A DNA stretch of 46,041 bases from a virus. The DNA lies in IMG/VR virus record IMGVR_UViG_3300042465_004209, positions 1-46,041 of that record. One strand, written 5' to 3'. The translations under genes and the position numbers were made by a program. A model generated the notes under the pieces. The model searched no databases. It was not told the origin of the DNA and saw nothing but the letters and a program-made list of their open reading frames with translations. Positions 1-46,041 of the stretch are shown in pieces (the first letter of the stretch is position 1; each line of letters opens with the position of its first letter).

Positions 1-126
1 AGATGTTGATGCTGATGCCGCACTTGCAGATGCTTCACCTGCTTTTGTTGTCGCAGTTCCGGCAGATGTTGATGCTGATGCCGCACTTGCAGATGCTTCA
101 CCTGCTTTTGTTGTCGCAGTTCCGGC
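1..126. repeat. two perfect tandem copies of a 63-bp repeat (21 codons) in the fibre gene
   Basis: Bases 1-63 and 64-126 are identical. Each encodes a 21-residue Ala/Ser/Thr-rich unit in frame. The window starts exactly at a unit boundary, so more copies probably lie to the left. The array could also be where an assembly stopped. Confidence 0.9.
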
Positions 127-582
127 ACTTGCCGCGGCAGCGTCAGCAGATACACCAGCGTCATGAGCATAGATAGCTGAGTTTGGTGTTAGATGAAAAA
201 AGCCGGTTGCTGTACTGTAGCGAACATCAATAATCGCTCCTGCACTAATGTCCCCTGCTTGAATCGGATTACTATCGGTAAGCCGAATTGACCGTACCCC
301 AATGCCATTTAAGTTAATAGTGGAAATATCAGTATTGCTATTTAGCGGTCTGAATACGACCTGTAAGCCGTCGGTATAAGTAGTGATGGACGCATCGAGA
401 GTAACGACATAACTATTAGCCGTGCCGGTATCTACAGAAAAGTTTACTGTACCGCGTTGAAGTTTAGTTTCATTTGGCAGTAATGCGAAGGCAATACCTG
501 TTGCGGCTTTAACTGCATTAACGTCTGAGGATTTTGCCAGTGTAATCTGAGCAATATCAGCAGGAGGATTGAACGTACTCAT
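1..582 (-). CDS. tail fibre / tail collar-type protein, N-terminal part (runs off the window)
   Basis: The visible 194 residues begin MSTFNPPADIAQI at 582, after a Shine-Dalgarno AAGGA six bases upstream. The gene continues beyond position 1. Residues ~1-145 are beta-rich and resemble the virion-attaching head of phage fibres (no catalytic motif seen). From ~150 the protein turns into Ala/Ser/Thr repeats (AGTATTKAGEASASAASAS), the low-complexity spacer common in fibre shafts. The position at the distal end of the late operon, after nozzle and virion genes, fits a receptor-binding fibre. A conserved hairpin (594-608) lies in its 5' leader. The receptor-binding C-terminus is not visible. The fibre call rests on context and repeat style, not on a recognised domain. 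Confidence 0.6.
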   Translation of the reverse strand, partial: MSTFNPPADIAQITLAKSSDVNAVKAATGIAFALLPNETKLQRGTVNFSVDTGTANSYVVTLDASITTYTDGLQVVFRPLNSNTDISTINLNGIGVRSIRLTDSNPIQAGDISAGAIIDVRYSTATGFFHLTPNSAIYAHDAGVSADAAAASAGTATTKAGEASASAASASTSAGTATTKAGEASASAASASTS

Positions 583-593
583 TTTATGTCCTT

Positions 594-608
594 ACGTCAT
601 CTCGACGT
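594..608 (-). promoter_or_regulatory. late-gene hairpin motif, copy A (tail-fibre leader)
   Basis: On the minus strand this reads ACGTC-GAGAT-GACGT, a 5-bp stem with a 5-base loop. It is preceded by TATA and followed by AAGGA, the fibre gene's Shine-Dalgarno. The stretch is nearly identical to copy B before the capsid gene. Related copies sit before the portal gene (two) and before the gene starting at 30740. Confidence 0.6.
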
Positions 609-622
609 TATAAATAGCGCGA

Positions 623-1507
623 TTATCGATTATGGCGCATACACATTATTAAACTTACTCGTGGCTCATCTGAATTGTTTAACACCCAGTGGTCAACGAG
701 ATTATTAAAACTAAATATATCGCCCACAGGAGTAGTAATAGATTGTCCTTCGTAGTTAAAAGATTGGTCATCATCGGATTCCAAAGGGATTAAATATTTG
801 TCGCAGTAATATTCTGCATGCCAGCTATGCGCGTCGTTATGACGATAAACTTGTTTACCGGCAGGAATACGGGTAATTAAAATACCACCAAATTCTGTTT
901 TATGAATATCATGTTTTTCACAGATAGTACGAGTAATCTTAGCGAGTTCGTCTTTAAATTTCTGATCGTTAATATAAAAAACGCTATCGTGAATATCGTG
1001 AAATTTTAATGGGTTTTGAGGATTGTAATTTTTAATATCGTTATAGCGAACCCAGATATCATCCACTTCTCTATGCGGTGACATAGACGATTCAGTGCGA
1101 TATTTAAATTTATTCCAAAGATAATCGTTATCAGTAATAAACTCATTGATACTTGTCACATCTACATGGATACCGGTATTTACCATATTAGGTTTACCAA
1201 TAAGCACATTATCTATATTTTCTTCATCACATTTATCAGTTGCATGAATACATAGCCAAACTACCCGACCATTAACCGCTTGAACACTATGCTCGATACC
1301 TGCTTTGATTTCAATCACAGCAGGTGCAAAATAGGTTTCTTGAGTATCGCCTTGCCAAACAATCGCACATCCTTCAACAAGAACGCTCATATGGTCAAAC
1401 GTATGAGCGTGTTGCTGTACTTCAAAGCCATCGTCAATAATGACCTCTTTGGCGTAAACTCCGCCAATAAAGTGATGTGCTTGTACGTTAAGTCCGTCGA
1501 TACTCAT
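623..1507 (-). CDS. cupin domain fused to a 2-oxoglutarate/Fe(II) oxygenase (aspartyl/asparaginyl hydroxylase-like)
   Basis: Two domains are visible. Residues ~10-100 are a cupin with the metal-site pattern QHAHTFDHMSVLVEG and a second motif IKAGIEH. The C-terminal ~100 residues carry the oxygenase pattern: HND, then ~50 residues later DHWVLNNSDEPRVSLIMCMR, giving the HxD...H iron triad and a downstream Arg for 2-oxoglutarate. Such enzymes hydroxylate protein side chains or small molecules; the substrate here is unknown. The ATG at 1507 is preferred over the GTG at 1513 because AAGGTGG precedes it at good spacing. It overlaps the end of the upstream gene by 20 bases, so translation is probably coupled. 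Its place between virion genes and the tail fibre suggests modification of a virion or host surface component (inference). Confidence 0.75.
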   Translation of the reverse strand: MSIDGLNVQAHHFIGGVYAKEVIIDDGFEVQQHAHTFDHMSVLVEGCAIVWQGDTQETYFAPAVIEIKAGIEHSVQAVNGRVVWLCIHATDKCDEENIDNVLIGKPNMVNTGIHVDVTSINEFITDNDYLWNKFKYRTESSMSPHREVDDIWVRYNDIKNYNPQNPLKFHDIHDSVFYINDQKFKDELAKITRTICEKHDIHKTEFGGILITRIPAGKQVYRHNDAHSWHAEYYCDKYLIPLESDDDQSFNYEGQSITTPVGDIFSFNNLVDHWVLNNSDEPRVSLIMCMRHNR

Positions 1508-2069
1508 AACCACCTTGCATGGATAAAATTAGTGATCCGATAAACCCGCAAACAGGCTTACCGGCATTCATCACTATTTTACCAAGTAATCGGCTAAATG
1601 TACTGCGATTTTTTACAATCCCAAATTGCTCTGCCATTTCATATGCCCATGCCTGTGTTGTATAAGCAAACAAAGGAATATAAATACCATGATGACGCAG
1701 GAAGTTAGCAAGTGGTTTTGCCCACGCATGATAGCCGACAATGATTTCTGGGTTAGTTTCATAAAGCAATTTGCCAAATAGGTTATCAACTTCAATCACA
1801 TCGTCATCAATATAACCGTACTCGTGCATCAAACTACACATCACACTCATACCGCCACTTTCGGGTTGTTGCGGTTGGGCGGTTTTGAAATATGAAAAAT
1901 CCTTTTCAGAATACATTGGCATTTCGCGTTTAGGGATATTGAGCATCCCCTGTGCCATAGAAGGTCTACTTTCTAATTGTTTTTGATACTGATTAAGTGA
2001 ACTTGTTTGTTGACGACTTGCGGCTTGAGCTTGTAGTTGCCGCAATTGCTCATCTGCTGACATTGCCAT
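1488..2069 (-). CDS. conserved phage protein of unknown function, virion-module neighbour
   Basis: 193 residues. The first ~70 are Gln-rich and probably disordered. The C-terminal ~120 form a compact domain with the pattern GYHAWAKPLANFLRHHGIY and later KNRSTFSRLLGKIVMNAGKPVCGFIGSLI. I recall similar short proteins in the virion/ejection region of other podovirus-like phages but cannot name a function. No signal peptide is seen, and the hydrophobic C-terminal segment (GFIGSLIL) is too short for a confident membrane span. The gene follows the Ala-rich virion-type gene by 16 bases, and its end overlaps the oxygenase start, so it belongs to the same transcript. An ATG two codons downstream (2063) is an alternative start. 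Confidence 0.5.
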   Translation of the reverse strand: MAMSADEQLRQLQAQAASRQQTSSLNQYQKQLESRPSMAQGMLNIPKREMPMYSEKDFSYFKTAQPQQPESGGMSVMCSLMHEYGYIDDDVIEVDNLFGKLLYETNPEIIVGYHAWAKPLANFLRHHGIYIPLFAYTTQAWAYEMAEQFGIVKNRSTFSRLLGKIVMNAGKPVCGFIGSLILSMQGGYEYRRT

Positions 2070-2085
2070 AATAAATACCTATTAA

Positions 2086-3837
2086 TTATTTGGTTGGGGA
2101 AACTAAAGAAGTTGCCGTTTTACCAGCGTTTGTATTAACAATACTAGCCGTTGCGCTATAACGATTATATGTGTCCCTAACATCGGCTAAATATTTCATA
2201 GTTGCCACGTTTGCTAAAGATGCTTTAGTTGAAGCATTCATATCGGGTGTTAAATTATACTTTTGAATTGTATCGTTATATTGAGCTGTCAATGTATCCA
2301 CTGCTAAATTAGCTTGCTTGGTCATATCCAAATCACCAATGAACGCATCTCTGGCACGTTGAACGTCTGCCGCAGTTTGGTCATTGATCATTTTTAGGCT
2401 ATTATTAAATACCGCTAACTGCTTATCGTTTTCAAGTGTTCTGTTAGCAGTCAACTCTGCAATAACCGCATCAGCCGCTTTACTTGCTATATCAATGTTC
2501 CCTTTACTAATAAGTTCTCTTAATCTAGCACCAGAGTCCCGATTAGAAGTAGCTAAATTATTCAAATCATTAAGTATTGCTGTGGTAAACAAATTACTGG
2601 CATCGTTAACAGCTTTCGCATTAGTGCTATCTACTGCAATGCTATTTGCCGCATTCCAGTTCTGAACTTGAATATCGTTCTGAGCTTGTCTATCCATGCT
2701 GGTAGCTTTAAGACCAAGGGCATTGTTGAGTAATGTGTTCTGCGCCGCTGCATTTGCTTCATTGGCTTTTTGTCTAGTCAACGCATCTTGTTGTGCAATA
2801 GGTAGAGCGGCTTTAATCGCTGCGTCTTGAGCAAATCCCGCAGCCGCGCCAGTATTAAGCATACCTCTACGCGATGCTTGCAAATTAGCCGCGTTAACCG
2901 CTTGCTGGATATAAGGATTATTCTTAGCTAACAGACCAGATAGCTGATTCGATACCATTGAATCCGGTGTAACATTAACTTCAGATGCTTTAGCAGCGTC
3001 AACCATTTTAGTGACATCAGCGGCTGAATTTGGATTAATAATGGTAGTTGGTGCACCTACTTTAGCAACATTAAGCATTCCCTTATCAATCATATCCTGT
3101 GTGATACCGGATGTGACGGTGCTGTTTATAGGGTTACCAAGTGCATCAAACCCACCGCCAAGTGTTTTGGTATCAAGTGGTGCAGTGGCATTTTTTAGCT
3201 TTAAGGCGTTAGCTGTTTCCAATGCTTGCTGATTAGCAAGGTCATTGGCTGTGGCGATAGCAGCCGCTTCCGTTGCTTCTTTTGTAGCTTTTTCATTTGC
3301 TAGGTTTTGATCTTCAATAATCTTAGCATCCGCAATAGCCTTATCTTCGGCTGTTTTCTTAGCATCTGCTTGCGACTGATTGTAATTAACAAAATTTGGA
3401 TTAGTTTCTAAATTTGCCAATAATTCTTTCTTTTTCGTAACGAAAAGAGGATTCTTATTAGTTGCTCCCCCCGTTAATGCCCAGTTTGTATTGGGATCAT
3501 TTTTTAAAATATCCCCTGCCCAAGTATCAAGTTGAGCATTAAGTACCTGTTGGCTAACCGTACCTGTTGCAAGACCACTATAAAAAGTCGGATCAAAGAC
3601 CGCCTTTCCTTCTGCATTAACAACCGGTGCGTATTTAGTTTGATAATCATTTAGTCGATAATCTACCGCTGCGGGGTCAAGACTCCATTTATTATATTGT
3701 GATACAGCAGTGTCATAATTAGCTTGTCCAGCATCAATAAAATTATTGTTAGCATCATATGTAAATGCAGATAGTTCTGGCGCAGGAACATTAGTAAATT
3801 TATTTAATTTTGCATAATTGATAGGAGCAGTTGCCAT
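2086..3837 (-). CDS. large Ala-rich virion-type protein (probable tail or ejection component)
   Basis: 583 residues with three parts. An N-terminal ~130 residues has scattered Tyr/Trp. An Ala/Lys/Glu/Asn coiled coil follows (~residues 150-215). A long Ala/Asn helical C-terminal half contains LQASRRGMLNTGAAAGFAQ followed by PIAQQDALTRQ. That last pattern, a small GLLNS-like turn between Ala-rich helices, recurs in phage virion-associated proteins I have seen, but I know no catalytic role. The motif ALTGG (residues ~120) also appears in the 304-residue neighbour, hinting that these adjacent genes share building blocks. It lies 4 bases downstream of the 306-residue paralogue gene, so it is certainly co-transcribed. 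There is no export signal. The structural role is inferred from composition and location. Confidence 0.5.
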   Translation of the reverse strand: MATAPINYAKLNKFTNVPAPELSAFTYDANNNFIDAGQANYDTAVSQYNKWSLDPAAVDYRLNDYQTKYAPVVNAEGKAVFDPTFYSGLATGTVSQQVLNAQLDTWAGDILKNDPNTNWALTGGATNKNPLFVTKKKELLANLETNPNFVNYNQSQADAKKTAEDKAIADAKIIEDQNLANEKATKEATEAAAIATANDLANQQALETANALKLKNATAPLDTKTLGGGFDALGNPINSTVTSGITQDMIDKGMLNVAKVGAPTTIINPNSAADVTKMVDAAKASEVNVTPDSMVSNQLSGLLAKNNPYIQQAVNAANLQASRRGMLNTGAAAGFAQDAAIKAALPIAQQDALTRQKANEANAAAQNTLLNNALGLKATSMDRQAQNDIQVQNWNAANSIAVDSTNAKAVNDASNLFTTAILNDLNNLATSNRDSGARLRELISKGNIDIASKAADAVIAELTANRTLENDKQLAVFNNSLKMINDQTAADVQRARDAFIGDLDMTKQANLAVDTLTAQYNDTIQKYNLTPDMNASTKASLANVATMKYLADVRDTYNRYSATASIVNTNAGKTATSLVSPTK

Positions 3838-3841
3838 TTAA

Positions 3842-4762
3842 TTATCTCCGAGTAGCGATGTAATTTGACCACCAAGTATCGGTAGCAGTATTTCGATTGT
3901 CATTATAGTTACCTAAGTTTACACCGTTTTGTTGAGCAGTAGGAATTTGAAAATTTTTAAATGAATTCATAAGTCCTGTATTAGTATTGGTAGCTAGGTT
4001 CTTATTTTGAGATTGCATTCCCGATAAAATAGATGCGCCTAACTGTTGATTTCTATTTGTTAAATTAGTTAATAATTGCGTATTCTGACTAGATGGAACA
4101 GTTTGATTTCCTAAAATAACATTATTTTGTGAATTCAATGCGTTAGTAAAATCAGTATTTGTAACATAATTCTGTTTTTGCAAATCATTTAGCGTTAAAA
4201 ATGAAGGGGCAGGGGCTTCTATTTTTTTAATTGGCGCTGTATTCAATGCATTAATTGGCGCTGTATTCAATGCACCAATTGGCGCTGTATTCAACGCACT
4301 GATTGACGCTGTATTTAACGCACTAATTGGTTTTGTATCTAGATCTGCAATAGATTTTGTAGCCAATGGGGTTATTGGAATATCACCTCCCACCGGTTGG
4401 ACGGGACGACCTATTTTATTAAGATAACTAGATAATAGTTTTGGGGTACTATCTTTGTATAATACTCTACCTATAACAGAACTAAATGCGCTAGAATAAC
4501 CATAATCCTTTGGAGTAAATGAGCGCTGCTTACCTGTAAACGGATCAATATACCCCCCGTTAGCTAATATGTCTTTTGCCCAAGCATTTAATATTTTTGT
4601 TTGCTCACTCTTAGCTTGTTGCTTAGATTTACTATCCCCTTTAATACCAGCGGCAATTAACTCATCACTTATTAAACGATTACCATCTTTATCAGTTATT
4701 AACGATAATTTAGAGGGGGCGGTACCTGTTAATTCAACAGGGGGGGTGGGTCGAGTCGCCAT
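3842..4762 (-). CDS. repeat-linker virion protein, paralogue of the adjacent upstream gene
   Basis: 306 residues. The C-terminal ~130 residues, starting LTLNDLQKQNYVT and ending GNYNDNRNTATDTWWSNYIATRR, match the end of the next gene upstream (4766-5680), so the two arose by tandem duplication. Between the N-terminal domain and this shared part lies an eight-residue repeat of the type ISALNTAP / IGALNTAP / INALNTAP (DNA 4231-4350). In the paralogue the same place is filled by a Thr-Pro repeat. The domain-repeat-domain plan suggests two folded parts joined by a length-variable spacer, as in tail or ejection proteins. No enzyme motif is seen. The gap to each neighbour is under 5 bases. Confidence 0.5.
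   Translation of the reverse strand: MATRPTPPVELTGTAPSKLSLITDKDGNRLISDELIAAGIKGDSKSKQQAKSEQTKILNAWAKDILANGGYIDPFTGKQRSFTPKDYGYSSAFSSVIGRVLYKDSTPKLLSSYLNKIGRPVQPVGGDIPITPLATKSIADLDTKPISALNTASISALNTAPIGALNTAPINALNTAPIKKIEAPAPSFLTLNDLQKQNYVTNTDFTNALNSQNNVILGNQTVPSSQNTQLLTNLTNRNQQLGASILSGMQSQNKNLATNTNTGLMNSFKNFQIPTAQQNGVNLGNYNDNRNTATDTWWSNYIATRR
4231..4350. repeat. 24-bp tandem repeat (eight codons), four good copies and one degenerate
   Basis: Units start at 4231, 4255, 4279 and 4303; the one at 4327 is diverged. Each encodes an eight-residue ALNTAPI-type unit in the linker of the 306-residue protein. Changes in copy number would keep the frame. Confidence 0.8.
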
Positions 4763-4765
4763 TAC

Positions 4766-5680
4766 TTATCTCCGCCCAGTAACATATTGCGACCACCACT
4801 GATCGCCAGCAATTGTCCGATTGTCGTTATAATTACCCATATTCACTCCCGCTGTATTAGTAGGAAGTTGGTAATTTTTAAAAGCATCCATAAACCCTTG
4901 CGTTGCTTGTGTACCAAATGCTTGGTTTTTAGTGTCAACATCTTTTAAAACACCTGTTTTCCAAGTATCAGCTTGTGTTCCCCAATCAGTTAAAAATTTC
5001 TCATTTTGTTTTGTCAAGGCGGTTTGGTTTGCTGACAAAGAAGATTGCAATTGATCGTTTGTTAAATAACCTTGTTTTTGTAAATCAGCTAACGTCAATC
5101 CAGTTGTAGGTGTAGGTGTAGGTGTAGGTGTAGGTGTAGGTGTAGGTGTAGGTGTAGGTGTAGGTGTAGGTGTAGGTGTAGGTGTAGGTGTAGGTGTAGG
5201 TGTAGGTGTAGATGCTATATTAGCGCCTGTCATAGGATTATAAGCATTGGTAAGTACCCCAGTGGAAGAATTTGCCGCGCCTGTCAATGGATTATATGCA
5301 ATTGGGGAGTTAGTGATACCACCAGTTAATGCTAAATTTGTTTGAGAATTTAAACGGTATTTAGCTTGATCTAACGCATCCAAATTAGCTTGTTGATCAA
5401 CAGTTCTAGGCACACTTGTATCGTAACCTTGTGTTGCATTTGCTCTATTTGCAACTTCGTTTTGTAATGCAGTTATCGTAGCATTTGTCGGGATAGATAT
5501 ATTATTTTGTTTTGCCAAGGCTGCTTGATTTGAATCAATACCTAAATTAACATCTTTAAGAAAATTCTGAGCAGTTGAAACATTTTGAGCCATAGCTGGG
5601 TTTGCTGAATTCTTAGCAATAAAATCCATCGCCTGTTGTCTTTGTGCAAGTAAACCATTTAATTCTTCAATAGATGCCAT
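4766..5680 (-). CDS. Thr-Pro-repeat virion protein, paralogue of the downstream gene
   Basis: 304 residues. A Gln/Asn/Ala-rich N-terminal half holds two YNPLTGA / YNPMTGA units. A pure Thr-Pro repeat follows (DNA 5105-5206), then a C-terminal domain beginning LTLADLQKQGYLT and ending GNYNDNRTIAGDQWWSQYVTGRR, which the next gene shares. Thr-Pro runs form stiff extended spacers, so the protein probably holds the conserved C-terminal domain away from its anchor. No catalytic motif, signal peptide or membrane span is seen. It sits 13 bases after the nozzle-like gene and 3 bases before its paralogue. Function is unknown; tail-associated or ejected protein is an inference from the neighbourhood. 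Confidence 0.5.
   Translation of the reverse strand: MASIEELNGLLAQRQQAMDFIAKNSANPAMAQNVSTAQNFLKDVNLGIDSNQAALAKQNNISIPTNATITALQNEVANRANATQGYDTSVPRTVDQQANLDALDQAKYRLNSQTNLALTGGITNSPIAYNPLTGAANSSTGVLTNAYNPMTGANIASTPTPTPTPTPTPTPTPTPTPTPTPTPTPTPTPTPTTGLTLADLQKQGYLTNDQLQSSLSANQTALTKQNEKFLTDWGTQADTWKTGVLKDVDTKNQAFGTQATQGFMDAFKNYQLPTNTAGVNMGNYNDNRTIAGDQWWSQYVTGRR
5105..5206. repeat. 17 perfect copies of the hexanucleotide TGTAGG (Thr-Pro codons on the minus strand)
   Basis: A perfect 102-base microsatellite inside the 304-residue gene, flanked by an imperfect unit (TGTAGA) at 5207. The six-base period means slippage changes spacer length without breaking the frame. Confidence 0.95.
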
Positions 5681-5693
5681 TTTTATATTCCTA

Positions 5694-8036
5694 TTATCTG
5701 TTTAGTTTTCTTGGTGTGTAATGAAGCACAACACCAGATAAGTTATGTCCTAAATCAATAGCCGTATTGGAGAAAACGACTAGACCGATGTTTGTTCCGC
5801 TTCCCTGTATGCGAATTTCTGGTTGAGATACAATCTTTCCGTCGTAGTAAAATGTATTCCAAGTGGCTTCATCCCAATATCCACCAGCGCCTTGCACTTC
5901 TTGGTAATTCATCAAATGCGTTGCAACACTTGGATCGGCATAAGAGAAATCGGGATTGAATCTAATTTCAGAATAACCTACTGACGATAACTCAACTTCA
6001 AGTTTTCTAAATCGCTTAATTGCTGAAGGTGATTTTACATTATTAAACGCTGTTCTGATATAGGCTTGAATAGGCTCACCGTCAAAAGATGATCCAGTAT
6101 TAGCAACGTAAACATAACCATCCTCGTCACCAAGTAAAACGATATCTCGCCCACTAGCATCTTCCCCACTCCATGCGTAACTAATATTTACAGGATAGGT
6201 AAATTCAGAGAACTCATGCCCCATTGTCGTAGCGCCTGTTTGCGTTACACCAGAGGTCATTGTCATAATAATACCTGTGCCATCATTTGCATAAAAACGA
6301 ACTTGATTCTTATTCTTATACGCAGCGGTAGCCACAATCTTTTCTCTAAATCTATCAATAACCGGCTGAATAGCGCGACTAATCGTATCGTGTTCAAATC
6401 CACCAAATACATAAGAAGGGACGATGCGTACAATTCCTTTATCATCAAACGAATAGAGTGAACCAAGATTCATCAAACCATAATGAATAGCGCCAATATC
6501 GGGAGAGATTAATTCAGCTCTGTATAAACTAGTTTGCGTATCTACAGATACTTGCCAAAAACTATCTCGACAAGCGACGGCAAGAACGCCACCAACAATC
6601 GCGCTCATTCCTGTAATCGTATCGCCAAACTCTTGAACATCTTGGAAACCAAGACTTGTCGTTCTAAAGTCATGGGGATTACCTACAGCAGAAAATACAA
6701 CTGTGCCAAAGTAAGATAAGGCTAATTGACCGTTAATCGCTGCAATAGTAGTTGGTGCGTCAATAGTAATTTGTGTTCTGATTGGAATATACACATCCCC
6801 ATCAAACTCAAATGCACGATTCAGCGAATCACATCCGTAGAGGTTCTTCTTATCCGCATCAGCTTGAAAGTTATGTTGAACAAACTGGTAGTTACCACCT
6901 TGCAGAATGCTAATTTGTGTAACAGGATTACCACTAGGATTGTCTACAATCGCAATATCGATAATACCCACTCGGATAGTGTCAGCTACATTACTTGTCC
7001 ATGTGCCGGTAACACTTGTGACAATAAATCGACCTGTATCACTTCTCAAATTAATAGGATCAGAATGAAGCGCCCAAGAACTGTATGTACCAGAGCCAAC
7101 TTTATTCGTAATATTGATAACAATCTGATTTGTACTATACGAAGTAACCGTACCATCCATGTAGTTAGTGGGTGAAGAAATTGAAGTAACTAAAATTGCT
7201 TGCCCTACTATATAGGATTTACCTGTTTGTGTAGTAAAGGTATGAGCGCCTAATCCCATCGTAATAGTAGAGTCACTGGTCGCTTCTAAATCATCAAGAT
7301 TCTGAGATGTTTCAATAACTTGGCGTTTAACAGTTGCTGTTGCGCCCGAATTCTTTTGGTTAATAACAACACCATCAAGTACATCAACAGTACAGGTTTT
7401 AAAAGGTAGCGATTTAAACAAAGTGATTTGTTGCCATCCGGTAGAAGTAGACTTCCAAATATCAACTGCTGTACCTGCCGCGTTATCCCGAAAAGCATAA
7501 GCAACACCTTTGTACATACAAACACCGCGCAATACACCGCTACCAGTTACAGCATGGATATCAGCACGATAATCATCCGCTACTAAGCCAAGCGCATTAG
7601 CATGACCGATACCTGTCGGATGCCCATCTTTAGATGGGAGAATAGTCAAAGCGCCTTTTAACACACCACTGACGTTAAAGTTTTCAAGTACAAATGTACC
7701 CGTTACTCTATCGATAATCAGATAGTTTGATTCAACCTGCAATACTTTACCTGTAGCCGCGCTTGTAGCGCCTGTAATTGTTTGCCCTACTGTGACAGCG
7801 CCTACAAACGTGCAAGGGCAATAGTAGTAACTCTGAGCGCTAGGAGAAGGTCTACCATCAAATCTTTCATAACCATCAATGCGACGATAACCCCCGAGAG
7901 CATTGCACTCATAGTTATTGATTGAAATACATTTACCGGCATCAATAGTGAGAGGGGGCGATACCAAATCAAGTCCACCTGCAAAACGTGAGTATTGCGT
8001 CTGGGTTTTAACATTAGGTAGCGCGTTCATTCTCAT
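5694..8036 (-). CDS. tail nozzle-like large structural protein
   Basis: 780 residues from the ATG at 8036, which overlaps the adaptor stop as ATGA and has GGAAGA upstream. A longer reading from 8069 lacks support. The N-terminal segment (QYSRFAGGLDLVSPPLTIDAGKC, then INNYECNALGGYRRIDGYERFDG, quoted in two parts) is the hallmark opening I associate with podovirus nozzle or tail-stabilising proteins that follow the adaptor gene. The rest is beta-rich with many short strands and VTG/GTG turns, consistent with a beta-propeller-like tail tube protein. It should form the distal tube of the short tail, between the adaptor ring and the fibre or needle. No enzymatic motif is seen. Assignment rests on gene order and the N-terminal pattern. 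Confidence 0.6.
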   Translation of the reverse strand: MRMNALPNVKTQTQYSRFAGGLDLVSPPLTIDAGKCISINNYECNALGGYRRIDGYERFDGRPSPSAQSYYYCPCTFVGAVTVGQTITGATSAATGKVLQVESNYLIIDRVTGTFVLENFNVSGVLKGALTILPSKDGHPTGIGHANALGLVADDYRADIHAVTGSGVLRGVCMYKGVAYAFRDNAAGTAVDIWKSTSTGWQQITLFKSLPFKTCTVDVLDGVVINQKNSGATATVKRQVIETSQNLDDLEATSDSTITMGLGAHTFTTQTGKSYIVGQAILVTSISSPTNYMDGTVTSYSTNQIVINITNKVGSGTYSSWALHSDPINLRSDTGRFIVTSVTGTWTSNVADTIRVGIIDIAIVDNPSGNPVTQISILQGGNYQFVQHNFQADADKKNLYGCDSLNRAFEFDGDVYIPIRTQITIDAPTTIAAINGQLALSYFGTVVFSAVGNPHDFRTTSLGFQDVQEFGDTITGMSAIVGGVLAVACRDSFWQVSVDTQTSLYRAELISPDIGAIHYGLMNLGSLYSFDDKGIVRIVPSYVFGGFEHDTISRAIQPVIDRFREKIVATAAYKNKNQVRFYANDGTGIIMTMTSGVTQTGATTMGHEFSEFTYPVNISYAWSGEDASGRDIVLLGDEDGYVYVANTGSSFDGEPIQAYIRTAFNNVKSPSAIKRFRKLEVELSSVGYSEIRFNPDFSYADPSVATHLMNYQEVQGAGGYWDEATWNTFYYDGKIVSQPEIRIQGSGTNIGLVVFSNTAIDLGHNLSGVVLHYTPRKLNR

Positions 8037-8713
8037 GCGAGTTCTTCCGAAGCAGTAGGGACAGGGCAATTAAACTGTTCAAGTTTGAATAGCAATTTGC
8101 GGTATTCAATATTACCAATAGCGTAAAGCTCTTGTGCATTAAGTTGAGTGGCAAAATACATCAATGCTCGCCAAACCACGATCATGTGAAACCGCGCTTG
8201 AAAAGCAGGTACATCCGTATCATTTACAAGCACGAAAGGATTTTTATAATACTCGCCTTCTACCGTGTAAATATTGTCTGGTATTGGATAAAACGTAAGG
8301 GAATTATCCGCAGGTTTAATTGTAAAATGTGTTGGGAATCCGGTTTGAATACGCGCATTCCCAAACATAAATAGGTCACGAAACTCATCCCATTCAACAG
8401 GAATTAAATACTGTTCACTGACAATACCATTTGCTGTCAAATAAATACGCATTGTTTCTGGCGACCATTCGCTTAAATCAGTCAAACTGATAGCGGTTTC
8501 AGAATAATTATTAACACCGACGATGGTATTAAATGACATATCTCCTCGTAGGAAATCCCAATTGGCGTGTTGTAGTTGAATATCTGCATACGCAGTATTG
8601 ATGTAATCAACAGCTTGTTTGTATTCACCCTGCTGATTTGCCGTTGTGATGAGTCCTGCACCAGAAATATCTGCTTCAGATAAAAGGCGATTAGCGAGTT
8701 CAAGAAATGTCAT
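8033..8713 (-). CDS. head-tail adaptor / tail tube protein (T7 gp11- or P22 gp4-like role)
   Basis: 226 residues. It opens MTFLELANRLLSEADISG and has the helical pattern YINTAYADIQLQHANWDFLRGD, typical of adaptor proteins that dock under the portal of short-tailed phages. A beta domain follows (LTFYPIPDNIYTVEGEYYKNP), then a C-terminal helical part with ALMYFATQLNAQELYAIG. Length fits the adaptor family (about 200 residues). Its stop overlaps the start of the nozzle-like gene, so the two products are made together, as expected for neighbours in the tail. Confidence 0.65.
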   Translation of the reverse strand: MTFLELANRLLSEADISGAGLITTANQQGEYKQAVDYINTAYADIQLQHANWDFLRGDMSFNTIVGVNNYSETAISLTDLSEWSPETMRIYLTANGIVSEQYLIPVEWDEFRDLFMFGNARIQTGFPTHFTIKPADNSLTFYPIPDNIYTVEGEYYKNPFVLVNDTDVPAFQARFHMIVVWRALMYFATQLNAQELYAIGNIEYRKLLFKLEQFNCPVPTASEELA

Positions 8714-8741
8714 GGTTAATTCCAGTACGGTTAATTAAATA

Positions 8742-9206
8742 TTATTGCGACAACACTGTGGTCAACCACTGATAACCGCGTGGATTAGGGTCTTTGATAA
8801 CGCTGAACGGATACTTTTGGGATGTGTTACGCGAAATCATATTCACAGGATTTTCATCATTAGTATTAGGCGCAATAGTAATAAAAGTATCTGACTTTGC
8901 TCTAGCCAAAACTTCGATATATTTACGAGCAACTTGAATAGGCTTAGCCACTTCGAGCCATTCAATACGACCATTCACAGCCACGTCTACAAATCTTGGT
9001 GAGTAACGATCCGCAGAGGGTTCTAAACGGATAGTGATTTTTTCTTCCATAAAAGCCAATTCGTCAAAATAGACCATATCCAGTCCATTTGATTCAACAA
9101 TAATTTCTTCATTGTCACGAATATCAGCAACGCTGTCTTGTAGGTTAATTGCAGGTTTCGCTCTACCGCGAACTTCTTCTGTATGTAGTTCTTTTTGGAT
9201 TGCCAT
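8742..9206 (-). CDS. small structural protein of unknown role (between decoration and adaptor genes)
   Basis: 154 residues, soluble, no membrane span. The central part reads VDVAVNGRIEWLEVAKPIQVARKYIEVLARAK. A similar 'bound by a conserved loop, then a helix near the end' pattern occurs in short proteins placed between capsid and neck genes in several phages, but I know no precise role. It is separated from the upstream decoration-type gene by a terminator-like hairpin (9226-9260) and from the adaptor by 28 bases. A neck or capsid-vertex part is the likeliest guess. Confidence 0.45.
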   Translation of the reverse strand: MAIQKELHTEEVRGRAKPAINLQDSVADIRDNEEIIVESNGLDMVYFDELAFMEEKITIRLEPSADRYSPRFVDVAVNGRIEWLEVAKPIQVARKYIEVLARAKSDTFITIAPNTNDENPVNMISRNTSQKYPFSVIKDPNPRGYQWLTTVLSQ

Positions 9207-9225
9207 TGTTAAAACTCCGATAAAT

Positions 9226-9260
9226 TAAAAAATGGCAGTGCGCCTAAAAGACACACTGCC
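9226..9260 (-). terminator. intrinsic terminator after the decoration-type gene
   Basis: On the minus strand GGCAGTG ... CACTGCC (9260-9254 with 9240-9234) is followed directly by ATTTTTTAATTT. It probably gives partial termination, lowering expression of the neck and tail genes relative to capsid genes. Confidence 0.7.
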
Positions 9261-9269
9261 GATAACGCA

Positions 9270-9797
9270 TTAACCAGATACGCGAACTGATAAATTTTTA
9301 CTAGCTAAAATCATTGCTGTAGTAGCGTTTTGTGATAATTGTACAGTACGGTCACGAACTAAGATTGAGTTAGCGCTAACCAATGTACGAGTACCTGCTG
9401 CAACAGTTTTGATACATACGTTGTCGTTAGTAACGGCAACACCTGTACCAGAAGAACCTGTACCGGCAGCGGTAGCTAAGAACTGAACACCAACGGTATT
9501 TGAAGGAGCGCCAAGAGCAACCCAGTCAGTTGTACCAACAGTTTTAACAGTGTAGAAAGTATTCACTGCAATAGCTGTTGCGGCTACGTCAACAGTAACA
9601 CCTTCAAACCATTCAAATTTAGAAAGGTCAGTAAAGTTTTCAACACACACATAACGTGGTTTAGAACCAATATCTAACTCGACATAATCCGCTGCGACAA
9701 TAGTCGTTGCGTCAAATGACAAACGAACAAAGGTATCGAGTTGCGAATCTTCGTCATTTGATTTATTTGTTAATACATAAGTTGTATTTTCAGCCAT
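9270..9797 (-). CDS. capsid decoration/cement-type protein
   Basis: 175 residues, beta-rich. Residues ~70-125 contain AVNTFYTVKTVGTTDWVALG followed by NTVGVQFLATAAGTGSSGTG. This is a small beta module I have seen in many phage virion proteins, apparently a mobile structural insert. The flanking halves (DTFVRLSFDATTIVAADYVELDIG; RDRTVQLSQNATTAMILASKNLSVRVSG) would form the rest of the fold. It lies directly downstream of the major capsid gene between two terminator-like hairpins, the usual place and expression level for a head decoration protein. Other roles, such as head fibre or vertex protein, cannot be excluded. Confidence 0.5.
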   Translation of the reverse strand: MAENTTYVLTNKSNDEDSQLDTFVRLSFDATTIVAADYVELDIGSKPRYVCVENFTDLSKFEWFEGVTVDVAATAIAVNTFYTVKTVGTTDWVALGAPSNTVGVQFLATAAGTGSSGTGVAVTNDNVCIKTVAAGTRTLVSANSILVRDRTVQLSQNATTAMILASKNLSVRVSG

Positions 9798-9809
9798 TTC
9801 ATAATCCTC

Positions 9810-9839
9810 AAAAAGGTGCGCTGAGAATTAACTCAGCGC
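9810..9839 (-). terminator. terminator-like hairpin directly after the major capsid gene
   Basis: Minus strand: GCGCTGAG-TTAATT-CTCAGCGC (9839-9818) followed by ACC and TTTTT. A perfect 8-bp GC-rich stem; termination is probably partial because structural genes continue downstream. Confidence 0.7.
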
Positions 9840-9848
9840 GGGTATTAA

Positions 9849-10907
9849 TTAAAGTGATTTAACGCCAGCGTAGCCTAAAGCCATCCACTGATTGTTTTCA
9901 ATCATCACACCTTTCCACCAGATAGACCCGGCATAACCACGTTGACCGTGTGGATCAGATTTAGTTTTTTCACCCGCTGGGATGAAAGTAGGTGACATTG
10001 ATTCTTTACCGCGCAATGCAATTTGCGAGAACGCATCTTGAGCAAATACAAAGAAAGGATACACGTCAATGTTTGTACCTAAAGTTGATTGGCAACCGGT
10101 TGAGCCTGTAGCCGCACCTGCGCTCAATTGAGCAGGTAAATCTGGTGAAGTAATGAAACGGAAACGCTCAACACGACCAATTTCATTTGGCATTGGAGTG
10201 CCGCTTGCGTAAGCTGAAGTTGGAATAAAGCCTGCAATATCACGCAAATCTGGTTCAAAGTCAGTGTGGCAAATAACCACATAGCCGCTTTCAACAGGTT
10301 GTGTTGCAATATTTGGAGAGGCTTTTAATGTGTTAGTTACAGGGCGAGCATGGTTAGCTTGCATTGCTTTTGTGATTTTACGGATGTTAGCTAATTTCAA
10401 GTAGTCATTAACTGTACCAATAGATGTACCTGTACCTGCGTAGAACACGTTAGTACACGCTTTTAAAGCGCCAAATAAAATCATTTCGTTGACAAGCGCA
10501 ACACGCTCACCAACTTGTTCAACCATTGCTTTGGGAATATCATCTTCGTACAAATCAGCCACTTTATCAGTGAAGCTGTATAAGCATGAGTATTGATTGA
10601 TTACCGCAGTAATGTCTTGCGCTACGATAGTATCCGCTTGTGGAGTAACGCCTTCTTGCGTTAAGTGAGCATTAGCCATTGCCGCGCCACGATCACCTGC
10701 TACGTTTTGGAAGAAGATGTTTGGATTACCAGCAGTTGCGTTATAAGGAACATAGCGACGTGCCACATAAGTTTCACTTTGGTTTTTAGGCAAAGAAATT
10801 TGACGACCTTGTTTTGCTAAAACTTCTAGCGCCACAGCGTGTTTTAAAATCTCGCCTTTGAATTTATTAATTCTGGCGGGGGATGTATTGTAACCTTGAA
10901 TAGCCAT
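9849..10907 (-). CDS. major capsid protein, N4-gp56 family
   Basis: 352 residues, HK97-type fold expected. The N-terminus has FKGEILKHAVALEVLAKQGRQ and RRYVPYNA. The middle has YSCLYSFTDKVADLYEDD and FGALKACTNVFYAGTG. Later come VVICHTDFEPDLRDIAGFIP and GSIWWKGVMIENNQWMALGYAG. This layout matches the N4-gp56 capsid family, about 350-400 residues long. It lies between the scaffold gene and the decoration-type gene. A conserved hairpin is found in its leader at 10922-10936, then AAGGA nine bases before ATG. High expression is expected, and terminators lie just downstream. Confidence 0.9.
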   Translation of the reverse strand: MAIQGYNTSPARINKFKGEILKHAVALEVLAKQGRQISLPKNQSETYVARRYVPYNATAGNPNIFFQNVAGDRGAAMANAHLTQEGVTPQADTIVAQDITAVINQYSCLYSFTDKVADLYEDDIPKAMVEQVGERVALVNEMILFGALKACTNVFYAGTGTSIGTVNDYLKLANIRKITKAMQANHARPVTNTLKASPNIATQPVESGYVVICHTDFEPDLRDIAGFIPTSAYASGTPMPNEIGRVERFRFITSPDLPAQLSAGAATGSTGCQSTLGTNIDVYPFFVFAQDAFSQIALRGKESMSPTFIPAGEKTKSDPHGQRGYAGSIWWKGVMIENNQWMALGYAGVKSL

Positions 10908-10921
10908 TTTAAAGCATCCTT

Positions 10922-10936
10922 ACGTCATCACGACGT
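10922..10936 (-). promoter_or_regulatory. late-gene hairpin motif, copy B (capsid gene leader)
   Basis: Minus-strand sequence ACGTC-GTGAT-GACGT, preceded by TATA and followed by TAAGGA, the capsid Shine-Dalgarno. Stem and flanks equal copy A; only the second loop base differs (A or T). Confidence 0.6.
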
Positions 10937-10955
10937 TATAGTAAATTAAATTAAG

Positions 10956-11711
10956 TTAGTCTGTATTAAACCCTGCTTCAAAATCATCTTCGTAATTTTC
11001 ATCAAATCCACCAGTGCTTGTTGGCATGACTGCCGCTTCTAGTTTCTGATGCTTTTTATTCTGGTTCTCTTGATACAAAGCCTTATCTCTTTTATACGCG
11101 CTAATTGCAGCGGAAATAAAACCGGAATCCCAAGTAGTATCTAGTCTATCTTGAATGTCCGCAGGTAATTGATTTTTCCAACCATTGAAATCTTGTGATT
11201 GTGCAATCTGCTCCCAATCGGGATGCTCTCTTGTCACAAGTTTCATCTCAAAGTTATTCTCAATTTGAGCGACCTTTTGTTGCAAGATTAAATCAATCTG
11301 ATTTTGATCAATTCCACCTTGTTGCTGTAAAGGTATCTGAGATAAATCTCTTGCTAAGGCGTTGGCAAAGTCTTCACCAAATTCCTCACGCATATTAGAG
11401 AACATCTCAGCAGTAACATTGATTGGTTGAGCTTCTCTTGGTTGCGCGGACGATTGAGCCAGTGCTTCAAGACGCTTAACTTCTCTGTTAATTTCGCCAA
11501 TTTTACCGAATAACCGCTGGTTGTTTTGTTCAAACAACTCTCGGACTTGTTCTTCAGAAAATGATGGATTTTGTTGGATGATTTCTTGTATTGCGTCTTC
11601 TTTGATTTCGTTGGATGGTTCTTCACCGAACTCCTCAAATCCGTCAGCAAACGCTTCGTCAACTTCTACTTCTAAATCCACATTTTCTTCTTGTACTTGT
11701 GATGCTTCCAT
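10956..11711 (-). CDS. capsid scaffold protein
   Basis: 251 residues, strongly acidic at both ends and helical or coiled-coil in the middle (EEQVRELFEQNNQRLFGKIGEINREVKRLEAL). It has no Cys and ends in a charged tail (YEDDFEAGFNTD). This composition, together with its place directly upstream of the major capsid gene and downstream of the portal, is typical of internal scaffolds, which assemble the procapsid and are then lost. AGGAAG precedes the ATG at good spacing. No protease gene is visible nearby, so removal by exit rather than cleavage is likelier (inference). Confidence 0.7.
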   Translation of the reverse strand: MEASQVQEENVDLEVEVDEAFADGFEEFGEEPSNEIKEDAIQEIIQQNPSFSEEQVRELFEQNNQRLFGKIGEINREVKRLEALAQSSAQPREAQPINVTAEMFSNMREEFGEDFANALARDLSQIPLQQQGGIDQNQIDLILQQKVAQIENNFEMKLVTREHPDWEQIAQSQDFNGWKNQLPADIQDRLDTTWDSGFISAAISAYKRDKALYQENQNKKHQKLEAAVMPTSTGGFDENYEDDFEAGFNTD

Positions 11712-11782
11712 TTTTACTTCCTATGCTTTCGCATTTTAGTCGCAGGGCAGTTAGCTGTGCGAGTTACTAATTGTAGGGGATG

Positions 11783-11974
11783 TTACTCGCCTACGGGTTT
11801 TTCTATAGACAGGAGATTCTTGATCTCAAGTATCTGCCCTCTAAGTCTATCTGTTGAATCCTGCGATTGAGGATTGTCATTCTTTCTACGCAACTCATCT
11901 AAACGCGATAAGTAATATTCTCTAATTGCAATCCAAGCCGGAGAATTCGTATCTACTTTTGGTTTATCTATCAT
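11783..11974 (-). CDS. small hypothetical protein, portal-scaffold interval
   Basis: 63 residues, highly charged and helical (WIAIREYYLSRLDELRRKNDN, RLRGQILEIKNLLSIEKP). Its start overlaps the stop of the upstream 197-residue gene, which supports translation. The gene resembles the short helical proteins that often sit between portal and scaffold genes, but I cannot assign a function. The 71 bases that follow, up to the scaffold start, contain no gene. Confidence 0.5.
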   Translation of the reverse strand: MIDKPKVDTNSPAWIAIREYYLSRLDELRRKNDNPQSQDSTDRLRGQILEIKNLLSIEKPVGE

Positions 11975-12564
11975 TTATTACCTTCAACGGTAGAACCATC
12001 TGGCAACAGAATGTAAGTACCTTTCTTTTCATACTTTGAGAAATATTCTGCTAATTTTTCTGGTGATGTATTTTTCAAATTATGTTCAGATGGAATAAAA
12101 AGATTCTGATCCACCCCACCACTTATCCATTTACCACCTTTTTCAAATTCATTTGAATACTGACTTTGGTCAGAAAATGTAATATGACTTGGCATTTTAA
12201 AAGTATCGGGATAATGTGCTTCCTCACCTTCGCGCGGTTTTATTTTACCTTCTTTTACCGCTTGCTCATATCCAGCATAATCATAATCTTTATTTGAAGG
12301 AGGGGCTTGTTTTTCACCAAGTGCTTCAGATACTAATTTTCCAACTTCTTTATTTGAAATTTTATCTTTATTTAAAATAGTTTCCAAAGCAGCTTTTACT
12401 TCTTTTTTATCGGGAGTTTCCTCACCGCTATAAGCGTTGCGTAAAAACATTATTGCACGGTCTTCCTCAGTAGGCGGAGATTGCTTTTCTGGGGGACGAG
12501 TTATGTATTCTTCCTCTTTACCGTAACCCTCTTTAAAATCTTTTTCAGTAGTATCTTCAGCCAT
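11971..12564 (-). CDS. hypothetical protein after the portal gene
   Basis: 197 residues, hydrophilic and rich in Lys, Glu and Pro. The first ~120 residues look disordered or helical (ITRPPEKQSPPTEEDRAIMF, then ALETILNKDKISNKEVGKLVSEALGEK). The C-terminal part reads PDTFKMPSHITFSDQSQYSN, then GGKWISGGVDQNLFIPSEHN, and ends with a helix and IYLLP-like strand (GTYILLPDGSTVEGNK). The C-terminal pattern resembles small phage proteins encoded beside portals, whose role I do not know. It starts 2 bases after the portal stop and overlaps the next gene, so it is made as part of the portal-scaffold unit. Confidence 0.5.
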   Translation of the reverse strand: MAEDTTEKDFKEGYGKEEEYITRPPEKQSPPTEEDRAIMFLRNAYSGEETPDKKEVKAALETILNKDKISNKEVGKLVSEALGEKQAPPSNKDYDYAGYEQAVKEGKIKPREGEEAHYPDTFKMPSHITFSDQSQYSNEFEKGGKWISGGVDQNLFIPSEHNLKNTSPEKLAEYFSKYEKKGTYILLPDGSTVEGNK

Positions 12565-12566
12565 AA

Positions 12567-14786
12567 CTATCTCTGATAAGCCTGTCCATTTGGCGCTCTA
12601 CCCTGTGGCTCTGTGGGAGGAGTTAGCACCTGTTTAGATAATTGGGTTTGTACATTTAATTTCTGTGCTGTTTGCGCTAATTGCGATTTGATTTCAGCCA
12701 CGCTAATTTGAGTTGATTGCGATAGTTCCATAATCTTCATGTCACGTTCCATCTGCTTCATTTGGATTTCATGCTGTCTATCAATCTCAGATTGTTGTGC
12801 TTTGAATTTGAGTTCTTGCATAGCGAGCGTTTCTTTAACTTGCATCTCAGCCATATCAGTAGATTGCAAGAATTTAGCTTTATCCATTTCACCCGCAGCA
12901 CGAACTTTAGCAACTTCAATCTGACCTGCGACTTTAGGGTCTTGTGGTGGATTTTGTTGCGCTTGTGCTTGCATCTGCTTCATTTCTTCATCGCTATATT
13001 TAAAGCGCTTACTATCAAGTTTTTGTGCTTTAAATGCTTCATCAATCCATTTAGCAGGATTGATTTGGAAAGCAGGATTCATTACAAGAGCGCCAAGTTG
13101 CATAATAGCTTGATGCTGTGCGTCACGCTCAAACAGAACAGTAGAACCGCGAGCTTCAATATTGAAGTCACCTTTCAATTGCTCATCGCCATAAAGCATT
13201 ATCCATTCATAGTATCGAGTAATATGCGGAACAGTGACGCGATCATCAAAGTTACGAGCAATGTTTCTGCGAATCGTACCAGCGTTATTCTGAAGCATGG
13301 TCATGCCACCGACAGTATCTGGCGCATTGCCTTGCTGACCTTGTAGCATCATGGGTAGACCGGTAATATCCTCTGCCATCTTTAAGGCATACTGGATAAT
13401 TGCCATTAAGTCTTGGGTAATGATTGGAATGATAATTGAGCTTATCGCGCCACGCGCATCTTGAATTGGCGAATCGGGCGATAGTCTAAGTAATGCCCCG
13501 CTACCGACTTCAACTAAGCCACCGTCAGCCGATTCAACACCATCGGCAATAATGGTAGTAGGTCTACCGCCTTTACCGGCATTGTCGAGCAGATTACGAG
13601 TAGCCGCGTTGATGATGCGCTGTGGTTCTCTTACTTGACGCGCAACCCCAATACCTGTCCAAGTATCGTTCATTGGTTGCCACACCATTACGTCGTAAGG
13701 GAATTCACCGCTTTCCAGTGGGTTCATAGTTGCTTTAATAACCCGATTATTAACGATGACAACGACAACATCATAACTATCATTATCGCCACACTGACAA
13801 CCAGCAGCTTCAAGATCATCTCTACCCGCTTCGCCATAGTAATACCACACTTCAAATCTATCGCCATAAGTAGTCTTATCACGTTTCTTTTCTAAATCGT
13901 CGTCAGCGCCTTCTCTAAGCACTAAATCAATTTGAGAAGAAATGTAGCCTTTTGCTTTGCGTAAATTGCGTAATTCTTTTTTGGTAATATAATCACGTTC
14001 CCAAACAAAACTTCCGCTGTGAATATCATCACCGCATGAAGGATCGGGATAAAAGTTTCTTACATCAATGCGTTTGGAGGCAGGGCGAATTTCAATCACC
14101 TTAACATCAGCAACACCTTCTGCTTGCATTTCACCTTGCGGTGTTGGCATTTGTTTTTGAAACATTTTGTGAACAGAGTTTTGCTCATCAACAATTGGAT
14201 AACAGCCTTTGATAACACCTGTGCCGAGAATAGCGGAATCTCTCAGTACCTTGCGCACTTCACGATTCCAATGCGCTTCAACTAACCAATCTTCAATTTG
14301 TTTCTGTGCTTCTTCTGCTTTCTTTTTAGCGTCTTGTTTAACTACTTCTTCAAATTGCTCAATAGGCATTTGTTGATTTTTATACATGACGATGCCGACA
14401 TCAACAGGTTTTACTTGAAGCAATTCCATTGTGGCAGGTTTGGGAGTTGGACGAACTTCAAAATTTGCATCGTCAACTGGGAGAAGCATATCAGCAAGTG
14501 ACATGGCAGCAATATCTGTGTATTGCTTGGTGATGTTCATAAACACGTTAGAGCCAGTTCGCTTTCTATTAGTGCGCGAATAGCCACCACGATCTACGAG
14601 ATTTTTGGTAATAGACGTACTGACTTCACCACGATTAGCGTCATCAATTCCTTCATAGTATTCACTATCTTGATCCCAAATTTCTTCAATGCCCGATTTT
14701 TTACGAGCTTGGATAGCCTTCTGTCTTTTGGACAAAAGTGCTTTTCCGAATCGGTCAAGTCTGTCAATTTTAGAATCGTCTATCAT
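12567..14786 (-). CDS. portal protein (large podovirus-type, head-to-tail connector)
   Basis: 739 residues, the size of podovirus portals. It begins with a helical region (RFGKALLSKRQKAIQARKKSGIEEIW) followed by NVFMNITKQYTDIAAMSLADMLLP, the typical portal N-terminal pattern. The centre has EFPYDVMVWQPMNDTWTGIGVARQV and QRIINAATRNLLDNAGKGGRP, the latter from the region that lines the channel in this family. The last ~130 residues are a Gln/Lys/Met-rich coiled coil, the probable barrel. It forms the dodecameric ring through which DNA enters and leaves and binds terminase. Two copies of the late hairpin lie in its leader. It is the first of the head-assembly genes after terminase. Confidence 0.85.
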   Translation of the reverse strand: MIDDSKIDRLDRFGKALLSKRQKAIQARKKSGIEEIWDQDSEYYEGIDDANRGEVSTSITKNLVDRGGYSRTNRKRTGSNVFMNITKQYTDIAAMSLADMLLPVDDANFEVRPTPKPATMELLQVKPVDVGIVMYKNQQMPIEQFEEVVKQDAKKKAEEAQKQIEDWLVEAHWNREVRKVLRDSAILGTGVIKGCYPIVDEQNSVHKMFQKQMPTPQGEMQAEGVADVKVIEIRPASKRIDVRNFYPDPSCGDDIHSGSFVWERDYITKKELRNLRKAKGYISSQIDLVLREGADDDLEKKRDKTTYGDRFEVWYYYGEAGRDDLEAAGCQCGDNDSYDVVVVIVNNRVIKATMNPLESGEFPYDVMVWQPMNDTWTGIGVARQVREPQRIINAATRNLLDNAGKGGRPTTIIADGVESADGGLVEVGSGALLRLSPDSPIQDARGAISSIIIPIITQDLMAIIQYALKMAEDITGLPMMLQGQQGNAPDTVGGMTMLQNNAGTIRRNIARNFDDRVTVPHITRYYEWIMLYGDEQLKGDFNIEARGSTVLFERDAQHQAIMQLGALVMNPAFQINPAKWIDEAFKAQKLDSKRFKYSDEEMKQMQAQAQQNPPQDPKVAGQIEVAKVRAAGEMDKAKFLQSTDMAEMQVKETLAMQELKFKAQQSEIDRQHEIQMKQMERDMKIMELSQSTQISVAEIKSQLAQTAQKLNVQTQLSKQVLTPPTEPQGRAPNGQAYQR

Positions 14787-14815
14787 CTCTTAGTTCCAGT
14801 TAAAGGAGTTTGCTC

Positions 14816-14828
14816 TGTCATCACGACA
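14816..14828 (-). promoter_or_regulatory. late-gene hairpin motif, copy C2 (portal leader)
   Basis: Minus strand TGTC-GTGAT-GACA. Compared with copies A and B, both bases of the outer pair changed together (C-G to T-A), so the stem is kept while its sequence differs. Confidence 0.55.
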
Positions 14829-14833
14829 TGGCG

Positions 14834-14852
14834 TAGCATCATCTCGACGCTA
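14834..14852 (-). promoter_or_regulatory. late-gene hairpin motif, copy C1 (portal leader), with TATAAT just upstream
   Basis: Minus strand TAGCGTC-GAGAT-GATGCTA, a 7-bp stem containing one G-U pair that exists only in the RNA made from this strand. TATAAT lies at 14858-14853; a weak -35 (TTAACG) lies 18 bases further upstream. Confidence 0.55.
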
Positions 14853-14865
14853 ATTATAAAGCATT

Positions 14866-15060
14866 TTAGATAATTTCGTTAATAGTTGCTGTCGCAATAT
14901 CAATGGCAGTATCTTGTGGAATTTCTCTAATGTTTTCAACGTGTTGTACTGCGCCCCCAATATCACCATGAGAAATATCAGTTACTGCGCCTTGTGCTTC
15001 ATCAACTGCTTTCTTAGCACTATCCGAAACTTTATGTACCATTTCATCAAAAAACGACAT
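14866..15060 (-). CDS. small helical protein of unknown function
   Basis: 64 residues from the ATG at 15060 (MSFFDEMVHKVSDSAKKAVDE...), preceded by GGAG at good spacing. A TTG 12 bases upstream is less likely. The sequence is an amphipathic Ala/Val/Asp helix with no membrane span or known motif. It lies between the terminase large subunit and the portal leader, 16 bases from terminase. Gene order suggests a packaging or head accessory, but nothing in the sequence proves it. Confidence 0.5.
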   Translation of the reverse strand: MSFFDEMVHKVSDSAKKAVDEAQGAVTDISHGDIGGAVQHVENIREIPQDTAIDIATATINEII

Positions 15061-15076
15061 ACCTTTCTCCAATTAA

Positions 15077-16354
15077 TTAATATCCAACACCGCTATCATA
15101 AGGTTGCCATCTTGGAGCGGCAACAGGAGCGCGTCTATCTTCATTACTTAAACTTTCAGCATTAACTGCTAAGTACCTAAAGGCATCAGCACTATGGCTA
15201 TAAGTGTCATGCAGTGGCGCACCAGCTTCATTTGTTCTTGGATTGATACTTCTACGATACCGCTTTAAACATTCGAGTAAACGAATAGAGTGTGCTTTAT
15301 CAAAGTAACATTGCGAGAACATCAATCGAGCAGCTTTGATTCCAGATTCAATTGGCATATTAGGTGTAATTTTTACTTTACGTCCAAATGCCTTTAAAAG
15401 TTCTTCTGTACTCTTACCTGTTTTAAAATCCTTAGTTCTTCCGTCATGCGGCAAGAAATCATAACCCCAATTATACTTCTTACTATTCAATAGTCCAGCA
15501 TAATAATCTAAGGTCTTGTGGTCATCTTCAATACTTTCAATAATTCTAATTTCACTTCGTACTTTTTGTACTAATAAAATAGCCATCGAATCATTCCAAC
15601 CCAAATCCCAAATAGCATGAACTTTAAGTAATGGGTCATAAGGAACATTACAAATTCTGCCATGTAAAGTTGCCGCGTTAACTTCATTCGCATATATCGC
15701 ACCTGTAACTGCGCTACGACATTTACCAAGCCAGATGTTCTCATAGTCTTCTGGATTAGTTTCCATGCAGTGTAGACGTTCTGCTTCAAGCTCTTTAGGG
15801 AAATAAGGATTATCCCCAAAGTTCATTTCAACCACTGTTGCGCTTGGCGCAGGGTTTAAAACAAATCGCGTGTAAGTATCATCTGTATCTAAATCGGGAT
15901 TGAAACTCACCCAAATCTCAGAATCATCTTTACGAATAGTTGGAATTAGAATATCCCAGCTTTTCTTACTTACTGTTTGCGCTTCCTCTACCCATACAAT
16001 ATCACACCCTTCAATCGATTTGATGGATTCAACAGTATGTTGCGCTAAACCGGCAAACATAAAGAGCGATCCATTCATTCCGCGAATTTCAGTTTCAAGT
16101 ACAGTAAAGAACGCACCTAAGCCAAGTCGTTGAATTTGATCGGATAATAGCAAATGCACAGACTGTTTAATACTCTTTTGAATTTCCCGTGTACAAAGTA
16201 CACGCATAGGTTTTTGAGCCGCTAAGAGTATCAATGCTTGTGCAAAGTTATAACTTTTTCCCGATCCACGTCCTCCGTGTGCAACCTTATATCGTTTCGG
16301 AGCAAACAAGAATTGAAGTTTCTCTGGAAAATGTACGTCTAAGTTTTCAGCCAT
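15077..16354 (-). CDS. terL: terminase large subunit (PBSX/Terminase_3-type ATPase-nuclease)
   Basis: 425 residues, typical for the family. The ATPase part has Walker A GGRGSGKS at residues 27-34 and Walker B CDIVWVEEA around 117-125, with a motif III-like SFNPD. The nuclease part has the acidic residue in HAIWDLGWNDSMAIL (~245-260), a second site around the residues near HDGRTKDF, and the C-terminal HDTYSHSADAFRYLAVN. It drives DNA into the procapsid through the portal and cuts genome-length units. It overlaps the small-subunit gene by 8 bases, so the two are translationally coupled. Confidence 0.92.
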   Translation of the reverse strand: MAENLDVHFPEKLQFLFAPKRYKVAHGGRGSGKSYNFAQALILLAAQKPMRVLCTREIQKSIKQSVHLLLSDQIQRLGLGAFFTVLETEIRGMNGSLFMFAGLAQHTVESIKSIEGCDIVWVEEAQTVSKKSWDILIPTIRKDDSEIWVSFNPDLDTDDTYTRFVLNPAPSATVVEMNFGDNPYFPKELEAERLHCMETNPEDYENIWLGKCRSAVTGAIYANEVNAATLHGRICNVPYDPLLKVHAIWDLGWNDSMAILLVQKVRSEIRIIESIEDDHKTLDYYAGLLNSKKYNWGYDFLPHDGRTKDFKTGKSTEELLKAFGRKVKITPNMPIESGIKAARLMFSQCYFDKAHSIRLLECLKRYRRSINPRTNEAGAPLHDTYSHSADAFRYLAVNAESLSNEDRRAPVAAPRWQPYDSGVGY

Positions 16355-16826
16355 TATTTATTGTCGTGTCGGATTTAATGAAATTTAAAGTAATACATGG
16401 CAAATCTGCACCATCCTTACCACTGTGTTCAATCTTGTCAATAAACATACCCATATTCTTAGCAAGCAATTCACTTGCACGAATACGCGCATCTAACTTA
16501 ATGTAATCTCCGTTTTCGTCTTTGTTACTGCGAACGAGCTTAGTCCAAAACTCTTGAATTTCATAAATCGACGCTATCTTATCAGAGAACTGATCTTTCA
16601 ATTCATCGATTACTTCAAGTTGTTTTTTACTAAGTTCACCACTAAGTTCCGCCCACGCTTCTTTGACAGCAGGTGTATTTAAAAGTGAATTTCCTTTTTG
16701 GGTCGCACCCTTTTCAGAATAGCCTGCTGCAATAACAGCACTAGGCGCATCTTGACCGTTACTTAAGTAAGCAGTCAAGAATGCCCGTTGGCGGTAATTG
16801 AGCTTGTTGAGAGCATCAAAAGCCAT
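16347..16826 (-). CDS. terS: terminase small subunit
   Basis: 159 residues. The N-terminal DNA-binding helix-turn-helix pattern NYRQRAFLTAYLSNGQDAPS followed by AVIAAGYSEKGATQKGNSLL matches the Terminase_2 family (roughly 140-180 residues). The rest is helical (oligomerisation). It recognises the packaging site and recruits the large subunit, whose gene starts before this one ends. Confidence 0.88.
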   Translation of the reverse strand: MAFDALNKLNYRQRAFLTAYLSNGQDAPSAVIAAGYSEKGATQKGNSLLNTPAVKEAWAELSGELSKKQLEVIDELKDQFSDKIASIYEIQEFWTKLVRSNKDENGDYIKLDARIRASELLAKNMGMFIDKIEHSGKDGADLPCITLNFIKSDTTINNG

Positions 16827-16827
16827 A

Positions 16828-17151
16828 TTACATCATCGCAGGTCTAGTTGGTTTACCCATAGGTGCTTGTTGCGCTGGAGCGCCACCCATTCCCATACCG
16901 CCTTCTTCACCACCAAAGCCTTTGGCAAACAGTGATTCAGCACTTGCATTTTCACCGCCTTCTAAAAGACCTTTGGCAATTTTCAAAGCATCGTTAAGGT
17001 CACGCGCTTTTTGCACACCTGCGCCCATACCTTCTTCCATACCTTCCATTGCACCTTCACCGCCCTCAGCCATTTGCTCTTGTTGATTTTCTGTTTCAAC
17101 AGTGTATTGACCTTGTGCATCGCGTGTAATTGTAACTGCTAATTCTTCCAT
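16828..17151 (-). CDS. small acidic Gly/Met-rich protein, unknown function
   Basis: 107 residues. The N-terminal ~25 form a short beta segment (LAVTITRDAQGQYTVE). The middle is acidic and Gly/Glu/Met-rich with a helix (KARDLNDALKIAKGLLEGGEN). The C-terminus is Gly/Met/Pro-rich (GGEEGGMGMGGAPAQQAP). I have seen similar short acidic proteins beside terminase genes in podovirus-like phages without known function. It stops one base before terS begins and has AGGAA before its ATG. A stem-loop separates it from the giant gene. Confidence 0.5.
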   Translation of the reverse strand: MEELAVTITRDAQGQYTVETENQQEQMAEGGEGAMEGMEEGMGAGVQKARDLNDALKIAKGLLEGGENASAESLFAKGFGGEEGGMGMGGAPAQQAPMGKPTRPAMM

Positions 17152-17169
17152 TTTCGTTCCTAGTTAAAG

Positions 17170-17190
17170 GGCGCTACGGTATGTAGCGCC
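17170..17190 (-). terminator. stem-loop after the giant polyvalent gene (weak terminator)
   Basis: Perfect 8-bp stem GGCGCTAC/GTAGCGCC with a five-base loop, followed on the minus strand by only CTTTAA. The poor U-tract suggests mRNA end processing or stability as much as termination. Confidence 0.4.
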
Positions 17191-17202
17191 AAGTGATTAC
17201 TG

Positions 17203-20200
17203 CTATCGACGATTATACTGGTAATTGTATTCTATCAATAACTCTTTCTCGTCGTTTTCAAGTTCTTTTAGAAGTTGTTTATCACCTTCAATTCGCGCTT
17301 CATCTTGTTTTTTACGCAAATCTTTTACATCTTTGATAATAGACTTTGTTTCATCGTAGAAATCAAGTAACGATTGATTGCGAGTTACAAATTTATCAAT
17401 TGCCGCGTCATCCGCTAATTTCTCATACTTTTTAAACTTGTCGTTAATATCTTCAGCTTCTTTACGTTGCGTTGTATAAACCCGACGGTAGGCATCGATA
17501 GTGTCTTCTTTAACAAAATTGGATACTAATGGGAGTTTACCAACACTCATTTCTTCCGCATTCATTGATGAAGTATAAAGCGAATTTACAAATTTGTAAG
17601 CCTGTGTACCTACCGAACCTGTTAAAGCATTTAATGTGTATTTCATAGATTCGGGCGATATATCAATTAAACCAGATTCAACTTTTGTTCCGCCTGTCAC
17701 TTTGTTCATCCATTTAGCGAAGTCTGAAAATATCGTACCTCTTGTTGTAGACCATTCTTTTTCACTATCTGGAATAGTGGTATCGTAAACATCTTCTGGA
17801 TAGATAGGTTTACCCCATTGATTTCTATTGTAATTTATAGAAAACGGTATTCTTCCCGCAGTAGGAATCAAACCGCTTATCAAATCTTTAGCGTTCCATT
17901 CACCCGACACCATTGGGTTTACATACGAGAAGTTATTAAAGAAAGACGACATGAGTTTGTTAGTGATTTTTTCTGGATCACCACCTAATTGAATTCTAGC
18001 AATGGCTGTACCTACATCTTTCCAGAAAGACAAGCCATAAGGTAGTTTCCAATCTACGCGCAGACCTGTTTTTTCATCTAACGTCACGCTAAGGAATCTG
18101 GTTTTTTCTTCCTCTGGAATCAAATCATCATCCCCATCATCACCGCCAAGTAGCGCTATCAAATAACCTAACGTCACATAAGTAGAAAGCATCGCTGCCG
18201 CTTGCACTTTATGCTCACCGCGAATAGTTGCATCAACTAGGTTTTCAGTACCTTGAATAGACGCATTTAAGAATAAATACATTGCACCAAGTTCACGACC
18301 AATTACACCGCGACGATTAAAGTTAATGGTTACATTACGCGCAATTTTAGCGGCTTCCTGTGGGGATTTACCGTTATCAAGTGCTACTTTAAACGTAGAC
18401 AATCGAGTTGCCGTTTCACCAACTTCCCCTAAGTATTTCAATAAGTTAGCTAATTTATTTTCTACTACCATCAGTTTTAATTTATCCAATGGATACTCAT
18501 AGAATTTAGTATCTAACATTTTTGATTTCAAAACAGCCAAGTTAAGTTCATCTGCTTTTTGCTCAATACTTGAAATAAATGCCGCGCCAGATTTACCACC
18601 ATTATCATAGTAAAGTCTGATTGCATTATCCCATTCCGCATTACTGGTAGAGCCTTTCGCCATATATTTGGCAATCTGTAGTGATGCCATTGGTGTTTTA
18701 GCAAGAACCGTTGAAGCGTATTTAAAACCTTGGCGAGCCGTGTTGGTGTAAAGCGCAACTGCTGGATCGACCATCGCCCCGTTTGCAATAATGAATGCTG
18801 GATTCAAAATAGTGTAAGAGTGACGTAGGAATCTATTGAATGCCGCCATGACTTTAAACATAGAATAAATGTTTTCGTCACCAAGTCTATTGAACGCTTG
18901 AACAAACGCTTCATCATTAACAACAATGCGAACTTGTTTACCGTTTCGCCAATAAGATATTTCCTCATTTTGGTCATAAGGTTTTCTCATCAAAGTGACT
19001 TGTGGTTCACCACCGACTTTAACAATTTCATATTCGCGTTTTTCTTGTCCTGTTCTTGCTGTTTCAGCTTCAACATAGCGACGTGCATCTCGGAGCGTAT
19101 CACGAACACCAATTTCACTACCGTGGAAATACATAACGTATTGCGCTTTTGCTTTACCCATAATAGGTTTCATTGGCGTTACTTCGTTTTCCCATAAGTT
19201 AATATCGGGATTATCCTCAACTAATTTATATAATGTGGATTGCACATACATTTTAGAAGATCGGATAACAGCACGTTCCAAATTCATAACAATGTTTTCG
19301 ACAATTTGATTTGCGCGAGATTGTCTACCGAGCATTTTTCTATCAAATTTACCCGATATCGAGAAACCTTGCCCAATGTTACCACGGCTAGATTTCTTAG
19401 CTTTACCGGTAACTTCATCAACTTCTTCAAAGCCCTTTAATGGTACATGATAATCAAAACCATCTTCCCATGATTCCGCTTGTTCTGGTGAAATATCACC
19501 AGATGACTTTAGGATATTCATAACTATGGTTTGAATGTTTTGCCAATCATCGGTTAATTTTTCAAACTCAGCGTACTTATCACCCATCGTATCTTTATAT
19601 CTTTGGATAATAGCGGCTGATTCAGCATCAGTCATACCGCTACCGCCTTCACCTAATTTACGGAATTTAGGATTGATGGATTGGATATAAGCATTACGCT
19701 CTGGTGCGTGTTTAGCATAAAGAAGTAAACCGATTTCATCTTTGTTTACATTCATTTTTGCCATTCTGTCAATCAGCGGTTGGATGTAGCGCTCTTTGAG
19801 TTTTTCCAATTGGTTAGCTGCAATATTACCTGCCGCTTCCATTGCAAGAACCACGTCATTACTTTCATCAACCTTGCCGCCTTGCTCTCTAACTCTATCC
19901 ATTACCACACGGATTCTTAGCAAATCATCTTGAATCCATTTGCGTAAGAACTGGAAAGATGTTTCGGCAGGAATATTGAAAGTGCCGTCTGGGTTTTGAG
20001 AAGGCATATTTTTACTAGCAAGTAAATTCCCGCTATCTATTTCATCTGTATCAAATGCAGCAAATATTGACCGAATTTTAGTAGGATCGAACATGGCGAT
20101 GTTTTCAACACCGCCTTCTGTCATATATGCGCTGTCATAGCCGGTATAGTTATAAAATGTATTGCCACTCGAATCTCTGTTTGTCAAGTCGTGTTCCATT

Positions 20201-23200
20201 ATTCCCCAATTACCACGCTCAATCTCCCTTGCAAATAAACGTTTTTCTTCTTCTGGGTTTCTTGAATATTCGGGGTTTTCATCAAGAAAATCAGAATACC
20301 AGTCAATAGCCTCTTTTTTCATTTTGTCATTTCGGTAATCAAATGTGTATTTTGTATTTAAAAATACAGGTATCACATAACCATCACGTCCATATCTGCT
20401 GGCAAATTCAGCATTTTTTGTAAATGAAATCGTATTATGACCACCGGTTCGTCTACCTTCGTCACGCATTCCAACAGGGCTAAATTCTTCAAACGGTTGC
20501 TGGTTGTTTGTTCCGTGATACCATTTAGTTTTTGTATCAAAACCCATCTCACGCGCTCTTTCCATTCGCGCTTCAAATGACATATCCAATCCTTTTGCAA
20601 CGGCATTTAACCACTCTTGCGCTTCACCTGCGTTTTTACCTTTGTAACCTACTTTGCTTGCTTTAGTAATAAGGCTATTAGCGTCACGCTTATTTACTCC
20701 TAACATCTCTGGTGCTTTGCGCAATGTCGCATTGGCAATGTAAAGTAAGTCTTGGTCGCTGAGTTTATTTGCCCATTGAATGAAACCCAATCTTTGCGCA
20801 GCAGGGAACATCTTTGACATATTGCGAAGTGCATTTTTGAGCCATGCTTTGAATTGCTGAACAACTTTTAATTTAGGAACGTATTTTACAAGATAAGCCA
20901 ATGTTTCTTCACGCAAATCTTCCTGCGGTGTATCAGCATCAAGCGCATCCTGTCTACCTTTTAACGCAGCAGGGTTTTTAACTTTAACCAAGTTATCAGT
21001 TGCTTTTAAAAACTTTTCAAATTCAGTTTTATTTTCACCCATATTAAGCATATGAACACTGACTTCGTGCATCATCAGATAATGTAAGTCTTTATCTTTG
21101 CTAATATTTTCTGAAACAAAGTACGTTTTACCCTCAGCAGGATTAAAGAAGGCTTCAATGTCGCCATTTTTGCTGTAACTAACTTCAGCCGCTTCTTCAA
21201 CAATCGCCTGTGCATCAGCATCAGAGATGAATTCAAACATACCTGTTGCAAGCAATCTATCAGTCCAACCTTTACCGTAAGCGTCATCACCGGCTTGTGT
21301 TAAGCCTTCTTTTAATGATTGCTCAGTATGGTTATCGACAGTGGGTTCTTGCGCTTGGCTAAACAACAGCTCGCTGAAATTAAGCAGAGCATCACTGCGG
21401 CTTTGTGAATCATTTTCAGTGTAACGCTTAATCTTGGTGATACCATTGGCGTTTAAGATTTTGACTGCTTCGTCATATTCTTTGCCTTTAGGAACTAATG
21501 CGCCTGCAAACTCATTTAATTTTACAGCTCGTCCAATTTTCGCTTCAAAATAATGCGCGGGCATATTTTTGAGTTTATCTAAAAAGTCATATACCTTTGT
21601 CATTGTTTCAGCAGGAACGTCTTGATAAGACTCTTTAAATGCGCGCGTTCCTTTTGATACTAAATCACTTAGCGCATCTGTTGCACTTGGATTCGAGTAA
21701 TCAGAATAAGGTCGCAATTCTTCTGAAAGACTTTCAAACTCATTGCTCAATTCTTCTTTTAACGCTTCAAGTTTTTCCGCACTAACAATGTCACCTCGCG
21801 CTGCTTGAATCGCTTTGACTGTTTTAAATTGCTTTGCGGTATAGGCTCGAATTGTCCCAATACCGTAACTGACATTTTCACCGCCTTTAACCGTTTTAGT
21901 CATTAGCTTAACGACAGTATCAAGGTTATGCGGTAAGTAAATACGATTACCTGCGTTAGTGTATCCGTTAAAAATACGCTCATCGGTAATTAGATTACTG
22001 TAATTTTCAACTAACCATTTTTCATATTGCGCTTGATTTGTTTTTTCACGAATCAATTTCGAAGTCGCGTAATCATCAATGGATTTTGGTTTACCTTTTT
22101 GATTTCGAAATTCCTCAATAGCGTATTGATAATCAAATGCTAAATTAGATGCTTGTTGACTTTCAACTTCAAGGTAAGGTCTATTTTGATTTAGAGTTTC
22201 ATTTCGCTTTCTAACTGATTCATTGTAAGTATCCACGACAGCTTGGACAAACGCAGGGTCTTTAGACAATTCCATTGAAGGGGTATTTGATGTAACAAAC
22301 TTCTTCATGTTAGCAGGGGGGAGTTTGTTCACCTTATATTGCAGCTTAGGTGCTTTGCCAATTGATTTTAAAAATTCATATTTTAAAGTTACGTTATCAG
22401 CTAAACCTTGTACTAAACCTCTATCTTCAATACTTGAAGCATTGATTGTTCCGCGATACCCGATTGCTTTCGCTAAGGCTTTTGCATCATCCGATAAGGC
22501 TTCGTTTGCATTAGAAACTGCTTTAGAATCAACAATATAGGTAACGCTAGGGTAACGTGGAGAATACACATCCGCGTTATAAAAGCGATTGGCTTTATCC
22601 GCTTCTGGGGTAAACTGTGACGTATCCCCAATCAGAGTGATTTCACCAAAGCCGCTAAGTGGATATTTCTGATTAACTACTGCGATACTTGGCGCAGGTA
22701 ATCCGCCCATCTTGTCAGCATGAACTAAGTTTTTAACACTTAGATTATGGACAATAGCAAGCGGGTTATCGTCTAATACTTTTTTAGCCGCTTTGCTAAA
22801 ACGAACATCATCACTTCGTTTATTAAATCGTTTTGATAAAGGTATTACGTTTGCGTCATCATCGTAAGTAACCGCGTCAATTAACTTACGGTTATTTTTT
22901 GTGTTAGCGTATCCATATTCTTTACCGTCATCAAATCCTAATTCGTGAATTGAATTACCATCAGTAAATATGTTTCCAACAGTGGTTACAATTTCCATTA
23001 CGCGATAACCATTAGGTAACCATCGTTTACCGTGTTCTTCAGCGTAAGCGCGAGTAGTTGATACCCAATCACCATTTCTAGGCATTGATTCTTTGACATC
23101 GTTTGGCACGGCACGATAAACCATAATAGCTGCGTTTGGTTTTTTACCGCGCATACGTTGTAATTTAGCTATAGCTTCACTATCACTAGGTTGACCATCA

Positions 23201-26200
23201 CCATAATAGTTTACTGCCGATGATGAATAAATATCTTCTGGATATATGCTAGTCAAATCGTTGATAGGGTAATCATTTCGATTAGGCGCTTCGTGTGACA
23301 TTTGATAGTCACTCATACCATACCCTGCATTTTCAGCAGCAAGGTTCACCATTTCTTGCGCAGTTTCCATATCACCTGCTTCAACCGCAGCTAAATATTT
23401 GGCATCGTCCGATTTGCTTACTTTGGCTTTGCTAAAGCGAATGTCGTTTGATTCCTTACTAAATTTACCTGTGTTATCTGTAGCGGATTTGATTTGGTTA
23501 TTGTGTAATGGGACGAACGCAAATAACGCATTAGACTTTGCTATTTTTGGAGTGTCGCCCTCATCCACTATCATCCCATCATAACTCACCCCTTCAACTC
23601 TTTCAAAGTGTCGTAATGCAGAATATAGTTTATCTGCCCAAATAAATGACAAAGGTTCAGAAGATTTAAGTCTAGTCAAACCTTCTGACAATCTAGGGTA
23701 TTTATTTGAAAAATACGGTATAAATTTAGTATTATAAAAATCGTTATCTTTTTTATTTTGAGAATCAAATGGGTTTCTAATATTTAAAAATAACGCCATT
23801 GGCTTTTTGCCGTTGGAGTACACTTTTGCGTATTTTGGGTCTTGTGTAAAGAAATTCCCTTTATATTCGTTAAACTCCCAAAACTTTTCGCTAGTCCCAT
23901 GATAAACAACCAGTGGTTCACCATTCTCATCAACAACCTTACTTGCATTTTCTGGATCATTCTCCCAGTCACCGAACCACTCTTTAAACTCTGGCGTTCT
24001 TACCTGTTCGTATTGCGTCGCATTGAGATTTGATACCTTACCATTAGGCGCTAGGCGTTCTTGCGCTTTGGCTTTGCTGAATTTGATATTAGAATCATCT
24101 TCACTATACAATTCATTATACAAATCAGTAAGATAGGCTTTCGCTTTATCTGGATTTTCTTTTGAATACTCATTAAATTTAGAAATTAATATCCCTTTGT
24201 TTGATGCAGGGAGATAAAGGAATTCATCAGAACCGAATACCAATTCGTTAATAGTAGCAACTTCATCTTCGGTTAAATTGCGTTCTAATTTTGGAATTTT
24301 AGCAATAGGTTCTTTTATTTTCGGTGCAAACAAGTCGCCAGATGTTGTCATACCCGTACCTTTCATCTCATCGACAACAGTATCTACCTCTTGATCACCT
24401 TTGCGTTTCTTTTCCGCTTTAAAGTCTTTCATTAACTGATCTTTTTCAGCTTGCGTTTTAGCATCTAAGATTGCGTTAAGTTCTTCATTTGTATAGGTAT
24501 TTAGAAGTTCGTCTTGCTCTTGTTGGTCTTGGTCAGCTTTGTCAGCCGCCATTTTATCAATGGCGTTATCAATCCCTTGAGATGTATAGACTTTTTTCCC
24601 TGTTCCAAAATCAGCATCCAGTGATTCTCTAAGTTTAGCAATTAAATCGTTTTCCCCATCAACGTCATAACCTTTATCAGCTAATTGTAACGCCATTCCG
24701 TCAAAACCTTCGGAACTTGTTTTAGTAAAATACCAACCTTTGAAATTAGAAAAACCTGCTCTATTTGCCATTTCACGATTGATACCGCCAAGTTTACCGA
24801 TAGCAGTTTCAATAGGTTCTAAACCGGTTATTGCTCTTAGGTTATTGGTAGCGGGTTTCTTTTTAGCAACAGGTTGCATAGTGGGTTGGTCTTCTTCAAC
24901 TCCGCTAATTTGGTCTTGACTGATACTACCAGTCATTTGCTCACCTGCATTTACACCTTGTTGTTTTACACCCATGTACCTTTTACGAGGAGCGTTTCCT
25001 ACTTCTCCCATATCAACAGGCTCTTTAGCAATTGGCGCAGGACGATTATTTAAATAGTATTCACGTTGAACCGTGTTAAGTACAAACTTTTTGCCTTTGG
25101 AATCAAACAGTATTCCATTTTTGTAAGTTGCACCATTCCGTAACCATTCATCAACTTTACGCAAAGCATCGGATTCTTGTCTAACTGGCGTAGACGGTTC
25201 GACAAAATTTGTAATAACATCTTGTCCTTGTTGACCTTCAGTTACTTGTTCCCCTGCGTTTACACCTTGTCTAACAAGTCGTGTGCGTTTTGAAGAAACA
25301 GGTTGTTGCACACCAATATCTACAGGCGCATTTGCAATTTCCGGTTTACGTCTTCCATAAGAGGATCGTAAAAGTTCATACGCATTAATATCATCTTCGC
25401 TTAACTCCGTATCTTTAAAGCCTTGACGTTTTAATTCGGCTTTAATAGCTGGCTCGATATTGGAAGCAGATACATTTTTATCAAATACAGTTTGAATAGC
25501 CGCATTACGATTGTTTCGCGTTCTTATCCATTGTTGTTCTTCAATTCGTTGATTTACTGAAGAAAGATTGCGAGTTTCTCTATTATTTGCAATACGTTCT
25601 TTAATTTGGGTGTCTAAAACTTCTTTTAATGCGCTAGTCTTAAAAGAAGGCGCGCCTGTAATAGTGTCTTGCCCTTGTCGAGTTTCGTTATAACCTTGTT
25701 CAGTTAATGCAACAGGTGTTTTGCTAATAGCTGATGGTTTAGTAGTTAAGTAATATTCACGTTGCGCTTTGTTTAATAAGAACTTTTTACCTTTGGTATC
25801 AATGAGCATTCCGTTTTTGTAAATAGCACCGTTTCTTGCCCATTCATTTACTTTTGCAAACGTAGCAGGTATTTGCTCTGAAATTACAGGCTCTGCTTTT
25901 TCCTTAATCAATCCTTCTACATTCATTTCATTTTCTGTAGGAGGTATCATTTCTGGAGCTTGTACAACAGGCGTTGTTGGCGATGCTTTTAAAAGTCTGT
26001 AGGCATCAATATCATCTTGATTGATTTCAGTATCTTTAAAACCTTGGCGTTTCAGTTCTGCTTTAATTGCAGGAAAGATATTTTCAGCAGGTATATCCCG
26101 ATCAAACACCATTTGAATAACGGAGTTACGATTGTTTCGAGTTTTAGACCATTGTTCATTTTCAATGGTTCGGTTAATAGAAGGAATGCTTGATTCAACT

Positions 26201-27873
26201 CTCGCGGTTCTTTGTTGCTCTAATATTTGCGCAAGTTGTTGATTTTTATCGTTAATTTCTTGAGAAATTAAATCATCGACTTCTTCTTGTTTAGATTGCT
26301 CATATCCTTTTTGAAATTTACGATAAGCCAGTTCATCCCTAACAGTTGATAGCTGTTGTTCTAATTGAACCGCGTCTTGATAATCCTTATCGGTTATTTC
26401 AACTTCTTTTTTCTTAGTGAATCTATCTGCAATTTTATTCGCATACTCCATATTGATTTCACTACCAATTGAATTGGCTTCTACAATATCGGTAAATGCT
26501 TTGATGGCATCATCCGCAGTTGTAGTTTTACCAATTTCTTCATCAATCTTTTGATTATCAACGATAGGTGCTTCGCTATCAACTACAGGCTCATTAGTAT
26601 CTGGCACATTGCCTTTACGAGTTAAATTTTCATCCCTAAAGATGTTTTCGTATTCCTGTAAAGTGCTAGTGGTTTGATCGCTTGTAGGTGTTGATTGTGC
26701 TGTTGTAGTATCACTTGTTGGTAATCCACCTTGTAGCATTGATTCTGCAATCGGTGTACCTTCGGGTTGAGGTTTGTCTTGGCGCTGTATATTTTTAGCC
26801 GCCATATCTGCAAGGCTATATCCACCTCCCATTAAGCCACCGGTGACTAAGCCAATAGCCGCTGCGTTAGATACACCTTCTAAAATATCCGGCTTATCTA
26901 AAGCAATGTTTTGAAGTATTTGCTCTTGCGCTGATTGTGGCAATTCTTCAAGTACACCTTCAGTAAACACACCGCCTAATGCTTGTTTGAGAACTGACTT
27001 ATTAGCAACGTCTACCGAGCCTGTGCCGTTTGATAAGGTATCAAAATCAGCAATACCTAATTTCTTAGCGACTACACCGCCTACACCGGCTAAGAACGCA
27101 TCGCCTGCACCTGCTGCGACTGCTAACGCTGATTGTTTACCTGTCAATAAACCTGTTTCAGTTTCTTGACGTGTTGCTTCGGCTTGTTGCCCTGCGCCTA
27201 CTACTAATTCACCTGCGGCAGGTGCTACAAATGAGGATGCTCTACCTAAACCACCAAGTGCTTTTACTGCTCCGCCAATTCGCCCGCCAACATACGATGC
27301 AGGTAATGATTCAAGCGCTGTATTAACCGTTGCAGATGGATTAGTAACGGCTGATTTTAACGTATCTGTAAATGTATCTTGTGACTGTATTTCTTTTTGA
27401 GCGGCTTGTTCTTCGGGAGATTGTTGAGCAGTCAGATAATCTTTAGCCGCTTTATAATCAATACCTTTTTCTTCTAGGTATTTACCGGCTTCACCGCTAC
27501 TGGCAATATCGGCAATACCTGTAATGAATTCGGGAACACCTATTAAGCCTTTCGATAATGCTAATGATTGGTCATAAGCACGTTTACGGACAGGCTCAAC
27601 AACATAGTCCATAAGAACATTGGCAGTTTCCTTAGCAGACTGATAGGCTTTATCAGTAAATGATATATCCCCCTGCTCTGCTACAGGTTGCTCTGGCGTT
27701 TGTGCTACGGGATTTTCTACAGGCTCATTTACTTTTGCAGGTTCTTGCGCATTAGATAATGAAGGTAGATATTCATTATTAAAATAATCACTGACTTCTT
27801 GCTCTGTTGCATCGTCAGTTGCTTCGATATTGTAAATTGAACCATCGTCAGTGGTTATTTTATATTTAGCCAT
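17203..27873 (-). CDS. giant polyvalent protein with ADP-ribosyltransferase-like and protease-like domains (probably ejected with the DNA)
   Basis: 3556 residues, almost a quarter of the window. N-terminus: KYKITTDDGSIYNIEATDDA, then a Gly/Ala-rich hydrophobic stretch (~180-360) that could insert in membranes. Residues ~570-955 hold a two-copy duplication. ~1010-1090 is a GGINREMANRAGF module known from polyvalent proteins. ~1280-1475 is an ADP-ribosyltransferase-like domain (EFKEWFGDWEN, then VVYHGTS). ~1500-1680 is a second such domain (MVYRAVP, DWVSTTRAYAEEHG). ~1715-1790 is the HADKMGGLPAPSIAVV module. ~2255-2290 has the zinc-protease-like MHEVSVHML (HExxxH). ~2445-2515 is a third ADP-ribosyltransferase-like fold (WYHGTNN, SFTKNAEFASRYG). 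~2630-3400 matches the large-polyvalent-protein C-terminal domain (LPD38 type; SYTILNPAFIIANG). Such proteins enter the host early and disarm it. No RNA polymerase motif was found. The module positions are estimates. Confidence 0.8.
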   Translation of the reverse strand: MAKYKITTDDGSIYNIEATDDATEQEVSDYFNNEYLPSLSNAQEPAKVNEPVENPVAQTPEQPVAEQGDISFTDKAYQSAKETANVLMDYVVEPVRKRAYDQSLALSKGLIGVPEFITGIADIASSGEAGKYLEEKGIDYKAAKDYLTAQQSPEEQAAQKEIQSQDTFTDTLKSAVTNPSATVNTALESLPASYVGGRIGGAVKALGGLGRASSFVAPAAGELVVGAGQQAEATRQETETGLLTGKQSALAVAAGAGDAFLAGVGGVVAKKLGIADFDTLSNGTGSVDVANKSVLKQALGGVFTEGVLEELPQSAQEQILQNIALDKPDILEGVSNAAAIGLVTGGLMGGGYSLADMAAKNIQRQDKPQPEGTPIAESMLQGGLPTSDTTTAQSTPTSDQTTSTLQEYENIFRDENLTRKGNVPDTNEPVVDSEAPIVDNQKIDEEIGKTTTADDAIKAFTDIVEANSIGSEINMEYANKIADRFTKKKEVEITDKDYQDAVQLEQQLSTVRDELAYRKFQKGYEQSKQEEVDDLISQEINDKNQQLAQILEQQRTARVESSIPSINRTIENEQWSKTRNNRNSVIQMVFDRDIPAENIFPAIKAELKRQGFKDTEINQDDIDAYRLLKASPTTPVVQAPEMIPPTENEMNVEGLIKEKAEPVISEQIPATFAKVNEWARNGAIYKNGMLIDTKGKKFLLNKAQREYYLTTKPSAISKTPVALTEQGYNETRQGQDTITGAPSFKTSALKEVLDTQIKERIANNRETRNLSSVNQRIEEQQWIRTRNNRNAAIQTVFDKNVSASNIEPAIKAELKRQGFKDTELSEDDINAYELLRSSYGRRKPEIANAPVDIGVQQPVSSKRTRLVRQGVNAGEQVTEGQQGQDVITNFVEPSTPVRQESDALRKVDEWLRNGATYKNGILFDSKGKKFVLNTVQREYYLNNRPAPIAKEPVDMGEVGNAPRKRYMGVKQQGVNAGEQMTGSISQDQISGVEEDQPTMQPVAKKKPATNNLRAITGLEPIETAIGKLGGINREMANRAGFSNFKGWYFTKTSSEGFDGMALQLADKGYDVDGENDLIAKLRESLDADFGTGKKVYTSQGIDNAIDKMAADKADQDQQEQDELLNTYTNEELNAILDAKTQAEKDQLMKDFKAEKKRKGDQEVDTVVDEMKGTGMTTSGDLFAPKIKEPIAKIPKLERNLTEDEVATINELVFGSDEFLYLPASNKGILISKFNEYSKENPDKAKAYLTDLYNELYSEDDSNIKFSKAKAQERLAPNGKVSNLNATQYEQVRTPEFKEWFGDWENDPENASKVVDENGEPLVVYHGTSEKFWEFNEYKGNFFTQDPKYAKVYSNGKKPMALFLNIRNPFDSQNKKDNDFYNTKFIPYFSNKYPRLSEGLTRLKSSEPLSFIWADKLYSALRHFERVEGVSYDGMIVDEGDTPKIAKSNALFAFVPLHNNQIKSATDNTGKFSKESNDIRFSKAKVSKSDDAKYLAAVEAGDMETAQEMVNLAAENAGYGMSDYQMSHEAPNRNDYPINDLTSIYPEDIYSSSAVNYYGDGQPSDSEAIAKLQRMRGKKPNAAIMVYRAVPNDVKESMPRNGDWVSTTRAYAEEHGKRWLPNGYRVMEIVTTVGNIFTDGNSIHELGFDDGKEYGYANTKNNRKLIDAVTYDDDANVIPLSKRFNKRSDDVRFSKAAKKVLDDNPLAIVHNLSVKNLVHADKMGGLPAPSIAVVNQKYPLSGFGEITLIGDTSQFTPEADKANRFYNADVYSPRYPSVTYIVDSKAVSNANEALSDDAKALAKAIGYRGTINASSIEDRGLVQGLADNVTLKYEFLKSIGKAPKLQYKVNKLPPANMKKFVTSNTPSMELSKDPAFVQAVVDTYNESVRKRNETLNQNRPYLEVESQQASNLAFDYQYAIEEFRNQKGKPKSIDDYATSKLIREKTNQAQYEKWLVENYSNLITDERIFNGYTNAGNRIYLPHNLDTVVKLMTKTVKGGENVSYGIGTIRAYTAKQFKTVKAIQAARGDIVSAEKLEALKEELSNEFESLSEELRPYSDYSNPSATDALSDLVSKGTRAFKESYQDVPAETMTKVYDFLDKLKNMPAHYFEAKIGRAVKLNEFAGALVPKGKEYDEAVKILNANGITKIKRYTENDSQSRSDALLNFSELLFSQAQEPTVDNHTEQSLKEGLTQAGDDAYGKGWTDRLLATGMFEFISDADAQAIVEEAAEVSYSKNGDIEAFFNPAEGKTYFVSENISKDKDLHYLMMHEVSVHMLNMGENKTEFEKFLKATDNLVKVKNPAALKGRQDALDADTPQEDLREETLAYLVKYVPKLKVVQQFKAWLKNALRNMSKMFPAAQRLGFIQWANKLSDQDLLYIANATLRKAPEMLGVNKRDANSLITKASKVGYKGKNAGEAQEWLNAVAKGLDMSFEARMERAREMGFDTKTKWYHGTNNQQPFEEFSPVGMRDEGRRTGGHNTISFTKNAEFASRYGRDGYVIPVFLNTKYTFDYRNDKMKKEAIDWYSDFLDENPEYSRNPEEEKRLFAREIERGNWGIMEHDLTNRDSSGNTFYNYTGYDSAYMTEGGVENIAMFDPTKIRSIFAAFDTDEIDSGNLLASKNMPSQNPDGTFNIPAETSFQFLRKWIQDDLLRIRVVMDRVREQGGKVDESNDVVLAMEAAGNIAANQLEKLKERYIQPLIDRMAKMNVNKDEIGLLLYAKHAPERNAYIQSINPKFRKLGEGGSGMTDAESAAIIQRYKDTMGDKYAEFEKLTDDWQNIQTIVMNILKSSGDISPEQAESWEDGFDYHVPLKGFEEVDEVTGKAKKSSRGNIGQGFSISGKFDRKMLGRQSRANQIVENIVMNLERAVIRSSKMYVQSTLYKLVEDNPDINLWENEVTPMKPIMGKAKAQYVMYFHGSEIGVRDTLRDARRYVEAETARTGQEKREYEIVKVGGEPQVTLMRKPYDQNEEISYWRNGKQVRIVVNDEAFVQAFNRLGDENIYSMFKVMAAFNRFLRHSYTILNPAFIIANGAMVDPAVALYTNTARQGFKYASTVLAKTPMASLQIAKYMAKGSTSNAEWDNAIRLYYDNGGKSGAAFISSIEQKADELNLAVLKSKMLDTKFYEYPLDKLKLMVVENKLANLLKYLGEVGETATRLSTFKVALDNGKSPQEAAKIARNVTINFNRRGVIGRELGAMYLFLNASIQGTENLVDATIRGEHKVQAAAMLSTYVTLGYLIALLGGDDGDDDLIPEEEKTRFLSVTLDEKTGLRVDWKLPYGLSFWKDVGTAIARIQLGGDPEKITNKLMSSFFNNFSYVNPMVSGEWNAKDLISGLIPTAGRIPFSINYNRNQWGKPIYPEDVYDTTIPDSEKEWSTTRGTIFSDFAKWMNKVTGGTKVESGLIDISPESMKYTLNALTGSVGTQAYKFVNSLYTSSMNAEEMSVGKLPLVSNFVKEDTIDAYRRVYTTQRKEAEDINDKFKKYEKLADDAAIDKFVTRNQSLLDFYDETKSIIKDVKDLRKKQDEARIEGDKQLLKELENDEKELLIEYNYQYNRR

Positions 27874-29185
27874 TAGTCACTACCTTCTCAATGCTTATGA
27901 TTTTACTGGATGTTTTAGGTTTACTTTGTAAAGGCGTACTGCCGTAAGTATTATCAATGTACTGGTAAATTTGATTTATATCACCTTTAATTTGACCCCC
28001 GTGTTCTTGTTTAACAATTGCTTTCATAATTTGACCGCGAATTGTCGAATCAGTTAAATCAATTTTAGCATCTGGATTAATATTTAAAAGTTTTGATGCC
28101 TCAGCTACCAGTCTATCTGTATCATTTTTATCTGATTTTGGCGACCATGTACTAATCGTTTCTCTAATCGTACTTAACGGCTTGTCTACATTTTTGCTTT
28201 CACCAGTTCCATAAAGCCATAATTGATGATCCATTTTATGCAAATCTTTTGCTACACCTTGAGAGGGTTCAAATTCCTGTGAGTTTGGTTTACGCATTCC
28301 GCCAATATTCACTTTATCGCTGTATAACTTGTTTATATCTTCGGCTTTTACTGAAGCCTTTTTATCCTGCTCTATAGCCACACCGCCATTTAGTTTGAAT
28401 TCATTATAGGCTTTTGAGAATTCTTCTGATTTTCTAGCATTCTCTTTTCCAGTATCCCCCCATCCTTTTGATGCAAGTGTTGGCGCTTCACTAGCATGAG
28501 CCAATGATGTACCGGCTTTTAAGTTAGCATACGCAACGGCTTTGCTTTCAACCTCTTTAGGATTAGCAGGAACTGCATTTTCTGCCCATATTTCCTTACC
28601 TGTTGCCGTATTGTATAGACCGTCAATTTTAAGGTAGCTTTTCCCATCTGGCGACACTACGATTTTCGATAACGCTCTATTTTCTTCAGTCTGCTTACCG
28701 CTTAATTGTTGGATAGTTGAAGCAATTGTCGCTTTTTCCTCTGGTGTCTTAGCATTTACTAAATCACTTTGAAGCGAATTCAATCTTTGTTTCTGCTCTG
28801 TTTCAACTTCTTTCTCTGCCATTGACGTATCAGTTAACATCCCTCTTTTCTTTATATCAGCAATTTCAGCAACGGTTTTCTGACCTGTTAAAGTATTAGG
28901 ATCATTAGCTTCGCGTCTTTTACGGTCTTCGTCTTCAAATTTAGCTTGTCGCTCTGTTGCACTATCAATGACTTTCTGCGATTGCAATCTATCAAACTCA
29001 AAATCAGATCGCTCATTCTTTCTAGCTTCTAACCTAATAGTCGCTTCTTCAATTCGTGCTTCACGCTCTGCATCTGCTTTAGCTTTGATTTCAGCGTCTT
29101 GATCTTTGCTTAGTTTATTGACGATAGCCCCACCTAAACCCTGCGCAGCGCCTAAAGCAAAACTTGTTAACATTCCATAAGCCAT
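27866..29185 (-). CDS. coiled-coil virion/ejection-type protein
   Basis: 439 residues. A short Gly/Ala hydrophobic N-terminus (MAYGMLTSFALGAAQGLGGA) precedes a long charged coiled coil (~residues 25-110). The C-terminal half is mixed and ends with HGGQIKGDINQIYQYIDNTYG. The Gly/Ala start followed by charged helices is typical of internal virion proteins that pass through the tail before DNA. Its stop lies 8 bases inside the start of the giant gene, so both are made from the same ribosome traffic. No lytic transglycosylase motif is seen. The function is inferred from composition and gene order. Confidence 0.5.
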   Translation of the reverse strand: MAYGMLTSFALGAAQGLGGAIVNKLSKDQDAEIKAKADAEREARIEEATIRLEARKNERSDFEFDRLQSQKVIDSATERQAKFEDEDRKRREANDPNTLTGQKTVAEIADIKKRGMLTDTSMAEKEVETEQKQRLNSLQSDLVNAKTPEEKATIASTIQQLSGKQTEENRALSKIVVSPDGKSYLKIDGLYNTATGKEIWAENAVPANPKEVESKAVAYANLKAGTSLAHASEAPTLASKGWGDTGKENARKSEEFSKAYNEFKLNGGVAIEQDKKASVKAEDINKLYSDKVNIGGMRKPNSQEFEPSQGVAKDLHKMDHQLWLYGTGESKNVDKPLSTIRETISTWSPKSDKNDTDRLVAEASKLLNINPDAKIDLTDSTIRGQIMKAIVKQEHGGQIKGDINQIYQYIDNTYGSTPLQSKPKTSSKIISIEKVVTNG

Positions 29186-29187
29186 GA

Positions 29188-29760
29188 TTATTTGCCTCTC
29201 TTATTTGATTGCGCAGGCGCTTTGCCTTTAGCCTTCACTGCTTGCATCTTATCATCAACGTATTTACCGTGCTGTTGATAGTCTTCAATCTCCTGCTTAC
29301 CTTGAGTGATAGCGGCTTTTAGCTGTTCTGGTGTGATGCCCATATGATCAAATAGTCGATCAGTTGTTCGCTTGGTTGTTTGACTAATGATTTCTGGAGT
29401 GACTGGTAAACGTAGACCGCGCTCTACAAAGTCTAGCACCTTACAGATAGTAGTCGTGCCTGCATAGATAAGCACTTCAGCCGGTAGGCTTTTCTTTGAT
29501 TGCTGATAGAGAAGCCACATTAAGCCGCTGACTCCTTTGCTAACTGTTTCAACTAGATTCTGCTGGCTTGCGGGATTCTTAACCAGTTCCATGTTTTGAT
29601 GGGTTTTAGGATCAAACATTAAAGTTTCAGCGGCTAACACTGTTTTGTCATAGCGCTGTTTATTTTCGGGTGATACCTTAGATTCTATATTCTTTTGAAT
29701 CTGAATCAGCATTTCATTAGTCATGCCGGTTTTTTTTGCTGTGTCTTGCATTGTAGCCAT
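29188..29760 (-). CDS. hypothetical virion-module protein
   Basis: 190 residues. Helical, with one moderately hydrophobic stretch (SGLMWLLYQQSKKSLPAEVL), a Pro/Gln/Lys-rich middle (KRTTDRLFDHMGITPEQLK) and a basic tail (AKGKAPAQSNKRGK). I do not recognise a family. It lies two bases from each neighbour in what looks like an ejection-protein set, so an internal or ejected protein is plausible. Confidence 0.45.
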   Translation of the reverse strand: MATMQDTAKKTGMTNEMLIQIQKNIESKVSPENKQRYDKTVLAAETLMFDPKTHQNMELVKNPASQQNLVETVSKGVSGLMWLLYQQSKKSLPAEVLIYAGTTTICKVLDFVERGLRLPVTPEIISQTTKRTTDRLFDHMGITPEQLKAAITQGKQEIEDYQQHGKYVDDKMQAVKAKGKAPAQSNKRGK

Positions 29761-29762
29761 TG

Positions 29763-30740
29763 TTATAGTCCTGCGTTAGCGTTCAAGCCGGTATTAGCAT
29801 CGAGTGAATTGCGTAGGCTTGGGACGCTGTTCAGATTCTTATTGCGTTGATTGATTTGAGCTTGCTTATACTCATATTCTTTTTGAGCATTAGCGCTTGC
29901 AAGGTTCTTTTCCATCATAGCCGATCCGCCTGTGACCATTGACCAACCACCAATTAGGTAATCCTTTGGTGTCATGCTTGTCATCAACTTATCTAAAAAC
30001 GTACCGGAGCTTGCTGCCTGTGTTGTACCTTGCGCTAACATTGAATTGATTGCACTACCTGCCTGTGTACCTGTTGCATTAATAGCTGGAGAGAAATTTG
30101 CCGCTGCACCTTGTATCGGACTCATAGCAGGATTAACTATTTTCGTAGCACCTCCTGCAATGCCTTCAGTTATATTTGATGCACCTTGCGCGGCTTGCGT
30201 TGATCCTTGTCCTAGCATTCCATTGATAGCGTCTTTTGCATTCGGTAAAACACCCGCCAACATTGAATTTGCTTGGGCGGCTGTAGCATTAGCCGCATTA
30301 GCCGATTGAATGCCTGCCGTCCCCATAGCAAACTCACCACCTGCTGCTAAACTTGCCACTGCACCAGATGCAAGCGAAGCAACGCCACCGGCTAGACCGA
30401 CAATGGCGCCTATTTTCATCAAGCCTTTATCACCTGTCACCATGCCGACTACGCTCATAGCTGTTCCTGCTACCGCTGCGATTGTGCCGATAGCCGATAC
30501 TGTAGCGAGAGCTGCTGTGCCGATTGCACCCATAGAAGCCATTACACCACCTGCCGCGATAGCTGTACCTGCTGCTGCGAAAGCTGTGCCTGCTGCCGCC
30601 ACTGCTGGAGCAATGAAGAAAGGCATTTCTTTGCGATTGAAAGGCGGTTTATGTGGATTACCGATTGGCATACCCATTTGATCCATTTGTCTGCGAGATA
30701 TCATCTCACCAGCTATAAAAGAGTTTTGTCTGATTGTCAT
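29763..30740 (-). CDS. Ala/Gly-rich hydrophobic internal virion protein
   Basis: 325 residues. Residues ~40-140 are almost pure Ala/Gly/Val/Thr/Met (FIAPAVAAAGTAFAAAGTAI and following, then MKIGAIVGLAGGVASLASG), able to form one or more membrane-spanning or channel-lining helices. The rest is Asn/Ala-rich with repeats of SMLAQG / SMLAGV type. Small ejection proteins of podoviruses (inner membrane channel formers) often look like this. It is the first gene of the late block, and its ATG follows the hairpin copy D, whose loop overlaps the Shine-Dalgarno (GTGAGGAC). Confidence 0.5.
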   Translation of the reverse strand: MTIRQNSFIAGEMISRRQMDQMGMPIGNPHKPPFNRKEMPFFIAPAVAAAGTAFAAAGTAIAAGGVMASMGAIGTAALATVSAIGTIAAVAGTAMSVVGMVTGDKGLMKIGAIVGLAGGVASLASGAVASLAAGGEFAMGTAGIQSANAANATAAQANSMLAGVLPNAKDAINGMLGQGSTQAAQGASNITEGIAGGATKIVNPAMSPIQGAAANFSPAINATGTQAGSAINSMLAQGTTQAASSGTFLDKLMTSMTPKDYLIGGWSMVTGGSAMMEKNLASANAQKEYEYKQAQINQRNKNLNSVPSLRNSLDANTGLNANAGL

Positions 30741-30742
30741 AA

Positions 30743-30755
30743 CGTCCTCACGACG
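30743..30755 (-). promoter_or_regulatory. late-gene hairpin motif, copy D, overlapping the ribosome binding site of the first late gene
   Basis: Minus strand CGTC-GTGAG-GACG ends 2 bases before the ATG at 30740. The Shine-Dalgarno (GAGGA) lies in the loop and 3' arm, so folding would block initiation. Confidence 0.55.
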
Positions 30756-30779
30756 ATGAAGTGTAAAGATATAAAGATT

Positions 30780-30810
30780 TTGCGCGATTGTATCATATCG
30801 ATACTATAAT
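30780..30810 (+). promoter_or_regulatory. candidate promoter with an overlapping palindrome (GTATC-ATATC-GATAC)
   Basis: TATAAT is at 30805-30810 with a poor -35 (TTGCGC, 19-base spacer). GTATC/GATAC (30790-30804) sits inside it and could bind a regulator. The ~135-base unit downstream ends at the terminator at 30910. Confidence 0.35.
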
Positions 30811-30909
30811 AGAACCATGTCAGAAAAAAGGCGGCAAAGGCGGAGGCGGTAAAAAATGCTAGGTGATTCCTAGCAGGTAAAAATATTTTTATTTAATGTT
30901 AAGTTAGAA

Positions 30910-30944
30910 AGCCAGTAAGGTCTTAAATCCTTACTGGCTTTTTT
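30910..30944. terminator. strong intrinsic terminator, likely bidirectional
   Basis: Perfect 11-bp stem AGCCAGTAAGG/CCTTACTGGCT with an eight-base loop. TTTTTT follows on the plus strand and TTTCT on the minus strand. It can end the minus-strand gene at 30952 and anything started at ~30816 on the plus strand. Confidence 0.8.
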
Positions 30945-30951
30945 GTGCCTG

Positions 30952-31635
30952 CTAGTTTATATATTTATAAGATTTGTCATTGTATAAAATTGATCCGATA
31001 CAATCGCTGTGTATTATTTCAGATATTTTTCCCACGGCTTCGACTATAGATTGGGTGTCATCATCAACCCTAATTATAAAAACATCTAAATCAATAGATT
31101 CAAAATGGTTTTGTATTAACTCCATTCTAATACCATCAGTTTTTGATGAGCCATGTTGCCTTTCATCATATTCAATTACGATAACACCAATAGAACCTAA
31201 AATAATTCCATCAATATTAAGTCCATTGCAAGGATATTGCCTTTGTAATTTAAATTCCGTTACCGTTAGAATTGAATCAATTAGATTCATAAAAAATATT
31301 TCATTTCTAAGCAATGCCTGCTTTGTTAAAACATCAAGGTCAAACATTAACGCGGCATTAGCAACATCCCCTCGACTTCTACAAACTAAAAATTCAGCTT
31401 GTGGTTTTGTTAGAAAAATATCTTTTTGCTTTTTTGCATACCCGCCATGAGGTAATGCACAACTAGGATATACAATTTCTTTTAAAAGTTCGTTTTTAAA
31501 ATGTTTTCGCGCTTGATCAAGTAATGAGGTGGGTTTTGATAGCTTTAAGGCTTTTCCAAGTTCTTTTGTACTTATTAAATTAGTCATGTTGTAACCATTC
31601 ATTAGAGGGTTATTCATTACAGGGTAAATGTGCAA
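30952..31635 (-). CDS. antirepressor-like N-terminal domain fused to a nuclease-like C-terminal domain
   Basis: 227 residues as the longest reading. The likelier functional start is the ATG at 31587 (MTNLISTKELGKALKLSKPT), though no clear Shine-Dalgarno precedes any candidate. That opening resembles phage antirepressor or KilA-N/MSV199-type DNA-binding modules. The C-terminal ~100 residues contain FKLQRQYPCNGLNIDGIILG followed by IVIEYDERQHGSSKTDGIRM and FIIRVDDD. This fits a PD-(D/E)xK or DUF559/Vsr-like nuclease core (D, E-D/E, H). It is the only minus-strand gene between the late block and the early genes, so it is well placed to control the switch. Both domain calls are from pattern memory. 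Confidence 0.5.
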   Translation of the reverse strand: MHIYPVMNNPLMNGYNMTNLISTKELGKALKLSKPTSLLDQARKHFKNELLKEIVYPSCALPHGGYAKKQKDIFLTKPQAEFLVCRSRGDVANAALMFDLDVLTKQALLRNEIFFMNLIDSILTVTEFKLQRQYPCNGLNIDGIILGSIGVIVIEYDERQHGSSKTDGIRMELIQNHFESIDLDVFIIRVDDDTQSIVEAVGKISEIIHSDCIGSILYNDKSYKYIN

Positions 31636-31987
31636 CAGGTGGGTAATGAATCCACTTTTTGACCGCTAAATCTAGTTGCACTTATTTTCAATTGGTAATT
31701 GCATTCTAACAGGTAAGGCTTAATAAACAAGCCGCATTAGCTGACCGGTTTTAAAGCGCGAAGGCAATGAGTGCGGGAGCTTGAAAGGTGATAGCGATTC
31801 GATATTATCTTAATAAAGTGCTTATAAATCAACATCATAGGAAAATATCTAATTTATTAAAAAATAATTTTAAATAATAAAGTTAATTATCTTAAATAAT
31901 TTTGTTGATTAGTTTTATTATATCGAATATTCTTTACTCAACGCGAAATTCAGCGTTAAACCTTAAAACTAAACCGGAGAGAACAAA
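31636..31987. promoter_or_regulatory. AT-rich divergent control region
   Basis: About 350 bases without a gene between divergent units. It holds GTGCAAC (31630-31636, just outside) inverted with GTTGCAC (31675-31681), a small GGCTT/AAGCC hairpin (31717-31733), and a very AT-rich tract (31830-31920). TTCGATAT (31798-31805) is inverted relative to ATATCGAA (31920-31927). These look like operators around early promoters. No RNA gene was recognised. Confidence 0.5.
31905..31933 (+). promoter_or_regulatory. candidate early promoter for the GP88-like gene
   Basis: TTGATT (31905-31910), a 17-base spacer, then TATTCT (31928-31933). The spacer contains ATATCGAA, one half of an inverted repeat, so a repressor could cover it. 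Confidence 0.5.
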
Positions 31988-32593
31988 ATGCCTTTCAAAC
32001 TTCATATCACAATGGGGACTGCAAAGATGGAAGGAATCCCATCTTTCAATACTAGTACAACGCTAAACCCTTTTTGCAATAAGATGAATCAATCGGATGA
32101 TAAATCTTTAATTTGCACTAACTGCTATGCAATCAATACAGAAAAGCGTTATCCGAACTTGGTTAACGCATTAGAACGCAATGTAGACCTTTATCAACGC
32201 ATTTTGCTAGATACCGAATTACCTCGATTGAATTACGCCATTGCGCGTTTTGATAGTTTTGGCGAAGTACATAACGAAATTCATGTGCTTAACTATTTTA
32301 ATATTGCGCGTAAAAACCCCGAGACTACATTCGGTTTTTGGACTAAACGAAAAGACTTAATTAAAAAGGTTTTAAAGATGGTATCAAAACCTGCTAATGT
32401 AATTTTAATTCATTCTAGCGCCAAGAAAAACAAAGTTGATCGTTTGCCTGCTGGATACGACAAAGTATTCACAGCGCACAAAAAAAGCGATTTAAAACCT
32501 AGCATTACAATCAATTGCAGTAAATCATGCAATGATTGCAGATTATGCTATTCGCATAATGATGTGGTGTTTATTAATGAAATTATGAAATAA
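31988..32593 (+). CDS. GP88-family phage protein
   Basis: 201 residues. It resembles the 'gene product 88' phage family by the pattern GIPSFNTSTTLNPFCNK, then ICTNCYAIN, and a C-terminal CSKSCNDCRLCYSHNDV. The Cys clusters (C-N-x-C-Y; C-x3-C-x2-C-x2-C) could bind a metal or iron-sulfur centre. The activity of this family is not known to me. It is the first gene after the early promoter region, with ACCGGAGA just upstream of the ATG, so it is probably made early. Confidence 0.65.
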   Translation: MPFKLHITMGTAKMEGIPSFNTSTTLNPFCNKMNQSDDKSLICTNCYAINTEKRYPNLVNALERNVDLYQRILLDTELPRLNYAIARFDSFGEVHNEIHVLNYFNIARKNPETTFGFWTKRKDLIKKVLKMVSKPANVILIHSSAKKNKVDRLPAGYDKVFTAHKKSDLKPSITINCSKSCNDCRLCYSHNDVVFINEIMK

Positions 32594-32604
32594 GGAAGAC
32601 TGCA

Positions 32605-32835
32605 ATGAAATTCAATAAAACTTATCAAGCGACATTAGCATCACGTCGCAACACTAGCCTAATCCATTCAAGTTGGTCAGTATTCTACAAAGGTGAGTAC
32701 ATTTGTGGCGCTGTTTATAACGGAGAGTCGATTTTATCTGTTTGCTTTCCCTGCGGCTTGCTGATGCTAACTAAATCAAAAGACATTGCTAAAAAAGCGA
32801 TCAGAGCATATCAAGCAGGGAGGTTGGAAGCATGA
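32605..32835 (+). CDS. small early protein, unknown
   Basis: 76 residues, beta-rich start (TYQATLASRRNTSLIHSSWS), then VCFPCGLLMLTKSKDIAKKA. It contains a single CxxC-like pair (CFPC) and no known domain. AAGGAAG upstream supports the start. It overlaps the next gene by 4 bases (ATGA). Confidence 0.5.
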   Translation: MKFNKTYQATLASRRNTSLIHSSWSVFYKGEYICGAVYNGESILSVCFPCGLLMLTKSKDIAKKAIRAYQAGRLEA

Positions 32836-33074
32836 AAATGCAACAGGCACACTATCAAATGATGAAACAGGCGATAGCAGAATTGCCACGGGATCAGATG
32901 CTGGCGTTTAGAGCTTGCGATCTTGGTAAAAACAAAGATAAGTTTTTTGTGTGGGGATTGTTCAAAGCTGCAAAACTACATTTTACAGCGACAGACTTTC
33001 TTTATTTGTATCTCGAAGACAGTCACATTGAAACTGCATTGAAACGCATTGCAAAAGAATTAGATTACATTTAA
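32832..33074 (+). CDS. small helical early protein, unknown
   Basis: 80 residues. Helix-rich with AHYQMMKQAIAELPRDQMLA and FVWGLFKAAKLHFTATDFLY. I recognise no function. It starts inside the stop of the previous gene, so it is translationally coupled. Confidence 0.5.
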   Translation: MKMQQAHYQMMKQAIAELPRDQMLAFRACDLGKNKDKFFVWGLFKAAKLHFTATDFLYLYLEDSHIETALKRIAKELDYI

Positions 33075-33090
33075 TAACTGGAGAAACAAA

Positions 33091-33252
33091 ATGATTACTT
33101 ATTTACTTGATAATGACACCGTCGTCCGCATTGAAAGCCGCAAAGACATTGGTGACATGGTACACGCCCAAATATATGATTCTAACAGCGCTTTAGTGGA
33201 CGTTAAAGGGCGTGTGGTTGATATCCTTGAGGATTATGAAGACTGGCAATAG
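33091..33252 (+). CDS. 53-residue early protein, unknown
   Basis: MITYLLDNDTVVRIESRKDI... ending LEDYEDWQ. Short acidic protein with an N-terminal beta hairpin. GGAG lies nine bases before the ATG. Its last codons and stop form the left arm of a 23-bp inverted repeat (33246-33300). Too short to name, but ribosome site and spacing support it. Confidence 0.5.
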   Translation: MITYLLDNDTVVRIESRKDIGDMVHAQIYDSNSALVDVKGRVVDILEDYEDWQ

Positions 33253-33300
33253 TGCAGTGCATAGCGCCTTACCCTAGGGCGCTATGCACTGCACTATTGC
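33246..33300. repeat. perfect 23-bp inverted repeat with a nine-base loop
   Basis: Arms at 33246-33268 and 33278-33300 are exact complements (core AGTGCAGTGCATAGCGCC). The left arm covers the last codons and stop of the 53-residue gene. No U-tract follows, so this is not an ordinary terminator. Confidence 0.9.
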
Positions 33301-33336
33301 AGTAATACACATTTAAATTAAAACCGGAGATATAAC

Positions 33337-33432
33337 ATGAACACATTTTATGACGTAGTAATCGGATCAATCTTAACTACAATTTTCACAGTTATTTTTG
33401 TTGCTGAACTGATTATCATTTGGGGAGAATAA
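33337..33432 (+). CDS. 31-residue single-span membrane peptide
   Basis: MNTFYDVVIGSILTTIFTVI followed by FVAELIIIWGE. A single hydrophobic helix (~residues 7-28). ACCGGAGA precedes the ATG, the same leader as several other genes here. It may be a small inhibitor, superinfection or host-takeover peptide (inference). Confidence 0.5.
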   Translation: MNTFYDVVIGSILTTIFTVIFVAELIIIWGE

Positions 33433-33435
33433 GCA

Positions 33436-33678
33436 ATGCCATCATTCACATTAGATACTACTCACGAATTAGCATCAAATTGCCGTGCTAGTTTTCCGAA
33501 CCTGCGTAGCCGATTGATTTTATCAATCGGGGAATGGGGATTGATACATGGATCAAAAACAGATTACTTTACGTCAGATGGTAAAAAATTAGGCTTTAGA
33601 ATTACGCGCCATTATGACCGTAAACAATTGCCAATTTATAACAACAAAACGCGCGTTTATATTTATACCGGAGAATAA
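33436..33678 (+). CDS. hypothetical early protein
   Basis: 80 residues, basic and beta-rich (RLILSIGEWGLIHGSKTDYF, KLGFRITRHYDRKQLPIYNN). No known domain. GGGGAGAA, which also encodes the last residues of the previous gene, is its ribosome site. Its own last codons (ACC GGA GAA) serve the next gene in the same way. Confidence 0.5.
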   Translation: MPSFTLDTTHELASNCRASFPNLRSRLILSIGEWGLIHGSKTDYFTSDGKKLGFRITRHYDRKQLPIYNNKTRVYIYTGE

Positions 33679-33681
33679 GCC

Positions 33682-33897
33682 ATGTGGTTAACATTTGAAC
33701 AATTTAAAAAACAAACTGATCCAGATACCATACCGCATTATTTTTTCTATAAAACGTATGATAAAGAACTATCGTATCAAATGGCATATCGTGCGTATTT
33801 AAATACTGCAATACCACACACTTGGATACGATCAAGAGATTACAGCGATGCAGAAATTAGCGAACTTTTTAGAATTTTTGAAGAAACCGGAGAATAG
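33682..33897 (+). CDS. hypothetical early protein
   Basis: 71 residues, aromatic-rich (PHYFFYKTYDKELSYQMAYR). It ends in an acidic helix (DAEISELFRIFEETGE). No family recognised. It is coupled to both neighbours by overlapping ribosome sites. Confidence 0.5.
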   Translation: MWLTFEQFKKQTDPDTIPHYFFYKTYDKELSYQMAYRAYLNTAIPHTWIRSRDYSDAEISELFRIFEETGE

Positions 33898-33899
33898 AC

Positions 33900-34055
33900 A
33901 TGATGATGACTTACAAAGAGTATATTCAATCACTGCCAAGTGATTACCTACAAATGCTTTATGACGAAGATGTTCACCTGTTCCAAGCATACAAAGAGTA
34001 TGTTATCGCGTATAAGTCACTAGAAGCAGAGTATGGGGAGATTAAACAATGCTGA
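33900..34055 (+). CDS. 51-residue acidic helical protein
   Basis: MMMTYKEYIQSLPSDYLQML, then a Tyr/Glu/Lys helix with two YKEY units. Three consecutive ATG codons are available; GGAG lies seven bases before the first. It overlaps the start of the next gene by 7 bases. Unknown function. Confidence 0.5.
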   Translation: MMMTYKEYIQSLPSDYLQMLYDEDVHLFQAYKEYVIAYKSLEAEYGEIKQC

Positions 34056-34459
34056 TACCGCAGAAAGCAATGAAGGTAAAAGTACCTAAGGCTTTAAAAG
34101 TAAGCAGGGGGCGACCTAAAGTTGATCCAAAGAAAAAATGTCGTCATTACCAGTTATCACTTGCAGGTGATTTGATAGACTTTATTGAAGGCGCTGGACT
34201 TAAATCTAAATCTAAATTCATTAGTCTGGCAATTAGAACCGCCATCGAGTTTAAAAAGTATCGGTCATTGCCTTATGACAGATGTTTGGATTGTGGGTGT
34301 GATATGACAGCGCCACTTGACCCAATGGATGGTGCAAAAACCTACGTTGATGAAGACGGCAGAGTCTTAGACGTTTTTGTGCAATGTGAGGGATGCGGTG
34401 GTCGTGCTGGACACAGACAATATGATCCACGAAAACACGGACTAGAACCCGAAGCATAA
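34049..34459 (+). CDS. putative DNA-binding regulator: basic N-terminus, ribbon-helix-helix-like core, Cys4 zinc site
   Basis: 136 residues. A basic arm with an AT-hook-like RGRPK (~residues 20-24) precedes RHYQLSLAGDLIDFIEGAGL followed by KSKSKFISLAIRTAIEF, which fits a ribbon-helix-helix repressor fold. The C-terminal part has CLDCGC and CEGCGG, a likely four-Cys zinc site. It is the last gene of its early run and is followed by an intrinsic terminator and the iteron region. A control role on early genes or replication is likely but not shown. Confidence 0.5.
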   Translation: MLIPQKAMKVKVPKALKVSRGRPKVDPKKKCRHYQLSLAGDLIDFIEGAGLKSKSKFISLAIRTAIEFKKYRSLPYDRCLDCGCDMTAPLDPMDGAKTYVDEDGRVLDVFVQCEGCGGRAGHRQYDPRKHGLEPEA

Positions 34460-34465
34460 AAATAT

Positions 34466-34490
34466 AGCCGGCTTAATCACCGGCTTTTTT
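34466..34490 (+). terminator. intrinsic terminator of the first early run
   Basis: AGCCGG-(loop)-CCGGCT followed by TTTTTT, 7 bases after the stop codon at 34459. Confidence 0.85.
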
Positions 34491-34811
34491 GTATCTGCCA
34501 CAAAAATCAAATTGAGACAATGAGACAGGTGAGACATAGCTAAACCTATTTATATATTTTTTACTATTAACAATGAAAAACACTAATATTTACCTAAACA
34601 AAACTGTTTTACCAATATCATATAATTTATATTTATCTATGTCTCACCTGTCTCAAAATAAATACAGACCAGAGAAATAAAGGGCTAGAGGGTGAGACAT
34701 AGTTAAAATTTTACTATGTCTCAGAGACAGAGAACTATGTCTCATTTTCAATTTTGCGCTTTTTTAAAATGAGACATAGCTGAAAACTTAAATTTTAAAA
34801 ATGAGACATAG
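34491..34811. other. iteron-rich, AT-rich region, candidate replication origin
   Basis: This gene-free stretch carries the decamer TGAGACATAG at 34530, 34692, 34770 and 34802 and its complement at 34638, 34714 and 34735, plus half-copies (TGAGACA at 34513 and 34521). TGAGACAGGTGAGACATAG (34521-34539) is an exact inverted match of 34638-34656. A ~98-base, nearly pure A/T tract lies between them. It is next to the primase-helicase gene. No open frame or RNA fold accounts for it. Confidence 0.55.
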
Positions 34812-37301
34812 CTAGACTTGTTTATAGTGTTTTTTCACTATCTGCCACACGTCATTCTCATTAGCGCTGCTCTTGCGCCACAAAGTATGTTTCTTCCTCC
34901 CACCGTCAGCCGTCGGGACGTTAAGCCTATCCTGCATCTTCTCATAACCGAGTTGAAGCAAAATGCGATTAAGCACAGAGGTTTTCGGCAGTTTGTTTGC
35001 AAGTGATGGTTCAAACTCCTCAACATTCATTTTGCTCAAAAGCGTCACGTCCAAGATAGTTTCATTAATCACGTCACAGTGGTAGTGTGCAATCAAGTCT
35101 TTCACTTCCTCCGAATCATGCGACACAGAGTATCCGATCATTTTCTCTCTCGACAATGTTTTAGGCGCTCGACCCTTCGGCACAAAGTCCGCACTAATTT
35201 CCCGTTTCATAAAATAGTGGCAGATAGCATCCATCCGACGATCCGTTTCATTAAACAACTTTACGAAGTACGCATTAGTTTCGTTCTCACCACCGAGAAG
35301 CTCAAACAAATGTTCCTCAGACTGACAGCGACTATATAAAACACAATAGCGTCTATCCCCCGACGTAATCGGCAAAGCGTCTTGATAATTGGTTAAAAGA
35401 AAGTACGACGTGAAGTTGGGCACAGTGCGCGAATCACAAAATTTTTCTTCAACTTGTATCGTGTCATTAGTAATATAGGGTTTCATCCTATCGATAATTG
35501 ACCACCGGTTATCCCCCGATATGCGAATCTCCTCGACAATATTCAGCACCGAGCCATATGCCCAACCGCTAAACGTCCCTTTAGTAAACTGGTTAGGATC
35601 AAGCTGCGTGGCATTGCTCCCAAGTATCCCCTGCAAAATCTTAGTAAAGTATGTTTTACCGCCTCCTTGCGTACCCTGTAAAAGTATCGCCCAATTAATC
35701 CTATCCCCAATCTTCTGCACAATATGCGACATCCAGTCTAGTAGTATCGTCCGCTCTTTCGGCTCGACTAGCGTAAACTCTAAATGCTTGAGCATCATAT
35801 CAATGACCTTTTGACCATCCTCATCAAGAACTTCACACGGCTCAACACCGCGTTTCTTGTACGAATTGACATACCACAGTTCTTCGTACTTAAACATCGA
35901 CTCAGCAAGGGGAAAATACATTTTGTCTATCGCTGTACGCATCTCCCAATCGGTAAGCGCCATAGACGACGCGCTTCGCTCCGCTGCGATACACTCCTCC
36001 ATGCGATCAAACTTAGCATTGAACGCTTCGCGCTTGATACTATAGTTAAACTTTAAATCGTGGTATTCACACGACTTCTCGATGAACACCCAATCACGAA
36101 CCCACGAAGGCGACTCAATCACCGTCACACCCTTTTTAGCAGGACACAGTTCACGAAAGATTGCAGCTTTAGTCATCCCCTCGCCTTTACCCCATCCATC
36201 AAAGATATCTTGAGCAATCTGCTGGCGTTTAGTAAGCGCCACAACGTGCGCAGGTATCTTGCTAAGTTTACGACGCAACTTGTCGTACTCCTCCTCGCAA
36301 TTGACCTCACGCCCAACACCATCGGCTACGCTCTCCATCATCTTTTTGGCTTCATCACGGATCACAACGCCTACACTGATACCGCTGTCTTTGACCATCT
36401 TAATGACTGAAGCGAACGTCAATGGACGCGCTCTCTTGTCACTGGTAAAAGACCTCCACTTGCTTTCACTAAGCCGAGCATCGAACTTATCAGAGTTAGC
36501 TGACCACTCGAACCAGCGCACCTTCCCGTAGTCATTACCTCTATATTGATGATGCAACGCTTGACCCACCGTGATCCACTTGGCGTAGTCCTCTGCTTCA
36601 TCTGCCATCGCATCAAGGTAAGAATCAACCTCCTCGTCGCTGAGTTCTAGCGGTTCATGTGCGATAGCCACCTCAAGAAAGTTATCATCATCAACTTCAA
36701 CATCAAACTCACCATCAAACTCCGACACAGAATTTACCGGTTTTTGTGTCGGTAAACTTAGCGGTAAATCTACATCAACTTCATTGCCAGAAAGCACCAG
36801 CGTGAAACTCTCATCAACCCCATCACTACTCACGCTCGGCATATACATGAATTGAGCAGGCTTATAAGCACTGTCATCAATGCGCAAGTCTGGACATTGC
36901 GACGCAAACCAGCGCATCACAGCGACATACTCGTCACCAGTAATCTCTCTGCTGAGTGGTAACACAACGCGGAAACGATATGCACTAGCACTGCTACGCC
37001 AAGTGCTGTAAGCAACGAGCGCAAAGCCAAGCATCTCAAGCTCGAAAACAATCTCATCGTGATCCATCTCGCAATCATCAATATCAATAGTAAGCAGTGA
37101 TCTGCATTCTAAATTCTCTGTGTTGCGATAACCTTCTTTGAACGACCCACCGCAGAACCATCCGCACTGCTCTTTGCTTTGCGCTACTTTGTGTTTACCA
37201 AGTACACGACACACCGCGTCCCACGTCACTGTCTTGTTTTCGCATACGGCACTGTTTTTTTCACCGCGACTAATGCGGTAGGTTTTATTAGACTCCACCA
37301 T
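34812..37301 (-). CDS. primase-helicase (AEP-like primase, PriCT-like linker, SF3 helicase / VapE-DUF5906 type)
   Basis: 829 residues. Residues ~60-180 resemble an archaeo-eukaryotic-type primase (SLLTIDIDD; YSTWRSSASAYRFRVVLPLS; DSAYKPAQFMYMPS). The usual TTHSH of the second motif is YSTWRSS here, so a catalytic His seems absent. Residues ~215-305 fit a PriCT-type module (EDYAKWITVGQALHHQYRG). The C-terminal ~330 hold the superfamily 3 helicase: Walker A GTQGGGKTYF, then the B region VLNIVEEI and sensor YFLLTNY. This is the phage P4/VapE-like replication initiator. It unwinds and primes the origin, perhaps the iteron region that abuts its 3' end. It is read opposite to the other replication genes, 12 bases after the Cro-like regulator. 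Confidence 0.8.
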   Translation of the reverse strand: MVESNKTYRISRGEKNSAVCENKTVTWDAVCRVLGKHKVAQSKEQCGWFCGGSFKEGYRNTENLECRSLLTIDIDDCEMDHDEIVFELEMLGFALVAYSTWRSSASAYRFRVVLPLSREITGDEYVAVMRWFASQCPDLRIDDSAYKPAQFMYMPSVSSDGVDESFTLVLSGNEVDVDLPLSLPTQKPVNSVSEFDGEFDVEVDDDNFLEVAIAHEPLELSDEEVDSYLDAMADEAEDYAKWITVGQALHHQYRGNDYGKVRWFEWSANSDKFDARLSESKWRSFTSDKRARPLTFASVIKMVKDSGISVGVVIRDEAKKMMESVADGVGREVNCEEEYDKLRRKLSKIPAHVVALTKRQQIAQDIFDGWGKGEGMTKAAIFRELCPAKKGVTVIESPSWVRDWVFIEKSCEYHDLKFNYSIKREAFNAKFDRMEECIAAERSASSMALTDWEMRTAIDKMYFPLAESMFKYEELWYVNSYKKRGVEPCEVLDEDGQKVIDMMLKHLEFTLVEPKERTILLDWMSHIVQKIGDRINWAILLQGTQGGGKTYFTKILQGILGSNATQLDPNQFTKGTFSGWAYGSVLNIVEEIRISGDNRWSIIDRMKPYITNDTIQVEEKFCDSRTVPNFTSYFLLTNYQDALPITSGDRRYCVLYSRCQSEEHLFELLGGENETNAYFVKLFNETDRRMDAICHYFMKREISADFVPKGRAPKTLSREKMIGYSVSHDSEEVKDLIAHYHCDVINETILDVTLLSKMNVEEFEPSLANKLPKTSVLNRILLQLGYEKMQDRLNVPTADGGRKKHTLWRKSSANENDVWQIVKKHYKQV

Positions 37302-37313
37302 GTAAACCTCGAA

Positions 37314-37538
37314 TTATCTTTTAATTATGGGTAAATCCACTGCTTTAATAGCACCCTGTGTCAATTGCTCAACCTGTATCGCTCTGTTTGCCGGTATCTT
37401 ACCTTCTGATACCCAGTACGACACTGCCGCTTTAGTAACGCCCAACTTCTTTGCTAACACTACCTGCTCACCACCAAACCACGCCACAACATCATCAACG
37501 GACACACCGTCATTAATTTCTTCATTTTCCATTTGCAT
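37314..37538 (-). CDS. Cro/YdaS-type repressor
   Basis: 74 residues from the ATG at 37538; the ATG at 37532 is also possible and the long upstream reading is rejected. The helix-turn-helix fits the YdaS/Cro pattern: GGEQVVLAKKLGVTKAAVSYWVSEGKIPANRAIQ (residues ~22-55, in two parts), then VEQLTQG. It is the small regulator at the head of the primase operon. It faces the divergent gene at 37597, with a 21-base dyad (37547-37567) in the gap. It probably balances primase and nuclease-cassette expression. Confidence 0.7.
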   Translation of the reverse strand: MQMENEEINDGVSVDDVVAWFGGEQVVLAKKLGVTKAAVSYWVSEGKIPANRAIQVEQLTQGAIKAVDLPIIKR

Positions 37539-37546
37539 CTCTCTAA

Positions 37547-37567
37547 GAGTTAAGTTAAGATTGACTC
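37547..37567. promoter_or_regulatory. candidate operator between divergent genes
   Basis: GAGTTAA-(7)-TTGACTC, a 7-base dyad with one mismatch, in the 58-base gap between the Cro-like gene and the plus-strand cassette. A related dyad lies at 40311-40337. It could bind the Cro-like protein. Confidence 0.45.
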
Positions 37568-37596
37568 TCATTTTACAACAACAGAGGAAAAACACA

Positions 37597-38244
37597 ATGA
37601 ATGATTTAACTAAACTCTCAAACGAGCAACTTGGTGACTTTATCCAAATCAGTTTAATCCATGGCACAAACACGCAATTCAGCTATGAACTCTTGCATGA
37701 AGTGGCATCGCGCCTAAAGCACACAGATGAAATTATCAAAGCAGGTATCAGCAATGGTATTCACGACACGCTGACAAAACAAAGCACGGCATTCAAGTTT
37801 AGACTTGAGGACGTTGTACAAACCCTTGATGAAGCACTTGCACCGGCAATCAGTGAGGATAACAACGAAACTGTTGAACTCCTAACCATTGATGTAAGTA
37901 GTTACGAAGCAATGGACAAAGCAGTAAAAGAAGCCTTTGAAGAAGAACCAGTGGAAGAAGCACCAGTCAAAAAAGAACCTAAGAAAAAAGAAAAACCAAC
38001 TGTAAAGGAATCCTTGACAGTTGAACCTGCGCCTGTTGTCGAAGAATCTATCCCATCTGCTAATGAGCTTATTATCACCGGCAAAATGCTTAAAGATAGA
38101 GCAATGGAAATGCGCCAAAGCAATGTCATATCTGCCGATAGCATCAGAGGTAAATTGACCGAGTTTGGTGCAACAAGCATATTGACGTTAGATGCAAAGT
38201 ATCACGTTGATTTTTATAACTTTTTGGAGAGCTACAATGTTTAA
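37597..38244 (+). CDS. hypothetical cassette protein with an acidic/basic linker
   Basis: 215 residues from the ATG at 37597 (MNDLTKLSNEQLGDFIQ), after AGAGGA. An N-terminal extension to 37327 in the same frame is rejected because it lies over the regulator. A helical N-terminal ~90 residues, a Glu/Pro/Lys-rich linker (~residues 115-145), then a C-terminal helical domain (SANELIITGKMLKDRAMEMR). I recognise no function. It is the first gene of the replication cassette, and its end overlaps the next start by 8 bases. Confidence 0.5.
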   Translation: MNDLTKLSNEQLGDFIQISLIHGTNTQFSYELLHEVASRLKHTDEIIKAGISNGIHDTLTKQSTAFKFRLEDVVQTLDEALAPAISEDNNETVELLTIDVSSYEAMDKAVKEAFEEEPVEEAPVKKEPKKKEKPTVKESLTVEPAPVVEESIPSANELIITGKMLKDRAMEMRQSNVISADSIRGKLTEFGATSILTLDAKYHVDFYNFLESYNV

Positions 38245-38677
38245 AACTAAACAACAATTTTATATTTACGATTACATAGACACAAATGTTTTTACCGACG
38301 GTATTATCACTAGTCTTGAAATATCTGTACCTGTGTTTAATTTATCTGATCCTATTCAAACCGATAATAGTGGTATTGGTTTTATCGCTGAAATCCCAAA
38401 CGGCATTAAATTTATCAGTAGTAAGCATCTAAGAGTTGCAGAAGAATGGTTATTAGCAGAAGAATACGATATAGACGGTATGCTAAAAATGATTTTATCC
38501 AATGGCTTAAACTCTAATCAAACAGAGTTAGTTTACGAAAAAATTATTGAAAACTTCCTTGATAAAGAGGCTATGCTTTTACCCGAATATAATTTTTATG
38601 TTTATGACACTCTAGTAGGATTGAATAGGGATTTAGGAAGAATTAAATGGCAATCACGAGGTAAAAACAATGTCTAA
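38237..38677 (+). CDS. hypothetical protein
   Basis: 146 residues from the ATG at 38237 with GGAG upstream; the reading from 38192 is rejected. Aromatic beta-rich start (FKTKQQFYIYDYIDTNVF), an acidic helical middle, and a basic end (NRDLGRIKWQSRGKNNV). It has no recognised domain. It overlaps both neighbours, so it is translated as part of the cassette. Confidence 0.5.
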   Translation: MFKTKQQFYIYDYIDTNVFTDGIITSLEISVPVFNLSDPIQTDNSGIGFIAEIPNGIKFISSKHLRVAEEWLLAEEYDIDGMLKMILSNGLNSNQTELVYEKIIENFLDKEAMLLPEYNFYVYDTLVGLNRDLGRIKWQSRGKNNV

Positions 38678-39146
38678 ATTAGTATTAAATTCAGAAGAAA
38701 AACGAAATCTGTCAACTTCTTTATTCCCTATGTATTCTATTATTGATTCAGTATCACATGAAGAAACTAAACGTGAATTGAAAAAAATGATTTGTCTTAT
38801 ACAGTCAAAAGTTTGTAGCGCACCAGATTCTGAAAAATTTGTAAAAGATTTAGATTTTTATATAGGGTATGAGTTTTGCGGAGATTGGGAAACTGCTATA
38901 AAAAATGAAAGCTATGAGGACGGTTATAAATGGGAAATACCTACTGTTAAGGATTTGCTAGAAATTTGCAAATGTATGGATAACCCTTTTACAGAAGATA
39001 ACCAATACTGGTCTAATGAAGATTATTGTAAAACAAAAGCAACAACATATGATTTTCATGCCGCGACACTTGACACCAGACGTAAAAAAGAAAGTAATTA
39101 CTATTTTTATATTTCGCGCAAAGGTGAGCAAAATGTCGATGCCTAA
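38670..39146 (+). CDS. hypothetical protein
   Basis: 158 residues, Cys-rich for a small phage protein (CLIQSKVCSAPD; YEFCGDW; ICKCMDN), acidic, with Tyr/Phe clusters. No family recognised. AGGTAA-like bases precede the start. It overlaps the DUF2800 nuclease start by 14 bases. Confidence 0.45.
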   Translation: MSKLVLNSEEKRNLSTSLFPMYSIIDSVSHEETKRELKKMICLIQSKVCSAPDSEKFVKDLDFYIGYEFCGDWETAIKNESYEDGYKWEIPTVKDLLEICKCMDNPFTEDNQYWSNEDYCKTKATTYDFHAATLDTRRKKESNYYFYISRKGEQNVDA

Positions 39147-40284
39147 TGAAGAAACACCTAAACACTCGCTACTAAGTGCAAGTGGTAGCGCTACTTGGCT
39201 GTATTGCTCTGGTAGCGTCGAAGCACAAAAGCCATACAAAGAGTCGCGTAGCGGCTTTGCAGACGAAGGCACTGCTGCTCACGAGCTTGCAGAGCTATGC
39301 CTAAAAGGTAATCTCAATCCGTATGACTTTGAAGGCAAAACCCTACCGGAAACAAACTGGATAACTGTAGACAAAGCAATGTGTCGCCATGTGAGCGATT
39401 ACATGGACTTCATTGATGAATTCAAAGGTCACAAAATCTACGAACAGAAGTTAGAGTACACCGATTATGCGCAGGACGGCTTTGGTACAGCAGATTGCAT
39501 AGTCATTGACGGCAGTCATGTGACTATTATTGACTTAAAGTACGGACAAGGTGTCAAAGTGTTTGCCGATACGACGCAAACTAAAATCTATGCACTGGGT
39601 GTGTATCAAGAGTTCAGCATGATAGAGCCGATTGAAACTATCACTATGATTATCTATCAGCCACGGCTGGATCATATTGATGAGTTAACAATGACTATTG
39701 ATGAGTTACTACGTTTTGGCGAATGGGTAAAAGATAGAGCGCAAGCAGCTATGCAACCCAACGCGCCACTCACAGCAGGAGATAAGCAATGCCAATGGTG
39801 TAAGCACAAGGCAAGATGCCCAGAGCTTATGCGGTACACTGAGAACGCGATACAAAATGAGTTTGCAGACTTTGACGATATGGTGAGTGTTAATCGCTTA
39901 AACGATGAGCAACTTAGCATTGCACTGAGCAGCGCCCCGTTAATTAAATCTTGGTTGAGTGCTGTTGAAGAAGTAGTCAAAGAACGCCTAGAGTCGGGAG
40001 AAGGCTTCAAAGGGTATAAACTTGTTGAAGGTCGCAGTTCGCGCGATTGGATAAATGAAGATGACGCAATCGCTGCCTTGTCTTATACACATGATGATGC
40101 AGATTTGTACGAAATTAATCTTATCTCCGTGGCTAAATTCGAGAAATTAGTAGGCAAGAAAAACATAAAACAGTTTGAAAATCTGATAGTTAAGAAAACA
40201 GGTAAACCCACTGTTGCTCCAGAAACTGATCCAAGAAAATCCTTGTCAGTTTCTAGTAATGATTTTTCTGATTTCGACGATTGA
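39133..40284 (+). CDS. DUF2800 family nuclease (Cas4/RecB-like)
   Basis: 383 residues from the ATG at 39133 (MSMPNEETPKHSLLSASGSA), with AGGTGA upstream; a longer reading from 39016 is rejected. Residues ~15-60 match the family's SASGSATWLYCSGSVEAQK followed by DEGTAAHELAELCL. The PD-(D/E)xK core is FGTADCIVIDG, then IIDLKYGQG (~residue 134, D-x-K). CQWCKHKARC (~220-230) would hold an iron-sulfur cluster, as in Cas4 and RecB nucleases. It pairs with DUF2815 and a polymerase in many phage cassettes and likely processes DNA ends for recombination. The stop overlaps the promoter of the DUF2815 gene. Confidence 0.85.
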   Translation: MSMPNEETPKHSLLSASGSATWLYCSGSVEAQKPYKESRSGFADEGTAAHELAELCLKGNLNPYDFEGKTLPETNWITVDKAMCRHVSDYMDFIDEFKGHKIYEQKLEYTDYAQDGFGTADCIVIDGSHVTIIDLKYGQGVKVFADTTQTKIYALGVYQEFSMIEPIETITMIIYQPRLDHIDELTMTIDELLRFGEWVKDRAQAAMQPNAPLTAGDKQCQWCKHKARCPELMRYTENAIQNEFADFDDMVSVNRLNDEQLSIALSSAPLIKSWLSAVEEVVKERLESGEGFKGYKLVEGRSSRDWINEDDAIAALSYTHDDADLYEINLISVAKFEKLVGKKNIKQFENLIVKKTGKPTVAPETDPRKSLSVSSNDFSDFDD

Positions 40285-40309
40285 CAGTTTATGTAAATCA
40301 ATCTAAACT
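40281..40309 (+). promoter_or_regulatory. promoter of the DUF2815 gene
   Basis: Perfect -35 TTGACA (40281-40286), a 17-base spacer, then TAAACT (40304-40309). The -35 overlaps the stop codon of the nuclease gene. Confidence 0.7.
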
Positions 40310-40310
40310 T

Positions 40311-40393
40311 AACTCAACTTAGCTCTCCGGTTGAGTTGTTACCGAGGATGGGAAATCACTTTAATAATGGCGATTTATCAATAACCCATCCTC
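40311..40393 (+). promoter_or_regulatory. 5' leader of the DUF2815 gene: operator-like dyad and a long-range hairpin
   Basis: AACTCAAC (40311-40318) and GTTGAGTT (40330-40337) form a dyad right after the -10, placed to block transcription. GAGGATGGG (40344-40352) and CCCATCCTC (40385-40393) are exact complements. The rest, to 40438, holds no other structure I can support. Confidence 0.5.
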
Positions 40394-40438
40394 ACTTTAA
40401 TCCCATAATCCATAACGCCATAAGGCAAGAAGGTTAAA

Positions 40439-40963
40439 ATGTCAGATACACAAATTAAATTAGGTGAAGTTCGTTTGTCTTTTCCATCTTTGTTTCGCAA
40501 AGCAGTTTTCGACAATGTTGAAACTAAATACGAAGCAACTGTGTTAATGCCTAAAGACAGCAAACAACACAAAACGGTACAAGCCGCAATTGATAAATTC
40601 ATTGCGCAAACATTCAAAGACGGTGCGCCTAAAGGCTTAAAAATCACCTGTTTTATTGACGGTGATGACAAAGAATATGATGGTTACGCTGGTATGATGG
40701 CGCTTAAAGGATCATCAAACAAACGTATCCCTGTATTCGATAAAGACCGCGCTCCAATTACCGAAGATGACGATAAAGTCTACGCTGGATGTTATGTTAA
40801 TGCTATTTTTGACTTCTGGTACTCAAGTCATCCAAAAGGTGGCAAACAAATATTAAGCAATCTTCTTGGTGTTCAGTTCAAGAGAGATGGCGAAGCGTTC
40901 TCTGATGCTAAAGTCGCAAATGCTGATGCGTTTGATGACGAGTCGGATGAAGACGATTTTTAA
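40439..40963 (+). CDS. DUF2815 ssDNA-binding-like protein
   Basis: 174 residues, the family's usual size. It starts SDTQIKLGEVRLSFPSLFRK, then VLMPKDSKQHKTVQAAIDKF. It ends in an acidic tail (DAFDDESDEDDF), as single-strand-binding proteins (T7 gp2.5, SSB) do to recruit partners. Its place between the DUF2800 nuclease and the polymerase supports binding of replication and recombination intermediates. It has its own promoter and a 154-base leader, so it is probably made at high levels. Confidence 0.8.
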   Translation: MSDTQIKLGEVRLSFPSLFRKAVFDNVETKYEATVLMPKDSKQHKTVQAAIDKFIAQTFKDGAPKGLKITCFIDGDDKEYDGYAGMMALKGSSNKRIPVFDKDRAPITEDDDKVYAGCYVNAIFDFWYSSHPKGGKQILSNLLGVQFKRDGEAFSDAKVANADAFDDESDEDDF

Positions 40964-40988
40964 ATACTCTGTGTCCTCAGTGTAAAAG

Positions 40989-41731
40989 ACGGTTGGTTTA
41001 ATACCGTAAAAATTAAATGACAGCTTGGAAAGACAAGCACTATCAATAATTACTATTGTCGTCTAAATGGCGTAGGGCAACTTGCTAACAAGCCGGTAAA
41101 TCTAGGTTCGACTCCTAGCAGTAGTAATTATTGATAGTACGCGCACAGCGCACCGGTAATGGCACGACGCTCAGAAATAGGAAACTTGGGATCGCTTGAA
41201 AGTACAGCGACGAATACTGAGATTACTATCATGATAGTTATATTTGCCGATATAACTATTTGCAGCACGGCTCTTTTGTTAAATGTAAATGTCCTAGTAT
41301 CCTCATAATTGGCGTTATGAGGATACGCTATCAATAAAAGCATTGCTCGTTCTCACCGCAAATGAGAACCTTGTGACCCTTAATGTAGAGTAATACGGTA
41401 TAGCTACCCGTACTATGGGGTAAGAATTAGTGGTGACGCTAATTTGTCACTACGATAGGGCAGAATCGAAACTGAATCGTAGGATATAGTAAACAGTGCT
41501 TTTATTGATAGTGTGGAAACTATCAATCGGTTAGTTGCATTTCCGAGTTACTCCACGACGTACATAGCTGCACACTGTGTACGTCACCTAACTTTATAAG
41601 TTAAGCGTCCTTTTGGATTTTTAAAAGTAAGTTTGCGGGTGTCCTCATAGACCCAAAAAAGGTATGAGTCAGTCAGTTTTCATTTAATACTCCAATATTA
41701 ATTGTGTAATTAAGCAAACTTACTTTTAAAA
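40989..41731 (+). ncRNA. large structured RNA, candidate GOLLD-like giant phage RNA
   Basis: No gene fits 40964-41814. The stretch is a chain of stems: GCTTG/CAAGC (41023-41038). Helix A of 20 bp (41039-41058 with 41119-41138) encloses a tRNA-like module. TCGCT/AGCGA is at 41192-41210. A perfect 10-bp hairpin is at 41234-41259 and a perfect 12-bp hairpin with loop TTGGCG at 41297-41326. Helix B of 18 bp (41328-41345 with 41494-41511) encloses GTTCTCA/TGAGAAC (41349-41369) and more stems. GACGTACA/TGTACGTC is at 41557-41585 and TAACTT-TAT-AAGTTA at 41589-41603. Helix C is a perfect 18 bp (41619-41636 with 41714-41731). A terminator follows. The size, phage location and embedded tRNA are features I recall for GOLLD RNAs. 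The family name is an inference; the structured nature is directly visible. Confidence 0.7.
41052..41126 (+). tRNA. tRNA-like module inside the large RNA (probably not a working tRNA)
   Basis: 75 bases. The acceptor ACTATTG/CAGTAGT pairs fully (one G-U). The T arm is perfect: CTAGG-TTCGACT-CCTAG (41102-41118). The D arm has A14, A15, G18, G19 and A21 at the canonical places. In the canonical anticodon position the loop would read CTAACAA (anticodon AAC), but its stem (ACTTG with GCCGG) does not pair. The acceptor helix continues 13 bp outward into helix A, and CCA is not encoded. Confidence 0.5.
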
Positions 41732-41755
41732 CCTCAAGCTCCACCTAAAGACCTC

Positions 41756-41791
41756 ACCGACAATTTGTTACTCCAGATTGTCGGTTTTTTT
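41756..41791 (+). terminator. intrinsic terminator after the large RNA
   Basis: ACCGACAAT (41756-41764) pairs with ATTGTCGGT (41777-41785), a perfect 9-bp stem followed by seven T. It ends 23 bases before the polymerase start. Confidence 0.9.
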
Positions 41792-41814
41792 ATATTCACA
41801 AATAGGATCCCCCT

Positions 41815-42933
41815 ATGAATACTTACATTATTGACACCGAGTGTTACAAAAACTATTGGCTATTTTTAGCCGTCAACCACAAGACCGGATCATCTCTTGA
41901 AATAGAGTTATTTGGTGAAGATGCAAAACTCTCCGAGGAACAAGCTAAAAAGATTGAGCGTCTACTTCTAAATCACGAAACTATATCGTTCAATGGCTTG
42001 AACTACGATATCCCCATGATATGCGCTGCGATGGATGTCTGGGATTGCAGTAAACTCCACAAACTCTCCACTAAAATTATCACTTCACAGAAAGTCACTT
42101 GGCAGATACTGCGTGAACATAAACTCAACGTGCCTGCTTACAAGTATCACATTGATATTATTGAACTTCCTATTGGTCAAGCATCACTCAAAATCTACGG
42201 TGGGCGAATTCATACTAAGAAAATGCAAGACTTGCCAATCGATCCTAACGCGCTGATACAGGATAATGAGCGTAGCCTTATGCGCAAGTATTGTAGAAAC
42301 GATACGCAAGTAACAGGTGAGCTATTTGATGCGCTGAGAGGACAGATAGACTTGCGCAAAGAGATGACAACGCAGTACGGCATCAACCTCAATTCAAAAT
42401 CCGATGCGCAGATTGCTGAAGCGATTATCAAGTCAGAGTTGTACGAGCAAACGGGTGAGCATTATCGCCCTAAGCAGTACGATGCGAACTACACGTTCAG
42501 CTATCGTAATCCAGAAATTATCCAGTTCAAAACACAGGCGCTTTGCGATATCTTTGACCAGCTACTTTACGAAACCTTCACGCTAAAAGATAACGGCAGT
42601 GTTGAACTACCTCAATGGCTAGTTGAGCCTATTAGTATTGGTAAAGGCTCTTATCAAATGGGTATTGGCGGATTGCATTCGCGCGAAAATGCGCAACATA
42701 TCGAAGCAGCAGGTGACTTTTACTTATCTGACTTTGACGTGGCGAGTTATTATCCAAGTATTATCCTGCATCAAAGGTTATTCCCCGAATCTATGGGTCA
42801 ACCTTTCTTAGATTTATATCAAGAAATTGTAAAGAAAAGATTGCTTGCTAAAAAGAAAGCGCAAGAGATACAATGTCGAATTGATTATTTGGAAAGGATT
42901 TTAAAAGATGAGTTATCCAAAACGACCTTATAG
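41815..42933 (+). CDS. DNA polymerase family B, N-terminal part (exonuclease and motif A), split by an HNH insertion
   Basis: 372 residues. The 3'-5' exonuclease has D7-T-E9 (motif I), NYD at ~63-65 (motif II) and YCRNDTQVT (~159-167, motif III). The polymerase motif A is DFDVASYYPSIIL with catalytic Asp308, a family B signature. The frame leaves the polymerase after LK at 363-364 and ends DELSKTTL as it reads into the HNH gene. Motifs B and C are encoded at 43584-44354. It could still act as a two-chain enzyme, as in other phage genes divided by homing endonucleases. GGA before the ATG is a weak ribosome site. It should replicate the genome together with the primase-helicase and the DUF2815 protein. 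Confidence 0.85.
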   Translation: MNTYIIDTECYKNYWLFLAVNHKTGSSLEIELFGEDAKLSEEQAKKIERLLLNHETISFNGLNYDIPMICAAMDVWDCSKLHKLSTKIITSQKVTWQILREHKLNVPAYKYHIDIIELPIGQASLKIYGGRIHTKKMQDLPIDPNALIQDNERSLMRKYCRNDTQVTGELFDALRGQIDLRKEMTTQYGINLNSKSDAQIAEAIIKSELYEQTGEHYRPKQYDANYTFSYRNPEIIQFKTQALCDIFDQLLYETFTLKDNGSVELPQWLVEPISIGKGSYQMGIGGLHSRENAQHIEAAGDFYLSDFDVASYYPSIILHQRLFPESMGQPFLDLYQEIVKKRLLAKKKAQEIQCRIDYLERILKDELSKTTL

Positions 42934-43594
42934 TAAACGCGGTGAACGACAAAATTGTATTGAGCATCCTCTTTATATGACTTGGCATAATATGCTAAGA
43001 AGGTGCTATGCTTCCAAATATCCGGCTTTTAAAAATTACGGTGAAAGAGGAATAAAAGTTGATGAAACTTGGTGGTATTTTAAAAATTTTTTAAAAGATA
43101 TGGGTGATAAACCTACTCCTTACCATACATTAGAACGAATAGATAATGAGTTAGGTTATTCAAAATACAATTGTAAATGGGCGACTCGAACCGAACAATG
43201 TGTTAATCGTAGAAAATTTAAAAACAATACCACTGGTGAAACGGGTGTATGCGAAGTAAATTACGGTTACCATGCTAGATTTGATTATGAAGGCACTCGA
43301 TATGATATAGGTAGATTTACCACATTTGAAAAGGCAGTTGAAGCTAGACGCGCGTTTGTAAAAATGTTTCATGTTGATAAAGAACGAGCAATTCAATCCA
43401 TATCAGCAGAAACAGTTTGGAATAATTCCAAATCAAAAATACGCGGAGTAACTCCTCACAAAGACGGAGGTTACATGGTTAGAGTGACGATAAAAGGTCA
43501 ACGATATTACGTTGGTTATTATAAAGATTTAGAGGACGCTACCGATGCACGACATAGATTCATTGAAGAAAGAAATAGAGTTATTAAAAGCTGA
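42908..43594 (+). CDS. HNH homing endonuclease with two AP2 domains, inserted in the polymerase gene
   Basis: 228 residues. HNH core HTLERIDNELGYSKYNCKWA followed by TEQCVNRR (H73, N88, N100). It is followed by two AP2-like DNA-binding modules, GVCEVNYGYHARFDYEGTRY (~113-150) and GVTPHKDGGYMVRVTIKGQR (~180-222). This type cuts intron-less or empty alleles so that repair copies the gene in. It occupies exactly the interval between two TTAAAAG repeats (42901-42907; 43584-43590) that lie in the same codon phase of the polymerase. Its ends overlap both polymerase pieces. No intron-like sequence surrounds it. Confidence 0.88.
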   Translation: MSYPKRPYSKRGERQNCIEHPLYMTWHNMLRRCYASKYPAFKNYGERGIKVDETWWYFKNFLKDMGDKPTPYHTLERIDNELGYSKYNCKWATRTEQCVNRRKFKNNTTGETGVCEVNYGYHARFDYEGTRYDIGRFTTFEKAVEARRAFVKMFHVDKERAIQSISAETVWNNSKSKIRGVTPHKDGGYMVRVTIKGQRYYVGYYKDLEDATDARHRFIEERNRVIKS

Positions 43595-44354
43595 AAAAAA
43601 GAAATTTATTGTAGAAGCTGACGGTAAAAAAATTCAGCTCAACGGATCGTTTGGCAAATTTGGTAGCAAATACAGTAGCTTATACTCACCGCAACTGCTC
43701 CTGCAAACCACAATTACTGGTCAATTGTCATTGTTGATGTTAATCGAAGAACTTGAACTCAATGGGATACAAGTAGTTAGCGCAAACACTGACGGCATTG
43801 TGACGTATTATCACGAAAGCCAAATACCCAAGCTCCAAGACATTCTATTCGACTGGGAAATCACCACAAGCTACAACCTTGAGCAAACAGATTACCGTGA
43901 ACTCGCCTCACGCGATGTGAATAACTACATTGCCGTGAAACTGGATGGTAAAGCCAAATGCAAAGGCTGTTTTGGTGAAGCGTCACTGAGTAAAAACCCA
44001 GATGGCTTGATTATCTATGAAGCGGTTGCGCAATTCATTGCTAACGGCACACCGATTGAAAAGACGGTCACTGATTGTGATGACATTAGAAAGTTTGTCA
44101 CAGTCCGCAGAGTAACCGGTGGCGCATTGTTTCAAGGTGATTATCTTGGTAAAGCAGTTCGCTTTTATCATAGCTGTAATTTAGGGCTTGCTGACGCATC
44201 GCTTGTTTATGCGAAGAACGGTAACAAAGTCCCCATGTCACAGGGATGTCGTCCGCTAATGGATTTGCCAAATAGCTTTCCCGATGATGTCGATTTTTAT
44301 TATTACTACACCAAGGCAAAAGAAGTGTTAGCAGGCGTTGGCTATAAAGAATAG
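43545..44354 (+). CDS. DNA polymerase family B, C-terminal part (motifs B and C)
   Basis: 269 residues from the ATG at 43545, which lies inside the HNH gene. The true polymerase sequence resumes at LK-AEKKKFIVEADGKK (~residue 14). Motif B is KKIQLNGSFGKFG (28-40) and motif C is SANTDGIV (NTDG, 81-84) with Asp83 kept; the usual first Asp is Asn. The rest matches the palm and thumb of this subfamily (ASRDVNNYIAVKLDGKAKCKG; FVTVRRVTGGALFQGDYLGK). Joined at the TTAAAAG repeats the two parts give a ~618-residue polymerase. It ends at a hairpin that overlaps its stop. Confidence 0.8.
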   Translation: MHDIDSLKKEIELLKAEKKKFIVEADGKKIQLNGSFGKFGSKYSSLYSPQLLLQTTITGQLSLLMLIEELELNGIQVVSANTDGIVTYYHESQIPKLQDILFDWEITTSYNLEQTDYRELASRDVNNYIAVKLDGKAKCKGCFGEASLSKNPDGLIIYEAVAQFIANGTPIEKTVTDCDDIRKFVTVRRVTGGALFQGDYLGKAVRFYHSCNLGLADASLVYAKNGNKVPMSQGCRPLMDLPNSFPDDVDFYYYYTKAKEVLAGVGYKE

Positions 44355-44389
44355 AAACTCACGATAATTTTTTCGTCCGAGTTTCTTTT
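44353..44389 (+). terminator. terminator-like hairpin after the polymerase
   Basis: AGAAACTC (44353-44360) pairs with GAGTTTCT (44379-44386), extended inward by ACGA/TCGT and followed by TTTTA. Weak U-tract; probably partial. Confidence 0.45.
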
Positions 44390-44405
44390 ACATTGAGGAA
44401 TAAAA

Positions 44406-44705
44406 ATGCTTGAAAAAGAAATTGAGAAATACCTGTGTGACCAAATTAAGAAAGTTGGGGGAACGTGCGAGAAGTTTACATCGCCCAATCGTCGCTCAGT
44501 CCCAGACCGTTTAATTACTTTGCCATTCCAACCGATATTTTTTGTTGAATGCAAAGCACCTAAAAAGAAACCAACAGAAGCACAAGAACGCGATCATCAG
44601 CGTAGACGCGAACTTGGTGTTCATGTCTATGTTATCGATTCAAAAGAAGCAGTAGACACTTTACTACTCTATAGACTACCTGTGGAAGGCGATTATGCGC
44701 ACTAA
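44406..44705 (+). CDS. VRR-NUC domain nuclease
   Basis: 99 residues, the normal size of stand-alone phage VRR-NUC proteins. Pattern: GGTCEKFTSPNRRSVPDRLI (catalytic Asp34), then FFVECKAPKKKPTEAQERDH (Glu48, Lys50), fitting the PD-(D/E)xK active site. Such enzymes cut branched or recombination DNA. It overlaps the methyltransferase start by 11 bases and shares its transcript. Confidence 0.85.
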   Translation: MLEKEIEKYLCDQIKKVGGTCEKFTSPNRRSVPDRLITLPFQPIFFVECKAPKKKPTEAQERDHQRRRELGVHVYVIDSKEAVDTLLLYRLPVEGDYAH

Positions 44706-45420
44706 TAGTATTTTGCATCACGGTGATTGCATCGAATTTATGAAAACTCTACCAGATAATTCAGTAGATATGGTGTTGGCAGACCCTCCTTACTGCATAA
44801 GTAAACCGAGTAACTTTAACACGATGCCAGACAGAATTAATGAAAGAACAGGAACTGAGTTTGGAGCGTGGGATTTAGATTTTGATAACACTATGTGGAT
44901 AGCTGAAGCTTCAAGGGTATTAAAAAAAGGCGGTACGTTAGTAGCGTTTAACGATTTTAAAAAAGCCACTACTGTATATGACTTAGCGACACTAAATAAG
45001 TTAGAGTATAAAGACACAATAATATGGCGGAAGACAAACCCAATGCCTAGAAATCGAGACAGACGATACATAACTAATATTGAAATGACGCAGTTATATG
45101 TAAAGACAGGTGATAAATGGGTGTTTAATAGGCAGTCACCAACATACGAAAGCAGTGTGATAGATTGTGCTGTTGAATCTGGAGGTGCGTGTAAGCGATA
45201 TCATCCAACACAAAAACCAATAAAGTTATTAGAGCATTTGATAAAAGTTAGCAGTAATCAAGAAGATATTGTATTAGACCCGTTTATGGGTAGCGGCTCA
45301 ACAGGCGTAGCTTGCGTTAATACTGGGCGCAATTTCATTGGGTGTGAATTAGACAAAGGTTACTTTGATATTGCTGAAAAACGAATTGATTCTGCTGAAT
45401 GGGAGTTTATTTTAAAATGA
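44695..45420 (+). CDS. DNA N4/N6-adenine-type methyltransferase, beta-class order
   Basis: 241 residues. Catalytic motif IV LADPPYC at 29-34 comes before the cofactor motif PFMGSGSTG at 196-204, the beta-class order, as in DpnA/CcrM-like enzymes. QKP near KPIKLLEHLIK and IGCELDKGYF support the same family. It probably methylates phage DNA to escape restriction. The target site cannot be read here. No partner restriction enzyme is next to it. Confidence 0.88.
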   Translation: MRTNSILHHGDCIEFMKTLPDNSVDMVLADPPYCISKPSNFNTMPDRINERTGTEFGAWDLDFDNTMWIAEASRVLKKGGTLVAFNDFKKATTVYDLATLNKLEYKDTIIWRKTNPMPRNRDRRYITNIEMTQLYVKTGDKWVFNRQSPTYESSVIDCAVESGGACKRYHPTQKPIKLLEHLIKVSSNQEDIVLDPFMGSGSTGVACVNTGRNFIGCELDKGYFDIAEKRIDSAEWEFILK

Positions 45421-46041
45421 GAACTAGAGATGAATTGCGTCACTACCAAGTGCGAACTTCCAAGTTTCAGATAGAGCAGGAAAGAACTTTATGCGCATTG
45501 AAAATGGGTATGGGTAAAACAGCCTCTACGCTCACTACAATACGCGATCTACTTGATGCCTGTGTGATTAGCAAAGCACTGGTTATAGCGCCACTACGAG
45601 TCGCTAATAGCGTCTGGGCGCAAGAAGCAAAGGAATGGGAACATCTCAAAGATTTGAAATTCAAAATATGCACAGGCACAGAATCCAAACGGCTATCTGC
45701 TTTGCATCATGACGCGGATGTCTATGTTATTAATAGAGAAAACGTCGTATGGCTTGTTGACCACTACAAAAGTAAATTCCCATTTGAGATGGTGGTAATT
45801 GATGAATCGTCCAGTTTTAAGAATGATAAAAGCAAACGTGTTAAGGCTATGCGCAAAGTTTTACCTTATGTCCATTACATCACTCTGCTTACTGGAACTC
45901 CTTCGCCTAATGGTTTACTTGATTTATGGGCGCAATGCTATCTGGTAGATTACGGCAAAGCACTCGGAAGAACTAAAACGGCTTATAAGCAACGGTTCTT
46001 TTTCCAAGATCAGTACAGCGCTTATAAGTTTATCCCTCGCG
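45417..46041 (+). CDS. SNF2/DEAD-like helicase, N-terminal part (cut by the window end)
   Basis: 208 codons visible from the ATG at 45417, which overlaps the methyltransferase stop as ATGA. Walker A MGMGKT (30-35), DEXX-box VVIDESSSFKN (~125-135) and motif III LTGTPSPNG (~165-173) fit the SNF2 superfamily 2. It would remodel or translocate on DNA during replication or recombination. The C-terminal helicase half is beyond the window. This gene closes the usual nuclease-polymerase-VRR-NUC-SNF2 cassette order. Confidence 0.85.
   Translation, partial: MRTRDELRHYQVRTSKFQIEQERTLCALKMGMGKTASTLTTIRDLLDACVISKALVIAPLRVANSVWAQEAKEWEHLKDLKFKICTGTESKRLSALHHDADVYVINRENVVWLVDHYKSKFPFEMVVIDESSSFKNDKSKRVKAMRKVLPYVHYITLLTGTPSPNGLLDLWAQCYLVDYGKALGRTKTAYKQRFFFQDQYSAYKFIPR

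Follow-up and report, generated by a model that had tools for sequence, protein, structure and literature searches.

The DNA analysed here (the window) is a 46,041-nucleotide viral stretch, IMG/VR record IMGVR_UViG_3300042465_004209, and our subject is the 851-nt interval at positions 40964-41814, which lies between the gp2.5-like SSB gene (40439-40963; phrog_112) and the DNA polymerase gene (41815-42933 as called; phrog_1252), both on the + strand. The interval contains no conserved ORF, and the only ORF of more than 60 amino acids within it is a 71-amino-acid frame on the opposite strand. Its minimum folding energy is -262.3 kcal/mol, compared with -201 ± 7 kcal/mol for 20 dinucleotide shuffles, none of which folded as low (z = -8.6). 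Long inverted repeats are present at 41039-41058/41119-41138 (20 nt, 95% identity), 41325-41345/41494-41514 (21 nt, 90% identity) and 41619-41636/41714-41731 (18 nt, 100% identity), and there is a perfect 12-bp hairpin at 41297-41326. The sequence TATCAATAA occurs seven times in the whole window, where 1.2 copies are expected, and four of the seven are in the interval. An earlier note on this DNA had described a gene-free, strongly folding interval with long helices, a perfect hairpin, a tRNA-shaped module, a strong terminator and an arm element common to several helices, and each of these was located. The second of its two 18-bp helices, however, is really about 21 nt with mismatches; and it was right that the RNA is built of domains, but these form a chain of separate domains and not one nested fold.

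Several other features of this phage were observed in passing. The DNA polymerase gene is interrupted (41815-44354): the intact L012 polymerase aligns with it through residues 1-339 on one side and 352-598 on the other side of about 780 bases, in which an HNH endonuclease ORF (42908-43594) overlaps both halves in other frames and which has no Rfam intron match. A single 3556-amino-acid ORF occupies 17203-27873 on the minus strand. Upstream of the SSB gene, at 40369-40385, is the sequence GGCGATTTATCAATAAC, which could pair with the arm sequence TTATTGATAG, its complement; in other phages it recurs in the loops of hairpins next to the RNA.

All parts of the RNA described below are on the + strand. 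The 5' leader (CTCTGTGTCCTCAGTGT..., 40964-41017) is found in all SSB-polymerase alleles listed, and is followed by the M3 hairpin TGACAGCTTGGAAAGACAAGCA (41018-41039), a motif present in 88 IMG/VR stretches, in which the loop GAAAGA is constant and the stem covaries (GCTTG/CAAGC, GCCG/CGGC, GATG/CATC and GATTG/CAATC). Next is arm A (41039-41138), a 20-bp helix that closes a tRNA-like module and is replaced by other arms in relatives. The final bases of arm A, GATAGT, double as the 5' strand of helix P1 of the adjoining core, so arm A and the core would compete for one strand; this sharing is clear in the window, in L007, L130, L138 and phage P1, and is ambiguous where the arms are bulged. The tRNA-like plug-in domain within arm A (41051-41127) matches RF00005 at 31.9 bits (the cut-off is 29) and is reported by ARAGORN as tRNA-???. 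Its T arm is intact, it has no anticodon arm that ARAGORN could assign, and its acceptor stem runs into the 20-bp helix, leaving neither a free acceptor end nor a free CCA end; the module is a degenerate transfer RNA. Downstream of the core are linker hairpins (41231-41326, with the perfect hairpin mentioned above) that differ among relatives, the M2 domain (41328-41511), an optional-module hairpin GACGTACATAGCTGCACACTGTGTACGTC (41557-41585) that is also present in L014 and absent from the other SSB-polymerase alleles listed, an 18-bp arm bearing a pseudoknot (41619-41731), and an intrinsic terminator (41756-41791), a 12-pair hairpin at 41756-41785 followed by a T run, that is kept in all complete SSB-polymerase alleles.

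The conserved core (type 1; about 100 nt, 41133-41230) consists of helices P1 (GATAGT/ACTATC), P2 (41141-41151), P3 (41154-41166) and P4 (41170-41221), the last with a hairpin at 41192-41210 whose loop is TGAAAGTAC. A calibrated model of it, R1, gives a single match in the whole window, of 99 bits over 41140-41222. That the core is a structured RNA is clear from its covariation as follows: among 25 diverse cores 92.1% of cells are paired, compared with 69% in shuffles and 24-48% when the partners are slid by 1-3 columns; in 14 of the 17 pairs both sides have changed and still pair; there are 92 double-changed cells where shuffles give 23.6; and the covariation score of 0.605 was reached by none of 500 shuffles. 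One pair in the 41192-41210 hairpin is G-C, C-G, A-U or U-A depending on the phage. Near-invariant segments lie between the helices (GUAAUGGC, AAUaGGArACUUGGGA, UGArAGUA and AAUA), an unpaired stretch of 17 nt, AAAUAGGARACUUGGGA, is nearly invariant, and 35 core positions are invariant across unrelated phages, which suggests that the core has a conserved partner, although the high conservation of the unpaired segments could equally reflect RNA-RNA assembly, catalysis or base pairing.

How far does this core extend beyond the window? In a BLASTn search with the interval, 67 unannotated bases matched in Salmonella phage vB_SalM_SA002 (288 kb) and shorter stretches matched in two Erwinia jumbo phages, each lying within a long helix and near tRNA genes. 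The common motif CTTGGGA..TGARAGTAC..AATA occurs in 116 IMG/VR stretches (113 when the upstream GTAATGGC is demanded as well), and the core set after coding chance matches were dropped comprises 116 copies with 53 distinct sequences; about ten pattern matches (L031, L045, L058, L064, L071, L080, L086 and L092 among them) were excluded, as their surroundings are coding-like and lack the rest of the core. The core is thus present in more than 110 IMG/VR contigs and in the jumbo phages of Salmonella and Erwinia. A scan of GTDB genomes added one real match, a Methylomonas MAG contig (L154); a Calothrix match from that scan (L153) is a chance match in apparent coding sequence. Of 17 genomes or records tested, 12 have a match, in each case with one strong copy. 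The flanking genes are variously SSB/polymerase, portal/GroES, terminase small subunit/PhoH, primase/HNH, terminase large subunit, tail chaperone or a repressor region, and the orientation of the element is mostly that of the large flanking genes.

The M2 domain, about 170 nt and closed by CTATCAATAAAAGCATTG / CAGTGCTTTTATTGATAG, covaries independently. Among its 14 homologues 98.6% of cells are paired and 21 of 46 pairs are double-changed; the consensus structure was built from the same alignment and so favors itself, but slid controls still drop to 31-49%. G-U pairs occupy 78 of 642 M2 cells, which favors RNA over DNA. The pseudoknot in the 18-bp arm is of the H type, [GGGUG]UC[CUCAUA][GACCC]AAAAAAGG[UAUGAG] (41637-41668), and both of its stems covary: over 12 variants 93.9% of cells are paired, 6 of 11 pairs are double-changed, and none of 500 shuffles reached its score. 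The pseudoknots of ToxI-type type III antitoxins are likewise short and H-type with an A-rich loop, but the window pseudoknot has no Rfam match and is a single copy within a larger RNA.

The SSB-polymerase interval has a counterpart in about 20 related phages, where it is 710-1578 nt long when complete and carries differing modules. Its constant parts are the leader, M3, M2 and the terminator, and its variable parts are arm A (tRNA-like or other hairpins), the type-1 or type-2 core or another domain B, and the 3' hairpins. In L095 a pseudoknot arm occupies the position that the tRNA-like module has in the window, and in L053 a short hairpin substitutes for the pseudoknot arm. L095 also has a tandem pair of scaffolds (see below) at 7620-8000, which differ in domain B. 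In two Vibrio relatives the gap between the SSB and polymerase genes is only 38 and 78 bases, and the RNA is absent.

Relatives with type-2 cores have a four-way scaffold in which helix P1 encloses P2, domain B (the core's P3/P4) and P5, and the loops of P2 (GCUGA) and P5 (UCAGC) are complementary, making these kissing loops. The loops covary (GCUGA/UCAGC, GUUGA/UCAAU, GCCAG/UUGGC and CUGG/UCAG). The scaffold minus domain B has 23 pairs including the kissing ones, with 97.6% of cells paired and 15 double-changed pairs, a result matched by none of 500 shuffles; double changes are found in three of the five kissing pairs. The P1/P2/P5 architecture is present in the core-sharing relatives L007, L017, L028 and L157. 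The window's type-1 core is missing both P5 and the P2 loop, that is, both kissing partners, and the jumbo-phage lineage (L001, L002, L101 and L160) shows no P2-P5 kissing. A scan needing only P1, P2 and P5 recovered scaffolds from type-2-core loci amid chance matches. The covariation among homologues to which the earlier note had looked is therefore strong (core, M2, pseudoknot and scaffold), and the interval is a structured RNA; of the observations that the note thought would tell against it, a conserved ORF is not present, and covariation that includes G-U pairs speaks against mere inverted DNA.

The scaffold also extends to cultured phages. BLASTn with L157 matched 270 cultured-phage records (E up to 1) and with L169 193 records (E up to 0.001); these matches are partial, and the scaffold is confirmed in only a subset of the records. 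It was verified in phage P1, BUCT554, BASEL phage Bas77, SopranoGao and Magnus; visual inspection also showed it in IME207 and in a Klebsiella prophage, where it follows four tRNA genes. In phage P1, Bas77 and Klebsiella phages the scaffold has other domains in the core's place and is often beside tRNA genes; model searches of the cultured-phage and prophage scaffold loci found no copy of the window core. The phage P1 RNAs (L167 1500-2200, NC_005856 69.5-70.2 kb) are unannotated tandem scaffolds downstream of tRNA-Asn and tRNA-Thr, and they overlap plp, an ORF annotated on the opposite strand. In Bas77 the scaffold region lies at about 22.3-22.8 kb. Separately, the tRNA array of phAPEC8 has an arm-like RNA between tRNA-Thr and tRNA-Gly (L172 985-1310) in which the scan found no scaffold. 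Sub-threshold matches were noted near the jumbo-phage RNAs to the type III hammerhead (L001 5241-5293, 30.5 bits; L002 5665-5717, 28.4 bits; cut-off 48.5) and beside the jumbo-phage cores to the Y RNA-like YrlA (L001 1933-2050, 32.3 bits; L002 2275-2378, 41.9 bits; cut-off 69).

Is this RNA a member of a class already described? Cmscan of the interval against Rfam 15 at E up to 10 gave neither GOLLD nor ROOL, and its only credible match is the tRNA-like module, which is also the sole match in the window at gathering threshold; no Rfam self-splicing intron or ribozyme matches, and sub-threshold matches to Qrr, snoRNAs, BSnc119 and mir-142 were judged to be chance. Dedicated searches of this genome with the GOLLD (RF02032) and ROOL (RF03087) models found no match, nor did either model match 11 homologous loci at E up to 1. 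These negatives stand without a GOLLD- or ROOL-bearing genome as positive control, and the dedicated ROOL search is weak (0 of 14 control genomes matched), but cmscan agrees with it; we reject both classes as the identity of this RNA. It does resemble GOLLD in being about 800 nt long and phage-encoded, in its tRNA-like module (GOLLD can have a tRNA-holding variable region) and in the nearness to tRNA islands (PMC12286853), but this resemblance is general: sequence and domains are unrelated, and the window RNA swaps modules where GOLLD has one constant 3' domain. ROOL is similarly a large ornate phage RNA near tRNA islands, from which the window RNA differs in having no covariance-model match. 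What holds of the earlier note's reading is that this is a giant, domain-built, structured phage RNA with a tRNA-like module and arm sequences common to its domains. We found no description of the family in the open-licence PubMed Central literature, and we regard it as nearly certain that the window RNA belongs to an unannotated, modular and widespread phage RNA family.

Judged by sequence comparison, the nearest Rfam relative of the family is STnc100 (RF02076). The last phage P1 module aligns to it across the scaffold at 33.4 bits (E 2e-5 for that stretch), which is below the cut-off of 47, and neither the window nor the other homologues tested gave a match. Expression of STnc100, a prophage RNA, has been seen by Northern blot and RNA-seq (PMC5331693), and it and PasD have been described as related prophage sRNAs (PMC13192938). 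These share with the family scaffold the order GGUGAAU, P2 hairpin, variable domain, P5 hairpin and CACC, and a phage or prophage setting; the window RNA differs in that it does not match, its core lacks both P5 and the kissing loop of P2 and has another domain B, and it is much longer and has extra modules. The T4 stable RNA species 1 and 2 (rnaC and rnaD), considered as possible relatives, occupy a similar niche, being small, stable and encoded among the tRNA genes of a phage, and the 3' end of rnaC is a tRNA-like T arm, GGGUUCGAAUCCC; they are, however, only 119-139 nt long, and inspection by eye showed no scaffold or core in them. T4 rnaC itself (L176 409-547) has a fold z of -4.6 and is a tRNA-island RNA of similar style.

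The RNA is structured and modular, exchanges modules at one locus, and is widespread in variable gene contexts, but what might it do? Because other phages carry it beside unrelated genes it probably acts in trans, and its variable neighbours together with one strong copy per genome make a cis-regulatory role unlikely. The interval would be expressed as one RNA of about 800 nt ending at the terminator. In it, small scaffolds of several helices, which loop-loop kissing locks in many relatives, would hold exchangeable domains (tRNA-like arms, the pseudoknot, the invariant P3/P4 core and M2), each folding independently. These modules would most likely be docking or decoy surfaces, each engaging, during infection, an RNA-binding factor of the host (or of the phage). 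Recombination at the repeats within the arms (CTATC/GATAG here and ACAAC/GUUGU in enterobacterial phages) may exchange the modules, so that each phage would display its own module set. As an overall account, a modular, trans-acting, terminator-ended phage RNA with docking or decoy modules appears to us the best available explanation, by a modest balance of probability; the decoy or adaptor mechanism taken by itself is a tentative proposal that falls somewhat short of even, and it should be noted that decoys usually diverge fast and the core does not.

Two other functions deserve serious weight, although we consider each unlikely. The RNA might assemble, without protein, into a cage-like oligomer with the tRNA-like arm as variable interior cargo, as GOLLD and ROOL form cages and GOLLD linkers may hold tRNAs (PMC12286853). 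Its size, phage setting, kissing loops and pseudoknot, and the tRNA-island neighbourhood of relatives, are consistent with this, but it has no sequence or model relation to GOLLD or ROOL, and an architecture that varies between phages, some having a single scaffold of about 120 nt, does not fit easily with a single fixed multimer. Just as improbably, the RNA could be a precursor or member of the base-pairing prophage sRNAs of the STnc100/PasD type, with an unpaired module segment pairing with host mRNAs or sRNAs; the phage P1 alignment to STnc100, the published kinship of STnc100 and PasD, and the 17-nt unpaired core stretch point that way, but the alignment is sub-threshold, neither the window nor the other homologues tested show it, and the RNA is mostly rigid structure with few single-stranded seeds. 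That the RNA acts in cis on the DNA polymerase gene, as its leader or attenuator, is very improbable: the terminator does lie directly upstream of the polymerase ATG at 41815 and the RNA is on the strand of the genes, but homologues precede unrelated genes, and relatives with the same gene pair do without the RNA. Still less probable is a DNA-level element, either recombination sites or mobile inverted repeats with no RNA role, as might be imagined from the CTATC/GATAG repeats common to the arms and the recombination-like changes of place among modules; covariation with retained G-U pairs, the pseudoknot and loop-loop complementarity are signatures of RNA, and the element is mostly co-oriented with the large flanking genes and has a terminator at its end. 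The GOLLD homologue that the earlier note proposed from the size, phage setting and embedded tRNA-like module is scarcely credible, being contradicted by the RF02032 searches at the sensitivities given above.

Large structured RNAs are rare and their function is usually unknown. Since this one is built from exchangeable parts, the natural alleles at one locus reveal which parts are interchangeable, and since the scaffold is present but unannotated in model phages (P1 and BASEL Bas77), deletions in laboratory strains offer an immediate test of what it does. STnc100, an orphan among prophage sRNAs, gains a wider family. We suggest, as a possibility that we hold at rather less than even, a candidate RNA superfamily of tailed phages in which a kissing-loop scaffold would serve as a display platform for recombining domains (tRNA mimics, pseudoknots and the invariant core), and of which the STnc100/PasD sRNAs, the P1 and BASEL RNAs and the giant RNA described here may be separate branches, all within a single system that serves host takeover or counter-defence.
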